NCBI RefSeq assembly: GCF_004571075.1
Contig: NZ_SPQP01000003.1
Coordinates: 62,001-126,000 of the forward strand
Length of the DNA: 64,000 nt
Direction of reading: 5' to 3'
Source: Blastococcus sp. TF02A-35
GTDB lineage: Bacteria > Actinomycetota > Actinomycetes > Mycobacteriales > Geodermatophilaceae
The notes under the pieces were generated by a model. That model searched no databases. It was not told where the DNA came from and saw only the letters and a list, made by a program, of their open reading frames with translations. Position 1 is the first letter of the stretch, and the number at the start of each line of letters is the position of its first letter. The translations under genes were made by a program, and so were the position numbers. This document shows, piece after piece, positions 1-64,000 of the stretch.

Positions 1-278
1 TTGAGCCGCCACGACCGCTTGACCGGGATCCACTGCCGGTCGGCGGCGGCGAGCGCCAGCTCCGCGGTGGTGATGGCCCGCTTCATCAGCGAGGTGTGCA
101 GGACGTCGGGGAGCAGGCCGTGCTCGGCGAGCAGCTCACCGCCGCGGGCGGCCTCGGCGCGCCCCTTCTCCGAGAGCGGGACGTCCACCCAGCCGGTGAA
201 GAGGTTGGCCTTGTTCCACTCGCTCTCGCCGTGGCGGAGCAGCACCAGCGTTCCCGTCGAGGTCGTCACGTCGGTCAT
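1..278 (-). CDS. gpmA: 2,3-bisphosphoglycerate-dependent phosphoglycerate mutase, N-terminal part (cut by window edge)
   Basis: Interconverts 3- and 2-phosphoglycerate in glycolysis/gluconeogenesis, in the cytoplasm. The first 92 residues are visible. Near the N-terminus they carry the phosphohistidine signature [10 protein letters not shown] followed by [13 protein letters not shown], typical of dPGM. The ATG at 278 is preceded on the minus strand by a GGGCAGG stretch. The C-terminal part lies beyond position 1. It is 35 nt downstream of the oxoamine synthase gene and may be co-transcribed with it. In M. tuberculosis gpm1 also sits close to mshA, which supports the assignment. The fragment alone does not show the second catalytic histidine. 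Confidence 0.93.
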
Positions 279-313
279 CCTGCCCGACGGTGTCCGCGCA
301 GGCAGCAGGGCCG

Positions 314-1585
314 TCAGGCCAGCGCCATCTCCCACTCGCCGTCGCGCGCCCGGCGGACGGCCGCGGCCACGACCTGGGCCGCCTCGCGGAGCTGCTCGTC
401 GGTGTGGGTCGCCATGACGGTCAGCCGGAGGACGCCCTTGCCGCGCGGGACCGCCGGGTAGGCCACCGCGTTGGTGTAGACGCCGTCGTCGAAGCAGGCC
501 CGCCAGGCGCCCGCCGTGACCTCCTCGGCCCCGGTCGGGACAGCGATGACCGCGCCGCGGCCGGGCACGGGCTGCGCGCCGGCGTCGGCGAGCGCGGTGC
601 GCAGCAGCTCCCCGTTGCGCTGGAGCCGCGCGACCCGCTCGGGCTCGGCCCGCAGGATGCGGAGCGCGGCCAGGGCAGCGGCCACCGAGGCCGGGTCGTT
701 GGCCGCGCTGAACACGTAGGGCATGGCCCCGGCACGGATGCCGTCGGCGGCGGCCCGCGAGGTCATGACGGCGCCGCCCACGCTGGCCAGCGACTTGCTC
801 AGCGCCACGGTGACCGCGTCGACCCGGTCCAGCACGCCGAGCTGCTCGGCCGCGCCGCGCCCGCCGGCGCCGAGGACGCCGAGACCGTGCGCCTCGTCGA
901 CGACCAGCCGGGCGCCGTAGCGGTCGCACAGCGCCACGACGGCGTCCAGCGGCGCGAGCTCACCGGTCATCGAGTAGACGCCGTCCACGACGACGACGGC
1001 CCCGGCGCGCGCGTCGAGCCGCTCCAGCCGGGCGGCCAGCGAGTCGAGGTCGTTGTGCCGCCAGCGCACGACGCTGCCCCGGCTCGCCGCGGCGGCGGCG
1101 TGCAGGCTGGCGTGCACGTGGGCGTCGACGAGCAGGACGTCCTCCGGCCCGCAGACCGTGGACAGCAGCGCGAGGTTGGCGTTGACCCCGGACGAGGTGA
1201 GGACCGCCGCCTCGGTGCCGTAGTGGTCGGCGAGCTCCTCCTCGAGCTCGAGGTGCAGCGCGGTGGTCCCGTTGAGCACCCGGCTGCCCGAGGCCGAGGT
1301 GCCGTACCGCCGCAGCGCCACCGCCGCCGCCTCGACGACCCGCGGGTCACCGGCCAGGCCGAGGTAGTTGCCGGTGCCCAGGTTGATGCGGGCGCGGCCG
1401 TCGGCGTAGGTGGTGACCGGCAGCGGCGCCCCGCCGGTGGGGACGGAGTGGGTGGCGGCCCCGGCGTCGCTGTGCGCGCGCAGCAGGGCGGCCAGCGGGT
1501 TCTCCAGCAGCGGCGCGAACGGGTCGCGACGGCCTCGCAGGGCTCCGGTCGGGTCGGTACGGGTGGCGGCCGGGCCGTCGGTCAC
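314..1585 (-). CDS. PLP-dependent alpha-oxoamine synthase (8-amino-7-oxononanoate synthase / KBL family)
   Basis: Cytoplasmic PLP enzyme that condenses an amino acid with an acyl-CoA; BioF and 2-amino-3-ketobutyrate CoA ligase are the best-known members. Visible motifs are NYLGLAGDP near the N-terminus, VDEAHG (about residues 229-234) holding the PLP-contacting Asp and His, and VALSKSLAS with the Schiff-base Lys near residue 264. The 423 aa length is slightly longer than usual because of an N-terminal arm. I chose GTG 1585 because GGGAG lies 8 nt upstream; GTG 1600 is the alternative. No other biotin genes are nearby, so I do not assign bioF: substrate specificity cannot be read from the sequence. 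Confidence 0.85.
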
Positions 1586-1692
1586 AGGTTGCACTCCCAC
1601 ACTTTGGACCGCGCGGATCCCCTCGCCGCGCGGTTACCCGGCCAGCCTGTGCGGATCGTGACTGAGCGTCAACGGTCTGGCGCGTGTTCACC

Positions 1693-3285
1693 TCAACGGG
1701 TGGCCGGGACCACCCGATCGCGGCGCCCCGGGAGCCAGATCAGCACGACGACGGTAGCGACCAGCGTCGCCGCCGCCGTGCCGATCGCGGTGACGTGCAT
1801 GGCGGAGACGAAGGCCTCCTGCGCCGGCCCGACGACCTCCGCCGCGGCCCTCGCCGCCTCCGGCCCGCCCTCGGCCTGCACCCGCCGCACGGCCTCGAGC
1901 GTCGCGACGATCGACTCGCCGGCCTCGTCCCGGACACCGGCCGGCAGGGCGTCGACCGTGCTGCCCAGGTGGGCGGCGTAGGAGCCGGCGAGGAGCGAGC
2001 CGAGGATCGCGACGCCGAGCGCACCGCCGACCTGGCGCACCGAGTTGTTGACCGCCGCGCCGGCGCCGGCCTTCTCGCGCGGCACGACCGACATGATCGA
2101 CTCGGTGGCCGGCGCCATCACCGTGCCCATCCCGACCCCCTGGACGGACAGCACGGCGAGGAGGACCCACACCGGCGTCGTCAGGTCCAGCAGCTGGACA
2201 CCGGCGAAGGACAGCGCGATCAGCAGGAAGCCGACGGCGCAGACGGCCTTCGCCCCGAAGCGCTCGGCCAGCCCGGAGCTCAAGGGAGCCATGACCGCCA
2301 TGCCGAGGGCCACCGGGATGAGCGCGGCACCGCTCTCCAGCGGGGTGAGCCCCCGCACGCCCTGCAGGTAGAAGACCAGGTAGAACGTCGCGCCCAGCAG
2401 GGCGAAGAAGTTCAGCCCGAGCGCCCCGGCCGCCGCGGAGAAGGCGGGGTTGCGGAAGAGCGAGACGTCGAGGGCCGGGTGGGCCGAGCGGCGCTGCAGC
2501 CAGACGAACAGCGCCAGCAGCACCAGCCCGCCCAGGAGCGGGACGAGCACCCTCGGCGTCGTCCACCCCTCGCCACCGCCGCCGCGGATGATCCCGTAGA
2601 CCAGCCCGGCCAGCGCCGCGATCGACAGCAGGACGCCGGGGACGTCGAGCCGGCCGGGGCTGGGGTCCCGCGACTCCGGGACGAAGGCGACGACGGCCAG
2701 GACCCCGAGGAGCGCCACCGGGACGCCCACGAGGAAGACCGCGCCCCACCAGAAGTGCTCGAGCACCGCACCCCCGGCCAGGGGGCCGCCGGCGACGGCG
2801 ATCCCCGCGGTGCCGGCCCAGACGCCGATGGCCCGCCCGCGCTCGCGCGGCGGGAAGACGTTGGTGATGACCGCGAGCGTGGTCGGCTGCACCGCCGCCC
2901 CGCCGACGCCCATGAGCGCCCGCCAGGCGATCAGCTCCAGCGCACTGTCGCTGAAGGCGGCGAGCACCGACCCGAGGGCGAAGATGCCCAGCCCGATGAG
3001 CAGGACCCGGCGGCGGCCGATCCGGTCGCCGATGACGCCCCAGGAGAAGAGCAGGCCGGCGAACACGAGGATGTAGGCGTCCACCGCCCACTGCAGCTCG
3101 CCCTGGGTGGCCCCCAGCTCGCGCTGGAGGGTCGGGATGGCGACGTTGAGGATCGTGTTGCCCATGATCACCACGAGCAGGCAGACCGTCATGGTGGCCA
3201 GCACCCACCAGCGGCGGGCGTAGCCCGGGCGCTCCTCCTCGCCGGGCGGCACCGCGCCCGGCTGCGACCGCTCGGTCGCCGTCAC
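1693..3285 (-). CDS. MFS drug-efflux transporter, DHA2 (14-TMS) family
   Basis: Predicted proton-coupled multidrug exporter of 530 aa in the cytoplasmic membrane. The sequence shows about 14 hydrophobic segments, the motif-A stretch GVIGDRIGRRRVLL after TM2, and WRALMGVGGAAVQPTTLA, typical of EmrB/QacA proteins. The GTG at 3285 overlaps the stop of the upstream ybjN gene as GTGA, indicating translational coupling. A longer in-frame reading running back to 3597 lies inside ybjN and was rejected. Its position as third gene of an mshA-ybjN-MFS operon suggests co-expression with mycothiol synthesis; export of mycothiol conjugates is only a speculation. Confidence 0.9.
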   Translation of the reverse strand: MTATERSQPGAVPPGEEERPGYARRWWVLATMTVCLLVVIMGNTILNVAIPTLQRELGATQGELQWAVDAYILVFAGLLFSWGVIGDRIGRRRVLLIGLGIFALGSVLAAFSDSALELIAWRALMGVGGAAVQPTTLAVITNVFPPRERGRAIGVWAGTAGIAVAGGPLAGGAVLEHFWWGAVFLVGVPVALLGVLAVVAFVPESRDPSPGRLDVPGVLLSIAALAGLVYGIIRGGGGEGWTTPRVLVPLLGGLVLLALFVWLQRRSAHPALDVSLFRNPAFSAAAGALGLNFFALLGATFYLVFYLQGVRGLTPLESGAALIPVALGMAVMAPLSSGLAERFGAKAVCAVGFLLIALSFAGVQLLDLTTPVWVLLAVLSVQGVGMGTVMAPATESIMSVVPREKAGAGAAVNNSVRQVGGALGVAILGSLLAGSYAAHLGSTVDALPAGVRDEAGESIVATLEAVRRVQAEGGPEAARAAAEVVGPAQEAFVSAMHVTAIGTAAATLVATVVVLIWLPGRRDRVVPATR

Positions 3286-3824
3286 GCCTCGCCGTCGGGG
3301 GCCGACGGGCGGCGGCTCGGGTCGGCGAAGGCCGCGAAGGCCTCCAGGTTGCGCAGCGACTCGCCGCGCTTCACCCGCCAGTCCCACTCCCGGCGGATCG
3401 AGGTGCCGAAGCCGATCTCGAGCATCGCGTTGAAGTGGTCGTCGGCATAGCTGAGCACCGCGCCGAGCAGCCGGTCGAGCTCCTCGGGGGTGACGGCGGC
3501 GTGCGGCAGCCGGCCGGTCAGGTAGACGTCGCCCACGGAGTCGATCGAGTAGGCGACGCCGTACATGCGGGCGTTGTGCTGCAGCAGGTAGGTCCACAGC
3601 TGCTCGCGGTTCTCATCGGGCTGGCGGCAGACGAAGGCCTCCACCCGCAGCGAGTGCTCCCCCACGACCAGCCCGCACACGGTCTTGAGCTTCTTGGTGC
3701 CCGGCAGGTCGACCAGCCAGGTGCCGGGGGCGGGGTGCTCGTGCACCAGCTCGCTGTCCCGGAGCGTCTGGTCGATGACGGCGTCGAGCTCGGCCGTGCT
3801 CCTCGTCCCCGCGGGTCGGCTCAC
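3282..3824 (-). CDS. YbjN-domain protein encoded directly after mshA
   Basis: Small cytoplasmic protein of 180 aa with the YbjN / T3SS-chaperone-like alpha-beta fold. Recognisable segments are [17 protein letters not shown], a [12 protein letters not shown] stretch and [15 protein letters not shown]. Its molecular function is unknown. In mycobacteria the equivalent gene (Rv0487) follows mshA, and here GTG 3824 overlaps the mshA stop (GTGA) while its own stop overlaps the next gene, so the three are translationally coupled. The conserved pairing suggests a role linked to mycothiol synthesis or sugar-nucleotide supply, but nothing in the sequence proves this. Confidence 0.85.
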
Positions 3825-5206
3825 CGGGCGACCTCCAGGCCGGGCAGCGAGCGCAGCGGGCCGCCGGGGCGCCGCTCGCGGGCCGGGCGGGGCGGCGCGG
3901 CGGCCATCTCGGCGGCGGCGGAGGCGTAGGCCTCGACCAGCGCGTCGACGGTGCGCTCCCAGGAGAACCGGGCGGCGTGCCGCCGCGCGCCGGCGGCCAG
4001 CAGCTCCCGGCGGGCGAGCACCGCCCGTACGGCCGCCGCGTAGTCGGCCGGGTCGTGGCCGGGGACCAGGACGCCGGAGACGCCGTCGCGCACGGCCGTC
4101 GGCAGCCCGCCCACCGCGGCGGCGACCACGGGCGTCCCGCAGGCCTGGGACTCCAGGGCCACCAGCCCGAAGGACTCGTTGTGGCTCGGCACGACGGTGA
4201 CGTCGGCGGCCCGGTAGAAGTGCGCCAGCCGCTCGGGGGGCTGCGGCGGGTGGAAGCGGACGACGTCGGTGATGCCGAGCCCGGCCGCCAGCTGCTCGAG
4301 CTGGCGCGGGGCGTCCAGGCCGCTGCCGCTGGGGGCGCCGACCACGTGCACCTGCAGGCGGGAGCGCAGCCCCGGGTCGTCGGCGAGCATCCGGGCGGCG
4401 GTGTGCAGCAGGACGTCGGGCGCCTTGAGCGGCTGGATGCGCCCCACGAACAGCAGCACGACGGCGTCCTCGGCCACCCCGACCGCACGCCGGGACGCGA
4501 CCCGGCTGCCCGGCGCGAAGCGGTCCAGGTCCACCCCGGGCGGGACGACGAGCGTGCGCGCGGGGTCGGCGCCGTAGAGGCGCACCAGCTGGCGGGCCTC
4601 CTCGTCGGTGTTGGCGATCAGCCGGTCGGCCTCGGCGACCACCTGCTCCTCGCCGATGACGCGCGAGCGCGGCTCGGGGCGGTCGCCGGCGGCCAGCGCC
4701 TCGTTCTTGACCTTGGCCAGGGTGTGCGCGGTGTGCACCAGCGGCACGCTCCACCGGTCCCGCGCCAGCCAGCCCACCTGGCCGGACAGCCAGTAGTGCG
4801 AGTGCACGAGGTCGTAGTAGCCCGGCTCGTGCTGGGCCTCCTCGCGCAGCACGGCGGCGGTGAACGCGCACAGCTGCGCGGGGAGCTCCTCCTTGCCCAG
4901 GCCCTCGAAGGGGCCGGCGCTGACGTGGCGGACCGTCACGCCCGGGCTCATCTCCACGACCGGCGGCAGGTCGCTGGAGGTCGCGCGGGTGAACACGTCG
5001 ACGGCGATGCCACGGGCGGCGAGCCGCCGGGAGACCTCGACGACGTAGACGTTCATGCCCCCGGCGTCACCGGCACCGGGCTGGTCGAGCGGGCTGGTGT
5101 GCACCGAGAGCGTCGCCACCCGCCGGGGCAGGCCGGGGCCTGGGAAGCGGCGAGCGGGCACCCTGCGACCTCCCGCTCTGCGCTTCACGGGGCGCACACG
5201 ACGCAC
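3821..5206 (-). CDS. mshA: D-inositol-3-phosphate glycosyltransferase MshA
   Basis: First step of mycothiol biosynthesis: transfers GlcNAc from UDP-GlcNAc to 1-L-inositol-1-phosphate. GT4 glycosyltransferase of 461 aa (M. tuberculosis MshA is 480 aa). Family-specific stretches include HTSPL (residues 36-40), [10 protein letters not shown] (46-55), [28 protein letters not shown] and [18 protein letters not shown] in the nucleotide-binding half. GTG 5206 has AGGAG six nt upstream (5213-5217); a second GTG at 5197 is possible. The divergent SDR gene starts only 43 nt away. Together with mshD at 26.2 kb this shows the organism makes mycothiol. Confidence 0.96.
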
Positions 5207-5249
5207 CCCTGTCTCCTGCCCATCCTGCAACAGCGCGAGGATGGCCCGC

Positions 5250-6035
5250 ATGCCCGACCCCGCAGACCTCACCCGGTCCGAGCACTCCCCCCTCCCCGGA
5301 CGCGGCCGCACCGCCGTCGTCACCGGTGCCTCCAGCGGCATCGGTGCCGCCACCGCCGCCCGCCTGGCCGCCGAGGGGTTCGACGTCGTCCTCGGGGCCC
5401 GCCGGGTCGACCGGCTCGAGGAGCTGGCGGCCTCGACCGGCGCCCGGGCCCTGCCGCTGGACCTCACCGACGCCGGCTCCGTGGCGGCCTTCGCCGAGGC
5501 GCTGGACCGGGTCGACGTGCTGGTCAACAACGCCGGCGGGGCGTTCGACGCCAACCGCGTCGAGGACGCCGACCTGGAGTCCTGGGCGCGCACCTACGAC
5601 GTCAACGTGCTCGGGACGGTGCGGCTCACCAAGGCGCTCCTGCCGGCGCTGAGGGCGTCCGGCGCCGGCGACGTCCTGTTCGTCAGCTCGACCGCCGGGC
5701 TGGTCACCTACGAGGGCGGGAGCTCGTACACGGCGGCCAAGCACGGCGTGCACGCCCTCGCCGGGGCGCTGCGGCTGGAGCTGGTGGGCGAGCCGGTGCG
5801 GGTCATCGAGGTCGCGCCGGGGATGGTGCACACCGACGAGTTCTCGCTCAACCGGCTGGGCTCCCAGGAGAAGGCCGACGCCGTCTACCGGGGTGTGCGG
5901 GAGCCGCTGGTGGCCGAGGACGTCGCCGACTGCATCGCATGGGCGCTCACCCGGCCGCACCACGTCAACATCGACCTCATGGTGGTCCGCCCCCGCGCCC
6001 AGGCCGCCCAGCACAAGGTCGCCCGCGACGCCTGA
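5250..6035 (+). CDS. short-chain dehydrogenase/reductase (SDR family)
   Basis: NAD(P)-dependent oxidoreductase of 261 aa with a classical Rossmann fold. Visible motifs are the dinucleotide-binding TGASSGIG near residue 26, the NNAG motif, and the catalytic pattern with Ser in FVSSTAG and Tyr/Lys in SYTAAKHG. The arginines in GARRVDR after beta-2 favour NADP(H). ATG 5250 is preferred because GAGG lies nine nt upstream; ATG 5241 abuts it. It is divergent from mshA, as the SDR gene Rv0484c is placed near mshA in mycobacteria. The substrate is unknown. Confidence 0.88.
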
Positions 6036-6124
6036 GCCACCCGCGGTCCGCGCTGCGGGTCCCGGCCGGCGACCCGGTCGCGGCGGGGGTTGACCCGCGT
6101 CACCGAGCCTGGAGCCGGACCACA

Positions 6125-6162
6125 GCGCGGCTCGACGGCCGGTGGCGCGGGTCGAGCCGCGC
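6125..6162. terminator. bidirectional hairpin between the SDR gene and the murB operon
   Basis: A perfect 12-bp inverted repeat: the left arm at 6125-6136 and its exact complement at 6151-6162 enclose a 14-nt loop. It lies in the 156-nt gap between two convergent transcription units, where a terminator is expected. There is no U-tract, which is common in high-GC actinobacteria. Confidence 0.6.
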
Positions 6163-6191
6163 GCCGAGAGCCCGCGCGGAGCGAGCCGAGG

Positions 6192-6314
6192 TCAGCCCTC
6201 CGCGAGCAGCCTGCGGGTCCACTCCTCGTCGCTCGCCTGCCCGCTCGGACTGGGCTCGGGAGCGGAGAGCACCGCGTAGAGGGCGCGCAGCCGCGCCTGC
6301 CGGTCGTCGGTCAC
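6192..6314 (-). CDS. 40-aa hypothetical protein coupled to murB
   Basis: A short reading frame whose GTG start overlaps the murB stop codon as GTGA (6311-6314), the same coupling seen at many confirmed gene junctions in this window. The product is 40 aa, soluble and charged, beginning VTDDRQARLRALYAVL and ending WTRRLLAEG, with no membrane segment or known motif. A hairpin terminator follows downstream. I cannot assign a function. The coupling and good codon usage argue for a real gene; the small size keeps confidence moderate. Confidence 0.5.
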   Translation of the reverse strand: MTDDRQARLRALYAVLSAPEPSPSGQASDEEWTRRLLAEG

Positions 6315-7318
6315 GGCCGCACCGCCGTCGGCTCGCGCTCGAGCGTGACGCCGAACCTCTCCTGCGCGGTCGCCACGATCCGGTCGGCGAAGGCGAGCAG
6401 CTCGGCGGCGGTGGCGCCGTCCTCGGTGGTCAGCGCCAGGCTGTGCCGGGACGACGTCCCGACCCGGCCCTCGCGGGTGCCGCGGCCGAACCCGGAGTGC
6501 TGCACCAGCCAGGCGGCGCTCAGCTTGACCAGGCCCTCACCCGCCGGCCAGCTCGGGCAGCCCTCGACCGCGCGCTCGGCCGGGACGATCGGGTTGGTGA
6601 AGAACGACCCGGCGCTGCGGCTGTCGGGGTCCGCGGGGTCCCAGACCATGCCCTTGCCGCGGCGCAGCCCCAGGACCGCCTCGCGGACGTCGGCCAGCGG
6701 CGCCCGCTCGCCGATCTCCACCCCGAGGGTGCGCGCCAGCTCCGCGTACCCCACCGGGCGCGACAGCTCGCTGGGCTCCAGCGCGAACTCCACCTCCAGC
6801 ACGACGAACCGGCCGGGCTCCCGCTTGAGCCGGCTGTCGCGGTAGGCGAACCCGCACTCGGCCGGGGACAGCGTCCGCTCCGCCTTCTCGTGCCGGTCGT
6901 GGACCCGGACGGCGGTGATCGTCTGCGCGACCTCCTGGCCGTAGGCCCCGACGTTCTGCACCGGCGTCGCGCCCGTGGAGCCCGGGATGCCCGAGAGGGC
7001 CTCCATGCCGGCCAGCCGGTTCTCGACGGTGAAGGCGACCAGCGCGTCCCAGTCCTCCCCGGCCTGCACGGTCAGCCGGTCCCCGGTCCGCTCGATGCCC
7101 CGGGACCGGACGGCGACGACGTCGCCGGGCCAGCCCTCGTCGGGCGCGATCAGGTTGGAGCCGCCACCGATGAGCAGCAGCGGGCGTCCGGACTCGTCGG
7201 CGTCGCGGACCGCGGCCACCAGCTCGGCCGCCGTCTCCACCTCGACCAGCCGCTCGGCGGGGCCACCGACGGCGAGGGTGGTGAGCTCCGAGAGGGGGAC
7301 ATCCGATCGCACCTGCAC
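6311..7318 (-). CDS. murB: UDP-N-acetylenolpyruvoylglucosamine reductase
   Basis: FAD enzyme that reduces UDP-GlcNAc-enolpyruvate with NADPH to UDP-MurNAc, the second committed step of peptidoglycan synthesis. The FAD-binding domain shows TLAVGGPAERLVEV and LLIGGGSNLI; GIPGSTGATPVQNVGAYG is the MurB fingerprint, and RSAGSFFTNPIVP carries the catalytic Ser that protonates the intermediate. Length is 335 aa, typical of a type I MurB. GTG 7318 is taken as start, with GTG 7312 as an alternative. A methyltransferase gene is divergent. The M. tuberculosis murB (Rv0482) is likewise near mshA. Confidence 0.95.
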   Translation of the reverse strand: MQVRSDVPLSELTTLAVGGPAERLVEVETAAELVAAVRDADESGRPLLLIGGGSNLIAPDEGWPGDVVAVRSRGIERTGDRLTVQAGEDWDALVAFTVENRLAGMEALSGIPGSTGATPVQNVGAYGQEVAQTITAVRVHDRHEKAERTLSPAECGFAYRDSRLKREPGRFVVLEVEFALEPSELSRPVGYAELARTLGVEIGERAPLADVREAVLGLRRGKGMVWDPADPDSRSAGSFFTNPIVPAERAVEGCPSWPAGEGLVKLSAAWLVQHSGFGRGTREGRVGTSSRHSLALTTEDGATAAELLAFADRIVATAQERFGVTLEREPTAVRP

Positions 7319-7338
7319 CCCTCGACGGTAGCCGGGAC

Positions 7339-7355
7339 TACGCTCCCTCCCGGTG
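7339..7355 (+). promoter_or_regulatory. putative -10 element with near-leaderless start for the 7353 gene
   Basis: TACGCT at 7339-7344 matches the TANNNT -10 pattern and is followed 8 nt later by the GTG start at 7353, with no ribosome binding site between. This predicts a leaderless or very short-leader transcript. No convincing -35 was seen. Confidence 0.35.
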
Positions 7356-8216
7356 AGCGAGGCGGGCAACGAGCACAAGCGGCGGGCCTCGCTGTCTTCT
7401 CAGCCGCAGCGCAGGGCACCTCGCCTGGCTGCCGGCCGCGCCCGGGCGCTGGGCCTGCCGACCCGCGGGACCACCAACGCCAACCGGCTGCGCCGGGTCG
7501 ACCGCTGGCTCGTCGCGACGCAGGTCCCGCGGCTGCGCGACTCCGCGCGGCCCCTGGTCGTGGACCTCGGTTACGGCTCGTCCGCGGTGACCACGCTGGA
7601 GCTGGTGGAGCGGCTCGGCCCCGAGGTCGACCGCCTGGAGGTCGTGGGCCTGGAGATCGACCCCGAGCGCGTGAAGGCCGTCGAGGCGGACCGGGACCCG
7701 CCCCGGGTGGACTTCCGCGTCGGCGGCTTCGAGCTCGCCGGCCTGCAGCCGGTGGTGGTGCGCGCGTTCAACGTGCTGCGCCAGTACGACGAGGAGTCCG
7801 CGGCCCGGGCCTGGGACACCATGCGCGGCGCCCTGGCACCCGGCGGGCTGATCGTCGAGGGCACCTGCGACGAGTGGGGGCGCCGCTCGGCCTGGGTGGC
7901 GCTGGACGCCGACGGCCCGCTGACCCTCACCCTGTCGGCCCGGGTGTCGGACATCGCGACGCCGTCGGACCTGGCCGAGCGGCTGCCCAAGGCGCTGATC
8001 CACCACAACGTCCCCGGCCGGCCGGTGCACGAGTTCCTGAAGGCCTTCGACGCCGCCTGGGCCGCGGCGGCGGGGATGTCGACGTTCGGCCCCCGCCAGC
8101 GCTGGGCCGCCGCCGTCGAGGCGCTCGGCGAGCAGGGCTGGCCGCTGGTGGGGTCCAGCCGGCGCTGGCGGCACGGCGAGGTGACGGTGCGCTGGTCGGC
8201 CGTCGCCCCGGGCTGA
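7353..8216 (+). CDS. class I SAM-dependent methyltransferase-like protein
   Basis: Predicted cytoplasmic methyltransferase of 287 aa. The Rossmann motif I is VVDLGYGSSAVTTLEL, followed by GLEIDPERV (acidic residue that would bind the SAM ribose) and a carrier segment GALAPGGLIVEGTCDEWGRRS. An Arg-rich N-terminal arm of about 35 residues precedes the fold. The substrate is not identifiable. The next gene starts 4 nt after the stop and is also SAM/spermidine-synthase-like, so the pair is probably one operon. The start GTG lacks a Shine-Dalgarno sequence and follows a -10-like hexamer. Confidence 0.7.
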   Translation: MSEAGNEHKRRASLSSQPQRRAPRLAAGRARALGLPTRGTTNANRLRRVDRWLVATQVPRLRDSARPLVVDLGYGSSAVTTLELVERLGPEVDRLEVVGLEIDPERVKAVEADRDPPRVDFRVGGFELAGLQPVVVRAFNVLRQYDEESAARAWDTMRGALAPGGLIVEGTCDEWGRRSAWVALDADGPLTLTLSARVSDIATPSDLAERLPKALIHHNVPGRPVHEFLKAFDAAWAAAAGMSTFGPRQRWAAAVEALGEQGWPLVGSSRRWRHGEVTVRWSAVAPG

Positions 8217-8220
8217 GCCG

Positions 8221-9060
8221 GTGCGGATCCCGCCCGGGCCCACGCCCGTGGACGGTGGCACCGCGGAGCTGCTCGGCGACGCCGACCGCGACGGCGCCTG
8301 GGTGCTGATGCTCAACGGCACCCCGCAGTCGCACGTGGACCTCGACGACCCGGCGCACCTGGAGTTCGAGTACGTCCGGCGCATGGGCCACGTCCTCGAC
8401 CTCGCCGCCGAGCCGGGGGCCGCGCTCGACGTCGTGCACCTGGGCGGCGGGGCGCTCACCCTGCCCCGCTACGTCGCGGTGACCCGCCCCGGCTCCCGGC
8501 AGCGGGTGGTGGAGATCGACCAGCCGCTCACGGACCTGGTGCGCGAGCACCTGCCGCTCCCCCGCAACGCCCGCGTCCGGGTGCGGGCGGCGGACGCCCG
8601 CGAGGCGCTGCGGTCCATGCACCCCGGCAGCGCGGACGTCGTCATCACCGACGTCTTCGCCGGGGCCCGCACACCGGCGCACCTCACCAGCGCGGAGTTC
8701 GCCGCCGAGGTCGCACGGGTGCTGCGCCCCGGCGGGGTCTACGCCGCCAACGTGGCCGACGGCCCGCCGCTGCGCTTCGCCCGCGCCCAGGTCGCGACGC
8801 TGCGGACGGCGTTCCGGCACGTGTGCCTGCTCGCCGAGCCGGGCACCCTGCGCGGCCGCCGCTTCGGCAACCTCGTCGCGGTCGCCTCCGACGTCGAGCT
8901 GCCGCTCGCCGCGCTCACCCGCGCCTGCGCCCGCGACCCCATGCCCTCGCGCGTGGTCGACGGCGAGGACCTCGACCGGTTCGTCGGCAAGGTGGGACCG
9001 GTGTCCGACGCCGAGGCCCAGCCCTCGCCCGAGCCGCCGGCGGGCGTCTTCGGCCGCTGA
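8221..9060 (+). CDS. spermidine synthase-like protein (PABS fold)
   Basis: A 279-aa protein of the polyamine-biosynthesis fold. Its core VVHLGGGALTLPRYVAV matches motif I of spermidine synthases, VVEIDQPL supplies the acidic ligand, ADAREALRSM and VVITDVFAGARTPAHLTSAEF follow in order, then VARVLRPGGVYAANVADG. The catalytic Asp pattern DSSDP of true spermidine synthases is replaced by TDVFAG, so polyamine synthase activity is doubtful; many actinobacterial relatives are annotated as spermidine synthase by fold only. It follows the previous methyltransferase gene by 4 nt, with GTG as start. Confidence 0.75.
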   Translation: MRIPPGPTPVDGGTAELLGDADRDGAWVLMLNGTPQSHVDLDDPAHLEFEYVRRMGHVLDLAAEPGAALDVVHLGGGALTLPRYVAVTRPGSRQRVVEIDQPLTDLVREHLPLPRNARVRVRAADAREALRSMHPGSADVVITDVFAGARTPAHLTSAEFAAEVARVLRPGGVYAANVADGPPLRFARAQVATLRTAFRHVCLLAEPGTLRGRRFGNLVAVASDVELPLAALTRACARDPMPSRVVDGEDLDRFVGKVGPVSDAEAQPSPEPPAGVFGR

Positions 9061-9079
9061 GGACCGCGCCCGCCGGCCG

Positions 9080-9085
9080 TAGGGT
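9080..9085 (+). promoter_or_regulatory. -10 element of a probable leaderless pspC mRNA
   Basis: TAGGGT at 9080-9085 lies six nt before the ATG at 9092 without a Shine-Dalgarno sequence, so transcription would start at or next to the start codon. Confidence 0.4.
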
Positions 9086-9091
9086 GGGCGG

Positions 9092-9286
9092 ATGACGACT
9101 CCTGCGCCGACCCGGCTCCGCCGCGACACCCGGAACAAGGTCCTGGGCGGCGTCTGCTCGGGCCTCGCCCGCCAGTTCGGGCTCTCCCCGGGCGGCCTGC
9201 GCCTGGCGTTCGTGATCTCCTGCGTGCTGCCCGGCCCGCAGATCGTGGCCTACCTGCTGCTCTGGCTGCTCATCCCCGCCGGCTGA
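9092..9286 (+). CDS. PspC-domain small membrane protein
   Basis: 64-aa protein made almost entirely of a PspC domain. It has the opening motif RRDTRNKVLGGVCSGLARQFG, then a hydrophobic segment and the closing YLLLWLLIPAG. Related proteins sense or transmit envelope stress, or act as partners of toxin-like or histidine kinase proteins; the role here is unknown. The N-terminus faces the cytoplasm and one or two membrane passes follow. It converges with the DUF2516 gene 13 nt away. Probably translated from a leaderless mRNA. Confidence 0.85.
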   Translation: MTTPAPTRLRRDTRNKVLGGVCSGLARQFGLSPGGLRLAFVISCVLPGPQIVAYLLLWLLIPAG

Positions 9287-9299
9287 CCGGGGGGCGCGG

Positions 9300-9584
9300 T
9301 CACCAGCTGTTGCCGCGGTGCAGGCCGCGCACGGCCGGCCGCACGTCGACCAGGTAGACGATCGCGGCGATGATGGCCGGCAGGCCGAGGAAGCTCACCA
9401 GGCCGAAGGCGTAGACGACCACCGCAGCCAGGGCGGTGATGCCCAGCCAGGCGGGCTTGGTCAGCTTGCCCATGGCGACGAAGGCGTTCGCCGGCCTGGT
9501 CAGCGCGTCGACGAAGGCCCAGGCGGCCAGCCCGAGAGCGCCCAGGCGCAGGGCGTTCATCAGGAACCACTCGAACTCGGCCAT
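9300..9584 (-). CDS. DUF2516 family membrane protein
   Basis: 94-aa integral membrane protein with about three hydrophobic segments (roughly residues 10-30, 45-65 and 65-82) and the family pattern ALTRPANAFVAMGKLTKPAWLG in the first loop. The family is actinobacterial and its function is unknown. The M. tuberculosis homologue Rv0476 lies directly after hbhA (Rv0475), the same order as here on the minus strand. A strong hairpin separates it from hbhA, so it may have its own promoter or depend on read-through. Confidence 0.85.
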   Translation of the reverse strand: MAEFEWFLMNALRLGALGLAAWAFVDALTRPANAFVAMGKLTKPAWLGITALAAVVVYAFGLVSFLGLPAIIAAIVYLVDVRPAVRGLHRGNSW

Positions 9585-9660
9585 GGCGGCAAGGTTACCC
9601 GCGGCATCCCGCCCGGCTGCCGGTCCCGCCCGCGCCCACCCGGTCGTGCCCCGGACGCGA

Positions 9661-9697
9661 CAGGGCCCCGGAGCGCCGTAGCAGCTCCGGGGCCCTG
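9661..9697 (-). terminator. strong hairpin downstream of hbhA
   Basis: Perfect 14-bp inverted repeat, 9661-9674 pairing with 9684-9697 around a 9-nt loop, very GC-rich. It begins 19 nt after the hbhA stop, as expected for an intrinsic terminator of that gene. Confidence 0.75.
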
Positions 9698-9715
9698 GTC
9701 ACGGGACCGGTGAGG

Positions 9716-10495
9716 TCAGTTCTTCTTGGCCGGCACGGCGGTCGGGTCGCTGCGCCGCGCGGTGCGGGCGCGGGTGACGCGAGCCGAGGTGGCCGGGGCC
9801 TTCTTGGCGGCGGCGGCGCTGTTCTTCTTGGTGGCCTTCGCCTTGGGAGCCGGGGCCTCCTCGGCGACCTCGGCCACGGAGGCCTTGGTCTGCTCGGCGG
9901 TCTCGTGCACCGTCTCCTCGGCCTTGGCGGCGGCCTTGGCGGCCTTGCCGGCGGTCTTCTGGACCAGCGAGGTGACCTCGTTCGACGCCTCGGTCACGGC
10001 CTCGGCGGTCTCCTCGAGAGCCTCCTCGAGGGTGTCCTCGACGGTGTCGACGGCCGACTCGGCGCGACGGACGACCCGGCGCACGGCCGGCTGGCGACGC
10101 AGCTCCTCGACGACCTCGGCACCGCGCTCGGCGAGCTGCTCGACGGTGCTGGCGGCCTGCGTGCGGGCGACCTCGACCAGCCCGGCGACGGTGCTGCGCA
10201 GCGCCTCGGGACGGACGGCGGTGGCCAGCTGCTGAGCGGTGGTGCGGGCGGTGCCGGCGGCCTCGGTGGCCCGGGTGCGGGCCTCCTTGACGGCGAGGTC
10301 GGCCTGGACCTGCGCCTCGCCGGGCAGCTGCTCGGCGCGGGAGCGGAACGAGCTGACGACGGTGCGGGCGCGCTCGACGGCGAGGTCACCGGCGCCGACG
10401 ACGGCCAGGAGCGGGGTGCGGGCCTGCTCGGCGAGGGTGCGGCCCTGGGCCACGGCGAGCTCGCCGTACTGCTTCACGGTCTGGCTGGGGGTCAT
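9716..10495 (-). CDS. hbhA: heparin-binding hemagglutinin (HBHA)-like protein
   Basis: 259-aa protein resembling mycobacterial HBHA in architecture. An alpha-helical, Ala/Glu-rich coiled-coil region covers most of the chain and a Lys/Ala/Pro-rich tail starts near residue 215 (KAKATKKN, AAAAKKAP, ending PAKKN). In mycobacteria the tail is methylated and binds heparan sulfate; in a free-living organism it is more likely an envelope- or lipid-associated structural protein. Synteny (XRE regulator upstream, DUF2516 downstream) copies Rv0474-Rv0476. The start at 10495 follows a GGAG stretch. Orthology rests on context and composition, since coiled coils align poorly. Confidence 0.75.
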   Translation of the reverse strand: MTPSQTVKQYGELAVAQGRTLAEQARTPLLAVVGAGDLAVERARTVVSSFRSRAEQLPGEAQVQADLAVKEARTRATEAAGTARTTAQQLATAVRPEALRSTVAGLVEVARTQAASTVEQLAERGAEVVEELRRQPAVRRVVRRAESAVDTVEDTLEEALEETAEAVTEASNEVTSLVQKTAGKAAKAAAKAEETVHETAEQTKASVAEVAEEAPAPKAKATKKNSAAAAKKAPATSARVTRARTARRSDPTAVPAKKN

Positions 10496-10521
10496 GTCGA
10501 CTCCTTGGTCTGTGTGGGGGG

Positions 10522-10986
10522 TCAGCTGGCGGCCGGGGAAGAAGCCCGGTGCTCCCGGACGTAGGTCTCGTAGAGCTCGAGCAGGACGGCCTTGTGGCGT
10601 TCGGACAGCGACTCGTCCGACCGGATCGCCGCCACGGTGTCCGGGTTGCCGGAACGCCGGTCGAGGATCCCCGCCTGCTCGTAGAGCGACTCGGCCGAGA
10701 TCTTCAGGCCCCGGGCGATCGAGGCGAGGATCTCCGCTGACGGCTTCCGGAGACCCCGCTCCACCTGGGACAGGTACGGGTTGCTGACCCCCGCGGTGCG
10801 GGCCAGCTCGCGCAGGGACACCCGGGCAGCACTGCGCTGCTCGCGGATGAAGTCCCCCACCGAGGAGCTGACGGCCGAGACGCTGGGCGCCTCGGCGACC
10901 GTCTCGGCCACGCTGCCGGCCACCCGGTCCACCTTCTCGCGGACCGTGGTCACCTGCTCGCGGACGAACTCACCGGGGGTCTGCAC
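10522..10986 (-). CDS. XRE-family transcriptional regulator upstream of hbhA
   Basis: 154-aa DNA-binding protein, homologue of Rv0474. An N-terminal helical arm of about 55 residues is followed by an XRE helix-turn-helix (RVSLRELARTAGVSNPYLSQVERG, here given in parts: LRELARTAG and NPYLSQVERG), then KPSAEILASIARGLKISAE and a C-terminal helix. It probably regulates hbhA and itself. GTG 10986 is chosen over a TTG at 11022 because the TTG lies inside the apparent -35 box. There is no Shine-Dalgarno site; the promoter geometry predicts a leaderless mRNA. hbhA starts 27 nt after its stop. Confidence 0.88.
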   Translation of the reverse strand: MQTPGEFVREQVTTVREKVDRVAGSVAETVAEAPSVSAVSSSVGDFIREQRSAARVSLRELARTAGVSNPYLSQVERGLRKPSAEILASIARGLKISAESLYEQAGILDRRSGNPDTVAAIRSDESLSERHKAVLLELYETYVREHRASSPAAS

Positions 10987-10993
10987 GGATACG

Positions 10994-11036
10994 ACGCTAA
11001 CCCCGGGTGCTAGCAGTTGCAAGCGGAGGAGTTAGC
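10994..11036 (-). promoter_or_regulatory. promoter and repeat-rich operator of the XRE-hbhA unit
   Basis: On the minus strand TTGCAA (11022-11017), a 17-nt spacer and TAGCGT (10999-10994) form a good promoter whose start point falls on the GTG at 10986. Three related elements overlap it: GCTAAC at 10996-11001, the palindrome TGCTAGCA at 11008-11015, and GTTAGC at 11031-11036, inverted relative to the first. The arrangement suggests autoregulation by the XRE protein. Confidence 0.55.
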
Positions 11037-11074
11037 ACACCGACGTGAACACCCTCACAACCGGAAAACCCCGC

Positions 11075-12046
11075 TCAGGCGTTTAGATCAGCCGATTCCC
11101 GCACGTCGCCGACGACGCCGTCACCGCCGGAGACCGGCGTGCGCGACCACGGAGCAAGCACCTCGGCCGGCACGCCGAGCCGGCGCAGCCCCGCCGCGAG
11201 CGCCGGCGTGCGCCCGCGGTCACCGCCGTCGTCCAGCTTGAGGGCCACCGCCCCGGCACCGGGCAGCGCCGCCACGTGCACGCCGTCGGCACCGCCCTTG
11301 ACCAGCAAGCCCGGCAAGGCGCGCATCAGGTCGGTGTCCTCGCGCCCCGTGCCGGCGACGAACCACGGGTTGGCCCGCATGGCATCGGCCACCGCGCGCT
11401 CCCGCGACCCCTCGGCGGCCTGCACCAGCGAGAGCACACCCCGGGCCAGCCCGGTCACCGACAGCGCGTGCTGGGGCGCCCCGCAGCCGTCGACGACGAC
11501 CGCCGCCACCGGCTCGCCGGCGGCCTCGGCCAGCCGCGCCTCGATCGCCTGCTGCAGCGGGTGCTCCCGCGCCAGGTAGCCATCGGTCGGCCAGCCGGCC
11601 GCGACGCAGGCGGCCAGCATCGCGGCGTGCTTGCCCGAGCAGTTCATCGCCAGCCGCTCCGGTGCCCGGCCCGAGGCCAGCCAGGTGGCCCTCGTCGCCT
11701 CGTGCGACGGCAGAGCCGGAGGGCACCCCAGCGCCTCGGGCCCCAGCCCGGCGGCGGCGAGCATCCCGGCGGCGGTCTCCCGGTGGCCGTCCTCGCCGTT
11801 GTGCGAGCCGGCCGCGATCGCCAGCTCCTCCCCGGACGCGGGCACCCAGCCGGCGGCGAGCACCGCCGTTGCCTGCACAGGCTTGTTCGACGACCGCGGC
11901 AGCGTCGGGCGGTCCACCGCGCCCACGGCGAACGTCACCTGACCGGCGGCGTCCAGCACGACCAGCGAACCGCGGTGCACCGACTCCAGGAAGCCCGACC
12001 GCCGGACCTCGACCAGGACCGGGTTCAGCGGCCAGCCGCCGCTCAG
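11075..12046 (-). CDS. asparaginase (AnsA-type, L-asparaginase II family) with probable CTG start
   Basis: Predicted cytoplasmic L-asparaginase of 323 aa, of the PF06089 family found in actinobacteria and rhizobia. Family-typical stretches are VLVEVRRSGFLESVHRG at the N-terminus, RSSNKPVQATAVLAAG, AAGSHNGEDGHRE, LAMNCSGKHAAMLAAC and VVVDGCGAPQHALS. No ATG, GTG or TTG exists at the conserved N-terminus. A CTG at 12046 overlaps the stop of rsiG as CTGA, with GAGGG about six nt upstream, and is the best start; a GTG further in would remove conserved residues. Expression is likely coupled to rsiG. Confidence 0.85.
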   Translation of the reverse strand: MSGGWPLNPVLVEVRRSGFLESVHRGSLVVLDAAGQVTFAVGAVDRPTLPRSSNKPVQATAVLAAGWVPASGEELAIAAGSHNGEDGHRETAAGMLAAAGLGPEALGCPPALPSHEATRATWLASGRAPERLAMNCSGKHAAMLAACVAAGWPTDGYLAREHPLQQAIEARLAEAAGEPVAAVVVDGCGAPQHALSVTGLARGVLSLVQAAEGSRERAVADAMRANPWFVAGTGREDTDLMRALPGLLVKGGADGVHVAALPGAGAVALKLDDGGDRGRTPALAAGLRRLGVPAEVLAPWSRTPVSGGDGVVGDVRESADLNA

Positions 12047-12603
12047 TGCCGACCCTCGTCGGCGAGCAGGGCGGCGACGTCGGCCTCGCCGTCGCGGTAG
12101 CGGCGGCCGAGCTCGGCGGCCAGCCCGTCCATGACCTGCTGCACGCCGCGCCGCCGCTCGCACAGGCCCTTCTCGGCCTCGGCGAGCGCGCGGGCCGCGG
12201 ACTCCAGCTTCTTGTCCGACAGCTCGGTGATCGCCGAGAGGTCGGCGCCCGGGGTCAGCGAGTTCACCCAGGACTCGTACTCCTCCGGGCTGGCCGGCTG
12301 CACCGTCTGGTGCCGGCCCAGCCCGTGCGCCGGGCCGCGGCCCTTCTCGGCCAGGATCTCCGGCAGCAGGTCGACCAGCGACCGTCCGTCGTGCTCCGCG
12401 CGGCGCTGCAGCTCCCGGCGCACGATGTCGAGCCGGCCCTGCAGCAGGCGGCGCGTGTAGGAGAGGTTGACCTCCTCCTGCTCCGCCTCGCGACGCAGCC
12501 GCCGCACCTCGCCCATCGGCCGCTGGACGGCGCTGTCGAGGAACGACGGGTCCAGGAGCGCGTCGACGGCGGCACCCCCGGCGGGGGACGGCTTCGGACT
12601 CAC
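12043..12603 (-). CDS. rsiG: RsiG/AmfC-type c-di-GMP-dependent anti-sigma factor
   Basis: 186-aa helical protein. Residues 44-59 match exactly the c-di-GMP signature E(X)3S(X)2R(X)3Q(X)3D: E44, S48, R51, Q55, D59. In Streptomyces RsiG (AmfC) two such motifs on antiparallel helices bind a c-di-GMP dimer and so capture sigma WhiG. A second helix here keeps only S135 and R138, with K131, E142 and G146 at the other positions. The protein is about as long as twin-motif RsiGs. Its WhiG partner is not in the window. GTG 12603 is the start; the stop overlaps the asparaginase start. Confidence 0.85.
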   Translation of the reverse strand: MSPKPSPAGGAAVDALLDPSFLDSAVQRPMGEVRRLRREAEQEEVNLSYTRRLLQGRLDIVRRELQRRAEHDGRSLVDLLPEILAEKGRGPAHGLGRHQTVQPASPEEYESWVNSLTPGADLSAITELSDKKLESAARALAEAEKGLCERRRGVQQVMDGLAAELGRRYRDGEADVAALLADEGRH

Positions 12604-12701
12604 GGGGCGGCCTCCAGGTGCGTGTTCCCCGGCATCGTGCGGGCGTCGGCGGTGGTCATCAGCGGGCGCTGGGCGGAGCGTAGGTCAGCGGACCGCTGGG
12701 G

Positions 12702-13805
12702 TCACTTCCCGATCGTCGCAGACCGGATCGCCCGGACCCGGTCGCGCGCCGCCGCCCGGGTGTCGTCGAGCTCGGCCGGGGCGTCGTCGGGGTCGATGGC
12801 GGCCGTGGAGCCGCCGACGGTGAGCACCGCGTCCTGCGCCACCGACTGCTTCACCAGCGCCAGCGCGACCACGCCCAGCTCGTGGTGGCGCACCACGGTG
12901 CCCACGCGGCCGACCACGCGCGTGCCCGCGAGCACCTCGGCGCCCGGCTGCGCCAGGTCCTCGCTCACGCCGTCCAGGTGCAGCAGCACCAGCCGGCGCG
13001 GCGGCCGGCCCAGGTTGTGCACCCGGGCGACCGTCTCCTGGCCGCGGTAGCAGCCCTTCTCCAGGTGGACGGCGGTGCTGAGCCAGGACAGCTCGTTGGG
13101 GATGGTGCGGTGGTCGCTGTCCACGCCGAAGCGCGGCCGCCGGGCCTCCACGCGCAGCGCCTCGTAGGCCGACGACCCGGCGGGCTGCGCGCCGGCCGCG
13201 ACCAGCCGGTCGGCCGTGGCCGCGAGCTCGGCCCGCGGCACGACCAGGTCCAGCACCACGGCCCCGCCGTCGCCGATCGGGGGCATCCGGCGGACGAGCC
13301 CCGGCCCCTCGGGGAGGACGGCGTGCTCGCGCTCCGGGACGGCCATCCCCGCGGCGGCGAGCACCCGCGGCGCCTCCGGGCCGACCACGCTCAGCACCGC
13401 CCAGGCGTCGGTGACCAGCTGCGGCTCGACGCGCAGCATGAAGCGCATCCGCTCGAGGAAGGCCAGCAGCGCCGCGCCGGTGCCCGGCTCGACGTCCACC
13501 CAGGTGGTGCCGCCCAGCTCGGCGACGACGAGGTGGTGCTCCACGTGCCCGTTCGGGGAGAGCACGAGCGCCTCGCTGCCCGCGCCGTCGGTCAGCTGCT
13601 CGAAGTGCTGGCTGGTGATGCTGTGCAGCCAGGACAGCCGGTCGGCACCGGGGACCACGAGGACGTCGCGGTCGCTGCGGTCGACCAGCCCGGCCCCCTC
13701 GGCCAGCGTGCGCTGCTCGCGCAGCGGGTCGCCGTAGTGCACGGCGACCTGGCCGCCCTCCTCCTGCACGGCACCGGGGCGGGACAGCAGGGGTGAGACG
13801 GTCAC
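12702..13805 (-). CDS. ygfZ: YgfZ/GcvT-like folate-binding protein
   Basis: 367-aa protein of the YgfZ family (related to the glycine-cleavage T protein), which uses tetrahydrofolate in maintenance of iron-sulfur enzymes. The diagnostic motif K-G-C-Y-x-G-Q-E is present as LEKGCYRGQETVARV with its conserved Cys. GTG 13805 overlaps the stop of the Fur-family gene (GTGA), so both are translationally coupled. That pairing with a metal-responsive regulator fits a role in Fe-S or oxidative-stress metabolism. A 97-nt gap separates it from rsiG. Confidence 0.9.
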   Translation of the reverse strand: MTVSPLLSRPGAVQEEGGQVAVHYGDPLREQRTLAEGAGLVDRSDRDVLVVPGADRLSWLHSITSQHFEQLTDGAGSEALVLSPNGHVEHHLVVAELGGTTWVDVEPGTGAALLAFLERMRFMLRVEPQLVTDAWAVLSVVGPEAPRVLAAAGMAVPEREHAVLPEGPGLVRRMPPIGDGGAVVLDLVVPRAELAATADRLVAAGAQPAGSSAYEALRVEARRPRFGVDSDHRTIPNELSWLSTAVHLEKGCYRGQETVARVHNLGRPPRRLVLLHLDGVSEDLAQPGAEVLAGTRVVGRVGTVVRHHELGVVALALVKQSVAQDAVLTVGGSTAAIDPDDAPAELDDTRAAARDRVRAIRSATIGK

Positions 13806-14257
13806 GGCTTCTCCTGGGCTCGTTCACGGCAGTCGCGGCACGTGCCCGACAGGGCGACGTGACCCACGTCGACGGTGAAACCCAGCTCGGCCGCCAGACG
13901 TTCCGCGGCCTGGTCCAGCAGGTCCGGCGCCGCCGAGGAGATCTCGCCGCAGGAGGCGCAGACGACGTGCAGGTGCGGGCGCTCGGCCGCGTGGTAGACC
14001 GGCGCGCCCCGCCCCAGGTGGGTGTGCCAGACCAGGCCCAGGCTCTCCAGCAGCTCGAGGGTGCGGTAGACGGTCGAGGTGTCCGGCGCCGCGCCCCCCG
14101 GCCCCGCCTCCTCGCGCAGGCGGGCCCCGATCGCCTCCGGCGTCGCGTGCGCCAGCGCGCTCACGGCCGCCAGCACCCGCGCGCGCTGCGGGGTCAGGCG
14201 CAGGCCGCGCGCCCGCAACTGCTCGGCGAGCGGCGCCGCGACGTCGTCCGGACCCAT
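13802..14257 (-). CDS. Fur-family metalloregulator
   Basis: 151-aa repressor with an N-terminal winged helix (RLTPQRARVLAAV, STVYRTLELLESLGLV) and a C-terminal dimerisation domain carrying the zinc-type Cys pairs: HLHVVCASCGEI and SGTCRDC. Whether it senses Fe, Zn or Mn (Fur, Zur or another subtype) cannot be decided from the sequence. It is divergent from pabC with only 38 nt between starts, and is coupled to ygfZ downstream. Control of both directions from this short region is plausible. Confidence 0.9.
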   Translation of the reverse strand: MGPDDVAAPLAEQLRARGLRLTPQRARVLAAVSALAHATPEAIGARLREEAGPGGAAPDTSTVYRTLELLESLGLVWHTHLGRGAPVYHAAERPHLHVVCASCGEISSAAPDLLDQAAERLAAELGFTVDVGHVALSGTCRDCRERAQEKP

Positions 14258-14295
14258 GCCGTGAGCCTATGCCGCGCGTGCGGCAGGCTGAGGGG

Positions 14296-15144
14296 GTGAC
14301 GGAGCAGCGCAGGGTGGCGGTCTGGCGCGACGGCGCCGCGGTCGCGGTGCCCGCCGACCAGCCCGTGGTGACCGCGTTCGACCAGGGCCTGGCCCGTGGC
14401 GACGGCGTCTTCGAGTCCGTGGCCGTCGTCGACGGGCGCACGCCGCACCTCGACGCCCACCTGGCCCGGCTCACCCGCTCGGCGGCCCTCCTCGCCATCC
14501 CCCACCCCGGCGACGGGACCTGGCGGGCGCTGGTGTCCGCCGTCCTGGCCGACTGGCCGCCGGCGCTGGAGGGGGTCTGCCGGCTGTTCCTCACCCGCGG
14601 CCTCGGCGAGGGCACGGCCCCCACCGCCCTCGCCCTGCTGGCCCCCGTCCCGGAGGAGACGCTCCGCCAGCGCACCGAGGGCATCTCGGTGGTCAGCCTC
14701 GGCCTCGGCATCCCCGCCGACTTCCGGGCCGGCGCGCCCTGGCTGCTCGGCGGCGCGAAGACGCTCTCCTACGCGGTGAACATGGCCGCCCAGCGGCACG
14801 CGCACCACGCCGGGGCGGACGACGTCGTCTTCACCAGCCTCGAGGGGCGCCTGCTGGAGGGGCCGACGTCGACGGTCGTCTGGGCCGCCGGCGGCACGCT
14901 GCACACCCCGCCGCTGGAGACCGGCATCCTCGCCGGCACCACCCAGGCCAGGCTGTTCGCACAGGCCGAGGCCGCGGGCTGGCCCACCTCCGTCACGCCG
15001 GGGACCGTCGCGGACCTGCACGCCGCCGACGCCGTCTGGCTGCTGTCCGGCGTGCGCGGCGCGGCGGCCGTGCACACCCTCGACGGCGTCCGACGGGGCG
15101 ACGGCGGGCTGTCCGCGCGGGTGCGGGAGCTGCTCAGCCGGTAG
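14296..15144 (+). CDS. pabC: aminodeoxychorismate lyase-like class IV aminotransferase
   Basis: 282-aa PLP enzyme of fold type IV. PabC releases pyruvate from 4-amino-4-deoxychorismate to give p-aminobenzoate for folate. Typical features are FDQGLARGDGVFESV near the N-terminus, the Lys in LLGGAKTLSYAVN that binds PLP, and the LLEGPTSTVVWA and ETGILAGTTQARL stretches of the PLP phosphate site. Branched-chain or D-amino-acid aminotransferase activity cannot be excluded. GTG 14296 is chosen; ATG 14269 is in frame but lacks a binding site. A folate role is consistent with the nearby folate-binding YgfZ. Confidence 0.82.
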   Translation: MTEQRRVAVWRDGAAVAVPADQPVVTAFDQGLARGDGVFESVAVVDGRTPHLDAHLARLTRSAALLAIPHPGDGTWRALVSAVLADWPPALEGVCRLFLTRGLGEGTAPTALALLAPVPEETLRQRTEGISVVSLGLGIPADFRAGAPWLLGGAKTLSYAVNMAAQRHAHHAGADDVVFTSLEGRLLEGPTSTVVWAAGGTLHTPPLETGILAGTTQARLFAQAEAAGWPTSVTPGTVADLHAADAVWLLSGVRGAAAVHTLDGVRRGDGGLSARVRELLSR

Positions 15145-15218
15145 CCTCGGCCCCTAGGTGAGCCGGGAAGTCTGGTCGGCAGTGTCCTTCTCGACCCTTC
15201 CGTCTGGAGCCGCCCCCC
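15145..15218 (+). promoter_or_regulatory. nhaA 5' leader with possible structured element
   Basis: The 74 nt before nhaA contain a TAGGTG hexamer, then a segment around 15160-15182 in which GCCG pairs with CGGC over an 11-nt purine-rich loop (GGGAAGTCTGGT). The block has a less monotonous composition than its surroundings. It could be a small leader RNA or simply a promoter region; I recognise no known riboswitch. Confidence 0.25.
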
Positions 15219-16598
15219 ATGCCTTCCACCGCCGCCCCCGCCCGCCTGTTCGGGCGTGGCTCCTGGACCGAGGCCAGCCGGGTCGCCTCGGTCCTGCGCA
15301 AGGAGACCGTCGGCGGTGTGCTGCTGCTCGTCGGCACCGTCGTCGCGCTGGTCTGGGCCAACTCCCCCTGGGCGGAGGGCTACGAGGCGCTCCGCGACAC
15401 CCGCGTCGGCCCGGCGTCGCTGCACCTGGACCTGCCGCTGGGCACCTGGGCGGCCGACGGGCTGCTCGCCATCTTCTTCTTCGTCGCCGGCCTCGAGCTC
15501 AAGCGCGAGTTCGTCGCCGGTGACCTCCGCGACGTCCGGCGGGCCGCGCTGCCGGTGGCGGCCGCGGTGGGCGGCATGGTCGTCCCGGCCGTCCTCTACG
15601 TCGCGGTCAACGCCGGCGGCGACGGCGCCCTGGGCGGCTGGGCCATCCCTACCGCCACCGACATCGCCTTCGCACTCGCCGTCCTCGCCGTCATCAGCAC
15701 CCACCTGCCGAGCGCGCTGCGCACGTTCCTGCTGACGCTGGCCGTGGTGGACGACCTGCTGGCGATCACCATCATCGCGATCTTCTACACCTCCTCGCTC
15801 GCGGTGACCCCGCTGCTGCTGGCGCTGGTGCCGCTCGCCCTCTTCGGCTTCCTGGTGCAGAGGCGCATCCGGTCCTGGTGGCTGCTCGTCCCCCTGGCCG
15901 TCGTCACCTGGGTGCTGGTGCACGAGTCCGGCGTGCACGCCACGGTCGCCGGCGTGCTGCTCGCCTTCACCGTGCCCGTCGTCCGCAGCGAGGCCGCCGG
16001 CGGGCCGGAGGCCGGCCCCGGCCTGGCGGAGCACTTCGAGCACCGCATCCGGCCGATCTCCGCCGGGGTCGCCGTCCCCGTCTTCGCCTTCTTCGCCGCC
16101 GGCGTCACCATCGGCGGGCTCTCCGGGCTCACCGAGTCGCTGACCGACCGCGTCGCCCTCGGGATCGTCGTCGGCCTGGTCGCCGGCAAGGCGGTCGGCA
16201 TCACGCTGGCCACCTGGCTGGTGTCCCGCTTCACGCGGGCGGAGCTGGCCGACGACCTCAGCTGGTGGGACGTGATCGGCCTGGCGCTGCTGGGCGGCAT
16301 CGGGTTCACCGTCTCGCTGCTCATCGGCGAGCTGGCCTTCGGCCAGGGCAGCGAGCGCGACGAGCACGTCAAGGTCGGGGTCCTGGTGGGCACGCTGACC
16401 GCCGCGCTGCTGGCCACGGTCGTGCTGCGGGCGCGCAACCGCATCTACAAGCGGATCGCGCTGGAGGAGACCTCGGACGTCGACAGCGACGGCATCCCCG
16501 ACGCCTGGGACACCGTCGACGACCGCGCCCGGCACGAGGTCGACAACCCTAGTGACACGCCGCCCGGCCGCCCTGCCAGGCCGTTCGCCGAGGGCTGA
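15219..16598 (+). CDS. nhaA: Na+/H+ antiporter NhaA
   Basis: 459-aa inner-membrane antiporter exchanging two protons for one Na+ or Li+, for pH and sodium homeostasis. About 12 hydrophobic segments are visible. TDIAFALAV is the unwound TM4 motif and VVDDLLAI carries the ion-binding Asp pair at about residues 178-179. [16 protein letters not shown] and [16 protein letters not shown] are also characteristic. A charged C-terminal tail of about 45 residues ends in an Asp-rich, Pro-rich segment ([12 protein letters not shown]). ATG 15219 is preceded by a GGAG site. Confidence 0.96.
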
Positions 16599-16607
16599 CA
16601 AATGCGG

Positions 16608-16637
16608 TTGCAGGCCCCGCTTTCCCGGTCGTACCTT
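16608..16637 (+). promoter_or_regulatory. promoter of the 16658 micro-ORF
   Basis: TTGCAG at 16608-16613 and TACCTT at 16632-16637 are separated by 18 nt, a good housekeeping-sigma arrangement. The expected start point near 16644 is followed by AGGAGG, so a short leader with a ribosome binding site is produced. Confidence 0.5.
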
Positions 16638-16657
16638 CGTCGTACACGAGAGAGGAG

Positions 16658-16708
16658 GTGGTCCGTAACTTGCTGAGCTACAGGACTCGTGAGGTGGCTG
16701 TCCGCTAG
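16658..16708 (+). CDS. putative 16-aa peptide gene
   Basis: GTG at 16658 opens a 16-codon frame encoding VVRNLLSYRTREVAVR and ending in TAG. Codons such as AAC, TTG, ACT, CGT and GCT are unlike the C/G-ending bias of every neighbour, as in sequences constrained at the nucleotide level. It has its own promoter and a very strong purine-rich site, although that site abuts the GTG; TTG 16670 would give better spacing. It could be a micro-protein or an RNA element. A hairpin at 16731-16750 (GTCCGGC/GCCGGAC) might end the transcript. Confidence 0.4.
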   Translation: MVRNLLSYRTREVAVR

Positions 16709-16730
16709 CCGCCGTCCAGATGGGCCGCCC

Positions 16731-16750
16731 GTCCGGCGTGGAAGCCGGAC
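16731..16750 (+). terminator. small hairpin after the micro-ORF
   Basis: Perfect 7-bp stem GTCCGGC/GCCGGAC with a 6-nt loop (GTGGAA), 22 nt after the micro-ORF stop. Short for a terminator and without a U-tract. Confidence 0.35.
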
Positions 16751-16918
16751 GATCGGCAGAATCGCCCGTCCGTCGCACGGCGGCGAGCGAGAACCGGACA
16801 GTCACCCGACCCCCGGGCCGCCGACCATTGTCCAGTCGGCCCGCGTGCTGCTCCCCCTCACCGAGGGCTGGGCGCCGCGGAGCAGCCCGGGGGTTGTCCG
16901 TTCTCCGGGGGAGGTCAG

Positions 16919-17650
16919 GTGCAGCTCGGCGGGCTGCCGATCGAGCGGGACGTCGCCGTGGGCACCTGGGTCTCCGAGGCGGTGGGCCGCGCGCACTGGA
17001 GCACCGTCGGGTCGCTCGTGCCGCCGGTCTTCCCCGCCTACGCGCGGGTGCTGCACCCCGCCTACCGGTACGACGGCGACCTCGACGTCGAGATCCCCTG
17101 GGCCGCCGTCGCCGAGCTGAACGGCACCACCCCCCACCCGCGCATGCAGTGGCCGGCGGTCACCGGCGGCTGGGAGTACGTCAGCGAGGACAGCCAGCCA
17201 CCCACCTGGGACGGCACCCCGGCCGAGGGGCACCTCCCGTGCACGCTCGCCGAGCGCATGGCCGCCGTCCTGGCGCGCCACACGAGCACGCCGGAGAGCT
17301 GCTGGTTCGGGCGCTGGACCGGCTTCGGCTACGACACCGCCGAGCTGCGCGGCGCGCCCCGCCTGCCGCTGCCCCGCGCGCGGGACGTCGTGCTGGTCCG
17401 CGGCCGCGTCGACGACGCCGTCCGCAACCTGGCCCCCGAGCCGTCGGAGCAGAGCGCCAACCTGTGGTGGCCGGCCGACCGCGCCTGGCTCGTGGCGACC
17501 GACATCGACCTCATGAGCACCTACGTCGGCGCCAGCCGGGCCTGCGTCGCCGAGCTGATGGCCACCCCTGGCCTGGAGGTCGTCCCCGCCGACCCCGGTG
17601 ACCGGGTCGGCCACGGCGACGACCCGCTCAACCCGGTCCCGCCGCGCTAG
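16919..17650 (+). CDS. hypothetical protein, 243 aa
   Basis: I do not recognise this protein. It is soluble, rich in Trp and Pro, without signal peptide or membrane segment. Recurrent aromatic clusters include PPVFPAYARVLHPAYRY, VTGGWEYVSEDSQPPTWDG, CWFGRWTGFGYD and SANLWWPADRAWLVATDID. The gene has a good GGGGGAGG site four nt before GTG 16919 and typical high-GC codon use, so it is almost certainly expressed. It converges with the DUF885 gene across a hairpin. No operon partner gives a functional hint. Confidence 0.8.
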   Translation: MQLGGLPIERDVAVGTWVSEAVGRAHWSTVGSLVPPVFPAYARVLHPAYRYDGDLDVEIPWAAVAELNGTTPHPRMQWPAVTGGWEYVSEDSQPPTWDGTPAEGHLPCTLAERMAAVLARHTSTPESCWFGRWTGFGYDTAELRGAPRLPLPRARDVVLVRGRVDDAVRNLAPEPSEQSANLWWPADRAWLVATDIDLMSTYVGASRACVAELMATPGLEVVPADPGDRVGHGDDPLNPVPPR

Positions 17651-17661
17651 CGGGACCGGGT
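17631..17661. terminator. bidirectional hairpin between convergent genes
   Basis: A 12-bp perfect inverted repeat, 17631-17642 with 17650-17661, enclosing a 7-nt loop. It overlaps the last codons of the 16919 gene and ends just before the stop of the convergent DUF885 gene at 17666. Confidence 0.65.
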
Positions 17662-17665
17662 CGGC

Positions 17666-19363
17666 TCAGAGCGCGGCGAGCTCCGCCTCGAGGTCGTCGA
17701 GACCCAGCGAGCCCTGCGACAGCGCGGCCATGTGCCAGGCCTTGAGGTCGAAGCCGGCCCCCCGCGCGCGCTGCGCGGCCTCCCGCCCGGCCCGCCAGGC
17801 GCGCTCCCCCAGCTTGTAGCTGATCGCCTGCCCCGGCATGCCCAGGTAGCGCACCAGTTCGCTGTCCAGGAAGGCCGGCTCGGCACCGGAGTGCTCGCCC
17901 AGGAAGGCCCGCGCCAGCTCGGGGGTCCACGGCCGGCCGCGGTGCTCGGCCAGCACGCCCTCGGCGTCGTCGGGGACCGGCAGCTCCAGGTGCATGCCGA
18001 TGTCGATGACGACGCGCACCGAGCGCAGCTGCTGGGCGTCGAGGAAGCCCAGCCGCTCACCGGGGTCGGTGAAGTAGCCCAGCTCGTCCATGAGCCGCTC
18101 GGCGTAGAGCGCCCAGCCCTCCACGTTCGCGCCGACCGACCCCACCGACGTCTGGTAGGTCGAGAGCTCGCCGGAGACCAGCGCCCACTGGGCCAGCTGC
18201 AGGTGGTGGCCCGGGACGCCCTCGTGGTACCAGATCGAGACCAGGTCCCAGAGCGGGAAGCGGGTGCGGCCGAGGGTCGGCAGCCAGGTGCGCCCGGGCC
18301 GGGAGAAGTCCTGCGCCGGGCGGGTGTAGTACGGCGCCGCCGCGCTGCCGGGCGGCGCGATCATCGCCTCGACCTGCTTCACCGGCTCGGCGAGGTCGAA
18401 GTGCGTGCCGTCCAGCGCGGCGATGGCATCGTCCATCATCTGCTGGAGCCGCTCGCGGATGGCCTCCTCGCCCTCGACCGCCGGGCCGTTGGCGCCCAGC
18501 CAGCGCATGGCCTCCATGGGGGTCGCCCCGGGCAGCACCCGCTCCGCCTCGGCCCGCTGCTCGGCCAGGATCCGCCGGTGCTCGGCCCAGCCCCAGGCGT
18601 AGGCCTCCTCCAGGCCGCGGCCGGCACCGAGGTCCGACCCGGTCCACCGTCGCGCGGCCACGGCGTAGCGCTCCCGGCCGACGGCGTCCGGGGTGCCCTC
18701 GGCCATCGGCGCGTACTCGTCGCGCAGGAAGTCGCGGATGTCGGCGACGGCGGCGTCGGCGGCGCGGGCGGCGGCGTCCAGCTCCGCGCGCAGGGCCTCG
18801 GGACCAGGGGCGACGAACCCGGCGAAGTAGGGGCCGGCCAGCCACTCGTCGAGCTGGGCGACGACGGTGCGCACCTGGCGGGGTGCGACCAGCAGGCCGC
18901 GCCGGCCGCCTTCGGCGAGGGTCTCCCGGTAGCCGCGGTAGGCCTCCGGCACCCGCGCCAGCCGGCGCGCGAGGACGGACCAGTCCTCCTCGGTGGCCGC
19001 CGGCATCATCGAGAACACCTGGCGCATCGAGTGGATCGGCGTGAAGAGGTTGTTCAGCGACCGGAACCCCTCGCCCGCCTCGTGACCGGCGAGCTCGGCC
19101 TCCAGCCGCTCGCGCAGCAGGCGGGCGCAGCGGCGCTCCACGGGGTCGTCGTCCAGCGACGGGTCGGCGGCGAGCACCCGGTCGAGCTCGGCCAGCGTCC
19201 GCCGGGCCAGCTCGGCCTCGGCCTCCAGCCCCGCGGGGCTGGTGTCGGGCAGCCGGTCCTCGCGCGGTCGCGTGCCCAGCGCGGTCCCGAGCGTGGGGTC
19301 CAGCTCGGTGGCGTCCTCGACGTAGCGGTCCGCGACCTCCCGCGGGGTGCGTGCGGCGCTCAC
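17666..19363 (-). CDS. DUF885 family protein (putative metallopeptidase)
   Basis: 565-aa protein of the DUF885 family, thought to be zinc-dependent peptidases. The probable metal site is YHEGVPGHHLQLAQW near residue 378 (HExxxxHH pattern), with ANVEGWALYAERLMDELG downstream supplying a further acidic ligand. No signal peptide is visible, so it should act in the cytoplasm. GTG 19363 overlaps the stop of the nitrobindin-fold gene (GTGA), indicating an operon with it. Substrate unknown; members of this family are often annotated only by domain. Confidence 0.85.
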   Translation of the reverse strand: MSAARTPREVADRYVEDATELDPTLGTALGTRPREDRLPDTSPAGLEAEAELARRTLAELDRVLAADPSLDDDPVERRCARLLRERLEAELAGHEAGEGFRSLNNLFTPIHSMRQVFSMMPAATEEDWSVLARRLARVPEAYRGYRETLAEGGRRGLLVAPRQVRTVVAQLDEWLAGPYFAGFVAPGPEALRAELDAAARAADAAVADIRDFLRDEYAPMAEGTPDAVGRERYAVAARRWTGSDLGAGRGLEEAYAWGWAEHRRILAEQRAEAERVLPGATPMEAMRWLGANGPAVEGEEAIRERLQQMMDDAIAALDGTHFDLAEPVKQVEAMIAPPGSAAAPYYTRPAQDFSRPGRTWLPTLGRTRFPLWDLVSIWYHEGVPGHHLQLAQWALVSGELSTYQTSVGSVGANVEGWALYAERLMDELGYFTDPGERLGFLDAQQLRSVRVVIDIGMHLELPVPDDAEGVLAEHRGRPWTPELARAFLGEHSGAEPAFLDSELVRYLGMPGQAISYKLGERAWRAGREAAQRARGAGFDLKAWHMAALSQGSLGLDDLEAELAAL

Positions 19364-19893
19364 CGGAGCCGCTCCAGGCGGGCCGACATCGTCGGGCGCA
19401 GCTCGCCCTCGCCGACCGCCCGGTCGATGGCGTACATCAGGGCGCCCTCGACGATGCCGTACAGCCGCACCGAGCGGCTGACCTCCGGGGCGTCGGGCGT
19501 CCGCGCGACGACGTCGCTGGTCAGCTCCCAGCTCGTCGTCGTCCGGGCGGTGCCGACGTAGATCTCGACCAGCCCGTCGGGCCCGACGACCAGCAGCTCG
19601 ACGTCGTCCTCCCCGACCGGTCGCCAGAAGCCGGACTCGCGGACGTCGGGGCCCATGATCTTCCCGTCGTCGGTGAGCCGCCAGGTCCGGGACTCGTAGG
19701 CGAGGAAGCCGCGCCCGTCGTGCGCGAACCGCACCCACTGCCCGAACCGGTGGTCGCCCCCGGTGCCGGCCGCCTGCCCCTCGCCGTGCCACTCGCCCAG
19801 CAGCGGCAGGACCGACAGCAGCTCCGGCGCGACCTCCGGGCCGCTGCGGACGTCGGCGGTGTCGGGGACCGGGAGCTCGGTCTCCCCGCTCAT
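19360..19893 (-). CDS. nitrobindin/FABP-fold protein (DUF1794) lacking the usual heme histidine
   Basis: 177-aa beta-barrel protein. The family motif GxWxGxG is present as LLGEWHGEG, followed by strands including RFAHDGRGFLAYESRTW and GLVEIYVGTA. Canonical nitrobindins bind ferric heme through a His close to the C-terminus, isomerise peroxynitrite and bind NO. At the corresponding end (ELRPTMSARLERLR) no His is found here, so heme binding is doubtful. ATG 19893 overlaps the stop of the small membrane gene (ATGA); the stop overlaps the DUF885 gene. The three form a coupled operon. Confidence 0.8.
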   Translation of the reverse strand: MSGETELPVPDTADVRSGPEVAPELLSVLPLLGEWHGEGQAAGTGGDHRFGQWVRFAHDGRGFLAYESRTWRLTDDGKIMGPDVRESGFWRPVGEDDVELLVVGPDGLVEIYVGTARTTTSWELTSDVVARTPDAPEVSRSVRLYGIVEGALMYAIDRAVGEGELRPTMSARLERLR

Positions 19894-19994
19894 CGCCGCG
19901 CCGCCTTCGGGCGCCGGGACAGCCGGACGGCGCCGTAGCCGAAGCCCAGCGCCGTGCCGGCGGCCAGGATGACCAGGACCCAGGCAGAAACCAT
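19890..19994 (-). CDS. 34-aa single-pass membrane protein
   Basis: Very small protein with one hydrophobic helix, WVLVILAAGTALGFGYGAV, then a basic cytoplasmic tail RLSRRPKAARR. ATG 19994 opens the frame; its stop overlaps the start of the nitrobindin-fold gene as ATGA, which supports that it is translated. It is the first gene of a three-gene operon and is divergent from the PAS/PP2C phosphatase. Function unknown. Confidence 0.6.
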   Translation of the reverse strand: MVSAWVLVILAAGTALGFGYGAVRLSRRPKAARR

Positions 19995-20065
19995 GGGAAC
20001 CACCGTAGTGACGGCCCGGTCCGCCGGCCGCACGGCGGTGGACCGGGCGGTGCCGCGACCCGGTC

Positions 20066-20093
20066 GGGAACGTTCCTGGTGGCTCGGGGCGTT
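20066..20093 (+). promoter_or_regulatory. possible ECF-sigma promoter for the PAS/PP2C gene
   Basis: GGGAAC at 20066-20071 and CGTT at 20090-20093 are separated by 18 nt, resembling promoters read by SigE/SigH/SigR-type factors. GGAACGTTCC at 20067-20076 is also a perfect 10-bp palindrome, so a regulator site is an alternative reading. Confidence 0.4.
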
Positions 20094-20145
20094 GTGGGGC
20101 AGGCTTGGACGACCCAGGACGCGAGCGCGAGGAGCAGTCATCGAG

Positions 20146-21906
20146 ATGGCCGAGGCCGGCCCCGGCGGAACGGTGCCGACCACGGAGAGCGAAGCGCTGC
20201 CCGGGACCCCGTCCTGGTACTCCGTGCTGCACGACTCCGCCTTCATGTTCGCCTCCGTCTGCGACCTGCGAGGGCGGCTGCTGACCAGCAACCTGCTCGC
20301 CGTCGAGGGGTGCGGGTTCGACCGGTACGAGCAGCTGGGCAGGCCGTTCTGGGACACCGGCTGGTGGGCCGGCAGCACCGCGGTCCAGGAGCAGGTGCGG
20401 CGCTGGGTGCACGCCGTCGCCACCGGAGGCGAGCCGGTGCGCGCCGTCACCCGGTACTTCCTCGCCGACGGCACGGAGCGCGCCGCCGACTTCACCCTGC
20501 AGCTGGTGCGGGAGGGCGAGAACCCCCAGTACCTCCTGGCCACCGGCATGGACATCACCGACCGGCTGGAGGCCGAGCGCACCGTCGCCGAGGCCCGGGC
20601 CGCCGGCGCCGAGGCCTCGACGCTTCGCCAGGTCGCGGCCAGCCGCGCCCGAGACCTGGAGTCGCTGCGGGAGACCGAGGCCAAGCTGACCCGGGCCCTG
20701 GCGATCAGCGACCGCGTCCTGGCCAACGTCGCCGACGGCATCTACGGCCTCGACGCCGAGGGCCGCGTCGAGTTCGTCAACCCGGCGGCACAGCGCATGA
20801 CCGGCTACTCCGCCGAGGAGCAGCTGGACCGCGACCAGCACTCGCTGATCCACGGGCACCGGCGGGACGGCTCCCCGTACCCGCGGGAGGAGTGCCCCGT
20901 CTGGCGGGCGCTGCGCAGCGGGCGCACGGTCGTCGCCGAGGACGAGACCTTCTGGCGCCGCGACGGCTCCGCCATGCCGGTCGAGATGATCGTGGTCCCC
21001 ACCGTCGAGGACGGCGTGCAGACCGGCGTCGTCGTCTCCTTCCGCGACCTCACCGAGCGGGTGGCCGCGAAGCAGCAGGCGGCCGAGCTCGAGGCCCTCG
21101 CCCTCCGGGCGGCGAGCGACCGCGCCCTGTCCGACCGGCTGCAGCAGTCGCTGCTCACGCCGCCGCCGGAGCCCGACCACCTGCAGATCGCGGTCCGCTA
21201 CCGCCCGGCGGCGCACGAGGCGCAGGTCGGCGGCGACTGGTACGACGCGTTCCTCCAGCCCGACGGCGCCACCATGCTCGCCATCGGCGACGTCGTCGGG
21301 CACGACAGCAACGCCGCCGCGGCGATGGGCCAGCTGCGCGGGCTCCTCCGGGCGCTGGCGTACGACTCCGACGACGCGCCGGCCCGGACCCTGACCCGGG
21401 TGGAGCACGCCGCCCAGGGGCTCGCGGTCACGACCCTGGCCACCGGCGTCCTGGCGCGCATCGAGCGCCACCCCGACGTCCCCGCCACGGGCACCCGGCT
21501 CCTGCGGTGGAGCAACGCCGGCCACCCGCCGCCGCTGCTCCTGGCCCCCGACGGCACCGTGACGGAGCTGACCACCCGCCCCGAGCTGATGCTCGGCATC
21601 GACCCGGACGCGCCGCGCAGCGACCACGTCGCGGAGCTGCCGGACCACCACACCCTGCTGCTGTTCACCGACGGGCTGGTCGAGCGCCGCGACATCGACC
21701 TCGACGAGGGGACGAGCCGGCTGCGCGAGGCGCTCGGCGACCTCGGCGACCGGCCGCTGGAGGACCTGCTCGACGAGGTGCTCGCCCGGCTGGTCCCCGA
21801 CGCCGGCGCCGACGACGTCGCCATCGTCGCCGTCCGCCCCTTCCCGGAGGACCGGCCCCGGCCGCCGGAGGCCGGGCCCAACCGGCTCCCTCCCGGCATG
21901 GGCTGA
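20146..21906 (+). CDS. PAS-PAS-PP2C (SpoIIE-type) serine phosphatase
   Basis: 586-aa cytoplasmic signalling phosphatase of the RsbU/SpoIIE class that usually dephosphorylates anti-anti-sigma factors. Residues about 20-140 form a first PAS-like domain ending GMDITDRLEAE. A second PAS at about 180-310 (ADGIYGLDAEGRVEFVNPAA, ending SFRDLTERV) follows a helical linker. The PP2C domain starts near 350: GGDWYDAF, IGDVVGHD, NAGHPPPLLL, FTDGLVERR and ADDVAIVAV carry the metal-binding acids. ATG 20146 has GAGGAG 12 nt upstream. Ligand or redox input via PAS is inference. The RsbW-like kinase at 44.8 kb could belong to the same type of network. Confidence 0.88.
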   Translation: MAEAGPGGTVPTTESEALPGTPSWYSVLHDSAFMFASVCDLRGRLLTSNLLAVEGCGFDRYEQLGRPFWDTGWWAGSTAVQEQVRRWVHAVATGGEPVRAVTRYFLADGTERAADFTLQLVREGENPQYLLATGMDITDRLEAERTVAEARAAGAEASTLRQVAASRARDLESLRETEAKLTRALAISDRVLANVADGIYGLDAEGRVEFVNPAAQRMTGYSAEEQLDRDQHSLIHGHRRDGSPYPREECPVWRALRSGRTVVAEDETFWRRDGSAMPVEMIVVPTVEDGVQTGVVVSFRDLTERVAAKQQAAELEALALRAASDRALSDRLQQSLLTPPPEPDHLQIAVRYRPAAHEAQVGGDWYDAFLQPDGATMLAIGDVVGHDSNAAAAMGQLRGLLRALAYDSDDAPARTLTRVEHAAQGLAVTTLATGVLARIERHPDVPATGTRLLRWSNAGHPPPLLLAPDGTVTELTTRPELMLGIDPDAPRSDHVAELPDHHTLLLFTDGLVERRDIDLDEGTSRLREALGDLGDRPLEDLLDEVLARLVPDAGADDVAIVAVRPFPEDRPRPPEAGPNRLPPGMG

Positions 21907-21914
21907 GAACGCGA

Positions 21915-21950
21915 CAGCGCCCGCCCGGCTGGGGAGCCGGGCGGGCGCTG
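21915..21950. terminator. bidirectional terminator
   Basis: Perfect 16-bp inverted repeat (21915-21930 with 21935-21950) and a GGGG loop, placed between the PP2C gene and the convergent sseC gene. Confidence 0.8.
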
Positions 21951-21972
21951 CCACTGGTACTGGGCGGGGGCC

Positions 21973-22266
21973 TCAGTCGAGGACGACGGTGGTCTCGTTC
22001 AGGCCGACCTCGGCGTCGAGGACGCGCTGCCCCTTGCCGGCCGGGGCCAGCGCGCGGAGCTTCCACGTCCCCGGAGCGGCGAAGAACCGGAACTCACCCT
22101 CGGGGCTGGTGACGACCTCGGCGGTGAACTCGTCGGTGCCGTCCAGCAGCCGGACGTAGGCGCCGGCCACGGGGGCGCCGTCGTGCCAGACCGAGCCCTG
22201 GATGACCGTCTGCGTGCTCAGGTCGATCCCCGCGAGGGAACCGCCCTGCTTCGGGGCTCCGCACAT
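21973..22266 (-). CDS. sseC: DUF1416 protein (SseC-like)
   Basis: 97-aa protein of the DUF1416 family, a predicted beta-sandwich (GSVWHDGAPVAGAYVRLLDG, EFRFFAAPGTWKLRAL). In M. tuberculosis sseC1/sseC2 follow the thiosulfate sulfurtransferase genes cysA3/cysA2, exactly as here: its start lies just 6 nt from the rhodanese stop. A Cys at position 2 (MCGAPKQGG) is conserved in the family and could carry sulfur. The precise role is unknown, with sulfur relay or rhodanese partner the usual guess. Confidence 0.85.
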   Translation of the reverse strand: MCGAPKQGGSLAGIDLSTQTVIQGSVWHDGAPVAGAYVRLLDGTDEFTAEVVTSPEGEFRFFAAPGTWKLRALAPAGKGQRVLDAEVGLNETTVVLD

Positions 22267-22272
22267 GTCAGC

Positions 22273-23100
22273 TCACTTCTCGATCGGGACGCCGACCAGG
22301 GAGCCGTACTCCACCCAGCTGCCGTCGTAGTTCTTGACGTCGGTCTTGCCGAGCAGCTCGCGCAGCACGAACCAGGTGTGGCTCGAGCGCTCGCCGATGC
22401 GGCAGTAGGCGATGGTCGGGCGGCTGTCGTCGAAGCCCTGCTCGGCGTAGAGCTTGGCCAGCTCCTCGTCGCTCTTGAAGGTGCCGTCCTCGTTGGCCGC
22501 CTTGCTCCACGGGATGTTGATCGCCGTGGGCACGTGGCCGGCCCGCTGCGACTGCTCCTGGGGCAGGTGCGCCGGGGCGAGGATCTTGCCGGAGAACTCG
22601 TCGGGCGAACGCACGTCGACGAGGTTCTTGCTGCCGATGGAGGCCACGACCTCGTCGCGGAACGCACGGATCGACAGGTCGGGCTCGGAGGCCTGGTACT
22701 GGGTGGCCGGGCGCTCGACGGCATCCTTCGACAGCGGGCGCCCGTCGAGCTCCCACTTCTTGCGGCCGCCGTCCATCAGCTTGACGTCGCGGTGGCCGTA
22801 GATCTTGAAGTACCAGTACGCGTAGGCGGCGAACCAGTTGTTGTTGCCGCCGTAGAGGACGACGGTGTCGTCGTTGCTGACGCCCTTGGACGACAGCAGC
22901 GCCTCGAAGGCGGTCTTGTCGAGGTAGTCACGGCGCAGCGGGTCCTGGAGGTCCTTCTTCCAGTCCAGCTTCACCGCGCCCTCGATGTGGCCGCCGTCGT
23001 AGGCGCTGGCGTCCTCGTCGACCTCGACGAAGACGATGCCGGGCTGGCCCAGGTGCTCCTGGACCCAGTCCACGTTGACGAGCACGTCGTTGCGGCTCAT
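22273..23100 (-). CDS. thiosulfate sulfurtransferase (rhodanese)
   Basis: 275-aa two-domain rhodanese, homologue of mycobacterial CysA2/CysA3. It transfers sulfane sulfur from thiosulfate to cyanide or, in vivo, to protein acceptors. The inactive N-terminal domain spans about residues 5-130 (GHIEGAVKLDW). The catalytic domain holds LVDVRSPDEF and the active-site loop CRIGERSSHTWF with the persulfide Cys. It starts at ATG 23100 with GGAGG upstream. A cysteine-rich leader peptide precedes it, so transcription is likely reduced when cysteine is plentiful. It forms an operon with sseC. Confidence 0.93.
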   Translation of the reverse strand: MSRNDVLVNVDWVQEHLGQPGIVFVEVDEDASAYDGGHIEGAVKLDWKKDLQDPLRRDYLDKTAFEALLSSKGVSNDDTVVLYGGNNNWFAAYAYWYFKIYGHRDVKLMDGGRKKWELDGRPLSKDAVERPATQYQASEPDLSIRAFRDEVVASIGSKNLVDVRSPDEFSGKILAPAHLPQEQSQRAGHVPTAINIPWSKAANEDGTFKSDEELAKLYAEQGFDDSRPTIAYCRIGERSSHTWFVLRELLGKTDVKNYDGSWVEYGSLVGVPIEK

Positions 23101-23245
23101 AGGGGTGTTCCTCCGGATGTCGGTGTGCGGTCGGTCGGTTCGGCGGTGCGAGAAGAGGACGCGGATCGCTCGAGCGCGGGACTCACGGGAGAAAGGGGCC
23201 TTCCCGGCGGCGCGGAGAGCGCGTCCGGACGGCGCTGTGCCGCCC

Positions 23246-23320
23246 TCAGAGGGCGGGACACAGGCAGCTGCCGACGCGGCACAGGTCGACTGTGCGGCGC
23301 GAGGTCAGCAGGATGCCCAC
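23246..23320 (-). CDS. cysteine-rich leader peptide upstream of the rhodanese gene
   Basis: 24-codon frame starting at GTG 23320 and encoding VGILLTSRRTVDLCRVGSCLCPAL. The VDLCRVGSCLC segment matches the actinobacterial leader-peptide type found before sulfur-assimilation genes, in which ribosome stalling at Cys codons senses cysteine supply. A TACCCT hexamer (23327-23322 region, minus strand) ends about six nt before the GTG, so the transcript is probably leaderless, as for mycobacterial polycysteine leaders. About 145 nt separate it from the rhodanese start, room for an attenuator. Confidence 0.75.
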   Translation of the reverse strand: MGILLTSRRTVDLCRVGSCLCPAL

Positions 23321-23337
23321 GGCGCGAGGGTAGCGGA

Positions 23338-23709
23338 TCACGACACGCCGCCGGTCCGGGCGTCCACCAGGGCCGCCAGGTCGGCGAGGGCCGGGGCGCC
23401 GGACATGCGCCGGACCACCGTCCCCGACCGGTCCAGGAAGAAGAGCGTCGGCGTGACGCGCACGTCGAGCTCCCGCACCTCCGCCAGGTGGCTCTCCGCG
23501 TCCACGTGGACCGTCGCGAGCCCGGGGCGCGTCGCCTGCAGCTGCCGCAGCCGCGCGGTGGTCGCCCGGCAGGGGCCGCAGAAGGCCGTGGAGAACTGGA
23601 CGACGGTCAGCTCGGCGTCGCCCGCGCGCACCCCCAGCCGCTCGAACACCGCGGAGGTCTGCAGCTCGCCCTCCTGCCGCGTCGCCGTGGTCCCGGTCAC
23701 CCACGGCAC
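23338..23709 (-). CDS. thioredoxin-family protein (ThiX-like)
   Basis: 123-aa thioredoxin fold with the active-site CGPC in FSTAFCGPCRATTARLRQL and the cis-Pro segment VRVTPTLFFLDRSG. It is probably a cytoplasmic disulfide reductase or sulfur-handling partner. M. tuberculosis thiX (Rv0816c) occupies the same place between the rhodanese gene cysA2 and lmeA (Rv0817c). The N-terminal 20 residues precede the fold; GTG 23709 is the assumed start and GTG 23700 is an alternative. A 20-nt gap separates lmeA's stop from this start. Confidence 0.82.
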   Translation of the reverse strand: MPWVTGTTATRQEGELQTSAVFERLGVRAGDAELTVVQFSTAFCGPCRATTARLRQLQATRPGLATVHVDAESHLAEVRELDVRVTPTLFFLDRSGTVVRRMSGAPALADLAALVDARTGGVS

Positions 23710-23729
23710 AACCGGCGGCAGCGGGCGGG

Positions 23730-24419
23730 CTATTCCGCCGCCAGCACCGTGTCGCGCGCCTCGACCCGCACCTCGACCCCGTCGTCGGCTGGCGAGACGC
23801 CGGTCAGCCGCAGGCCGAAGGGCAGCTCGACGGGGTAGCGCAGGTCCAGCAGGTCGCTGGCCCGCTCGACGAGGAAGCCCGGCACGTCGACCCCGGCGCC
23901 GGAGGCCCGCTCCACGTCGACGACGAGCACGTCGCCGTCCAGGCCGACCGTGCCCACCGCCGTGAGCGGGAGCGTGACCCCGAAGACCTCGACGGTCCGG
24001 GTGATCCGCAGCCCGTCGCCCTCGCGGCGCAGCGTCGTGTCCCCGCCCAGCTCCTGCGCGAGCAGCTCGTAGGACAGCGTGGCCGTCCCGTCGATGCTGT
24101 CGACCGGCACCTCGCGCACCTCGCCGCTGACGACGGAGGACAGCGGCAGCCGCACGCCGCGCAGGACGACGTCGGCCGTCGTGCCCTCCGGGCGGCCGAG
24201 CTGCTCGGCGGTCAGGGAGATCCGCACGTCCCGGTACCGGCCGCCGAACGCCTGGCTGAGGAACGGGAAGCCGCGGATCTCGACCTCCGGCCGCCCGGGC
24301 AGGTCGCCCTGGGCGGCGATCTGCCGGGCGACCTGGCCCTCGGCGACGCCCACCGCCACCCGGTCGAGCAGCACCCCCAGCCCGACGAGGAGGACCAGCA
24401 GGACGACGAGGGCCCTCAC
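23730..24419 (-). CDS. lmeA: LmeA-like phospholipid-binding protein (DUF2993)
   Basis: 229-aa exported protein. An N-terminal hydrophobic segment (ALVVLLVLLVGLGVLLD) acts as signal anchor or signal peptide, followed by a DUF2993 domain. The mycobacterial homologue LmeA (Rv0817c) is a periplasmic phospholipid-binding protein needed for maturation of lipomannan and lipoarabinomannan. Recognisable parts are EIRGFPFLSQAFGGRYRDV and PFGLRLTGV. GTG 24419 overlaps the stop of the upstream membrane-protein gene (GTGA). In this organism the acceptor may be another envelope glycolipid. Confidence 0.85.
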   Translation of the reverse strand: MRALVVLLVLLVGLGVLLDRVAVGVAEGQVARQIAAQGDLPGRPEVEIRGFPFLSQAFGGRYRDVRISLTAEQLGRPEGTTADVVLRGVRLPLSSVVSGEVREVPVDSIDGTATLSYELLAQELGGDTTLRREGDGLRITRTVEVFGVTLPLTAVGTVGLDGDVLVVDVERASGAGVDVPGFLVERASDLLDLRYPVELPFGLRLTGVSPADDGVEVRVEARDTVLAAE

Positions 24420-25240
24420 AGCACCGACAGCAGGCCGAGCGCCACCGGGGCGGCCCCGGCCAGGGGCAGCACCACCTGGACGACGGTCAGCACCCACGGC
24501 GAGATCGCGTCGGGCACCCCGTCGGCCGCCGCCTCGACCGCGACGTAGCTGGCGGCGACGGCGACCAGCGCCACCACGCCCGCGACGACGGCGCCGACGA
24601 ACAGCGACCGAAGCATCCCCAGGTCCGCGAGGTCCCGGGCCGCCCACGCCACCGCCGCGCCCGCCAGGACCGACAGCACCGTGCCGGCGAGGCCGCGCGG
24701 CACGCCCTCGGCGACGACCGGGCGCGGCAGCACCTGGTCGAGCAGGTGACCGACGACGAGGGCGACGCCCGCCGCCAGAGCGGTGACGACGAGCCGCCCC
24801 TCGGCGGAGCGGTCGAGCAGCAGCAGCGCCGCCAGCGCGCCCACGGCGGTGAGCAGCAGGGCGGCGCCGGCGAGCGAGTCGACCAGGCGGTGCCGCGGGG
24901 AGCGCAGCATCTGCTGGAGCACCGAGACGATGAACCCCACGGCCAGCACCCCGAGCAGGCCGCCCAGCTCGGGCCGGTCCGGCAGGACGAGCACCAGGTC
25001 GGCGGCGACGGCGGCCGCCGTCCCGACGACGAGGGAGGCACGGGCCCCGCGCATGCGGGCGACCACGACCCAGGAGAGGACCAGCGCCAGCTGCAGCACC
25101 AGCACCGCCGCCAGCGCGCCGACGCTGCCGAGCGCCAGCGGCAGGCCGGCCAGCACCCCCGCGGCGACCGCCGCCAGCCCGGCGGCGGGCAGGTGGTGCG
25201 CCCGGTCCGGCGTCGCGCGGAGGACGGCGGTGGGGCTCAC
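24416..25240 (-). CDS. polytopic membrane protein of unknown function
   Basis: 274-aa protein with about eight hydrophobic segments made of Leu, Val and Ala, short charged loops (SPRHRLVDS, LLDRSAEGRLVV), and no recognisable motif. GTG 25240 is the likely start; an upstream in-frame extension has atypical composition. It is coupled to lmeA by a GTGA overlap, which suggests a shared role in the envelope. It is divergent from glnR, whose promoter must lie in the 211-nt gap. Confidence 0.75.
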   Translation of the reverse strand: MSPTAVLRATPDRAHHLPAAGLAAVAAGVLAGLPLALGSVGALAAVLVLQLALVLSWVVVARMRGARASLVVGTAAAVAADLVLVLPDRPELGGLLGVLAVGFIVSVLQQMLRSPRHRLVDSLAGAALLLTAVGALAALLLLDRSAEGRLVVTALAAGVALVVGHLLDQVLPRPVVAEGVPRGLAGTVLSVLAGAAVAWAARDLADLGMLRSLFVGAVVAGVVALVAVAASYVAVEAAADGVPDAISPWVLTVVQVVLPLAGAAPVALGLLSVL

Positions 25241-25371
25241 GCCCCCGATCGTCTCAGAAGTCCGGCCCGCGACGCGTCCGACGAGCGGAGCGGCCGGCAT
25301 CTCCGGCTGCCCGTCCCCGGCCCCACGGGGGGATCGTCCCGCTCGGCGCACCCCCGCCGAGCAGCGCATCC

Positions 25372-25377
25372 GCTATC
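25372..25377 (+). promoter_or_regulatory. candidate -10 element for glnR
   Basis: TATCCT in the gap between the membrane-protein gene and glnR, 75 nt before the start codon. No clear -35 box accompanies it. Confidence 0.3.
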
Positions 25378-25451
25378 CTGCGCACTCACCTCGACAGCGT
25401 TGTCGTAGGTCCGGTCGGCGCCCGCCGGCCCTGGACCCGTGAGGAGACGAC

Positions 25452-26192
25452 ATGCGACTCGTGCTCATGACCGGCGCTCGTCAGGCCACCACCGAGGTGC
25501 TGCCCGCCCTGGGGCTGCTCCCCCACCAGGTCCGCGTGGTCGCCCCGGAGCTCTCCAGCCTCCTCGACGGGGACGCGGGCGACGTCGTGCTCGTCGACGC
25601 CCGCCACGACCTCATCCAGGCCCGCACGCTATGCGGCCTGCTGTCCTCCACCGGCGTCGCCGCCGCGCTGGTCGCCGTGCTCTCCGAGGGCGGCCTGGTC
25701 GCGCTCTCGGCCGACTGGGGCGTCGACGACGTCCTGCTCGACACTGCCGGCCCGGCCGAGGTCGACGCCCGCCTGAAGTGGGCCACCGCCCGCCGGCTCG
25801 CGGCGTCCACCCCCGCCGACGGCGGCGACGGCGGCCTCACCCAGGCCGGCGAGCTGGTCATCGACGAGCACAGCTACTCGGCGAAGCTGCGCGGCCGGTC
25901 GCTCGACCTCACCTACAAGGAGTTCGAGCTCCTCAAGTACCTCGCCCAGCACCCGGGCCGGGTGTTCTCCCGCGCCCAGCTGCTGCAGGAGATCTGGGGC
26001 TACGACTACTTCGGCGGCACCCGCACCGTCGACGTCCACGTCCGCCGGCTGCGCGCCAAGCTCGGCACCGAGCACGAGGCCCTGATCGGCACCGTGCGCA
26101 ACGTCGGCTACAAGCTCGACCAGCAGGTCGCCGACGCCGGCGCCAAGGCCGCCCAGGCCTCCGAGGACAGGGCCGACGCCGAACTGGTCTGA
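25452..26192 (+). CDS. glnR: GlnR, orphan OmpR-type regulator of nitrogen metabolism
   Basis: 246-aa protein closely resembling Streptomyces GlnR and Rv0818. The receiver-like domain (1-115) contains STTGVAAAL-type GlnR signatures such as [20 protein letters not shown], and has Asp at 44 and 49 but not the acidic pair of true phospho-acceptor receivers, so it is probably phosphorylation-independent. The winged helix covers about 130-230 ([37 protein letters not shown]). It controls ammonium assimilation genes and, in some species, phosphate and carbon genes. ATG 25452 has GGAGA upstream. mshD follows 7 nt after the stop. Confidence 0.95.
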
Positions 26193-26199
26193 TGGCCGG

Positions 26200-27108
26200 G
26201 TGAGCTCCCCCGCCCAGACCCCCGTCGACGTCCCCGAGGTCCTCGCGCTGCTGGACGCCGCCGCCGCGGCCGACGGCGTGCGGCCGCTGTCCGAGGACGC
26301 GCAGCTGCGGCTGCAGCACCGCACGCCCGGTGGCACCGACCTGGTCGTGCGCGACGACGACGGCGCGCTGGCCGGCTACGCGCGGCTCGACGACGGCGTC
26401 GCGGAGCTGGCCGTGCACCCGGACCGCCGGCGGCGCGGCGTAGGCCGGTCCCTCCTGCGGCAGCTCGTCGGCCTCGCCGGCGACCGGCCGCTGAGCATCT
26501 GGGCGCACGGCGACCTGCCGGGCTCGGCCGAGCTGCTCGCCGCGCACGGCTTCCGGCGGGCGCGCGTGCTGCTGCAGATGCGGCGCGACCTGGCCGGCGT
26601 CGACGCCGACCCGCGCCCGGACCTGCCGGCGGACGTGCGGGTGGTGCCCTTCGTACCGGGTCGGGACGAGGACGCCTGGCTGCGGGTCAACGCCCGGGCC
26701 TTCTCCTGGCACCCCGAGCAGGGCCGCATGACGCGGTCCGACCTGGAGCTGCGCGAGGCAGAGCCGTGGTTCGACCCGGCGGGCTTCCTCATGGCGTGGC
26801 GCGGCGAGCCGGGCGCCGCGGGCGAGCTCCTCGGCTCGCACTGGACCAAGGTGCACCCCGCGGGCGACGCCGGGCCCGACCCGGTCGGGGAGGTCTACGT
26901 CCTCGGCGTGGACCCCGCGGCGCAGGGCATGCGGCTGGGCCGGGCGCTCACCGACCTGGGCCTGGCGCACCTGCGCGCCCAGGGTCTCGGCGAGGTCCTG
27001 CTCTACGTCGAGGAGGACAACGCGGCGGCCGTGCGGCTCTACGAGGGGCGGGGCTTCACCCGGTTCGCCGTCGACGTCTCCTGGCTGCTCGAGCCGGGCA
27101 CCGACTGA
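26200..27108 (+). CDS. mshD: mycothiol synthase MshD
   Basis: Last step of mycothiol biosynthesis: acetyl-CoA-dependent N-acetylation of Cys-GlcN-Ins. The 302-aa protein has two GNAT domains; the N-terminal one holds LAVHPDRRRRGVGRSLL and the C-terminal, catalytic one YVLGVDPAAQGMRLGRAL. The linker motif NARAFSWHPEQG is characteristic of MshD. GTG 26200 directly follows glnR, matching the M. tuberculosis order Rv0818-Rv0819. With mshA at 5 kb this gives two of the mycothiol genes in the window; mshB, mshC and mca lie elsewhere. Confidence 0.94.
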   Translation: MSSPAQTPVDVPEVLALLDAAAAADGVRPLSEDAQLRLQHRTPGGTDLVVRDDDGALAGYARLDDGVAELAVHPDRRRRGVGRSLLRQLVGLAGDRPLSIWAHGDLPGSAELLAAHGFRRARVLLQMRRDLAGVDADPRPDLPADVRVVPFVPGRDEDAWLRVNARAFSWHPEQGRMTRSDLELREAEPWFDPAGFLMAWRGEPGAAGELLGSHWTKVHPAGDAGPDPVGEVYVLGVDPAAQGMRLGRALTDLGLAHLRAQGLGEVLLYVEEDNAAAVRLYEGRGFTRFAVDVSWLLEPGTD

Positions 27109-27173
27109 CTGCCCGACGGGCAATCCTCCCTCTGCGTGACCGGCGCCACCACCGCTCGACGAAGACCTCAGCG

Positions 27174-27195
27174 GTCGTTCACCCGTCGTTCACCC
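27174..27195 (+). promoter_or_regulatory. PHO box upstream of pstS
   Basis: Two perfect 11-nt direct repeats, GTCGTTCACCC at 27174-27184 and again at 27185-27195. This is the layout bound by PhoP in Streptomyces (GTTCACC repeats every 11 nt). It lies just upstream of the -35 position of a promoter with TAGCGT at 27226-27231, so it should activate pstSCAB under phosphate limitation. Confidence 0.85.
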
Positions 27196-27225
27196 GACTC
27201 CGGTGATCACGCCACCTGCGCTCCC

Positions 27226-27231
27226 TAGCGT
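27226..27231 (+). promoter_or_regulatory. -10 element of the pstSCAB promoter
   Basis: TAGCGT follows the PHO box by 30 nt. The hexamer 17 nt upstream (GTGATC) is a poor -35, as expected for an activator-dependent promoter. A leader of roughly 55 nt precedes the TTG start of pstS. Confidence 0.5.
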
Positions 27232-27292
27232 CCCTCTCGAAGGTCCACTGCTGCCCGGAAACGGTCCGGGCCCACGTCGAGAGGCAACTGAG

Positions 27293-28402
27293 TTGAAGCT
27301 CAGCAGCACGACCCGCGCCACCACCCTGTCCGTGGCGCTCGCCGCCACCCTGGCCCTCACGGCCTGCGGCGCCTCCAACGAGTCCGACGCCGGCACCTCC
27401 GGCGGCGACTCCGCCGCCGAGCTCAGCGGCGACCTCATCGGCGCCGGCGCCAGCAGCCAGCAGGCTGCCATGGAGGCCTGGCAGGCCGGCTTCGAGGGCG
27501 AGTACCCCGACGTCACCTTCAGCTACGACCCGGCCGGCTCCGGCGCGGGCCGCGAGCAGTTCATCGCCGGCCGCTCGGACTTCGCCGGCTCGGACGCCGC
27601 GCTCGACGAGGAGGAGCTGGCCTCGGCGCAGGAGCGCTGCGCCGGCGGCGAGATCTTCGAGCTGCCCAACTACATCTCGCCGATCGCCGTGGTGTTCAAC
27701 CTCGAGGGCGTCGACGAGCTGAACCTGCAGCCCGCGACCATCGCCGGCATCTTCACCGGCGCGATCACCAACTGGAACGACCCGGCCATCGCGGCGGACA
27801 ACCCCGACGCCACGCTGCCCGACCAGCCGATCACGGCGGTGCACCGCGCCGACGACTCGGGCACCACCGACAACTTCACCGACTACCTGTTCCAGACCGC
27901 CGGTGACGTGTGGACCTCCGAGCCCGACGGCGAGTGGCCGCTCCCCGGTGGCGAGGCCGCCAACCAGACCAGCGGCGTCATCGGCGTGGTCGAGAGCACC
28001 GTCGGCGCCATCACCTACGCCGACGCCAGCCGCGCCGGCGACCTGGGCGTGGTGAGCGTCGCGGTGGGTGACGACTTCGTCGCCCCCTCCGCCGAGGCCG
28101 CTGCCGCCGTCGTCGAGAACAGCCCGGCCGTCGAGGGCCGCGGCGAGTACGACTTCGCCATCGAGGTCAACCGGCAGACCGAGGGCTCGGGCGAGTACCC
28201 GATCGTCCTGGTCAGCTACCACGTCGGCTGCATCGAGTACGACGACCAGGAGACCGCTGACAACGTCAAGGCCTTCATGGAGTACGTCATCAGCGAGGAC
28301 GGCCAGCAGGCCGCCGCCGACAATGCCGGCAACGCCCCGATCTCGGACTCGCTGCGCGAGCAGGCGCAGACCGCGGTCGACGCCATCACGGCGGCCGGCT
28401 GA
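27293..28402 (+). CDS. pstS: phosphate-binding lipoprotein PstS
   Basis: 369-aa substrate-binding component of the high-affinity Pst phosphate transporter. The signal peptide ends in the lipobox LTAC (LALTACGAS), so the mature protein is anchored outside by a lipidated Cys. Phosphate-binding stretches are IGAGASSQQAAME, YDPAGSGAGREQF and HRADDSGTTDNF. I take the TTG at 27293, which has GAGAGG eight nt upstream; the longer reading from 27203 would include the promoter. First gene of pstSCAB, under a PHO box. Its codon use is slightly more biased than neighbours, consistent with high expression. Confidence 0.95.
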   Translation: MKLSSTTRATTLSVALAATLALTACGASNESDAGTSGGDSAAELSGDLIGAGASSQQAAMEAWQAGFEGEYPDVTFSYDPAGSGAGREQFIAGRSDFAGSDAALDEEELASAQERCAGGEIFELPNYISPIAVVFNLEGVDELNLQPATIAGIFTGAITNWNDPAIAADNPDATLPDQPITAVHRADDSGTTDNFTDYLFQTAGDVWTSEPDGEWPLPGGEAANQTSGVIGVVESTVGAITYADASRAGDLGVVSVAVGDDFVAPSAEAAAAVVENSPAVEGRGEYDFAIEVNRQTEGSGEYPIVLVSYHVGCIEYDDQETADNVKAFMEYVISEDGQQAAADNAGNAPISDSLREQAQTAVDAITAAG

Positions 28403-28515
28403 CAACTCGGAACCAGCGCGGTGCGGCGGCTCGGGGTGTCATGGACACCTCGGGCCGCCGAGCCACGTGACCGGTCCACCACGATGCGACGCACCAACCC
28501 GACGGAGAGGCCCCG

Positions 28516-29460
28516 GTGACGACCACCAGCGCACCCCCCAGCCCACCGCAGCCGAAGCGGCGCGTGGGCGACCGCGTCTTCGCCGGCACCGCCAAGGGCT
28601 CCGGCATCCTGATCCTGCTGATCCTCGCCGGGGTGGCCGCGTTCCTCGTCAGCGAGGCGATCCCCGCCATCACCGCCCCTGCGGAGGACATCCCCGGCGG
28701 CGAGGGCCTGGCCCACTACGTGTGGCCGCTCATCGTCGGCACCCTGCTCGGCGCCGTCCTGGCGCTGCTGATAGCCACACCGCTGGCCGTCGCGATCGCC
28801 CTGTACGTCACCTACTACGCCCCCCGGCGCCTGGCCGCTGCCATGGGGTACGTGATCGACCTTCTCGCTGCCATCCCCAGCGTCGTCTACGGCTTCTGGG
28901 GCCTGGCCGTCCTCGCGCCCACGCTGGTGCCCTTCCACGAGTGGGCCGCGGACAACCTGGGGTTCATCCCGCTGTTCGAGGGGCCGGCCTCGAGCACCGG
29001 CCGCACGATGCTGACCGTCGGCATCGTGCTGGCCGTCATGATCCTGCCGATCATCTCCGCCATCTCCCGTGAGGTGTTCGGCCAGGCGCCCGCGCTGCAC
29101 CGCGAGGCCGCCCTCGCACTCGGCGCCACCCGCTGGGAGATGATCAAGATGGCGGTGCTGCCCTACGGCAAGTCCGGCGTCATCGGCGGAGCGATGCTGG
29201 GGCTCGGCCGGGCACTGGGCGAGACGATGGCCGTGGCGATCGTGCTCTCCGGTGGCGGTGCGGCCGCGCTCACGCTCATCACGAGCACCAACCCCTCGAC
29301 CATCGCGTCGAACATCGCGCTGCGGTTCCCCGAGGCCACCGGGCTGGGCGTCAACACCCTCATCGCCAGCGGCCTGGTGCTGTTCGTCATCACCCTCGCG
29401 GTCAACATGCTCGCCCGCTGGGTCGTCAACCGCCGCGCCGACTTCTCCGGAGCCAACTGA
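28516..29460 (+). CDS. pstC: phosphate ABC transporter permease PstC
   Basis: 314-aa inner-membrane permease with six hydrophobic segments. The ABC-coupling EAA loop is EAALALGATRWEMIKMAVLP, followed by GRALGETMAVAIVLSG. It forms the transmembrane channel with PstA. GTG 28516 has GGAGAGG upstream; 113 nt after pstS include no strong hairpin, so read-through is expected. Its stop overlaps the pstA start by one base (TGATG). Confidence 0.95.
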   Translation: MTTTSAPPSPPQPKRRVGDRVFAGTAKGSGILILLILAGVAAFLVSEAIPAITAPAEDIPGGEGLAHYVWPLIVGTLLGAVLALLIATPLAVAIALYVTYYAPRRLAAAMGYVIDLLAAIPSVVYGFWGLAVLAPTLVPFHEWAADNLGFIPLFEGPASSTGRTMLTVGIVLAVMILPIISAISREVFGQAPALHREAALALGATRWEMIKMAVLPYGKSGVIGGAMLGLGRALGETMAVAIVLSGGGAAALTLITSTNPSTIASNIALRFPEATGLGVNTLIASGLVLFVITLAVNMLARWVVNRRADFSGAN

Positions 29461-30539
29461 TGAGCACCGACACCCCGACGGCGCTGCGCTCCTCCACCCC
29501 GACCCAGGGTCCGGTCAGGGTCGAGCGGCGCCTGCCCCGCTTCGCACCGCTGGGCGCCTACCTGGCCGGCCTCGCCGTGGGCGCGCTCCTGTCGGCGCTG
29601 ACCGGCTTCAGCGTGACCTCCACCCTGATCTACGGCGTCGTCCTCGGGACGCTGGCGGTCTACGTGCTCACCCGCACCGTCGAGGGGCGCCGCAAGGCGG
29701 CCGACCGGCTGGTGACCGCCCTGGTCACCACGGCCTTCGGGATCGCGATGATCCCGCTGGTGTCGCTGGTCTACACCGTCCTGGACAACGGCCTGCCCCG
29801 GTTCGATGCCCAGTTCTTCACCAACTCCATGTACCGGGTGGTGGGTGAGGGCGGCGGCGCGTACCACGCGATCCTCGGCACGCTCATCATCACCGCGCTG
29901 GCCACGCTCATCTCCGTGCCCATCGGCCTGATGACCTCGATCTACCTCGTCGAGTACGGCAGCGGGCGGCTGAAGCGGGCCATCACCTTCTTCGTCGACG
30001 TGATGACCGGCATCCCGTCGATCGTCGCCGGCCTGTTCGCCTTCGCCCTGTTCACCCTGCTGTTCGGCAACCAGGTCCGGATCGGTGTCATGGGCGCGGT
30101 CGCGCTGTCGGTGCTGATGATCCCGGTCGTCGTCCGGTCCTCCGAGGAGGTCCTCAAGCTCGTGCCCAACGAGCTGCGCGAGGCGAGCTACGCCCTGGGC
30201 GTGCCGAAGTGGCGCACGGTCGTCAAGGTCGTCCTGCCGACGGCGATCGCCGGCCTCGGCACGGGCGTGACGCTGGCCGTGGCCCGCGTCGTCGGCGAGA
30301 CCGCTCCCCTGCTCATCACCGTCGGCCTGATCACCGGCACGAACCTGAACCCCTTCGACGGGCGCATGGCCACGCTGCCGGTGTTCGCGTACTACCAGCT
30401 CACCCAGCCGGGCACCGCCACGCAGGCGTTCCTCGACCGGGCCTGGACGGCGGCCCTGGTCCTCATCATCCTGGTCATGGCGCTCAACATCGTCGCTCGC
30501 CTGATCAGCCGCTTCTTCGCCCCCAAGACCGGTCGCTGA
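29460..30539 (+). CDS. pstA: phosphate ABC transporter permease PstA
   Basis: 359-aa permease with about eight hydrophobic segments; the two extra at the N-terminus ([16 protein letters not shown] and following) are common in actinobacterial PstA. The EAA loop is [20 protein letters not shown], then [17 protein letters not shown]. It partners PstC in the membrane and PstB on the inside. ATG 29460 overlaps the pstC stop. pstB follows after 20 nt. Confidence 0.95.
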
Positions 30540-30559
30540 CCGACCCACCGGAGGAAACT

Positions 30560-31339
30560 GTGGCCAAGCGCATCGAGGTCTCCGACCTCAACATCTACTA
30601 CGGCGACTTCCTGGCCGTGGAGGGCGTCAACGTCGCCATCGAGCCGCGCAGCATCACCGCGCTGATCGGCCCCTCGGGCTGCGGGAAGTCCACCTTCCTG
30701 CGCTCGCTGAACCGGATGCACGAGGTGCTCCCGGGCGCCCGCGTGGAGGGCAAGGTCGCCATGGACGGCCAGGACCTCTACGGCGCCGACGTCGACCCGG
30801 TCGACGTGCGCCGGCAGATCGGCATGGTCTTCCAGCGGCCCAACCCGTTCCCGACGATGTCGATCTACGAGAACGTGCTGGCCGGCAACCGCCTGAACAA
30901 CAAGCGGATGAAGAAGTCCGAGGCCGACGACATCGTCGAGAAGTCGCTGCGCGGCGCCAACCTCTGGAACGAGGTCAAGGACCGCCTCGACCGCCCCGGC
31001 TCGGGCCTCTCCGGTGGCCAGCAGCAGCGCCTGTGCATCGCCCGCGCGATCGCCGTCGAGCCCGACGTCCTGCTGATGGACGAGCCCTGCTCGGCGCTGG
31101 ACCCGATCTCCACCCTCGCGATCGAGGACCTGATGACGGAGCTGAAGGAGCGCTTCACCATCGTCATCGTCACGCACAACATGCAGCAGGCCGCCCGGGT
31201 GAGCGAGTCCACCGGCTTCTTCAACCTCAACGGGGTGGGGCAGCCGGGCCGGCTGATCGAGTTCAACCCCACCGAGCGGATCTTCAGCAACCCCGACGAG
31301 AAGGCGACCGAGGACTACATCTCGGGCCGCTTCGGCTGA
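30560..31339 (+). CDS. pstB: phosphate ABC transporter ATP-binding protein PstB
   Basis: 259-aa ATPase that powers phosphate import. Walker A is GPSGCGKST, the Q-loop lies in [18 protein letters not shown] (a PstB hallmark), the signature is LSGGQQQRL, Walker [12 protein letters not shown], and the H-loop [11 protein letters not shown] 30560 has GGAGGA five nt upstream. It ends the pst operon; no phoU gene follows, unlike in many bacteria, so phoU must be elsewhere. Confidence 0.97.
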
Positions 31340-31362
31340 TCGGCACGGGACAGGATGCCGGG

Positions 31363-31902
31363 GTGCTCCCCCCACCCCGGCTGGTCACCCTCGACGACGC
31401 CCCCGCCCTCGCCCGGCTCCTCCGGGAGAACCGGGAGTTCCTCGCACCCTTCGAGCCGCACCGCGAGGAGTCGTACTACACCGACGCCGGGCAGCGGGCG
31501 GTGCTCGAGGAGGCCCTGGCCGGGCACGCCGCCGGCACCGGTCTCCCGTGTGTCGTGCTGGCGCCCTCCGGCGAGGTCGCCGGTCGCATCACGCTGAGCG
31601 GCATCGTCCGGGGGCCGTTGCAGTCGGCCGTGCTGGGCTACTGGGTCGCCCGGCAGCACACCCGCCGGGGCCTGGCCTCGGCGGCGGTCGCCCACGTGCT
31701 CCGCACCGCCTTCGGCGAGCTGGGCCTGCACCGCGTGGAGGCCGGGACGCTCGTGGACAACGTCGCCTCGCAGGCGGTGCTGGCCCGCAACGGGTTCCAG
31801 CGCTACGGGCTGGCCCCGCGCTACCTGCGCATCGCCGGGCGGTGGCAGGACCACGTGCTGTTCCAGGTGCTGGACGAGCGGCCGGAGGCGCTCAGCACCT
31901 GA
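31363..31902 (+). CDS. GNAT-family N-acetyltransferase (RimJ/RimL-like)
   Basis: 179-aa acetyltransferase. It shows the RimJ-like pattern RLLRENREFLAPFEP at the N-terminus and VLGYWVARQHTRRGLASAAV, the acetyl-CoA pyrophosphate-binding motif A, then HRVEAGTLVDNVASQAVLARNGF. It could acetylate a protein N-terminus (S5/S18/L7-L12 type) or a small molecule. GTG 31363 is the start. It lies 23 nt after pstB and converges with the LCP gene, overlapping it by 11 nt. Confidence 0.85.
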   Translation: MLPPPRLVTLDDAPALARLLRENREFLAPFEPHREESYYTDAGQRAVLEEALAGHAAGTGLPCVVLAPSGEVAGRITLSGIVRGPLQSAVLGYWVARQHTRRGLASAAVAHVLRTAFGELGLHRVEAGTLVDNVASQAVLARNGFQRYGLAPRYLRIAGRWQDHVLFQVLDERPEALST

Positions 31903-33961
31903 CCGTGGAGGGCTGGGGTGCGGGCGTGGCCGGGGCCGGCTCGGGAGCGGCCTCGGCCGCGACCGGTGCGCCGACCTGCACCGGGACCACGGTCGAGTAG
32001 CCGGGCCCGATGACCAGCTGCACCGCGCCGCCGATGGCGTCGCTGGGGCGCAGCACCGAGTTCGGCACGGCGGCGGCCACGGTCCGCGCCTGCTCCTCCG
32101 CCCCCGGCCCGAAGCGGACGACGGTCTCGTTCACCGTCCCCTCCTCGTTGCCCACGGTCCCGACGGCGAAGCCCTGACCGCGCAGCGCCTCGGCCACCGT
32201 GCCGGCCAGGCCGGTGGTCGCCGTGCCGTTGAGGACGTCCACGGTGATCTCCCCCGGCGCGGCGGTGAGCGGCGCGGGGCCCGCTGGCTCCTCGGGGGCC
32301 GGCTGCGGCGCCTCGGCGGCCTGGCTGGCGGCGGCCTGCGCGGCCCGCTGGGCCTCGATCACCTCGGCCGGGAGCCGGGTGCCGTCGATGACCTCGTCGA
32401 AGAGCGCCCGGGTCGCCGGCCGGTCGAGGACCACGTAGGCCTGGTCCGAGCCGACCGGCACGTAGCCCACCTGGGCCACGGGGAGCCCGGCGCGCTGGAC
32501 GGCGTCACCGGAGAGGTCGCCGAGCGAGCCGGCGAGCACCCGCAGGTCTCCCAGCGTCGTCTGGTCGTCGACGGTGAGGCTGTCCGACGCCCGGTTGAGG
32601 AACGTCGCGAGGGTCACCGGGTTCAGCAGCGTCTCCGACGACATCGCCGCCCGGAGGGTGGCGGTGAGCAGCCGCTGCGCCCGCTCCGCGACCGCGGCGC
32701 CGGTGACGTCGGTGCCCGTGTCGCCGGGGGCCAGGAACCCGGAGGCTGCCGCACCGGAGAGCTCCGAGGGGCCGGGCGGCGGGGGCTGCGCCGCCGCAGC
32801 GGTCGCCTCGGAGGGGATGACGCAGACGGGGACGCCGTCGAGGGCGTCGACCATCGTGGGGAGGCCGGCGAGGTCGACGCCGAGGTAGTGGTCGATCCGC
32901 AGGCCCGAGAGCTGCTGCACCGCCCGCACCATGCAGGCCGGCCCGCCGTCGAGCAGCGAGCTGGCGAAGGCCTCGGTCACCGGGTTGCGCAGGTCGCCGT
33001 CGGGCGTCCGGCACATCGGGGTGTCGACCATGGCGGTGGGCGGCACGCTGACCAGCACGGCGCGCTCCCCGTCGGCGGAGACGGAGGCCACCAGCGTGGC
33101 GATCGAGGCGGCGCCGGTCTGGCCCGGGACGCCGGAGCCGACCACGAGGTAGGTCTCGGCCGCGTCCTGCAGCTCGGCGGCGAGCACCTCGGGGCCGTCG
33201 GTCGCGAGGGCGTCGACGCGGTCGATGCGCTGGTCGACGTAGAAGTAGAGCGCCAGGTGGTAGAGGACGACGACGCCCAGCAGCGCGGCCAGCGCCGTCG
33301 CCACCCGCAGGGCACGCCGGCGGGCGGGGCTCGGCGGCGGGCGGTCCTCGGCCCGCTTGCGGCGCGGGGCCGGCGGCGCCGGCGGGGCCGGTGGGACGGC
33401 CAGGCCGGGCAGCGGCGGGATGGGACCGCTGCAGCGGGAGGGCCGCTCGGCCGGCGCCCAGAGCGAGGCGCCGCTCCCCGGCACCGGCGGCAGGCCGGGC
33501 TGGACCGCGGGCACGACCGGCGCAGCGGCGGCGGAGGGCGCGACGCCCGGGACCGGCGGCAGGCCCGGCTGGACGGTGGGCAGCGGCGGCTGGGCCGGTG
33601 CGGCACCGCGGACCGGGGGGAGGCCCGGCTGCGGGCCCGCAGGACGGGCGGCGCCCGGGACGGGCGGCAGCCCGGCGCGCACCGCCGGGCCCTCCTCGGG
33701 GCGCGGGAAGAGCTCGTCACGCCCCCGGGCAGACGAACCGCCGCGCACGGGCGTGGCGGGGAGGTCGCGGGCCGGCGCGGCCGACGTGCGGCGGGAGGCA
33801 CGCCGCCGGCCCACCCCGTCGCCCTGCCGGGCGAGGAGCTGCTCGACGGTCACCGGCTCGACGGCGCCGGCCTCCGCGGAGTGCCCACGACGAGCACGGC
33901 CGGGGACGCCGCGAGCGCCCCCACCGTCCCGGGTCGGCTGATCCCCCACAGGTGTCGACAC
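31892..33961 (-). CDS. degenerate LCP-domain protein with LytR C-terminal domain
   Basis: 689-aa envelope protein. An N-terminal cytoplasmic region of about 210 residues is rich in Pro and holds four PGLPPVPG-like repeats (near 96, 112, 132, 155). One membrane helix follows at about 217-241 and then an extracytoplasmic LCP-like domain. The catalytic landmarks of LCP glycopolymer ligases are missing: the usual GSD-R reads GSGVPGQ, RSDT reads GAASIAT and the SIPRD-type motif reads SVPPT. A LytR_C domain ends the protein (ITVDVLNGTATTGLAGTVAEALRGQG region). GTG 33961 is chosen; GTG 33979 is possible. Binding rather than ligase activity is likely. Confidence 0.78.
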   Translation of the reverse strand: MSTPVGDQPTRDGGGARGVPGRARRGHSAEAGAVEPVTVEQLLARQGDGVGRRRASRRTSAAPARDLPATPVRGGSSARGRDELFPRPEEGPAVRAGLPPVPGAARPAGPQPGLPPVRGAAPAQPPLPTVQPGLPPVPGVAPSAAAAPVVPAVQPGLPPVPGSGASLWAPAERPSRCSGPIPPLPGLAVPPAPPAPPAPRRKRAEDRPPPSPARRRALRVATALAALLGVVVLYHLALYFYVDQRIDRVDALATDGPEVLAAELQDAAETYLVVGSGVPGQTGAASIATLVASVSADGERAVLVSVPPTAMVDTPMCRTPDGDLRNPVTEAFASSLLDGGPACMVRAVQQLSGLRIDHYLGVDLAGLPTMVDALDGVPVCVIPSEATAAAAQPPPPGPSELSGAAASGFLAPGDTGTDVTGAAVAERAQRLLTATLRAAMSSETLLNPVTLATFLNRASDSLTVDDQTTLGDLRVLAGSLGDLSGDAVQRAGLPVAQVGYVPVGSDQAYVVLDRPATRALFDEVIDGTRLPAEVIEAQRAAQAAASQAAEAPQPAPEEPAGPAPLTAAPGEITVDVLNGTATTGLAGTVAEALRGQGFAVGTVGNEEGTVNETVVRFGPGAEEQARTVAAAVPNSVLRPSDAIGGAVQLVIGPGYSTVVPVQVGAPVAAEAAPEPAPATPAPQPSTVRC

Positions 33962-34091
33962 CTTCTCGTCGGTCCGCACGTACGTGTCCGTCGACCCACG
34001 ATACGGGCGTCCGGGCCTCCGCCACGCCGACGCGCGGCACGGGTGGCGACGTGACGAGGTCAACCGGATGGTGCGCCACAGGTGCGGTGCG

Positions 34092-34097
34092 TAGCGT
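34092..34097 (+). promoter_or_regulatory. -10 element of a leaderless coiled-coil gene
   Basis: TAGCGT ends seven nt before GTG 34105, the same hexamer and spacing as at the hbhA-regulator promoter. No Shine-Dalgarno sequence is present, so a leaderless mRNA is predicted. Confidence 0.45.
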
Positions 34098-34104
34098 TGC
34101 CGGC

Positions 34105-34947
34105 GTGCGTCTGCCCTCCGTCCCCGGCCCGTCGGACGTCCTCGGTCTGGTGAGCGGGGTGCGCGACGGCGTGAGCGACGCCCTCGACCTCGTGCCGCGG
34201 GCGTTCGGTCTCCTCGGCCGGATGGAGGAGCTGCTGGACCGCGTGAGCCTGCTGCTGGACCGCGTGGACACCGTGGTCGACCGGGCCGACGGCGCCATCG
34301 ACCGGCTGGAGGACACCCGCGCCCGGGCCGACGAGGCGATCGCCGGCGTCGGGAAGACCCAGGCCAAGGCCGACGAGGCGATCGAGCGCGTGGGCGAGAC
34401 CCAGCAGAAGGCCGACGACGCCATCGAGCGCGTCGGCCAGACCCAGCAGAAGGCCGACGACGCCATCGAGCGCGTCGGCCAGACCCAGCAGAAGGCCGAC
34501 GACGCCATCGAGCGCGTGGGTGAGACCCAGCAGAAGGCCGACGACGCCATCGAGCGGGTCGGTGGCACGTCGGGCCGCGCCGACGCGATCGTCGACCGGG
34601 CCGAGGGGATGCTCGGCCGGGTCGAGCCGATGCTCGGCGACTACGAGCCGGCCCTCACCGCGCTGGCCCCGGTCGTGCGGCGGCTGGCGGCCTCGGTCGA
34701 CCCCACCGAGGTCGACGCGCTCATCAAGCTGATCGACCAGCTGCCCCAGCTGGTGACGCACCTGGACGAGGACATCCTCCCGGTGCTGGAGACCCTGGGG
34801 ACCGTGGGCACCGACGTGCACGACCTGGTCGACACCGTCCAGGACATGCGGCAGATCGTGAAGGGCTTCCCGGGCTCCCGCCTGTTCCGCCGCCGGGGGG
34901 CGGAGGAGATCGCGCAGGACGAGGCCCGGGAAGCCGACGAGGCCTAG
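34105..34947 (+). CDS. coiled-coil protein with 14-residue tandem repeats
   Basis: 280-aa soluble protein. After an N-terminal region (VLGLVSGVRDGVSDALDLVPR), residues about 75-158 are six near-identical 14-residue units of the type ADDAIERVGQTQQK, predicted to form a long helix or coiled coil. A C-terminal helical part follows (ALAPVVRRLAASVDPTEVD) and ends with a charged tail FRRRGAEEIAQDEAREADEA. No enzyme motif is seen. Related actinobacterial proteins are uncharacterised; a structural or membrane-associated role is possible. The encoding 42-bp repeats are almost identical, so copy number may vary between strains. Confidence 0.8.
   Translation: MRLPSVPGPSDVLGLVSGVRDGVSDALDLVPRAFGLLGRMEELLDRVSLLLDRVDTVVDRADGAIDRLEDTRARADEAIAGVGKTQAKADEAIERVGETQQKADDAIERVGQTQQKADDAIERVGQTQQKADDAIERVGETQQKADDAIERVGGTSGRADAIVDRAEGMLGRVEPMLGDYEPALTALAPVVRRLAASVDPTEVDALIKLIDQLPQLVTHLDEDILPVLETLGTVGTDVHDLVDTVQDMRQIVKGFPGSRLFRRRGAEEIAQDEAREADEA
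34327..34578 (+). repeat. six 42-bp tandem repeats within the coiled-coil gene
   Basis: Units start at 34327, 34369, 34411, 34453, 34495 and 34537, each opening with GCCGAC, and a seventh diverged copy starts at 34579. The central three or four units are nearly identical at DNA level. The length is a multiple of three, so copy changes keep the frame. Confidence 0.9.
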
Positions 34948-34966
34948 GCCCCGGGGTCGAGCAGGG

Positions 34967-35425
34967 TCACACGTCCGAGGGGCCCGGCCCGGGGCCGGTC
35001 TCGGTCGGGTAGCCCAGCGCACGGACGACGTCGCCGATGCGCTCGTAGGTCTCGCCGTCCGGCAGCTTCTGCAGCTCGGCGACGACGGCGTCGGGGGCGC
35101 GGTGGTCCAGCGCCGCCTCCACCAGGTCGGGCCCGGTGCTCGGGAAGTCGGCGCGGTCGAGCCAGCGGGCGAGCTCGGCGCGGACGGCGACGGCGTCCTC
35201 GGTCATGCCCACCGGCACGCCGCCGACGAGCGCGCCGGTGGGGTCGGCCGAGATGTCCGGGTCGCCCTCGGCGACCGGCTCGACCTCGCGCCACTCGTGT
35301 GAGCGGGTGGCGCGCTCGGCCTTGAGCATCCCCTGCATCTCGTGCTCGAGCTCCTCGTCGAGGCGCGGGTTGTGCTTGGTGCTGCGCTCGGACGCTCCGG
35401 CGAACTGGCCTGCGGACTCGGTCAC
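34967..35425 (-). CDS. DUF2795 domain protein
   Basis: 152-aa hydrophilic protein. The C-terminal part (about 75-140) matches DUF2795: VRAELARWLDRADFPSTG, VVAELQKLPDGETYERIGDVV. The N-terminal half is charged and probably disordered. The family is common in actinobacteria and of unknown function; several members sit next to stress-related small proteins, as here. The HVA1/DUF2945 gene upstream on the same strand starts 253 nt from this start and its stop is 44 nt away, so they may be co-transcribed. Confidence 0.8.
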   Translation of the reverse strand: MTESAGQFAGASERSTKHNPRLDEELEHEMQGMLKAERATRSHEWREVEPVAEGDPDISADPTGALVGGVPVGMTEDAVAVRAELARWLDRADFPSTGPDLVEAALDHRAPDAVVAELQKLPDGETYERIGDVVRALGYPTETGPGPGPSDV

Positions 35426-35468
35426 GGCGTCTCCCTCATGTGTCTGGCCCGGGGCCCGGGCCGGTGGG

Positions 35469-35678
35469 TCAGTCCTCGTGCAGGGCGCCGGGCTTGTGCA
35501 CGGCGGTCTTGCCGGTCTTGTCGCTCTTCACCTCGAACTGCGGGTCGTCCTCGCTGGCGCGCACGGTGCGGCCCGAGGCCTCGGTGTCGGAGGTGATCTT
35601 CCGTTCGACCGTGCCCTCGACCTCGTTCCCGTGGCTGCTCCAGGTGACGTGGTCGCCCTTCTTCGGTTCGCCCGACAT
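35469..35678 (-). CDS. DUF2945 / HVA1-type TUDOR-like protein
   Basis: 69-aa protein of the hypervirulence-associated (HVA1) TUDOR-like family. Motifs are KKGDHVTWSSHGNEVEGTVERKI, RTVRASEDDPQFEVKSDKTGKTAVHKP. Such small SH3/TUDOR-like barrels are widespread in bacteria and fungi; their biochemical role is unclear. ATG 35678 has GGAGAGG upstream. It lies divergent from the siderophore-interacting protein gene, with about 100 nt between starts. Confidence 0.85.
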   Translation of the reverse strand: MSGEPKKGDHVTWSSHGNEVEGTVERKITSDTEASGRTVRASEDDPQFEVKSDKTGKTAVHKPGALHED

Positions 35679-35781
35679 GACCTCTCCCCACTCGCGGACG
35701 GTGCTGGTCCTGCCGTGCCCCCGGGGACGGCAGGGCACACATCGGGCACCGGCATCGGGCGCACACCTAGGCTGGAGCGAC

Positions 35782-36576
35782 GTGACCTCTCCTGACGGCG
35801 CCGTGTTCACCGACGGACTGCGACCGGTCGACGTCCTCACCGTCGTCGCGGTCACCGACGTGACCCCCTCCGTGCGCCGCGTGACCCTCTCCGGCGAGCC
35901 CGCCGCCGTGGCCGCCGCCGGCCCGACGGTGAACCTGCTCGTGCCCCGCGTCGGCGACCCGTCGCCGGACTGGCCGCGCATCCAGCGCGACGGCCGGATC
36001 GTCTGGCCGCAGGGCAGCCACGGCGTCGCGCTGCGCAGCTACACCGCGCGCCGGCAGGACCCTGCGGCCGGCGAGGTGGACATCGACTTCGTCCTGCACG
36101 GCGACGGCCCCGCCGCTGCCTGGGCGGCCGCCGCCCGTCCGGGCGCCCTGCTGGCGGTCGCCGGTGCGGCGTCGCTGGCCGAGCGGCCCGCCGCGTGGCT
36201 GCTGCTGGCCGGCGACGAGACGTCCCTCCCCGCGATCAGCCGCCTGCTCGCCACCGCCGCCCCGGGGACGACGGGGGTCGCGTTCGTGGAGGTCGCCGGG
36301 CCGGAGGAGGAGCAGCCCCTGGCCGGGCCCCCCGGGATCGAGCTGCACTGGCTGCACCGCGGCGGCACGCCGCCGGGCGAGAGCACCCTGCTGGTGGACG
36401 CCGTGGCGGCGCTCGAGCGGCCGCCGGGCGAGGACGTCTTCGCCTGGGTGGGCGCGGAGTCGGCGGCCGTCCGGGCCATCCGCGCCGACCTGCGCGGCCG
36501 GTGGAAGCTGGGGCGGGCGCAGCACCACGCGATCGGGTACTGGCGGCGCGGCCGGGCCATGTCCCCCGCCGGGTGA
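35782..36576 (+). CDS. siderophore-interacting flavoprotein (SIP family)
   Basis: 264-aa FAD-dependent reductase of the SIP family, which uses NAD(P)H to reduce ferric siderophores and release iron in the cytoplasm. The flavin-binding motif is ALRSYTARR, the N-terminal barrel precedes it, and the C-terminal domain contains LLLAGDETSLPAISRLL and FAWVGAESAAVRAIR, typical of the family, ending with a GRWKLGRAQHHAIGYWRRG segment. GTG 35782 follows a TAGGCT hexamer (35768-35773) by eight nt, so the leader is very short. A DtxR/Fur box was not identified. Confidence 0.9.
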   Translation: MTSPDGAVFTDGLRPVDVLTVVAVTDVTPSVRRVTLSGEPAAVAAAGPTVNLLVPRVGDPSPDWPRIQRDGRIVWPQGSHGVALRSYTARRQDPAAGEVDIDFVLHGDGPAAAWAAAARPGALLAVAGAASLAERPAAWLLLAGDETSLPAISRLLATAAPGTTGVAFVEVAGPEEEQPLAGPPGIELHWLHRGGTPPGESTLLVDAVAALERPPGEDVFAWVGAESAAVRAIRADLRGRWKLGRAQHHAIGYWRRGRAMSPAG

Positions 36577-36618
36577 CCGCTCCCGGGGATGCGGCCCGCC
36601 TCCCAGCCGATTCACAGG

Positions 36619-36624
36619 TAGCGT
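36619..36624 (+). promoter_or_regulatory. -10 element of the phoP-like operon
   Basis: TAGCGT upstream of the response-regulator gene, the same hexamer as at pstS, hbhA-regulator and the coiled-coil gene. The start point would fall near 36631, giving a leader of about 67 nt. Confidence 0.4.
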
Positions 36625-36697
36625 CCAGTACCGGCGCAGACGGCGGACCGACACTCGGACCATGACGACCTCAGCGGCGCGCGCGACCGGAGGAACT

Positions 36698-37426
36698 GTG
36701 TCCGGCAACCAGCCCGGCGGGAGCACCGCCCCCGAGGCGCGCCTGCTCGTCGTGGACGACGAGCCGAACATCCGCGAGCTGCTCTCGGCCAGCCTGCGCT
36801 ACGCCGGGTTCGAGGTCGCCACGGCCGCCGACGGGCAGCAGGCGCTGGAGCTGGCCACCTCGTTCCGCCCCGACCTGCTGGTGCTGGACGTGATGATGCC
36901 GGGCCTGGACGGCTTCGGCGTCGTCCGCCGGCTGCGCGAGTCCGGCCGGCACACCCCGGTGCTGTTCCTGACCGCGCGCGACGCCGCCGAGGACAAGATC
37001 TCCGGCCTCACGCTCGGCGGTGACGACTACGTCACCAAGCCGTTCAGCCTGGACGAGGTCGTCGCCCGGATCCGCGCGGTGCTGCGGCGGACGGCGGGTG
37101 CGCAGAAGGCGTCCGAGGCACCGCGGCTGAGCTTCGCCGACATCGAGCTGGACGAGGAGACGCACGAGGTCATCAAGGCCGGGGAGGTCATCAGCCTCTC
37201 CCCCACCGAGTTCAAGCTGCTGCGCTACCTGATGGCCAACGCCGGGCGGGTGCTGTCCAAGGCGCAGATCCTGGACCACGTGTGGAACTACGACTTCAAC
37301 GGCGAGGCCAACGTCGTCGAGTCCTACATCTCCTACCTGCGCCGCAAGATCGACACGACCGAGCCTCGGCTGCTGCAGACGATCCGCGGCGTGGGCTACA
37401 CGCTCCGCCTGCCGCGGGGGTCCTGA
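36698..37426 (+). CDS. phoP: PhoP-type OmpR-family response regulator
   Basis: 242-aa two-component regulator very close to M. tuberculosis PhoP (Rv0757): PEARLLVVDDEPNIRELL, LTLGGDDYVTKPFSLDEVVARIRAVLRR and ADIELDEETHEVIKAG are near-identical there. Receiver residues are D20/D21, phospho-acceptor D64 and K114. The winged helix shows SLSPTEFKLLRYLMANAGRVLSK and NVVESYISYLRRKIDT. GTG 36698 has GGAGG four nt upstream; ATG 36662 is in frame but has no site. M. tuberculosis PhoP governs acid and envelope responses, not phosphate. The sensor kinase follows through three minicistrons. Confidence 0.9.
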   Translation: MSGNQPGGSTAPEARLLVVDDEPNIRELLSASLRYAGFEVATAADGQQALELATSFRPDLLVLDVMMPGLDGFGVVRRLRESGRHTPVLFLTARDAAEDKISGLTLGGDDYVTKPFSLDEVVARIRAVLRRTAGAQKASEAPRLSFADIELDEETHEVIKAGEVISLSPTEFKLLRYLMANAGRVLSKAQILDHVWNYDFNGEANVVESYISYLRRKIDTTEPRLLQTIRGVGYTLRLPRGS

Positions 37427-37432
37427 CCGACC

Positions 37433-37477
37433 ATGCCCCGCACGCCATGACCCGCACGCCATGACCAGCACGCCATG
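37433..37477 (+). repeat. 14-bp tandem repeats forming three 5-codon minicistrons
   Basis: Between phoP-like and phoR-like genes ATG occurs at 37433, 37447, 37461 and 37475, exactly 14 nt apart, because a 14-bp unit (ATGACCCGCACGCC and variants) is repeated three times. Each of the first three ATGs opens a frame of five codons (MPRTP, MTRTP, MTSTP) whose TGA overlaps the next ATG as ATGA. The fourth ATG starts the kinase. The first ATG is six nt after the regulator's stop. A ribosome could therefore reinitiate four times in series. Confidence 0.75.
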
Positions 37478-38986
37478 ACCCCGCCCCCGGGCCCCCGCGT
37501 GCCCCTGCGGGTCACCCTGGTGGCGCTGCTCGTCGCGCTGGTCTCCGTCGCGCTCGTGGCGACCGGGTTCGCCGCCACCTCGCTGCTGCGCGGCTACCTG
37601 ACCCAGCAGCAGGACACCCAGCTCCGCCTGACCGCCGACCGGCTCTCGGAAATGCGCGTCTCGGTGCTGCGCCAGTGCACCGTCGGGGCGCAGGCCTACC
37701 CGGCCAGCGACTACCTCGCCTGCCTGGCCCCGGGTGGCGAGGAGCTGGTGGTCCTCGCCGGGCCGACGGCCGACGAGCAGCAGCGCCCCGACCTCGGCCG
37801 GCTGGCCGCACGGATCGCCGACCGGGACGACGAGGACCGCCGCGGGCCGGAGGGACCCGAGCCGCCGCACATGTTCACGGTCCCGGCCGAGGACCGCAGC
37901 ACCTCCTGGCGGGTGGCCGCCGTCGAGCTGCCGGAGGGCTACACGGCGCTGCTCGCCCGCGACCTGCGCGGCGACGAGCAGGTCATCGGCCGGCTCGTCG
38001 CGATCGAGGTCGTCGTCGGCCTCGTCGTCCTCACCCTCCTGGGCGTCGCGGGCTACGGCCTGGTGCGCAACAGCCTCCGGCCGCTGGCGCAGGTGGAGGA
38101 CACCGCCCGTGCGATCGCCGCCGGCGACCTGTCCCGGCGGGTGCCCGAGGGCAACGACCGCACCGAGGTGGGCAGGCTGTCGACCGCGCTCAACGGCATG
38201 CTGGCCCGCATCGAGAGCGCGTTCCGCGCCCAGCAGGCGTCCGAGGAGCAGGCCCGCGGCTCCGAGCAGCGGATGCGGCGGTTCGTCGCCGACGCCAGCC
38301 ACGAGCTGCGCACCCCGCTGACGTCGATCCGCGGGTTCGCCGAGCTCTACCGGCAGGGCGCGGTCCGCTCCGAGGAGGACGTCGCCCGGCTGATGCAGCG
38401 GATCGAGGCCGAGGGCGGCCGGATGGGGCTGCTCGTCGAGGACCTCCTGCTGCTGGCCCGCATGGACCAGCAGCGACCCCTGGCCACCAGCCCGGTGGAC
38501 CTGGCGGCCGTCGCCGGCGATGCCGTGCACGACGCGCGCGCCGTCCAGCCCGACCGCCCGATCAGCCTGCACCTCGACGAGTCGCTCACCGACGTCCCCG
38601 TCGTCGTCGGCGACGAGGGCCGCCTGCGCCAGGTGGTCGGCAACCTGGTCACCAACGCGCTGACGCACACCCCGGTCGGCACCCGCGTGACCGTCACCGT
38701 GGCGGAGGCACCCGACGACCCGGACGTGCTCGTGCTCCGGGTCGCCGACGAGGGGCCGGGCATGGCGGAGGCCGACGCCGCCCGGGCGTTCGAGCGGTTC
38801 TACCGGGCCGACGCCTCCCGCACCCGCGCGGCCGGCGGCACCGGGCTGGGGCTGTCCATCGTCGCCTCGCTGGCCGCCGCCCACGGCGGGTCGGCCAGCC
38901 TCGAGACCGCCCCGGGCGCCGGGCTGAGCGTCACGGTGCGGCTGCCCCGCGGCGGCCCCACCGGGGGTGCCGCGACGCCGGCGTGA
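37475..38986 (+). CDS. phoR: PhoR-type sensor histidine kinase
   Basis: 503-aa membrane kinase paired with the PhoP-type regulator. TM1 lies at about residues 12-37 and TM2 at about 172-196, around an extracytoplasmic loop with two Cys (68 and 83) that could form a disulfide. HAMP covers about 197-250. The phosphorylated His is H276 in FVADASHELRTPLTSI. ATP-binding boxes are NLVTNALTHTP (N), VADEGPGM (G1), FERFYRADASRTR (F) and GGTGLGLSIV (G2). ATG 37475 is the last of four ATGs spaced by 14 nt. Signal unknown. Confidence 0.9.
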   Translation: MTPPPGPRVPLRVTLVALLVALVSVALVATGFAATSLLRGYLTQQQDTQLRLTADRLSEMRVSVLRQCTVGAQAYPASDYLACLAPGGEELVVLAGPTADEQQRPDLGRLAARIADRDDEDRRGPEGPEPPHMFTVPAEDRSTSWRVAAVELPEGYTALLARDLRGDEQVIGRLVAIEVVVGLVVLTLLGVAGYGLVRNSLRPLAQVEDTARAIAAGDLSRRVPEGNDRTEVGRLSTALNGMLARIESAFRAQQASEEQARGSEQRMRRFVADASHELRTPLTSIRGFAELYRQGAVRSEEDVARLMQRIEAEGGRMGLLVEDLLLLARMDQQRPLATSPVDLAAVAGDAVHDARAVQPDRPISLHLDESLTDVPVVVGDEGRLRQVVGNLVTNALTHTPVGTRVTVTVAEAPDDPDVLVLRVADEGPGMAEADAARAFERFYRADASRTRAAGGTGLGLSIVASLAAAHGGSASLETAPGAGLSVTVRLPRGGPTGGAATPA

Positions 38987-39008
38987 GCGGGCTTGCGACC
39001 ATCAGGGC

Positions 39009-39731
39009 GTGACCACGAACGACGGCGCCCCCGCGGCCGGAACCCCGTACGACGCCGACCTGATGGCGGCGTCCACCGATCTGGGGGCGGCGCTGCGCGA
39101 GCTCATCGAGGCCTCGGTGGTCAGCACCGTGCCGGCCGCGGAGATCGCCGCCGCCGTCGAGCTCGTGCGCGAGGCCACCGCCCGGGTGGGCGCGTCCCGG
39201 CGCGCCGCCGCCCAGCTGCCCGTCCTCGACGACCCGTCGGTGGGGCGCCGGGTGTTCAACCCGGTCGTCGGCATCGGCAACGCCATCGCGCCGCCGCTGA
39301 TCGTGCGCCGCGAGGAGGGTGGTGTGGTCGCGGAGGTGACCCTCGGCGTCGCCTACGAGGGCCCGCCCAGCTACGTGCACGGCGGCATGAGCGCACTGTT
39401 CATGGACCAGCTGCTGGGCAGCGCGGCCGGTGCCGCCGGCCTGTGGGGCATGACCGCCCACCTGGAGCTTGACTACCGCGGCCCGCTCCCGCTGGAGACG
39501 CCGCTGGTGCTCCGGGCCTGGGTGGAGAGCAGCGAGGGCCGCAAGTCGGTCATCGCCGGCTCGATCGCGCTCGCGGCCACGCCGGAGAAGCCCCTGGTCG
39601 AGGCGCGGGGCATCTTCGTGATGCCGCGGCCGGAGAAGGCCCAGGCCTACTTCGGCACGATCACCGACGCCTCGGGCAACCACGCCCCGCCGCGCCGGCC
39701 GGGCGACGCGACCTCGGTGCAGTGGGCCTGA
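39009..39731 (+). CDS. PaaI-type hotdog thioesterase
   Basis: 240-aa protein. Residues about 90-210 form a hotdog domain with NPVVGIGNAIAPPL, YEGPPSYVHGGMSALFMDQLLG (the HGG motif) and LELDYRGPLPLETPL, matching acyl-CoA thioesterases of the PaaI/THEM4 type. An N-terminal helical arm of about 80 residues precedes it. Probably hydrolyses a medium or aromatic acyl-CoA in the cytoplasm. GTG 39009 lies 22 nt after the kinase stop, and cysQ starts inside its last codons (10-nt overlap). Confidence 0.85.
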   Translation: MTTNDGAPAAGTPYDADLMAASTDLGAALRELIEASVVSTVPAAEIAAAVELVREATARVGASRRAAAQLPVLDDPSVGRRVFNPVVGIGNAIAPPLIVRREEGGVVAEVTLGVAYEGPPSYVHGGMSALFMDQLLGSAAGAAGLWGMTAHLELDYRGPLPLETPLVLRAWVESSEGRKSVIAGSIALAATPEKPLVEARGIFVMPRPEKAQAYFGTITDASGNHAPPRRPGDATSVQWA

Positions 39732-40462
39732 CCGACGTCGCCGTCGCGTCCGCGGCGGCACGGGCCGCCGCCGAGACGCTGCTCCCCCTCCGCTCCGGCG
39801 GCCGCTCGGGACGCGAGCTGGGCGACGCCGGCGACGCCGCCGCGCAGCGCGCGATCCTGGCCGTCCTCAACGCCGAGCGCCCGGACGACGTCGTCTTCAG
39901 CGAGGAGGCCGCGGACGACGCCCGCCGGCTGGACGCGGCCCGCGTGTGGATCGTCGACCCGCTCGACGGCACCCGCGAGTACTCCGACCCGGCGCGGGGT
40001 GACTGGGCCGTGCACGTCGCGCTGTGGTCGGCCGGGGAGCTCGTGACCGCCGCCGTGGCGCTGCCGGCCCACGGCCAGGTGCTCGTGACCGACCCGGCGC
40101 CGGCGCTGCCCGCCCGGCCGGACGGACCGGTCCGGATCGCCGTCAGCCGCACCCGCCCGCCGGCCGAGGCCGAGGCGGTGGCCGCCGCCCTGGACGGCGA
40201 GCTGGTGCCCCTGGGCTCGGCCGGCTACAAGACGCTCGCGGTCGTGCGCGGCGAGGTCGACGCCTACGTGCACTCCGGCGGGATGTACCAGTGGGACTCG
40301 GCCGCACCGGTCGCCATCGCGCGCGCGGCGGGCCTGGTCACCTGCCGGCTGGACGGGTCCCCGCTGGTCTACAACGCCCCCGACCCGTCGCTGCCCGACC
40401 TCGTGGTCACCCGGCCGGAGCTCGCCGATCGGGTGCTGGCTGCGGCGCGCTCCGGGCGATAG
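39722..40462 (+). CDS. cysQ: 3'(2'),5'-bisphosphate nucleotidase CysQ
   Basis: 246-aa Li+-sensitive phosphatase of the inositol-monophosphatase superfamily. It removes the 3'-phosphate from PAP/PAPS, recycling nucleotides in sulfate assimilation. Metal-binding motifs are FSEEAADD, WIVDPLDGTREY and YQWDSAAPVAIARAAG. Inositol-phosphatase activity is possible. GTG 39722 overlaps the thioesterase gene; cysD follows after 75 nt, and the link with cysDN supports the CysQ assignment. Confidence 0.9.
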   Translation: MGLTDVAVASAAARAAAETLLPLRSGGRSGRELGDAGDAAAQRAILAVLNAERPDDVVFSEEAADDARRLDAARVWIVDPLDGTREYSDPARGDWAVHVALWSAGELVTAAVALPAHGQVLVTDPAPALPARPDGPVRIAVSRTRPPAEAEAVAAALDGELVPLGSAGYKTLAVVRGEVDAYVHSGGMYQWDSAAPVAIARAAGLVTCRLDGSPLVYNAPDPSLPDLVVTRPELADRVLAAARSGR

Positions 40463-40537
40463 CGGACACTGGAGGGGAATCCGCACCTTCCCGGTGAGGT
40501 TGCTCGCCCTGATGTCGAATCCCCGGAGCCTGCGCGC

Positions 40538-41458
40538 ATGACCGGCCACACAACGGTGCCCGACTACCGGCTCAGCCAGCTGGAGACGCTGGAGGCCGAG
40601 TCCATCCACGTGATCCGCGAGGTCGTCGCCGAGCTCGAGCGGCCGGTGCTGCTGTTCTCCGGCGGCAAGGACTCGATCGTGATGCTGGAGCTGGCCCGCA
40701 AGGCCTTCGCGCCCGCCCGCATCCCCTTCCCGGTCATGCACGTGGACACCGGGCTGAACTTCCCCGAGGTGCTGGAGTTCCGCGACAAGCGGGTCGCCGA
40801 GCTGGGCGTGCAGCTCGTCGTCGCCTCGGTGCCCGACGCCATCGCGGCCGGCACGGTCAAGGAGGAGCCGAACGGCTCCCGCAACCGGATCCAGACGCCG
40901 GTGCTGCTCGACGCGGTGGAGGAGCACGGCTTCACCGCGCTGTTCGGCGGCGCCCGCCGCGACGAGGACAAGGCCCGCGCCAAGGAGCGGATGTTCTCCT
41001 TCCGCGACGAGTTCGGCCAGTGGGACCCCAAGAACCAGCGCCCCGAGATCTGGGACCTCTACAACGGCCGGATCCACCTCGGCGAGTCCATCCGCGTCTT
41101 CCCGCTGTCGAACTGGACCGAGCTCGACATCTGGCAGTACATCGCCCGCGAGCAGATCGCGATCCCCCCGCTCTACCTCGCGCAGGAGCGCGACGTGGTG
41201 GAGCGCCAGGGGATGCTCTACGCGGTCAACGAGTTCATCACCGCGCGCGAGGGCGAGCAGGTGCGCCGGGAGAGCGTCCGCTACCGGACCGTGGGCGACG
41301 CGAACCTGACCGCCGCGGTGCTCTCCACGGCCACCACCGTGGACGAGGTCATCGCCGAGATCGCCGTGACCCGCATGACCGAGCGCGGCGCCACGCGCGG
41401 CGACGACAAGGTCAGCGACGCAGCCATGGAGGACCGCAAGAAGGAGGGCTACTTCTGA
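40538..41458 (+). CDS. cysD: sulfate adenylyltransferase subunit 2 (CysD)
   Basis: 306-aa catalytic subunit of ATP sulfurylase, forming adenosine 5'-phosphosulfate from ATP and sulfate. The PP-loop is LLFSGGKDSIVML; further signatures are HVDTGLNFPEVLEFRD, GGARRDEDKARAKER and PLSNWTELDIWQYI. It ends with the conserved MEDRKKEGYF. ATG 40538 has CCGGAG upstream. It acts with the GTPase CysN. Unlike in most genomes the two genes do not abut: 283 nt lie between them. Confidence 0.96.
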   Translation: MTGHTTVPDYRLSQLETLEAESIHVIREVVAELERPVLLFSGGKDSIVMLELARKAFAPARIPFPVMHVDTGLNFPEVLEFRDKRVAELGVQLVVASVPDAIAAGTVKEEPNGSRNRIQTPVLLDAVEEHGFTALFGGARRDEDKARAKERMFSFRDEFGQWDPKNQRPEIWDLYNGRIHLGESIRVFPLSNWTELDIWQYIAREQIAIPPLYLAQERDVVERQGMLYAVNEFITAREGEQVRRESVRYRTVGDANLTAAVLSTATTVDEVIAEIAVTRMTERGATRGDDKVSDAAMEDRKKEGYF

Positions 41459-41649
41459 TGCCCTCCGCGGCCGCCCCGGCGTCGCCACGCACGCAGCGCG
41501 AGGCGCGCGACGACGAGGAGCGCGAGCAGCCCCGTCGTCCAGCCGGCCGGCTCCGAGGGCGCGCCCACGAGGCCCGACAGGGCGTGGCCGACGACGTAGC
41601 CCAGCACCACCACGAGGAACGCGGGCGCCGCGAACACGAAGACGAACAT
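41449..41649 (-). CDS. small antisense membrane protein between cysD and cysN
   Basis: 66-aa protein on the opposite strand to cysDN. Two hydrophobic segments are clear, FVFVFAAPAFLVVVLGYVVGH (given as its first part FVFVFAAPAFLVVVLGY) and TTGLLALLVVARLALRAW, with a basic C-terminus RRRGGRGG. ATG 41649 has GGGAAGGGG upstream. The hydrophobic content and ribosome binding site favour this strand over the His/Arg-rich plus-strand frame. Its end overlaps the last codons of cysD by 10 nt. Function unknown. Confidence 0.55.
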   Translation of the reverse strand: MFVFVFAAPAFLVVVLGYVVGHALSGLVGAPSEPAGWTTGLLALLVVARLALRAWRRRGGRGGHQK

Positions 41650-41741
41650 GCGGCCCCTTCCCGGGCGGTCCGCCCCAGCGTCCCCGCCCCCGCCGCACCG
41701 CGCCATCGAGCTCCCCGACCGGAGAGGAAGGGCCACCTCCG

Positions 41742-43046
41742 ATGAAGCCCGTCGACGTCCACTCCCCCGAGGCCGAGCAGGCCCACGACCTCGCGGTGGC
41801 CCGGAAGGACATCATCCGGATCGCCACCGCCGGCTCGGTCGACGACGGGAAGAGCACCCTCATCGGCCGGCTGCTGTACGACAGCAAGGCGATCTTCGAG
41901 GACCAGTACGAGGCGGTCGAGCGCGCCAGCAAGGGCGACTACGTCGACCTCGCGCTGCTCACCGACGGCCTGCGCGCCGAGCGCGAGCAGGGCATCACCA
42001 TCGACGTCGCCTACCGCTACTTCGCCACCCCGCGGCGCACGTTCATCCTGGCCGACACCCCCGGCCACGTGCAGTACACGCGGAACATGGTGACCGGGGC
42101 GTCCACCGCCGACCTGGCCATCGTGCTCGTCGACGCCCGCAAGGGCATGGTCGAGCAGAGCCGCCGGCACGCCTTCCTCGCGTCGCTGCTGCGGGTGCCG
42201 CACCTGGTGGTCGCGGTCAACAAGATGGACCTCGTCGACTGGTCGGAGGAGACCTTCGAGGCGATCCGCGAGGAGTTCAGCGTCTTCGCCGCCAAGCTCG
42301 ACGTCCCCGACCTCACCGTCGTCCCGATCTCGGCGCTGCACGGCGACAACGTCGTCCGCCGCTCGGAGAACACCCCCTGGTACGACGGCCCCTCGCTGCT
42401 GCACCACCTCGAGCACGTGCACGTGGCCAGCGACCGGAACCTGGTCGACGTCCGGTTCCCGGTGCAGTACGTGATCCGGCCGCAGTCCGACGCGCACCAC
42501 GACTACCGGGGCTACGCCGGGACGGTCGCCAGCGGCGTGCTCCGCCCGGGCGACGAGGTCCAGGTGCTGCCCAGCGGCCTGACGACGACGGTCGCCGGCA
42601 TCGACGGCCCCCGCGGGCCGGTCGAGGAGGCCTTCGCGCCGATGGCGGTGACCGTCCGGCTCGCCGACGACCTCGACGTCTCGCGAGGCGACCTGATCTG
42701 CCGCCCGGCCAACGCCCCGCACGCCACCCAGGACCTCGACGCGCTCGTCTGCTGGATGACCGACGAGCCGCTGCGCCCGCGCCAGCGGCTGGCGGTCAAG
42801 CACACCACCCGCACGGTGCGCGGGATGGTGAAGGAGCTGCAGTACCGGCTCGACGTGAACACGCTGCACCGCGACCTGGAGGCCGGGGAGCTCGGGCTCA
42901 ACGACATCGGCCGGGTCAGGCTGCGCACGACCCAGCCGCTGTTCGTCGACGACTACTCGCGCAACCGCGTCACCGGCCGCTTCATCCTGATCGACGAGGC
43001 CACCAACGCCACCGTCGGCGCCGGGATGCTCGTCCCCGGCTCCTGA
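41742..43046 (+). CDS. cysN: sulfate adenylyltransferase subunit 1 (CysN GTPase)
   Basis: 434-aa translation-factor-type GTPase that drives APS formation by CysD. G1 is AGSVDDGKSTLIGRLL, G2 region EREQGITIDVAYRYF, G3 LADTPGHVQYTRNM and G4 AVNKMDLVDW. Domains II and III follow to LRTTQPLFVDDYSRNRVTGRFIL. It ends without the APS-kinase (CysC) fusion found in mycobacteria, so a separate kinase or direct APS reduction is expected. ATG 41742 has a GGAGAGGAAGG site upstream. Confidence 0.95.
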   Translation: MKPVDVHSPEAEQAHDLAVARKDIIRIATAGSVDDGKSTLIGRLLYDSKAIFEDQYEAVERASKGDYVDLALLTDGLRAEREQGITIDVAYRYFATPRRTFILADTPGHVQYTRNMVTGASTADLAIVLVDARKGMVEQSRRHAFLASLLRVPHLVVAVNKMDLVDWSEETFEAIREEFSVFAAKLDVPDLTVVPISALHGDNVVRRSENTPWYDGPSLLHHLEHVHVASDRNLVDVRFPVQYVIRPQSDAHHDYRGYAGTVASGVLRPGDEVQVLPSGLTTTVAGIDGPRGPVEEAFAPMAVTVRLADDLDVSRGDLICRPANAPHATQDLDALVCWMTDEPLRPRQRLAVKHTTRTVRGMVKELQYRLDVNTLHRDLEAGELGLNDIGRVRLRTTQPLFVDDYSRNRVTGRFILIDEATNATVGAGMLVPGS

Positions 43047-43070
43047 GGGCCGACATGGCCATTACGGCCC

Positions 43071-44420
43071 CTAGCGCAGGGTGACCGGGAGCCGCTCGAA
43101 GCCGCGCAGGGTCTGCAGGTCGCGGCGTTCGGGCGTGCCGGCCACCCGCAGCTCCGGGAACCGCTCGCTGAGCGCCCGCAGGCCCACCACGCCCTCCAGC
43201 CGCGCGAGGCCGGCGCCCACGCAGTAGTGGATCCCACCGGAGAACGCCAGGTGCTCGCGGGCGTTGGCCCGGGTCACGTCGAATCGCGACGGGTCGGGGA
43301 AGACGTCGGGGTCCCGGTTGGCCGCACCCAGCAGCAGCGTGACGCGGGTACCGGCCCGCACGGTGCGCCCGCCCAGCTGCACGTCGGCCTTCGCCGTCCG
43401 CCCGGTCAGCTGCACCGGGCTGTCCAGCCGCAGCACCTCCTCCACCGCGCCGTCCCAGCCGGCGGGGTCGGCGCGCAGGCCGTCCCACTGGTCGCGGTGG
43501 GCGTCGAGCAGGACGACGGCGTTGCCGAGCAGGTTGACCGTCGTCTCGAACCCGGCGCCCAGCAGCAGGAGCACGGTGGCGTGCAGCTCGCGGTCGGTGA
43601 GCGCCTCCTCGGGCGGGAGCGTGACCAGCCGGCTCACCAGGTCCTCCCCCGGGTCGCGGCGCAGCCGGGCGAAGTGCTCGTCGAGGAAGCCGTGCATGGC
43701 CCGCAGCGCCCGCTCCGCGGCCAGGTACCGGCGCAGCGGGAGCCCGGGGTCCAGGGTGGCGGCGGCCGCGGCACCCCAGCGGAGGAAGTCCTCGCGCCGC
43801 TCGGTGGGCACCCCGAGCAGCTCCGCGATGACGAGGACGGGCAGCTGGGCGGCGTAGGTCCCGATGAGGTCGACGGTGGCCTCGCGCCGCTCGAGGTCGT
43901 CCAGCAGGGCGTCGGCGGTGCGGCGGATGGCCGGCTCGAACGCCGCCGTCGCCCGCGGGGTGAAGGCACGGCTGACCAGCCGGCGGAACCGGGTGTGGTC
44001 CGGTGGGTCCACGACCAGCATGGACGGCGGCTCGGCGACACCGGCCGCCCCGGGGTCGTCACCGAACTCCAGGGCCCAGCGGATGACCTTCGGCGCCGCG
44101 GAGCGGTCCCAGCCGACGCCGAACTGCTCGGAGCGCAAAACCTCCTGGGCGACCGGGTGCGCGGTGGTCACCCAGCCGAGGCTGCTGGGGCTGAGCGGGC
44201 CGCGGGCGCGCACCTGCTCGTAGGTCTCGTAGGGCTGCTCGCGCAGCGCCCGGTCGCGCATCAGCCGGCCCACCGGGTCACCGCGCCGCGCGCTGCGGGA
44301 GAGGTAGACGGCCGGCAGCCCGTGCCGCACGGCCCAGCGCATCGCCGTGCGGGTGGGGCGGGCCAGCGGTCCCAGGGCCGCGCCGGCGGGCCCCTGCCTC
44401 GTCTCGGCTGTGGCGCTCAT
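43071..44420 (-). CDS. cytochrome P450
   Basis: 449-aa heme monooxygenase. The I-helix oxygen-activation motif is LLLGAGFETT, the K-helix ExxR is EEVLRLDSP, and the heme loop is FSGGIHYCVGAGLARLEG with the axial Cys near residue 399. PPDHTRFRRLVSRAF is the C-helix Arg motif. An N-terminal extension of about 40 residues is basic and Arg-rich without a membrane anchor. No ferredoxin gene lies beside it. Substrate unknown. ATG 44420 is preferred over the GTG directly before it. Confidence 0.92.
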   Translation of the reverse strand: MSATAETRQGPAGAALGPLARPTRTAMRWAVRHGLPAVYLSRSARRGDPVGRLMRDRALREQPYETYEQVRARGPLSPSSLGWVTTAHPVAQEVLRSEQFGVGWDRSAAPKVIRWALEFGDDPGAAGVAEPPSMLVVDPPDHTRFRRLVSRAFTPRATAAFEPAIRRTADALLDDLERREATVDLIGTYAAQLPVLVIAELLGVPTERREDFLRWGAAAAATLDPGLPLRRYLAAERALRAMHGFLDEHFARLRRDPGEDLVSRLVTLPPEEALTDRELHATVLLLLGAGFETTVNLLGNAVVLLDAHRDQWDGLRADPAGWDGAVEEVLRLDSPVQLTGRTAKADVQLGGRTVRAGTRVTLLLGAANRDPDVFPDPSRFDVTRANAREHLAFSGGIHYCVGAGLARLEGVVGLRALSERFPELRVAGTPERRDLQTLRGFERLPVTLR

Positions 44421-44516
44421 CACCGCAGTCTGCCAGCCCGGCGACCGGCGACCGACGTGGCACCGCCCCCGGCCCGCGGGGCGGGACGGGGGCGGTGCGC
44501 CGGCTCGTCGGGGCGC

Positions 44517-44681
44517 TCAGGCCTCGTCGGTCGGTGCGGGCGCGGCGCCCGGGTCGCCGTCCCAGTCCTTGCCGGCGACGTCGGCGTTCTCCGACGCGCT
44601 GTCGGTCTGGCCGGCGACGGTCTCGATCATCTCCTCGTCGGAGATCCCCTCGCCTGCCGCGTGGGTGTTGGGCTCGCTCAT
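44517..44681 (-). CDS. 54-aa acidic hypothetical protein
   Basis: Small hydrophilic protein with many Asp, Glu, Ala and Thr residues (EGISDEEMIETVAGQ, ENADVAGKDWDGDPG), probably disordered. ATG 44681 has a strong GGAAGGGG site. It lies between the P450 and the RsbW-like gene on the same strand. I see no known domain. Small acidic proteins of this type are common near stress genes in actinobacteria. Confidence 0.65.
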   Translation of the reverse strand: MSEPNTHAAGEGISDEEMIETVAGQTDSASENADVAGKDWDGDPGAAPAPTDEA

Positions 44682-44779
44682 CGCAGTCCCCTTCCTGTGG
44701 GTCGCTCCTGCCAGGAGCCTCCCCGCTCGGGGGACGCGGCAAACCAGCGACGCGTCACAGCCGCCGGCCCGAGCCGAGG

Positions 44780-45169
44780 TCAGAGGCGCGCGGGCCGCAG
44801 CTCGAACCAGACGCGCTTGCCGCCGCGGTGGTCCTCGCACCCCCAGCGGTCGGCGAGCACCTCGACCATGTGCAGGCCGCGGCCCCGGACGCTCTGCGTG
44901 TCCAGCTGCTGGAACGCCGGACGGGTGGGCGAGCAGTCGACGACCGCCAGCCGCAGCCAGTCCTCCGAGTAGGTGGCCTCGAGGGTCAGGCAGTCCGAGC
45001 CGCCCACGTGGTCGACCACGTTGGCCACCAGCTCGGTGACCAGCAGCGCGGCGTCCTCGTGGTCCTGGCGGGCGCCCCACGCCTGGAGCAGCTCACGCAC
45101 GAGCCGACGCGCGACCGGCACGCTCGCGGCGGTCGGCGGCAGGTCGAGGCTGGCGGTGAGCGTGGACAT
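44780..45169 (-). CDS. RsbW-type ATP-binding anti-sigma/serine kinase domain protein
   Basis: 129-aa GHKL ATPase domain (HATPase_c_2) as in SpoIIAB/RsbW. The N-box is LLVTELVANVVDHVG, the G1 box LAVVDCSPTRP and the G2 box VRGRGLHMVEVLADRWG, with the terminal strand KRVWFELRP. Such proteins bind a sigma factor or phosphorylate an anti-anti-sigma. No sigma or STAS gene is adjacent. It is divergent from a small HTH gene and shares with it a region with three GTTGC/GCAAC repeats. The PP2C phosphatase at 20 kb is a possible antagonist. Confidence 0.85.
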   Translation of the reverse strand: MSTLTASLDLPPTAASVPVARRLVRELLQAWGARQDHEDAALLVTELVANVVDHVGGSDCLTLEATYSEDWLRLAVVDCSPTRPAFQQLDTQSVRGRGLHMVEVLADRWGCEDHRGGKRVWFELRPARL

Positions 45170-45257
45170 GGTCTCGGATCCGTTCTGCCGGCGGGCGGTG
45201 GCGGCCTGGGGTGCCCGTGTTCTCCTTATCGGCAGACCGGACCCTCTTCCCGACTGG

Positions 45258-45329
45258 GTTGCACGCAACTTTCCCCGATGGGGGGACGGGGCGCAACCCC
45301 CGTTGCATGACACATCCGTTGCGTGCAAC
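45258..45329. promoter_or_regulatory. cluster of GTTGC palindromes in a divergent promoter region
   Basis: Two palindromes, GTTGCACGCAAC (45258-45269) and GTTGCGTGCAAC (45318-45329), have centres exactly 60 bp apart. Between them GCAAC (45293-45297) and GTTGC (45302-45306) form an everted pair. Six half-sites in 72 bp strongly suggest an operator, probably of the HTH protein encoded at 45383, controlling both it and the RsbW-like gene. Confidence 0.65.
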
Positions 45330-45382
45330 ACATCGTGCCCGCCGCCGCGGTCCGCGTCCCCGCGCCGACCGAGAGGAACCGC

Positions 45383-45745
45383 ATGAGCACGCCCCCGCCG
45401 TCCTCCGACGACGCCGCGATCCGGGCGCTGGAGGCGCTCGTGCAGGAGATCGACCGGTCGGTCGAGGAGCTCCAGCGGGCCCGGGTGCGAGCGGTGCAGC
45501 TGCTCGCGGACCGCCGGGCCGGGCGCCCCTGGCTGGAGCTGGTGACGGCCGAGGCGCGCCCCCTGGTGGTGGAGAGCATCTCCACCGTGCTGTCGGCCCT
45601 GGCCACCGCCGGTCACACCTGGCGCCGGGAGGAGGCCGCGGCCCTACAGCGGGAGCAGGTGAGCATCAACCGCATCGCCGCGCTGTTCGGCGTCACCCGC
45701 CAGCGGATCTCGGCCCTGCTCAAGGGCACCGACCCCACCGGCTAG
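45383..45745 (+). CDS. small helical protein with C-terminal helix-turn-helix
   Basis: 120-aa protein. An N-terminal helical part (IRALEALVQEIDRSVEELQRARVRA) is followed by WLELVTAEARPLVVESIS and a C-terminal HTH, VSINRIAALFGVTRQRISALLKG. It is probably a dimeric DNA-binding regulator. ATG 45383 has GAGAGGA seven nt upstream. The palindromic region before it suggests autoregulation. Its TAG stop shares the palindrome CTAG with the stop of convergent hrpA. I cannot place it in a named family. Confidence 0.75.
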   Translation: MSTPPPSSDDAAIRALEALVQEIDRSVEELQRARVRAVQLLADRRAGRPWLELVTAEARPLVVESISTVLSALATAGHTWRREEAAALQREQVSINRIAALFGVTRQRISALLKGTDPTG

Positions 45746-48700
45746 CCCAGGATCGCGTCGATCGCCTTGTAGATCCGCTGCTCCGAGACCGGACGCGGGG
45801 TGCCGACCCCCTGCGCGAAGAGGGCGACCCGGAGCTCCTCGACCATCCAGCGCACGCGGACCACGGGGTCGTCCGGCGCCCCGGTGGAGGGCACCTGGCG
45901 GCGCAGTTGCTCGTACTCCTCGGTGACGGCGGCGACCTGCTGCATGCCCACCTGGTCGCGTGCGGCGTTGGCCGGCAGCTTCTCCAGCCGGTGGCGCATG
46001 GCGGTGAGGTAGCGGACGAGGTCGGGCAGCCGGCGGCGGCCCGTCGCCGCGACGAAGCCGCGGTGCAGGAGACCGGTCATCTGCCGCCGGAGGTCGGTCA
46101 CCGCCGCCTCCGGGACGCGCCTGCCCGGCGCCGCGCCGATGGCCACCGCCACCTCGCGGGCCTGGGTGAGGACCGCCTCGACCCGCCGCACCGTGTCGGC
46201 CGTGAGCTGGGCCAGCTGCCCCTTGGCGGCCGCCACGAGCGCGGCGAAGGCGGCCTCGTCACGGGGCGGGCCACCGGCCGCGGCGACCAGCTCGTCGGCG
46301 GCTGCGTCCGCGCAGTCGGCGACCAGGTCCGGGATCTCGCCGTCCGGGTTGAACTGCAGGGCCAGCCGCGTCGCCGGGCCCAGCCCCTTCACCACCTGCT
46401 TGACCGGCGAGCCGGCGACCAGCACGAGGAGCCGCCGGGCACCGAGCCGGGTGAGCCTGTCGGCCTCGGCCTCGGTCGGGACGACGCGGACGCCGACCGT
46501 GGCGCCCTCGTCGACCAGCGCCGGGAAGGCGATGACCACGTGCTCCCCGCGGCGGACCTCCACGGTCCGGGGCAGCGAGCCGAACTCCCAGGCGGTGCAG
46601 CCGGTGCGCTCGAGCTCCGACGCCGCCCGCGCGAGGCTCGCCCGCGCCTGCGGCGCCACCTGCGCCTTGAGCGCGACGAGGTCCTTGCCGGTGGCCAGCG
46701 TCCGCTGCTGGTCGTCCAGCACGCGGAAGGTCGCCCGCAGATGGCCGGGGACCTGGTCCGGCTGCCAGGCGTCGGGCGGGATCACCGTGCCCACCGCGCG
46801 GCGGAGCTCCCGCTCCAGCGCCGGCAGCAGCGGCTCCCCCGCGTCGATGCGCGGCAGCACCTCGCGCACGCGGTCGGGGATCGGCACCAGGGCGCGGCGG
46901 TACTGCTTCGGCAGCGTCCGCAGCAGCGCCGTCACCAGCTCCTCGCGCAGCCCCGGGACGGTGAAGGCCAGCGACTCCCCGGAGGTCCGCTGCACCACCG
47001 AGTCGAGGACGCCCAGGGGGACGTCGACGGTCACGCCGTCCTCGCTCGCGCCCGGGGCGAAGGCGTAGGAAAGCGGAAGGGTGAGGCGACCGCCCGTCCC
47101 GCCGTCCAGCCGCACCTCGTCGGGGTAGTCCTCGGCCCGCACCTGCGCCGCCGCCGCGGCGTTGGTCAGCATCTCGGGCGTGAAGGTCAGCAGGTCCGGC
47201 TGCTCGTGCCGCGCGCGCTTCCACCACCTGTCGAAGTGCCGGGTGGAGACGACGTCGGCCGGGATGCGGGCGTCGTACAGCTCGAACAGCGTCTCGTCGT
47301 CGACACCGATGTCGCGGCGCCGGGCCCGCTCCTCCAGCTCGGCGACCCGCTCCATCGCCCGCTGGTTGTCGGCCCAGAAGCGATGGTGGGTGGTCCACTC
47401 CCCCTGCACCAGCGCATGCCGGATGAACAGCTCGCGGGAGACGACGGGGTCGATGGAGCCGTACTGGACCCGGCGGCCCACGACCAGCGGCAGCCCGTAG
47501 AGCGTGACCCGCTCGGTGGCCACGACGCTGCCCCGCTTGGCGTCCCAGCGCGGCTCCGAGTGCTGGCGCTTCACCAGGTGGTCGGCGAGCCGCTCCACGT
47601 CCTCGGGGTCGATCCGCGCGACCGTCCGGGCGAACAGCCTGCTGGTCTCCACGATCTCGGCGGCGACCACCCAGCGCGGGGGCTTCTTCGCCAGCGGGGT
47701 CCCCGGCGCGATGACGAAGCGGGTGCCACGGGTGCCGAGGTACTCGCGGCCGGGGCGGCCGGGCTTGCCGTCGCGACCCTTCACCGGCTCCGCCTGCAGG
47801 CCCACGTTCCCGAGCAGGCCGGCGAGCAGCGCGGCGTGGATGCCGCGCTCGTCGGGCTCGGCCGCCGGCTCCCGCAGGTCCATGCCCAGGCGCCGAGCCG
47901 TGCCGCGCAGCTGGCCGTGCAGGTCCTGCCACTCGCGGATGCGCAGGTAGTGCAGGAACTCCCGCTTGACCGTGCGGCGGAACTGGTTGCCCGACAGGGC
48001 GTCCTGCTGCTCCTCCAGGTACCGCCACAGGTTGAGCAGCGCCAGGAAGTCCGAGTGCTCGTCGGCGAACCGCGCGTGCGCCTGGTCGGCGGCCTGCTGG
48101 TGCTCGGTGGGCCGCTCGCGGGGGTCCTGGATCGTCAGGCCCGCCGCGATGACGAGCACCTCCTCGAGCACGCCGCGCCGGTCGGCCTCGACGACCATCC
48201 GCGCCAGCCGCGGGTCCAGCGGCAGGGTCGCCAGCGCCCGGCCGGTGTCGGTGAGCCCGCCGTCGGCGCCCAGGGCGCCGAGCTCCTCGAGCAGCGCCAG
48301 CCCGTCGGCGACCGCGCGCCGGTCCGGCGGGTCGACGAAGGGGAACTCCGCGACGTCCCCGAGGTCGAGCGCGGCCATCTGCAGCAGCACCGAGGCGAGG
48401 TTGGTGCGCAGGATCTCGGGGTCGGTGAACTCCGGCCGGGCCTCGAAGTCCGCTTGCGTGTAGAGCCGGATCGCGATGCCCGGCCCCAGCCGCCCGCAGC
48501 GGCCCGAGCGCTGCCGGGCCGAGGCCTGGCTGACCGGCTCGATCGGCAGCCGCTGCACCTTCGTGCGATGGCTGTAGCGGGAGATCCGCGCCGTCCCGGG
48601 GTCGATCACGTACCGGATGCCCGGCACGGTCAGCGAGGTCTCGGCGACGTTGGTCGACAGCACGATCCGCCGTCCGGTGTGCGGGGCGAAGACCCTGTGC

Positions 48701-49713
48701 TGGTCGGCGGCCGACAGCCGTGAGTAGAGCGGGACGATCTCGGTGCCCGGGTGCGCGCGCTCGGCGAGGGCGTCCTGGGTGTCGCGGATCTCCCGCTCGC
48801 CGGCGAGGAACACCAGGATGTCGCCCGGGCCCTCGGCCACCAGCTCGTCGACGGCGTCGACGATGGCGGTGACCTGGTCCCGGTCCTCGTCGGCCTCCGG
48901 GTCGTCCGGGTCGACGACCGGCCGGTAACGGACCTCCACCGGGTAGGTCCGCCCGCTGACCTCGACGACGGGGGCGTCGCCGAAGTGCTTGGCCACCCGC
49001 TCGACGTCGATGGTGGCCGAGGTGATGACGAGCTTGAGGTCGGGGCGCCTCGGCAGCAGCTGGGCCAGGTAGCCCAGCAGGAAGTCGATGTTCAGGCTCC
49101 GCTCGTGGGCCTCGTCGAGGATGATCGTGTCGTACTGCCGCAGCAGCCGGTCGTGCGCGATCTCGGCGAGGAGCACGCCGTCGGTCATCAGCTTGACCAG
49201 GGTGGAGTCCGACACCTGGTCGTTGAAGCGCATCTTGTAGCCGACGGCCTCGCCCAGGGGCGTCCCCAGCTCCTCCGCGATCCGCTCCGCGACGCTGCGC
49301 GCGGCGATCCGGCGCGGCTGCGTGTGCCCGATGCGCCCGCGCACGCCACGGCCGAGCTCGAGAGCGATCTTCGGCAGCTGGGTCGTCTTGCCCGAGCCCG
49401 TCTCACCGGCGACCACCACCACCTGCGCGTCCCGCAGGGCGGCGGCGATGTCGTCGCGACGCCCGCTGACCGGGAGCTCCTCGGGGTAGGTGACCACCGG
49501 GACGGCGGCCCGCCGGCGGGCGATGCGCTCCTCGGCGACGGCGACGTCGGCGGCGATCCGCTCCCGCTGCCGGTCGCGGGCCTGCGGGTCGCGGGTGCGG
49601 CGCAGCCCGTCGAGCCGACGCCGCAGCCGGTGCTCGTCGGCCAGGGTCAGCCCTGCGAGGCGTTCCCGGAGGTCGTCGCGCCGCGACCGGGGGTCGGGGT
49701 GCTCAGAACTCAC
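45742..49713 (-). CDS. hrpA: ATP-dependent RNA helicase HrpA
   Basis: 1323-aa DEAH-box helicase of full length. Motif I is VVAGETGSGKTTQLPKIAL, motif II DEAH in TIILDEAHERSLN, motif III SATID, motif VI QRSGRCGR. Winged-helix, ratchet and OB domains follow, and the long C-terminal DUF3418 region (from about residue 700) typical of bacterial HrpA. It probably remodels mRNA or rescues stalled ribosomes, the role described for E. coli HrpA. The start at 49713 is GTG or ATG-proximal MSSEHPDPRS. It converges with the HTH gene with overlapping stops. Confidence 0.95.
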   Translation of the reverse strand: MSSEHPDPRSRRDDLRERLAGLTLADEHRLRRRLDGLRRTRDPQARDRQRERIAADVAVAEERIARRRAAVPVVTYPEELPVSGRRDDIAAALRDAQVVVVAGETGSGKTTQLPKIALELGRGVRGRIGHTQPRRIAARSVAERIAEELGTPLGEAVGYKMRFNDQVSDSTLVKLMTDGVLLAEIAHDRLLRQYDTIILDEAHERSLNIDFLLGYLAQLLPRRPDLKLVITSATIDVERVAKHFGDAPVVEVSGRTYPVEVRYRPVVDPDDPEADEDRDQVTAIVDAVDELVAEGPGDILVFLAGEREIRDTQDALAERAHPGTEIVPLYSRLSAADQHRVFAPHTGRRIVLSTNVAETSLTVPGIRYVIDPGTARISRYSHRTKVQRLPIEPVSQASARQRSGRCGRLGPGIAIRLYTQADFEARPEFTDPEILRTNLASVLLQMAALDLGDVAEFPFVDPPDRRAVADGLALLEELGALGADGGLTDTGRALATLPLDPRLARMVVEADRRGVLEEVLVIAAGLTIQDPRERPTEHQQAADQAHARFADEHSDFLALLNLWRYLEEQQDALSGNQFRRTVKREFLHYLRIREWQDLHGQLRGTARRLGMDLREPAAEPDERGIHAALLAGLLGNVGLQAEPVKGRDGKPGRPGREYLGTRGTRFVIAPGTPLAKKPPRWVVAAEIVETSRLFARTVARIDPEDVERLADHLVKRQHSEPRWDAKRGSVVATERVTLYGLPLVVGRRVQYGSIDPVVSRELFIRHALVQGEWTTHHRFWADNQRAMERVAELEERARRRDIGVDDETLFELYDARIPADVVSTRHFDRWWKRARHEQPDLLTFTPEMLTNAAAAAQVRAEDYPDEVRLDGGTGGRLTLPLSYAFAPGASEDGVTVDVPLGVLDSVVQRTSGESLAFTVPGLREELVTALLRTLPKQYRRALVPIPDRVREVLPRIDAGEPLLPALERELRRAVGTVIPPDAWQPDQVPGHLRATFRVLDDQQRTLATGKDLVALKAQVAPQARASLARAASELERTGCTAWEFGSLPRTVEVRRGEHVVIAFPALVDEGATVGVRVVPTEAEADRLTRLGARRLLVLVAGSPVKQVVKGLGPATRLALQFNPDGEIPDLVADCADAAADELVAAAGGPPRDEAAFAALVAAAKGQLAQLTADTVRRVEAVLTQAREVAVAIGAAPGRRVPEAAVTDLRRQMTGLLHRGFVAATGRRRLPDLVRYLTAMRHRLEKLPANAARDQVGMQQVAAVTEEYEQLRRQVPSTGAPDDPVVRVRWMVEELRVALFAQGVGTPRPVSEQRIYKAIDAILG

Positions 49714-49840
49714 GGGTTCCTCTCCGGTGGTGCGGGTACAGGGGGCGTCGCGTCAAGGATCCCACCCGCCACGGCCGGTGGCGCCCGGCCGGGAGGGGCG
49801 GTCGGCCAGGTCACATTGCGCCCGCCGCACGCCAGGATGT

Positions 49841-49853
49841 TTGCTTGATGCAA
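49841..49853. promoter_or_regulatory. candidate MarR operator
   Basis: TTGC-N5-GCAA inverted repeat (TTGCTTGATGCAA) 37 nt before the marR start, in the range used by MarR proteins of efflux operons. A second TGCA-containing stretch (GGCATGCAC) follows at once. Confidence 0.5.
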
Positions 49854-49889
49854 CGGCATGCACTCTGCACAGATTCCGGAAGGCCCTTC

Positions 49890-50423
49890 GTGACGACGTC
49901 CGCCCCGCCCGGCTCCGGCCCGGAGCGGTCGGCGCACATCCGCACCCTGGCCGAGGAGCTGCCGCGGTTCCTGCGGCTGGTGCAGGCCGCACGCACGCGG
50001 CTGTCCAGCCCGACCCGCGACCGCGCCGCCCTGCTGCTGCTCAACCCGCTGGCCCGGCTCGGGCCGCTGCGCCAGGGGGCCCTGGCCGACCTGGTGCACT
50101 CCGACCCGTCGACGATCAGCCGGCACGTCGCCGCGCTGGTCGAGGCCGGGCTGGTCCGCCGCGTCGCCGACGAGGCCGACGGCCGCGCCAGCCGGCTGGT
50201 CATCACCGACGCGGGCCTCGCTGCGCTGGTCGCGCTCCGCGACGAGCGCGAGGTCCACCTCGCGTCCGTGACGGCCGCCTGGAGCGACGACGACGTCGCC
50301 ACGCTGACCGCCCTGCTGAGCCGGTTCCTCGACGACCTCGCCGCCGTCCTCCCCGGCTACCCGGGAACCGCGCCCACCTCCGCACCACCCACCGACGTCA
50401 CGCCCCCGGGGGAGAACCCATGA
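49890..50423 (+). CDS. MarR-family regulator of the adjacent MFS exporter
   Basis: 177-aa repressor with a winged helix: LRQGALADLVHSDPSTISRHVAALVEAGLV (recognition helix STISRHVAAL) and the wing RRVADEADGRASRLVITDAG. GTG 49890 has GGAAGG six nt upstream. Its stop overlaps the MFS start as ATGA, so both are one operon. By analogy it represses the operon until a drug or phenolic ligand binds. A palindrome upstream is the likely operator. Confidence 0.9.
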   Translation: MTTSAPPGSGPERSAHIRTLAEELPRFLRLVQAARTRLSSPTRDRAALLLLNPLARLGPLRQGALADLVHSDPSTISRHVAALVEAGLVRRVADEADGRASRLVITDAGLAALVALRDEREVHLASVTAAWSDDDVATLTALLSRFLDDLAAVLPGYPGTAPTSAPPTDVTPPGENP

Positions 50424-52171
50424 GCCAGACCACCCAGCGGCCCGGCGGGCCCGCACCGCACGGCGCCTCCACGGCCGGCGGCGCGGACGGCGCGTTCACC
50501 CACCGCCAGATCGTCACGATCCTGGTCGGCCTGATGGTCGCCATGTTCCTGGCGGCGCTGGACCAGACGGTGGTGGCCACCGCCATCCGGACGATCGCCG
50601 ACGACCTGCAGGGCTACGACCTCCAGGCCTGGGCGACGACGGCGTTCCTCATCACCTCGACGATCGCCACCCCGCTCTACGGGAAGCTGTCCGACATCTA
50701 CGGACGGCGGCCGTTCTACCTCTTCGCCATCGCGATCTTCGTGGTCGGCTCGGCGCTGTGCGGCATCGCCGACACCATGTACCAGCTGGCCGCCTACCGG
50801 GCGGTCCAGGGCATCGGCGCCGGCGGCCTGATGTCCCTGGCGCTGGCGATCATCGGCGACATCGTCCCGCCGCGTGAGCGGTCGCGGTACCAGGGCTACT
50901 TCATGGCCGTCTTCGGGACCTCGAGCGTGCTCGGCCCGGTCATCGGCGGGTTCTTCGCCGGCCACGCCTCCATCGTCGGCGTGGACGGCTGGCGCTGGAT
51001 CTTCTGGATCAACGTGCCCCTGGGCGTGCTCGCCTTCGCCGCCGTGTGGCGGGTGCTGCACCTGCCGCACGAGCGCCGCGACCACCGCATCGACTGGCCG
51101 GGCGCGCTGGCACTGGTCACCTTCCTGGTGCCGCTGCTGATCGTCGCCGAGCAGGGCCGGACCTGGGGCTGGACCTCGGGGCGGGCGGTGACCTGCTACG
51201 CCATCGGCGCGGTCGGGTTCGTGCTGTTCGTGCTGGCCGAGCGGGCCTACCGCGACGACGCGCTGCTGCCGCTGCGCCTGTTCGCCAACCGCAGCTTCGC
51301 CGTCAGCGGCATCGGGTCGGTCGTCATGGGCGCCGGCATGTTCGGCGGCCTGCTGCTGCTCCCGCAGTACCTGCAGATCGTCCACGGCTCCAGCGCCACC
51401 GTCGCGGGCCTGCAGATGATCCCGCTCGTCGCCGGGATCATGGTCGGCGCGATGAGCTCGGGCATCGCGATCTCCAGGACCGGGAAGTACAAGGTCTTCC
51501 CGCTGGTGGGGATCGCGCTGATGGTCGTCGCGCTGCTGTCGATGTCGTTCGTCGTCGGCGCCGACACCTCGATCTGGGCGATCGTGCCCTTCATGGTGCT
51601 GCTCGGCCTGGGGCTGGGCTTCAACTTCCAGCCGGTCATCCTCGCCGTGCAGAACGCCGTCTCCCCGCGGGAGATGGGCGTGGCCACCTCGTCGGTGACC
51701 TTCTTCCGCCAGATGGGCGGCACGATCGGCACCGCGGCCTTCCTGTCCATCCTGTTCACCCGGCTGCCCGAGGACATCGGCGACCGGGTGGCGACGGCGG
51801 CCGCGGAGGACCCGCGGGTGGCCCAGGCGGTGCAGAGCGGCCGGCTGGAGGCCGGCACCGACCTGTCGGACACCTCGTTCATCCAGGAGCTGCCCGGCTT
51901 CCTGGCGCAGCCGTTCAAGGCCGGGTTCTCCGACTCGATCGACCTGGTCTTCCTCATCGCCGCCGTGGTCGTGGCGGTCGGGTTCTTCGTGTTCCTGTTC
52001 CTGCCGCAGCTGGAGCTGAGCAACAAGTCCGGCATCCAGGCCCGCCAGCAGAGCGCCACGTCGACGCACGACGTCGAGGACCCGGCCGAGCAGGCGACGG
52101 AGGCGGTCGGCGCAGCGTCCCCGACGTCCACGGCCCCGCCGGTGGGCCGCCCCGGCGACGCCAACCGCTGA
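50420..52171 (+). CDS. MFS drug-efflux transporter, DHA2 (14-TMS) family
   Basis: 583-aa exporter. About 14 membrane helices; characteristic motifs are LAALDQTVVATAIRTI in TM1, YGKLSDIYGRRPFYLF (motif A) and YRAVQGIGAGGLMSLALAIIGDIVP (motif C region). The C-terminal tail of about 50 residues is hydrophilic. It is translationally coupled to marR. It most resembles EmrB/Mdr-type proteins of actinobacteria that confer resistance to lipophilic drugs. Substrate unknown. Confidence 0.92.
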   Translation: MSQTTQRPGGPAPHGASTAGGADGAFTHRQIVTILVGLMVAMFLAALDQTVVATAIRTIADDLQGYDLQAWATTAFLITSTIATPLYGKLSDIYGRRPFYLFAIAIFVVGSALCGIADTMYQLAAYRAVQGIGAGGLMSLALAIIGDIVPPRERSRYQGYFMAVFGTSSVLGPVIGGFFAGHASIVGVDGWRWIFWINVPLGVLAFAAVWRVLHLPHERRDHRIDWPGALALVTFLVPLLIVAEQGRTWGWTSGRAVTCYAIGAVGFVLFVLAERAYRDDALLPLRLFANRSFAVSGIGSVVMGAGMFGGLLLLPQYLQIVHGSSATVAGLQMIPLVAGIMVGAMSSGIAISRTGKYKVFPLVGIALMVVALLSMSFVVGADTSIWAIVPFMVLLGLGLGFNFQPVILAVQNAVSPREMGVATSSVTFFRQMGGTIGTAAFLSILFTRLPEDIGDRVATAAAEDPRVAQAVQSGRLEAGTDLSDTSFIQELPGFLAQPFKAGFSDSIDLVFLIAAVVVAVGFFVFLFLPQLELSNKSGIQARQQSATSTHDVEDPAEQATEAVGAASPTSTAPPVGRPGDANR

Positions 52172-52190
52172 CCACCGGCACCGCGACGCG

Positions 52191-52301
52191 CTAGGGTCCG
52201 GCCAGCGTCGCGTGCCGGTGGCAGACCGTGCCAGGCATGGAGGCGTGGAACCGAAGGAGCACGACGTGACACCGTCGTCCCCTCCGCCGCCCCGTGACTG
52301 A
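52191..52301 (+). promoter_or_regulatory. promoter and upstream ORF of the hemerythrin-like gene
   Basis: TAGGGT at 52191-52196 is a -10 candidate. AAGGAG at 52254-52259 lies six nt before GTG 52266, which opens an 11-codon frame (VTPSSPPPPRD) ending at 52301, eight bases inside the next gene. The hemerythrin start GTG 52294 itself has no such site, so its translation may depend on this upstream ORF. Confidence 0.45.
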
Positions 52302-52806
52302 GGGCGGCACGGCCAGGCTGGTCGCCTGGGGCACCGAGCTGCGACTGGTCCACGAGCGCATGCGCGCCGCGCTGCGGCTGACACGGCGCGCGCTCGCCGA
52401 CGGCGATCCGGCCGAGCCCGCGGCACGCGAGCTGCTGCTGTTCTGCCACGGCTTCTGCACCGCGCTCACCGGGCACCACGAGGGCGAGGACCGGGACCTG
52501 TTCCCGGCGGTCGGCGCCCGGCACCCGGAGCTGCGGGAGACCCTGCGGTACCTGCAGCAGGACCACTCGATGATCGGCCACCTGCTCGGCGGGCTGCAGG
52601 CAGCCGTGGACCGCGCAGCTCCGCCCGCGGAGCTGGACCGCCACCTGGCCGGCATCGAGGCGATCATGGAGTCCCACTTCCGCTACGAGGAACGCCGGCT
52701 GCTCGCCGTCCTCGAGACGCTGGAGCTGGCGGGCGACCCCGCCGACGTCCTCGGACCGCTGGCCGGCGGGGACGGCGACCAGGCTTCGGGGGGACGCCTA
52801 CTGTGA
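52294..52806 (+). CDS. hemerythrin HHE-domain protein
   Basis: 170-aa four-helix protein. The diiron ligands can be followed as His in LVHERM and HGF, HHEGEDRDLFP, QDHSMIGHLL and ESHFRYEERRLL. Hemerythrin domains bind O2 or NO or buffer iron. GTG 52294 lacks a ribosome binding site and overlaps a short upstream frame that has one. A second hemerythrin-type gene lies at 57.7 kb. The acyl-CoA dehydrogenase gene follows after 33 nt. Confidence 0.85.
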   Translation: MTEGGTARLVAWGTELRLVHERMRAALRLTRRALADGDPAEPAARELLLFCHGFCTALTGHHEGEDRDLFPAVGARHPELRETLRYLQQDHSMIGHLLGGLQAAVDRAAPPAELDRHLAGIEAIMESHFRYEERRLLAVLETLELAGDPADVLGPLAGGDGDQASGGRLL

Positions 52807-52839
52807 GGGTGCTCTCGCCCGCCGTCCGGAGGTCCTCCC

Positions 52840-54633
52840 GTGCAGTCGTCGCTGATCCTGTCCCGCCGTGACCTGGACTTCCTGCTGCACGAGTGGCTGG
52901 ACGTCGAGTCGCTGACCAAGCGGCCGCGGTTCACCGAGCACTCCCGCGAGACCTTCGACGCGGTGATGGACCTCGCCCAGCAGATCGCCGCGGACCATTT
53001 CGCGCCGCACAACCGCAAGGCCGACGAGAACGAGCCGCACATGGTCGACGGCAAGGCCGTGCTCGTCCCCGAGGTGGCCAAGGCGCTGAAGGTCTTCACC
53101 GACGCCGGCCTGATGGCCGGCTCGTTCGACGAGGAGTACGGCGGCATGCAGCTGCCGCACACCGTCGGGCAGGCCGTGTTCGCCTGGTTCAAGGCGGCCA
53201 ACGTCGGCACCTCGGCCTACCCGTTCCTCACGATGGGCAACGCCCGCCTGCTGCTGGCCCACGGCAGCCAGCAGCAGATCGACACGTTCGCGCGGCCCGA
53301 GCTCGAGGGCCGCTGGTTCGGCACGATGGCGCTGTCGGAGCCGCAGGCGGGCTCCTCGCTGGCCGACATCACCACCAAGGCCGTGCCGCAGGACGACGGC
53401 ACCTACCGGCTGTCCGGCAACAAGATGTGGATCTCCGGCGGCGACCACGAGCTGACCGAGAACATCGTGCACCTGGTGCTGGCCAAGATCCCCGGTGGTC
53501 CGCCCGGGGTGAAGGGCATCTCGCTGTTCATCGTGCCGAAGTTCCTGGTCAACCCCGACGGCTCCCTGGGCGAGCGCAACGACGTCGTCCTGGCCGGCCT
53601 CAACCACAAGATGGGGTACCGGGGCACGACGAACACCCTGCTGAACTTCGGGGAGGGCGTGCACACCCCGGGCGGCCGGGCCGGCGCCGTCGGCTACCTG
53701 GTGGGCGAGCCGCACCGCGGCCTCACCTACATGTTCCACATGATGAACGAGGCGCGGATCGGCGTCGGCGTGGGCGCGACGGTGCTGGCCTACACCGGCT
53801 ACCTGCACGCGCTGGAGTACGCGCGGACCCGCACGCAGGGCCGTCCCCCGGCGGGCAAGGACCCCGCGTCGCCGATGGTCCCGATCATCGAGCACACCGA
53901 CGTGCGCCGGATGCTGCTGGCCGCCAAGTCCTACGCCGAGGGCGGCATGGCCCTGGGGCTGTACTGCGCGCGGCTGGTCGACGAGGAGCAGACCGCCGAG
54001 TCGCAGGAGGACCGCGACCGGGCCCACCTGCTGCTGGACATGCTGACCCCGGTCGCGAAGGCCTGGCCCTCGCAGTGGGGGCTGGTCGCCAACGACCTGG
54101 CCATCCAGGTGCACGGCGGCTACGGCTACACCCGCGACTACCCGGTCGAGCAGTTCTACCGGGACAACCGGCTCAACCCGATCCACGAGGGCACGCAGGG
54201 CATCCAGTCCCTGGACCTGCTGGGCCGCAAGGTCGTCATGCAGGGCGGTGCCGGGCTGGCGCTGCTCGGCGAGACGATCAGCGCGACGACGGCGCGGGCC
54301 GCCGGCACCGAGTGGGCCGGCTTCGCCGCCGACCTCGACGCCGCGGTCGCGCGCATGGGTGCGGTCACCGCGACGCTGTGGGGCACCGGCGACCCGGACC
54401 TGGCGCTGGCCAACTCGCACGTCTACCTGGAGGCCGCGGGCCACATCGTGGTGGCCTGGCTGTGGCTGGAGCAGGCGCTCGCGGCCGAGAGCGGCGAGGG
54501 CGCCTTCTACGAGGGGAAGCGGGCGGCGGCCCGCTACTTCTGGCGCTGGGAGCTGCCCCGCACCCGCGGCTGGTTCGACCTGCTGGAGTCCCTCGACCGC
54601 ACGGTGCTGGACACCCCCGCCGACGTCCTCTGA
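52840..54633 (+). CDS. acyl-CoA dehydrogenase, DmdC-like
   Basis: 597-aa FAD enzyme, longer than standard acyl-CoA dehydrogenases (about 380 aa), with the C-terminal extension of DmdC-type members (3-methylmercaptopropionyl-CoA dehydrogenase and relatives). FAD and substrate motifs are ALSEPQAGSSLADITT, NKMWISGGDHE, and NPIHEGTQGIQSLDLLGRK with the catalytic Glu. QVHGGYGYTRDYPVEQFYRD is diagnostic. Likely substrate is a branched, short or thio-acyl-CoA; no DMSP-pathway genes are adjacent. GTG 52840 has GGAGG upstream. A strong terminator follows. Confidence 0.9.
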   Translation: MQSSLILSRRDLDFLLHEWLDVESLTKRPRFTEHSRETFDAVMDLAQQIAADHFAPHNRKADENEPHMVDGKAVLVPEVAKALKVFTDAGLMAGSFDEEYGGMQLPHTVGQAVFAWFKAANVGTSAYPFLTMGNARLLLAHGSQQQIDTFARPELEGRWFGTMALSEPQAGSSLADITTKAVPQDDGTYRLSGNKMWISGGDHELTENIVHLVLAKIPGGPPGVKGISLFIVPKFLVNPDGSLGERNDVVLAGLNHKMGYRGTTNTLLNFGEGVHTPGGRAGAVGYLVGEPHRGLTYMFHMMNEARIGVGVGATVLAYTGYLHALEYARTRTQGRPPAGKDPASPMVPIIEHTDVRRMLLAAKSYAEGGMALGLYCARLVDEEQTAESQEDRDRAHLLLDMLTPVAKAWPSQWGLVANDLAIQVHGGYGYTRDYPVEQFYRDNRLNPIHEGTQGIQSLDLLGRKVVMQGGAGLALLGETISATTARAAGTEWAGFAADLDAAVARMGAVTATLWGTGDPDLALANSHVYLEAAGHIVVAWLWLEQALAAESGEGAFYEGKRAAARYFWRWELPRTRGWFDLLESLDRTVLDTPADVL

Positions 54634-54638
54634 ACGGA

Positions 54639-54680
54639 CGACGGCGCCCCGCCCTCCCGAGGGAGGACGGGGCGCCGTCG
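54639..54680 (+). terminator. strong terminator after the acyl-CoA dehydrogenase
   Basis: A 20-bp inverted repeat (54639-54658 with 54661-54680, one G-T-type mismatch) around a 2-nt spacer. It stands between convergent genes and may act in both directions. Confidence 0.8.
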
Positions 54681-54693
54681 GCTGTTCGGTGCG

Positions 54694-54858
54694 CTACGCG
54701 CTCGCGCCGACCGCCTCGGAGGCGGTGCGGGCGCCGGCCGAGCGGGCAGCGGCACGCTGCTCCTGCTCGTAGCGAGCGGTGGACTGGGTGCCCATCGCGA
54801 TGACCAGGGCCGTCAGGACCAGGAACCCCAGCAGGGCCACGGCCGGCCACATCATCAT
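54694..54858 (-). CDS. 54-aa single-pass membrane protein
   Basis: Begins with three Met codons, MMMWPAVALLGFLVLTALVIA, forming one membrane helix, and ends with a charged Ala-rich tail (TARYEQEQRAAARSAGART). The first ATG (54858) has GGGGGAGAG upstream. No family recognised; the form resembles small envelope-stress proteins. It is divergent from the MFS gene at 55056, with the palindrome at 54970 between them. Confidence 0.65.
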   Translation of the reverse strand: MMMWPAVALLGFLVLTALVIAMGTQSTARYEQEQRAAARSAGARTASEAVGASA

Positions 54859-54969
54859 CAGATCTCTCCCCCAAAGCTGTTCTTCCACCGCCGGGTCACG
54901 GGCGGCGGTACGTCGTCGAGGGACTCTGTCCCCCGATCACCGGTGTCTCAATCGTCCGAACCTGTTGTT

Positions 54970-54983
54970 CACCTAACGAGGTG
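54970..54983. promoter_or_regulatory. 14-bp palindrome in a divergent intergenic region
   Basis: CACCT-AACG-AGGTG, a perfect 5-bp inverted repeat with a 4-nt centre, midway between the small membrane gene and the MFS gene. It may be an operator; the adjoining GTTGTTCACC resembles half a PHO box but is not repeated. Confidence 0.35.
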
Positions 54984-55055
54984 TGACGGGAAGCACACCC
55001 AGGGGTGGCCGAGCGCAAGGGAGGCGGCGTCCCGGCGGCATGGTCTGATCGACCC

Positions 55056-56531
55056 GTGCCCGACCCCACACCCGCCACCCGTCCCGTGGTGCTGGTCGTC
55101 GCGCTCTCCCTCGGGGTCACCACCCTCTCGCTGCTGCAGAGCCTCGTCGTGCCCTCGCTCGGGCGGATCGAGGAGCAGCTCGGCATCTCCCCCGGCGCGG
55201 CCGGTTGGGTGCTCACCGCCAACCTGCTGGCCGCCGCGGTGCTCACCCCGGTCCTGGGCCGGCTGGGCGACCTGCGCGGCGAGCGCCCGGTCATCCTGGG
55301 CATCCTGGCCGCGGTCTCCGTCGGCACGCTGCTGGCGATCGTGACCGAGTCGCTGCCGCTGCTGCTGGTGGCCCGCGTGCTGCAGGGCGCCTCCTACGGG
55401 CTGTTCCCGCTGTCGATCAGCGTGCTGCGCCGCGAGCTCCCCGAGGGCCGGCTGAGCGTGGCCATGTCGGTGGTCAGCAGCACCCTGGCGGTCGGCGGCG
55501 TGGTCGGCCTCGTGACCACCGGCCTGCTCACCGGCGACGACGGCGACTACCGGCACGCCTTCTGGGTCGGGCTCGGCGTCGGCCTGGTCTCCCTCGCGCT
55601 CGTGGCGTGGCTGCTGCCGGGCCACCCGGGCACCGCGACCGGCCGGATCGACTGGTGGGGCGCGGTCGTGCTCGGCGCCGGGCTGGTCCTGCTGCTGCTC
55701 CCCCTGTCGCAGGGGCCGACCTGGGGCTGGTCCTCCCCCGGCACGATCGGCTGCCTCGTCGGCTCCGCCGTCGTCCTCTCCGGGTGGGTGCTGCTGCAGC
55801 GGCGCACCGCCGAGCCCCTGGTGCGGCCCGCCATGCTCGCCGACCGGCGCACCGTGATCCCGAACGTCGCCGGCCTGATGACGGGGATCGCGCTGTTCGC
55901 CTCGTTCCTCGCTGTCCTCCAGTACGTCCAGTCACCGCCGGAGGTCACCGGCTACGGGTTCGGGGCCGGCGTGCTGGAGGCCGCGGTGGTCTACCTGCTG
56001 CCCGGCGGGGTGCTGGGCATCGTCGTCGCCCCGTTCGCCGGCCGCGTGGTCAGCCGGTTCGGGGCGCTGCCCACGCTGATGGCCGGTGCGGCGTGCGGCG
56101 TCGTCGGCTTCGGGCTGCTCGCCGGGCTCCGTGGCGAGCCGTGGCAGGTGATCGCGGCCGGCCTGCTCACCCAGCTGTCGGTGACGGTGGCCTACGCGGC
56201 GCTGCCGGCGCTGGTGGTCCAGGCCGTGCGCGAGGACGAGACCGGGGTCGCCAACGCGGTGAACTCCATCGCCCGGTCCGTCGGCCAGGCGCTCGGCAGC
56301 ACGGTGGCGGTCACGCTGATCGCGGCCACCCTCGACCCCGCGACCGGCCTCCCGAGGGCCATCGCGTTCACCCTCCTCGCCCTGGTCGGGGTGGTCACCT
56401 CCGCCGTCGTCGTGGTGGTCGCGCTGGTCGGGCTGCGGTCGGGCCCTCCGCGCCGGCCGGACCCGCTGTCCGGCGTCGAGGAGGCGACGGCCGGGGCCGG
56501 CGAGTGGTCACCGGTCTCCGGGATGCGCTGA
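55056..56531 (+). CDS. MFS transporter (14-TMS DHA2-like)
   Basis: 491-aa transporter with about 14 hydrophobic segments. Typical features are SLLQSLVVPSLGRIEEQL in TM1, LGRLGDLRGERPVILG (motif A) and ARVLQGASYGLFPLSISVLRREL (motif C region), and NAVNSIARSVGQALGSTVAVTL near the C-terminus. It lacks the classical DQT of TM1 in drug exporters. Substrate unknown. GTG 55056 is the start; no obvious Shine-Dalgarno site precedes it. Confidence 0.88.
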   Translation: MPDPTPATRPVVLVVALSLGVTTLSLLQSLVVPSLGRIEEQLGISPGAAGWVLTANLLAAAVLTPVLGRLGDLRGERPVILGILAAVSVGTLLAIVTESLPLLLVARVLQGASYGLFPLSISVLRRELPEGRLSVAMSVVSSTLAVGGVVGLVTTGLLTGDDGDYRHAFWVGLGVGLVSLALVAWLLPGHPGTATGRIDWWGAVVLGAGLVLLLLPLSQGPTWGWSSPGTIGCLVGSAVVLSGWVLLQRRTAEPLVRPAMLADRRTVIPNVAGLMTGIALFASFLAVLQYVQSPPEVTGYGFGAGVLEAAVVYLLPGGVLGIVVAPFAGRVVSRFGALPTLMAGAACGVVGFGLLAGLRGEPWQVIAAGLLTQLSVTVAYAALPALVVQAVREDETGVANAVNSIARSVGQALGSTVAVTLIAATLDPATGLPRAIAFTLLALVGVVTSAVVVVVALVGLRSGPPRRPDPLSGVEEATAGAGEWSPVSGMR

Positions 56532-56628
56532 CCCCCGGGACACGCCGTCGTCGGCGCGTCGGGCATGGAACGGGATCGTCCGGGGAAACACCGGGGACGA
56601 CCGCCCTCGCCGACCGGAGGACACCTTC

Positions 56629-57669
56629 ATGGCCCGAGCCACCGGCTCGTCCAGCCGCACCGCGGCGGACACCCGCTTCCACGGCAACCACGCCGCAGCC
56701 GACCCGGCGCCCGACGACGACAACGTCAGCGGCACCCGGTCGGACTTCGCGCCCACCGGCGCGGACCCCTCTCCCAAGGTGGGAGGCACGCTCAAGCGGA
56801 CGCTGAAGGAGTTCAGCGAGGACAACCTCACCGACTGGGCCGCCGCTCTCACCTACTACGGCGTGCTGGCCCTGTTCCCCGCGCTGATCGCGCTGACCTC
56901 CATCGTCGGGCTGCTCACCACGCCCCAGCAGCTCAGCGACGCGCTGACCACGGTGGTCCCGGCGAGCGCCGCGGACACGCTGAACCCCGTGATCGAGCAG
57001 ATCGCCGGCAACACCTCGACCGCCGGCTTCGGCCTGGTCATCGGTCTCGCCGCCGCCATCTGGTCGGCGTCGGGCTACGTCGGGGCCTTCACCCGCGCCG
57101 CCAACGTCGTCTACGAGACGCCGGAAGGCCGCAAGGTCTGGAAGCTCAAGCCCCTGCAGCTGCTGGTGACGCTGGTCGGCGTGCTGTTCGCCGCGGTCAT
57201 CGTGGCACTGCTGGTGCTCAGCGGCCCGGTCGTGGACGCCATCGGCTCCGCCATCGGGGTCGGCGAGACCGGCCAGACCATCTGGAACATCGCCAAGTGG
57301 CCGGTCGTCCTGGTCGTCCTGGCGCTGATGATCGCGGTCCTCTACTACTCCACGCCCAACGTGAAGCTGCGCGGCTTCAAGTGGGTGAGCCCGGGTGCCG
57401 GTGTCGCGATCCTCGTGGCGGTCGTCGCCTCGGCGGCGTTCGCCTTCTACGTGAGCAACTTCGGCAGCTACAACAAGACCTACGGCGCTCTCGCCGGCGT
57501 CGTGATCTTCCTGATCTGGTTCTGGCTGATCAACGTCTCGCTGCTGTTCGGCATCGAGCTCGACGCCGAGATCGAGCGGTCGAAGGAGCTCAAGGACGGC
57601 GTGCCGAGGGCCGAGAAGGAGATCCAGCTCGACGCCCGCGCCGAGCCCAAGGACAAGCAGACGACCTGA
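56629..57669 (+). CDS. YihY/BrkB family membrane protein
   Basis: 346-aa protein. A hydrophilic N-terminus of about 60 residues is followed by the YihY domain with five to six membrane helices: NLTDWAAALTYYGVLALFPALIAL, AIWSASGYVGAFTRAANVVYE and IFLIWFWLINVSLLFGIELDAEIER. The tail is charged (EKEIQLDARAEPKDKQTT). Called ribonuclease BN historically, which is incorrect; its true role, perhaps in lipid transport or osmotic stress, is unsettled. ATG 56629 has CGGAGGA upstream. A perfect terminator follows. Confidence 0.9.
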   Translation: MARATGSSSRTAADTRFHGNHAAADPAPDDDNVSGTRSDFAPTGADPSPKVGGTLKRTLKEFSEDNLTDWAAALTYYGVLALFPALIALTSIVGLLTTPQQLSDALTTVVPASAADTLNPVIEQIAGNTSTAGFGLVIGLAAAIWSASGYVGAFTRAANVVYETPEGRKVWKLKPLQLLVTLVGVLFAAVIVALLVLSGPVVDAIGSAIGVGETGQTIWNIAKWPVVLVVLALMIAVLYYSTPNVKLRGFKWVSPGAGVAILVAVVASAAFAFYVSNFGSYNKTYGALAGVVIFLIWFWLINVSLLFGIELDAEIERSKELKDGVPRAEKEIQLDARAEPKDKQTT

Positions 57670-57690
57670 GCAGGGTCCCCCAGGGGTGCG

Positions 57691-57726
57691 CGAAGGGCCC
57701 GGCACCGCGAGGTGCCGGGCCCTTCG
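57691..57726. terminator. bidirectional terminator
   Basis: Perfect 16-bp inverted repeat (57691-57706 with 57711-57726) and a GCGA tetraloop between the convergent BrkB and hemerythrin genes. Confidence 0.85.
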
Positions 57727-57731
57727 TCGTG

Positions 57732-58439
57732 TCAGCGGCTGGTCGGCGGCTTGTCGCCACGGCGGGACAGCGGCACCCGCTCGACGACGGCGGCGACGCC
57801 GGCCAGCCCCTTGCTCAGCGCCCGGCCGGCCGGGACGAACCGGTCCGGTGCGCGGCGGACACCGGCGTCGACCAGGTCGCGGGTGCGGTCGATGAGCGAC
57901 AGCGGCAGGCCCGACAGGGCGTTGCCCGGCGGGCGGCGCGACACCGTGGGGTGCGGGCGGGTGGGCGAGATCCGGGCCATGAGCGCCCAGCGGCGGCCGA
58001 GCGCCCGGAGCTCCTCGTGGCCGAGCGCCTCCTGCAGCCGAGGGAAGAGCACGTCCTCCTCGTCGCGGACGTCCTCCCGCAGGACCTCCACGAGCCGGCG
58101 CAGCCGGGCCGGCCGCTCGGGGTGGTCGAGGCCGTCGCGCTCGAGCGCGGTGACGAGCTCGTTGACCTCCTGGTGCTCCTCCTCGACCTGCAGCGTCAGC
58201 GCGTCGCCGTCGGGCAGCACGCGCCGGATCACCGGCCAGAGCACGGTCTCCTCGGCGAAGGCGTGGCTGAACACCAGCCGGTCGATGCGGTTGAGCACCT
58301 CCTCCTGCGCGGCGCCGGTGCTGCCGTCGAGCTCCTGCAGCAGCCGGTCGAGCTCGATGTGGTCCTTGCGCTGGCGGACCAGCACGCTGCCGGGGCCGCC
58401 CAGCTCCTCCACGGTCTGGTCGGCGATGGATCGGGTCAC
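57732..58439 (-). CDS. hemerythrin HHE-domain protein with C-terminal extension
   Basis: 235-aa protein. The N-terminal HHE domain (about 20-150) shows ligand His/Glu in LVRQRKDHIELDRLL, SHAFAEETVLWP, EEEHQEVNELV and VRDEEDVLFPRLQ. A basic C-terminal region of about 80 residues has no known domain (NALSGLPLSLIDRTRDLV, ARRAPDRF-type). It resembles actinobacterial hemerythrin proteins linked to oxidative stress, such as those regulated by SigF in mycobacteria; no SigF promoter was verified. GTG 58439 is the start. Confidence 0.85.
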   Translation of the reverse strand: MTRSIADQTVEELGGPGSVLVRQRKDHIELDRLLQELDGSTGAAQEEVLNRIDRLVFSHAFAEETVLWPVIRRVLPDGDALTLQVEEEHQEVNELVTALERDGLDHPERPARLRRLVEVLREDVRDEEDVLFPRLQEALGHEELRALGRRWALMARISPTRPHPTVSRRPPGNALSGLPLSLIDRTRDLVDAGVRRAPDRFVPAGRALSKGLAGVAAVVERVPLSRRGDKPPTSR

Positions 58440-58536
58440 GGGACGCCTCCTGTGTGCGGGGTTCCGCCCTGTCGTGCCCGCTCACCCCTTCGCGCACGCC
58501 CCGGTTGCTGCCGGGTCCCCCGGGTAGGTGGGGACG

Positions 58537-59718
58537 ATGACCGACCGCTCGACCATCACGTCCGACTTCTACGACCTCGAGGCGCTCCTCGACGACGACG
58601 AGCGGGCCCTGCTGCACCGCGTGCGCGCGTTCATGGACGAGCAGGTCGAGCCGGTCATCAACGAGTACTGGACCCGAGGCGAGTTCCCCCGCCAGCTGAT
58701 CCCCGCGATGGCCGAGCTGGGCATCGCGGGGAACCCCTACCGGGGCTACGGCTGCCCCGGCCGCTCGCAGCTGGTCGACGGCATGATCGCGATGGAGCTG
58801 TCGAAGGGCGACCCGTCGATCTCCACGTTCATGGGCGTGCACGGCGGCCTGGCCATGGGGTCGATCTACCTGTGCGGCTCCGAGGAGCAGAAGGAGCGCT
58901 GGCTGCCCGCCATGGCGCGCATGGAGCTCATCGGCGCCTTCGGCCTCACCGAGCCCGACCACGGGTCCGACGTCGCCAAGGGCCTGCAGACCACCTGCCG
59001 CCGCGACGGCGACGAGTGGGTGCTCGACGGCGAGAAGAAGTGGATCGGCAACGCCAGCTTCGCCGACCTGACGATCATCTGGGCCCGGGACGTGGAGACC
59101 GAGCGGGTGCTGGGCTTCGTCGTCGAGCAGGGCACGCCCGGGTTCACGACCGTCGACCTGAAGGACAAGATCGCCCTGCGAGCGGTGCAGAACGCGCACA
59201 TCACGCTCGAGGGCGTGCGGGTGCCCGAGGAGAACCGGCTGCAGGAGGCGCACAGCTTCCGGGAGACGGCGAACGTGCTGCGCATGACCCGCGCCGGCGT
59301 GGCGTGGTCGGCGGTCGGCTGCTCGCGCGGCGCCTACGAGCATGCGCTGCGCTACGCGATGGGCCGCGAGCAGTTCGGCCAGCCGATCGTGGAGTTCCAG
59401 CTCGTGCAGGACCTGCTCGTGCGGATGCTGGGCAACATCACCGCGTCGGCGGCGATGTGCGCGCGCCTGTCGCACCTGCAGGGCGCCGGGGAGATGACCG
59501 ACGAGCAGGCCTCGCTGGCCAAGGCGTTCTGCACGATGCGCATGCGGGAGACCGTGGGCTGGGCCCGCGAGCTGATGGGCGGCAACGGGATCCTGCTGGA
59601 GAACCACGTGGGCCGGTACGTCGCCGACGCCGAGGCCATCTACAGCTACGAGGGCACCCGCGAGGTCAACACCCTGATCGTCGGCCGAGGGGTCACCGGC
59701 ACCAGCGCGATCGTCTGA
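58537..59718 (+). CDS. acyl-CoA dehydrogenase, glutaryl-CoA dehydrogenase-like
   Basis: 393-aa FAD-dependent dehydrogenase. Motifs are GAFGLTEPDHGSDVAKGL, VLDGEKKWIGNASFADLTIIW, and the catalytic Glu in IYSYEGTREVNTLIVGR, the pattern of glutaryl-CoA dehydrogenases (the step also decarboxylates). AYEHALRYAMGREQFGQPI is a family feature. Without the substrate-binding residues mapped I leave the specificity open. ATG 58537 follows GGTGGGG; GTG 58528 is possible. It stands alone, convergent with the enoyl-CoA hydratase gene. Confidence 0.88.
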   Translation: MTDRSTITSDFYDLEALLDDDERALLHRVRAFMDEQVEPVINEYWTRGEFPRQLIPAMAELGIAGNPYRGYGCPGRSQLVDGMIAMELSKGDPSISTFMGVHGGLAMGSIYLCGSEEQKERWLPAMARMELIGAFGLTEPDHGSDVAKGLQTTCRRDGDEWVLDGEKKWIGNASFADLTIIWARDVETERVLGFVVEQGTPGFTTVDLKDKIALRAVQNAHITLEGVRVPEENRLQEAHSFRETANVLRMTRAGVAWSAVGCSRGAYEHALRYAMGREQFGQPIVEFQLVQDLLVRMLGNITASAAMCARLSHLQGAGEMTDEQASLAKAFCTMRMRETVGWARELMGGNGILLENHVGRYVADAEAIYSYEGTREVNTLIVGRGVTGTSAIV

Positions 59719-59730
59719 GCGCCTGCCGGC

Positions 59731-60402
59731 TCAGCCCGTGGGGTTGCTCCGGTCGCGGAGGACGGCGAGCGCCGGCGCGTACATCCGGGCCTTGATGGTG
59801 CCCAGTGTGTCGCCGGCCTTGCCGGCCAGCGACGCGGCCAGCTCCACAGCGGTCGGACGGACGACGTCCTCGTCGACCGCGCGGTCCACGATCGCGGCGG
59901 CCTGCGCGTCGGCGCCGCCGTAGCGCCGTCCGGTGGTCATCGCCTCGTGCGCGGCCTGCGGGCTGAGGCGGGCCTGGATCAGGGCGGACATGCCGCGGGT
60001 GAACGGGATGCCGATGTCGGCCTCGGGCAGGCACCAGAAGCCGCGGTCGGCCCGCATGACGCGGAAGTCGTGCGCCAGCGAGAGCATCGCGCCGGCCGCG
60101 AAGGTGTGCCCCTGCAGCGCGGCGACGGTGACGAGCGGCAGCGAGAGCACGCGGGCGAAGAGCTCGTGCACGCGGACGACGTAGGCCTCGTGCTGGTCGG
60201 CGTGAGCGAACAGCCAGTCCAGGTCCAGGCCGTTGGAGAAGAACTTGCCGGTGGCCGCGGTGACCAGGGCGCGCGCGCCCTCGGCCCGCTCCACCTCGTC
60301 CAGGGCGGCCTCCACCTGCGCCAGCCAGTCGGGGTGGAAACGGTTCTCGGTGTCGCCGAGGTCGAGGACGAAGACGTCGTCGTGGCGGTCCAGGGTGGGC
60401 AT
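59731..60402 (-). CDS. enoyl-CoA hydratase/isomerase family protein
   Basis: 223-aa crotonase-fold protein. Oxyanion-hole segments are GKFFSNGLDLDWL and LQGHTFAAGAMLSLAHDFRVMRAD; FWCLPEADIGIPFTRGM follows. The pattern resembles delta3,delta2-enoyl-CoA isomerases more than classical hydratases, with Glu and Asp near the usual acid-base positions. It starts at ATG 60402, eight nt after the TetR stop, so the regulator and enzyme form an operon, pointing to fatty-acid or PHA monomer metabolism. Confidence 0.85.
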   Translation of the reverse strand: MPTLDRHDDVFVLDLGDTENRFHPDWLAQVEAALDEVERAEGARALVTAATGKFFSNGLDLDWLFAHADQHEAYVVRVHELFARVLSLPLVTVAALQGHTFAAGAMLSLAHDFRVMRADRGFWCLPEADIGIPFTRGMSALIQARLSPQAAHEAMTTGRRYGGADAQAAAIVDRAVDEDVVRPTAVELAASLAGKAGDTLGTIKARMYAPALAVLRDRSNPTG

Positions 60403-60410
60403 CGGTTCTC

Positions 60411-61010
60411 CTAGGGGGTGTCGAGGACGGCGCCGACGGCGGCCGCCAGGTGCCGGCGGGTCAGGGGACGCACCCGGCCGGCGCGGATCTCGGGGAACAG
60501 CAGCGCCGCCGGCAGGCGCACGACGCACGTGGTGACGACGTCGACCGCCGCCCGGTCGGCCCGGCCGTGGGTCGCCCGGGCCAGGGTGCGCAGCACGCCG
60601 GCCAGCTCCCGGTCGAGCGCCCGGAGGTCGGCCGCCACGGGCTCGGCCACGCCCTCGGCCAGGATCTCCTCGCGGGTGAGGGCGGTGAGCAGCTGGGCGG
60701 CACCGAGGTCCTGCTCGGCCAGCCGCGCGGGGGAGTCGGCCGCGGCCTGGACCGCCCGCCGTCCTCCGCCCGCCGCCAGCTCGGCGTCCACCGCATCCCG
60801 CAGGAGCGCGAGGAACTGGCGGGCCCGACGCAGCCAGGCGCTGGCGAGCAGCGTCTCCAGGTCGCCGAACGCGTGGTAGACGCTGCCGTTCGAGGCGCCC
60901 GCGCGCGCGGCCAGCGCGCGGACGGTCAGCCCGGGGCGCCCGGAGCCGACCACCAGCGCCTCGGCCGCGTCGAGCAGCGCGTCGGGCGAGTGGAGCCGGG
61001 GGCGAGCCAT
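60411..61010 (-). CDS. TetR-family transcriptional regulator
   Basis: 199-aa repressor. The HTH lies at about residues 25-50: VRALAARAGASNGSVYHAFGDLETLL. The ligand-binding half is helical and Ala/Leu-rich (AEQDLGAAQLLTALTREEIL). It probably controls itself, the enoyl-CoA hydratase gene and perhaps divergent phaC. A GAGCA-TG-TGCTC palindrome lies 12-23 nt upstream of its ATG. Ligand could be an acyl-CoA, as in several TetR regulators of lipid genes. Confidence 0.88.
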   Translation of the reverse strand: MARPRLHSPDALLDAAEALVVGSGRPGLTVRALAARAGASNGSVYHAFGDLETLLASAWLRRARQFLALLRDAVDAELAAGGGRRAVQAAADSPARLAEQDLGAAQLLTALTREEILAEGVAEPVAADLRALDRELAGVLRTLARATHGRADRAAVDVVTTCVVRLPAALLFPEIRAGRVRPLTRRHLAAAVGAVLDTP

Positions 61011-61021
61011 GCCGCGAATTA

Positions 61022-61033
61022 GAGCATGTGCTC
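61022..61033. promoter_or_regulatory. candidate TetR operator
   Basis: GAGCATGTGCTC, a 5-bp inverted repeat with a 2-nt centre, between the tetR start (61010) and phaC start (61168), close to the tetR side. Likely bound by the TetR protein. Confidence 0.55.
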
Positions 61034-61167
61034 CACAACGGGCCCGCAGCCGTCCTCTCGCGGCCTGCCCCGTTCCGGAAGGTGTGGTTGAGTGGGCGAG
61101 GTCACATCCGCGCCTCGGGGACCGGCGTCCCGGCTCCCCGCAGGCGGCGCGCGTGAAGGAGACCGCC

Positions 61168-62931
61168 ATGGCCCAGCCCGCGACCGAACCGGCCCGCAAC
61201 GCCTCCGCTCCCCCGCCGGAACGCCCCACTGCCGTGGCCGAGACCGGCACCCCGGAGGCTGCCGCGGAGGCCGCCACCGGCCTCGACATGGTCCTGGTCG
61301 ACGCCGCCCGCGGCCCCCTGCGCCGACTCGTGCCCCCGGCGGGCACGGCGGTGCGCTTCGGCTCCTCGCTGGCCCGCAAGCCGGGCACCGTCGCGCGCCG
61401 GGCGGGCGAGCTCGTGGGCGAGCTGGGCCGGATCACCACCGGCCGGTCGGAGCTCGCCCCCGGGAAGAAGGACAAGCGGTTCGCCGACCCGGCCTGGACC
61501 GGCAACCCGCTGCTGAAGCGGGCCATACAGCTGCACCTGGCCACGGCCCGGACCGCGTGGGAGCTCATCGAGGACGCCGACCTGGACTGGCAGGACGACG
61601 AGCGGATCCGCTTCACCGCGACGAACCTCGTCGACGCGCTCGCCCCCAGCAACGTACCGTTCCTCAACCCGCTGGCGCTGAAGGCGACCATCGACACCGG
61701 CGGCCGCAACGTCGTCGAGGGCGTGCGCCGGATGGTGTCGGACCTGACCTCGCCGCCGCGCGTGCCCTCGATGGTCGAGCCGGACGCGTTCACCGTCGGC
61801 GAGGACCTCGCGGTGACGCCGGGCGCCGTCGTCTTCCGGACGCCGGTGTTCGAGCTCATCCAGTACCGGCCGACGACGGAGAAGGTCCGCTCGCTGCCGC
61901 TGGTCATGGTCCCGCCAACGATCAACAAGTACTACATCACCGACCTGGCGCCGGGCCGCAGCATCGTGGAGCACTACGTCTCCGCCGGCCAGCAGGTCTT
62001 CATGATCTCGTGGCGCAACCCCGACGAGCGGCACGCCGACTGGGACCTCGACACCTACGGCCAGGCGCTCGTCGACGCGATGGACGTCGTCGAGCGGATC
62101 ACCGGCCAGGAGCAGGTGGCCCTCCAGGCCTTCTGCTCCGGCGGCATCATCACCGCGATGGTCCTCGCGCACCTCGCCGCGACCGGCCGGCAGGACCGCG
62201 TGCGCGCGGCCAGCTACGCCGTCACCGTCCTGGACTGGTCGCGGGCGGGCACCGTGTCGGCGCTCATGGACCCCGACGCGGTGGAGGCCGCCACCGAGCG
62301 CTCCCGCAGGAAGGGGTACCTGGACGGCGCCCAGCTGGCCGAGGTCTTCGCCTGGCTGCGGCCCAACGACCTGATCTGGAACTACTGGGTCAACAACTAC
62401 CTGCAGGGCAAGCCGCCGCCGAACTTCGACATCCTCTTCTGGAACGCCGACACCACCCGCATGTCGGCCGGGCTGCACCGCGACTTCATCGACGTCGCCG
62501 TCCGCAACGCCCTGACCGAGCCGGGCGCGGTGTCGATGCTCGGCTCGCCGGTAGACCTGTCGGCGGTCACCGTGGACACCTACGCCACGGCCGGGATCGC
62601 CGACCACCTCTGCCCCTGGGAGGCCTGCTACCGGACGACGCAGCTCCTGGGCGGCGAGAGCCGGTTCATCCTCTCCACGAGCGGCCACATCGCCTCGCTG
62701 GTGAACCCCCCGGGGAACCCGAAGTCGACGCTCCAGGTCGCGGGGTCCACACCGCCGGACCCGCAGCAGTGGCTGAGGTCGGCCGAGACGGTCAAGGGCT
62801 CCTGGTGGCCGGACTTCATGACCTGGCTCGGCGACCGCTCCGGCGAGGAGGTCCCGGCGCCGGCCGAGCTCGGCGGCAACGGGCTGGAGGTGCTCGCCGA
62901 GGCGCCGGGGACCTATGTCTTCGACAAGTAG
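61168..62931 (+). CDS. phaC: poly(3-hydroxyalkanoate) synthase
   Basis: 587-aa PHA polymerase with an N-terminal PhaC_N domain (DPAWTGNPLLKRAIQLHL, KATIDTGGRNVVEGVRRM) and an alpha/beta-hydrolase catalytic domain. Catalytic Cys 323 lies in LQAFCSGGIITAMV, where the usual lipase-box Gly at the first position is Ala; the Asp is in TAGIADHLCPW and the His in STSGHIASLVNPP. Polymer is stored in granules. ATG 61168 has AAGGAG seven nt upstream. phaZ overlaps its end by 17 nt. A longer frame from 61009 includes the promoter and was rejected. Confidence 0.92.
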   Translation: MAQPATEPARNASAPPPERPTAVAETGTPEAAAEAATGLDMVLVDAARGPLRRLVPPAGTAVRFGSSLARKPGTVARRAGELVGELGRITTGRSELAPGKKDKRFADPAWTGNPLLKRAIQLHLATARTAWELIEDADLDWQDDERIRFTATNLVDALAPSNVPFLNPLALKATIDTGGRNVVEGVRRMVSDLTSPPRVPSMVEPDAFTVGEDLAVTPGAVVFRTPVFELIQYRPTTEKVRSLPLVMVPPTINKYYITDLAPGRSIVEHYVSAGQQVFMISWRNPDERHADWDLDTYGQALVDAMDVVERITGQEQVALQAFCSGGIITAMVLAHLAATGRQDRVRAASYAVTVLDWSRAGTVSALMDPDAVEAATERSRRKGYLDGAQLAEVFAWLRPNDLIWNYWVNNYLQGKPPPNFDILFWNADTTRMSAGLHRDFIDVAVRNALTEPGAVSMLGSPVDLSAVTVDTYATAGIADHLCPWEACYRTTQLLGGESRFILSTSGHIASLVNPPGNPKSTLQVAGSTPPDPQQWLRSAETVKGSWWPDFMTWLGDRSGEEVPAPAELGGNGLEVLAEAPGTYVFDK

Positions 62932-63739
62932 CCCGGAGGTCGTGCGCAGCCTGACCGTCCAGGGACGGACGATCCGGGCCGCCGTCCGGCCGGGGTCGGA
63001 CGACGCGGTGCCCCCGCTGCTGCTGATGAACGGCATCGGCGCGAGCCTCGAGGTGCTGCAGCCGCTGGTGGACGCGCTGGACCCCCGGCGCACCGTCGTC
63101 CGGTTCGACGTGCCGGGGGTCGGCGGGTCACCGCGCCCCGTCGTCCCCTACGTGCTGTCCACGCTCAGCCCGGTGGTGGCCGGGCTGCTGAGCCGGCTGG
63201 GCTACGACGAGCCGGTCGACGTGCTGGGGCTGTCGTGGGGCGGCGGGCTGGCCCAGCACTTCGCCGTCCAGCACCGCCGGCGCTGCCGGAAGCTGGTGCT
63301 GGCCGCCACGGCGACCGGGTCGCTGATGGTGCCGGCCCACCCGCGGGTGCTCGCCCGCATGCTCACCCCCCGCCGGCACCGCGACCCCGACTACGCGCGG
63401 CGGATCGCCGGGGACATCTACGGCGGGACGATGCGCACCGAGCCGGAGCGCGCAGCCGCAGTGCTGCACGCCAACACCCGGGTGGGGCCGAGGCGGGGGT
63501 ACTACTATCAGCTGGCCTCCAGCGCGGGCTGGAGCTCGCTGCCCTTCCTGCGGCTGATCCGGCAGCCCACGCTGGTGGTCGCAGGTGACGACGACCCGAT
63601 CATCCCGGTGGTGAACGCCCGCTTGATGGCGCGCCTGCTCCCCCACGGGCGGCTGCACGTCTACCCGGGCGGGCACATCGCGCTGATCACCGAGGCGCAG
63701 GAGCTGGCGCCGGTGATCGAGCGCTTCCTCGACGAGTAG
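62915..63739 (+). CDS. phaZ: intracellular PHA depolymerase (PhaZ, alpha/beta hydrolase)
   Basis: 274-aa hydrolase matching the medium-chain-length depolymerase PhaZ of pseudomonads: LLLMNGIGASLEVL, VVRFDVPGVGGSPRP, LGLSWGGGLAQHFAV (nucleophile Ser), IAGDIYGGTMRTEPE, PTLVVAGDDDPIIPVVNARL and the His in YPGGHIALI. It hydrolyses stored PHA in granules. ATG 62915 lies within phaC; GTG 62942 with a GGAGG site close by is the alternative. Coupling of synthase and depolymerase permits polymer turnover. Confidence 0.88.
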   Translation: MSSTSSPEVVRSLTVQGRTIRAAVRPGSDDAVPPLLLMNGIGASLEVLQPLVDALDPRRTVVRFDVPGVGGSPRPVVPYVLSTLSPVVAGLLSRLGYDEPVDVLGLSWGGGLAQHFAVQHRRRCRKLVLAATATGSLMVPAHPRVLARMLTPRRHRDPDYARRIAGDIYGGTMRTEPERAAAVLHANTRVGPRRGYYYQLASSAGWSSLPFLRLIRQPTLVVAGDDDPIIPVVNARLMARLLPHGRLHVYPGGHIALITEAQELAPVIERFLDE

Positions 63740-64000
63740 TCAGCGGCCGCTCGCGGTGACCAGGTGGCCGCCGGTCGAGCCGTAGGGCTCCACCGCGAAC
63801 CCGAGCTGCTCCAGGACGGCCGCGACGGCGCTGGACATCGTGCGCTGCACGGCCTCGTCGGCCTCGGCGCCCCGCACCTGCTGGACGCTCATCCGCTCGT
63901 GCTGCCGCCAGGCGACGACCAGCCCGCCGAGCTCGGGGCGCGGCGTCAGGCAGGCCCCACCGGAGGCGCGCGCCGGCCCGTCGCCGTCGTGCAGCGGGAG
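63740..64000 (-). CDS. C-terminal 86 residues of an unidentified protein (cut by window edge)
   Basis: The frame runs from the window edge to a TGA at 63740, directly against the phaZ stop codon (convergent). It ends QLGFAVEPYGSTGGHLVTASGR, with RPELGGLVVAWRQHERMSVQQV before it and DGDGPARASGGACLTP at the open end. It has regular high-GC codon use with no stop, so it is probably real. No motif is recognisable in this part, and the start lies outside the window. Confidence 0.6.
   Translation of the reverse strand, partial: LPLHDGDGPARASGGACLTPRPELGGLVVAWRQHERMSVQQVRGAEADEAVQRTMSSAVAAVLEQLGFAVEPYGSTGGHLVTASGR

Follow-up and report, generated by a model that had tools for sequence, protein, structure and literature searches.

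Between the gene of a response regulator and the gene of its sensor kinase, a soil bacterium of the genus Blastococcus carries a 14-bp unit in tandem, by which three minicistrons of five codons each are chained through 4-nt overlaps, the last of them running into the start codon of the kinase. We think it probable that this array is a duplicated start-codon junction which relays ribosomes through the three minicistrons onto the kinase. That the array is a rheostat maintained by selection would seem rather doubtful. The argument draws on the anatomy of the array, a direct overlap of both genes in most relatives, chains that recur at the junction, and a bias of reading frame throughout the family.

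Anatomy of the junction

The features are collected in Table 1. The original prediction had named ATG codons at 37433, 37447, 37461 and 37475 within a 14-bp repeat, three five-codon frames with ATGA overlaps, a first minicistron 6 nt past the regulator stop, and a last ATG that is the kinase start; read from the sequence, all of this is exact. The stop of the regulator is the TGA at 37424-37426. From there the spacing is +6 nt, followed three times by a −4 overlap: the start of minicistron 2 overlaps the stop of minicistron 1 as ATGA, and minicistron 3 shares an ATGA with minicistron 2 on its 5′ side and with the kinase on its 3′ side. Stop and start are thus as close as termination-reinitiation calls for at every step.

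Table 1. Features at the junction between regulator and kinase; positions refer to the window, i.e. the whole analysed stretch of 64,000 nucleotides.
Feature	Position	Strand	Basis
OmpR/PhoB-family response regulator	36698..37426	+	Pfam Response_reg 8.4e-32, Trans_reg_C 4e-29
14-bp tandem repeat, 3.6 copies	37431..37481	+	Tandem Repeats Finder score 88
Minicistron 1, MPRTP-stop, ATG CCC CGC ACG CCA TGA	37433..37450	+	sequence
Minicistron 2, MTRTP-stop, ATG ACC CGC ACG CCA TGA	37447..37464	+	sequence
Minicistron 3, MTSTP-stop, ATG ACC AGC ACG CCA TGA	37461..37478	+	sequence
Sensor histidine kinase, 503 aa (HAMP, HisKA, HATPase_c)	37475..38986	+	Pfam, ORF list

The gap between regulator and kinase measures 48 nt, and all four ATGs lie at most 52 nt from the regulator stop. 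The regulator ends here in TCC TGA, not in ATGA or GTGA; its GTG start is preceded by GGAGGA, and a further in-frame ATG is found at 36662. Open from 37451 on, the frame of the kinase has 37475 as its first ATG, GTG or TTG and a GTG at 37499 as the next. With a receiver and Trans_reg_C domain on one side and HisKA and HATPase_c on the other, all above the Pfam cut-offs, both proteins are ordinary OmpR/PhoB-type partners. The names phoP-like and phoR-like, given to them originally, are loose. The best 25 of 104 NCBIfam models for the regulator and the best 25 of 84 for the kinase remain below their cut-offs, including the PhoB equivalog TIGR02154 (223.3 bits, 296.2 needed) and the PhoR equivalog TIGR02966 (180 bits, 334.2 needed).

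Tandem Repeats Finder reports a period of 14 and 91% matches for the array, whose score is exceeded in the window by one coding repeat only, reported at 34284-34585 in two overlapping rows. A coding repeat of 42 bp at 34326-34562 (5.6 copies, 90% matches) belongs to an ORF with repeats like ADDAIERVGQTQQK. In the genome the sequence CGCACGCCATGACC has two exact matches, both inside the array, and eight one-mismatch matches outside it, each on a different contig. If the 48-nt gap is shuffled with preserved dinucleotides (3000 trials), at least one link occurs in 36% of the trials and at least three links in 0.1%, a figure that overstates the rarity because the three units are copies of one another. 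A scan of both strands of the window for chains of at least two links, with frames of up to 20 codons, returned ten chains; the one at the kinase junction is the only chain made of ATGs throughout and the only one of three links that runs into a long ORF.

At the other end of the kinase (38983-39036) its stop shares bases with a GTG; this GTG opens a frame of nine codons, which ends in the GTGA where a thioesterase-like gene starts. Chains at this junction were seen in 3 out of 34 genomes, the window counted, with no sign of function, and beside it lies a stretch like TTGCGACCATC, a possible promoter that by eye is conserved within the genus. Given this frequency and the adjoining promoter-like stretch, the chain was judged to be due to chance.

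The initiation signals were calculated as duplexes with what we take to be the 16S tail. Minicistrons 2 and 3 and the kinase have no Shine-Dalgarno-like pairing (+0.1 to +0.3 kcal/mol; the mean of 3000 random 20-mers of the window is −3.9 kcal/mol). The GTG of the regulator at 36698 has a Shine-Dalgarno-like duplex of −10.0 kcal/mol. Minicistron 1 possesses a G-rich site of this kind as well (−9.3 kcal/mol, 10 nt away), so that entry into the chain need not be pure reinitiation.

Related junctions and the frame of the arrays

As to the idea that repeat numbers might be compared between relatives, the exact 14-bp repeat was found in the window only, a search of 111 further genomes of Geodermatophilaceae at a tolerance of 3 mismatches giving no match; its architecture is present in Blastococcus sp. 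TF02-8. The kinase was matched at E up to 1e-100 in 100 out of 112 genomes of the family, and 99 junctions were taken, one partial match (G088) being omitted. Regulator and kinase overlap directly by 4 nt at 76 out of 99 junctions (60 GTGA, 16 ATGA). A chain of minicistrons leads through 4-nt overlaps to the kinase at 10 out of 99, the window counted; a single start follows after a gap of 2-28 nt at six, and seven belong to none of these classes. The directly overlapping class also comprises some inserts that continue the reading frame without a stop (e.g. L106, L109), and is on this account not a pure ancestral state. The lineage of the window has presumably lost its direct overlap.

The ten chains have three links in the window, two in B. 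capsensis, and one each in the eight others, i.e. TF02-8 and seven more. By eye, at least four of them (L022, L102, L124, L149) contain inserts that resemble mycobacterial MIRU, and the rest look different. In B. capsensis (L022) the unit measures 80 bp and holds a frame of 27 codons, VSGQGREHRSEERARSGAPRGSEPVTS, with a TGA that forms an overlap with the GTG of the following unit; three unit heads stand 80 bp apart and form two chained minicistrons of 27 codons. The head of this unit, TGAGCGGACAGGGGCGTGAGCATCGCAGCGAGG, has matches in 77 out of 112 genomes (up to 3 mismatches) and is absent from the genome of the window at the same tolerance. A dispersed MIRU-like repeat of about 80 bp is therefore widespread in Geodermatophilaceae, in places in tandem.

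In TF02-8 the corresponding junction has one minicistron of three codons; as in the window, the regulator ends in GTCC TGA and ACGCCATGACC stands at the start of the kinase. This likeness suggests that a minicistron chain may predate the 14-bp array. Trees of regulator and kinase do not resolve the five closest species; the best DNA tree places the window and TF02-8 as sisters with a support of just 40/36, and a common origin of their minicistrons is possible. Shuffled gaps of the ten chain junctions still chain at a frequency of 0.13 to 1.0, which means that, given a fitting frame, chance readily produces single links. Taken by themselves, single links are not supported by this shuffling. In group g8 two genomes (junctions L157 and L168) have a CTGA at the regulator stop through which the kinase frame stays open, and CTG may be the overlapping kinase start there.

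The original prediction had argued that copy number can change without harm to the kinase frame, since each unit ends in ATGA. This argument holds beyond the locus: ATGA arrays throughout the family are in excess at units of 2 mod 3. We searched the 112 genomes for three ATGA heads at fixed spacing (e.g. ATGA-N10-ATGA-N10-ATGA for 14 bp) with units of 10, 11, 13, 14, 16 and 17 bp, that is 1 mod 3 versus 2 mod 3, and used the pattern read backwards, of equal composition, as control. There are 44 matches in 23 out of 112 genomes for 14 bp (control 1), 32 in 21 genomes for 17 bp (control 0), 1 for 13 bp (control 2), and 30 in 11 genomes for 16 bp (control 4), 18 of these from one array. The joint search for 10 and 11 bp gave 29 matches in 23 genomes (24 of 11/11, 1 of 10/10, 4 mixed; control 0).

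For counting arrays, places were taken with their flanks, some of which end at contig edges, and the four mixed places were excluded. This leaves 24 (11 bp), 31 (14 bp) and 25 (17 bp) arrays of 2 mod 3 compared to 1 (10 bp), 1 (13 bp) and 11 (16 bp) of 1 mod 3; the 31 include the window and one place counted on both strands. Among the arrays of 11, 14 and 17 bp, 21 out of 24, 27 out of 31 and 23 out of 25 have every frame ending precisely in the ATGA that follows, compared to 0 out of 13 arrays of 1 mod 3.

A coding-like ORF (60 codons or more and raised third-position G+C) begins at the last ATG in 3 out of 24, 22 out of 31 and 14 out of 25 arrays of 11, 14 and 17 bp, and in 0 out of 1, 0 out of 1 and 1 out of 11 of 10, 13 and 16 bp. 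With units that are near-identical (at least 70%), 2 + 20 + 10 = 32 arrays of 11, 14 and 17 bp lead directly into such an ORF versus 0 of 1 mod 3; if further 4-nt links are allowed, the numbers are 2 + 23 + 15 = 40 versus 5. Closure is exact in 30 of the 32 direct arrays and occurs one codon early, as TGATG, in L195 and L214. The sign test for 32 versus 0 gives 4.7e-10, which overstates the case because some arrays are homologous. As the 11-bp arrays mostly lie off gene starts, support for the rule at such starts comes from the units of 14 and 17 bp. That arrays of 1 mod 3 were not found directly before coding-like ORFs suggests that the repeated ATGs are used. One ATGA array of 16 bp (L253, in G091) has 19 units, of a length that breaks a step-by-step relay.

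Across the phylum a search with spacings of 13 and 14 bp has matches in at least 159 out of 396 genomes. Among the matches listed, 132 typed strings divide into 51 of 14/14, 21 of 13/13 and 60 mixed, and near-identical ones that are not 7-bp periodic number 23 (14 bp) versus 5 (13 bp). The direction is the same and the signal weaker, with a high background of mixed spacing and a count made irrespective of gene starts.

The neighbours of a selection from the 31 arrays of 14 bp, 10 downstream ORFs and 9 upstream frames, match a Pfam family in 9 out of 10 and 6 out of 9 cases. In one case a shikimate dehydrogenase follows a YceG-type gene, in another a glycine-cleavage-T-like protein follows a FUR-type regulator, and the rest include both halves of a carboxyltransferase-like pair, an amidase, a permease and others; in view of this diversity the class of arrays is not about two-component systems. 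At the junction of YceG and shikimate dehydrogenase three 14-bp units lead straight into the gene in one genome (G037), and in another (G028, homologous gene, 76%) two units are followed by a ten-codon frame that ends on the GTGA of the gene. At a different junction, four genomes of group g3, Geodermatophilus among them, carry 17-bp ATGA arrays (G039, G043, G056, G062; L226, L227, L232, L234) with 2, 2, 3 and 2 clean units, and in the last of the four a nine-codon and a six-codon frame come after the units. The downstream proteins are 90-91.5% identical over 200 residues, and the chain of 4-nt overlaps is unbroken in all four. In these two sets of junctions the make-up of the arrays shifts between species while the chain holds. 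This variation was seen at other arrays only, the array of the window having no second genome among the 112.

Proposed relay and alternative explanations

We propose that a tandem duplication of the start-codon junction gave rise to the array and that a unit length of 2 mod 3 was the reason for its retention. A ribosome ending the regulator would restart at the ATG at 37433, translate five codons, terminate on a TGA overlapping with the ATG that follows and restart at this ATG, so that the three minicistrons might hand it on to the ATG of the kinase. Such a relay would replace the direct 4-nt overlap of most corresponding junctions, which is missing here. According to a study in E. coli, a distance of +38 nt lowers reinitiation by 80-90% in two gene pairs and to nothing in a third (PMC10666635), and a review gives the best coupling between −4 and +3 nt with exceptions told (PMC12548453). 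With reinitiation falling with distance in these accounts (PMC10666635, PMC12548453), a relay of −4 steps would be a natural way over 48 nt. Serial termination-reinitiation, as originally put forward, is thus favored indirectly, by internal starts that lack a Shine-Dalgarno-like site, by 76 out of 99 direct overlaps and by the excess at 2 mod 3; the minicistrons are presumably translated, and reinitiation is presumably serial instead of one jump.

The same distance is at issue if a ribosome goes straight to the ATG of the kinase, or to any of the four, with the minicistrons as bystanders. A direct jump is possible because gaps of +25 nt or much more are bridged by coupling in some studies mentioned in the review (PMC12548453), and all four ATGs are near the regulator stop. 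We consider it unlikely, as most of the studies described there show a strong fall with distance (PMC12548453, PMC10666635) and the frame bias fits a use of the intermediate starts. Less likely still is that translation of the regulator or the minicistrons opens a fold over the kinase start and lets new ribosomes load. Such unfolding is a known model of coupling in the same review (PMC12548453), and in the fold predicted for 37400-37520 (−44.9 kcal/mol) the surroundings of the kinase start are paired. Yet this fold is no stronger than its shuffles (z −0.20, 79 out of 200 as good), that of 37427-37500 is weaker than most (z 1.39, 186 out of 200 as good), and the kinase start offers new ribosomes no Shine-Dalgarno-like site. 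RNA structure was therefore rejected as the cause, there being no signal above shuffles around the junction.

Binding sites of OmpR-family regulators are usually direct repeats, and the array might act as DNA, e.g. as such a site, with the frames incidental; the units elsewhere have by eye ATGA and the frame in common but not their sequence, which makes this a very improbable reading. An artefact of assembly or sequencing would be suggested by a draft genome of 87 contigs, and is hardly credible for a short array with units that differ by single bases, given 14-bp ATGA arrays in 23 out of 112 genomes.

The weightiest alternative overlaps with the relay. Slippage may have duplicated a 14-bp stretch that happens to hold the kinase start, the additional ATGs being tolerated since their frames close on the next start, with no gain or tuning of kinase synthesis. 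The repeat is private to one out of 112 genomes, a third of random unit lengths would by simple reasoning fit the frame, and the arrays elsewhere differ in unit sequence and adjoin diverse genes. However, if the ATGs were ignored, length should be irrelevant, which disagrees with the 32 versus 0 direct arrays; ribosomes probably do start at these ATGs, which does not have to be of benefit. We give a neutral by-product of this kind a little less than an even chance.

If ribosomes are relayed, every added unit probably loses some of them, and the number of units should on this ground lower or set the yield of kinase relative to the regulator. Unit number may therefore tune the amount of the second protein, and with it the stoichiometry of the pair in the window. 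A far broader claim is that minisatellites of 2 mod 3 anchored on start codons are widespread and readily mutating translational rheostats of high-GC actinobacteria, in which slippage would be safe for the frame and each unit would contribute a fixed factor through serial reinitiation; we offer it as speculation that we ourselves rather doubt. If it is true, operons gain a mutable dial on protein ratios from frames too short for the usual gene lists. The arrays are natural constructs with several chained reinitiations, in which the efficiency per step and the choice between serial passage and jump become measurable, and the frame bias is comparative evidence for the use of tiny frames at gene junctions.

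Relation to known systems

By its title, the work of Supply et al. 1997 reportedly deals with repetitive units in a two-component operon, a setting in which MIRU and the array of the window are alike. No description of short start-codon arrays or of the frame rule was recognized in the open-licence literature among the matches listed. Intergenic TAACTGA repeats reportedly exist in Beggiatoaceae (PMC4679880) and may be a relative in kind.

According to the review the ORF in a MIRU is coupled to the next gene at −4 nt (PMC12548453), and the units of the window likewise overlap the following start by 4 nt. MIRU measure 40-100 bp, are scattered over the genome and are polymorphic in copy number between isolates at some loci (PMC2734929), and are apparently mobile (PMC12548453). 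The array of the window differs by its 14-bp unit with exact copies in one array only; lacking both the unit size of about 40-100 bp and a dispersed family, it would work like a MIRU and is not one. With ordinary termination-reinitiation coupling it shares start/stop overlaps of 4 nt and short distances (PMC10666635), and departs from it in that three couplings follow one another by way of five-codon frames, for whose peptides no function is evident. Short upstream ORFs and the bicistronic design likewise pass ribosomes from a short ORF to a coupled gene (PMC12548453), whereas the present array occurs in nature, forms a tandem repeat and follows a full-length gene. It is a short-unit variant, and its nearest known precedent is the mycobacterial MIRU.
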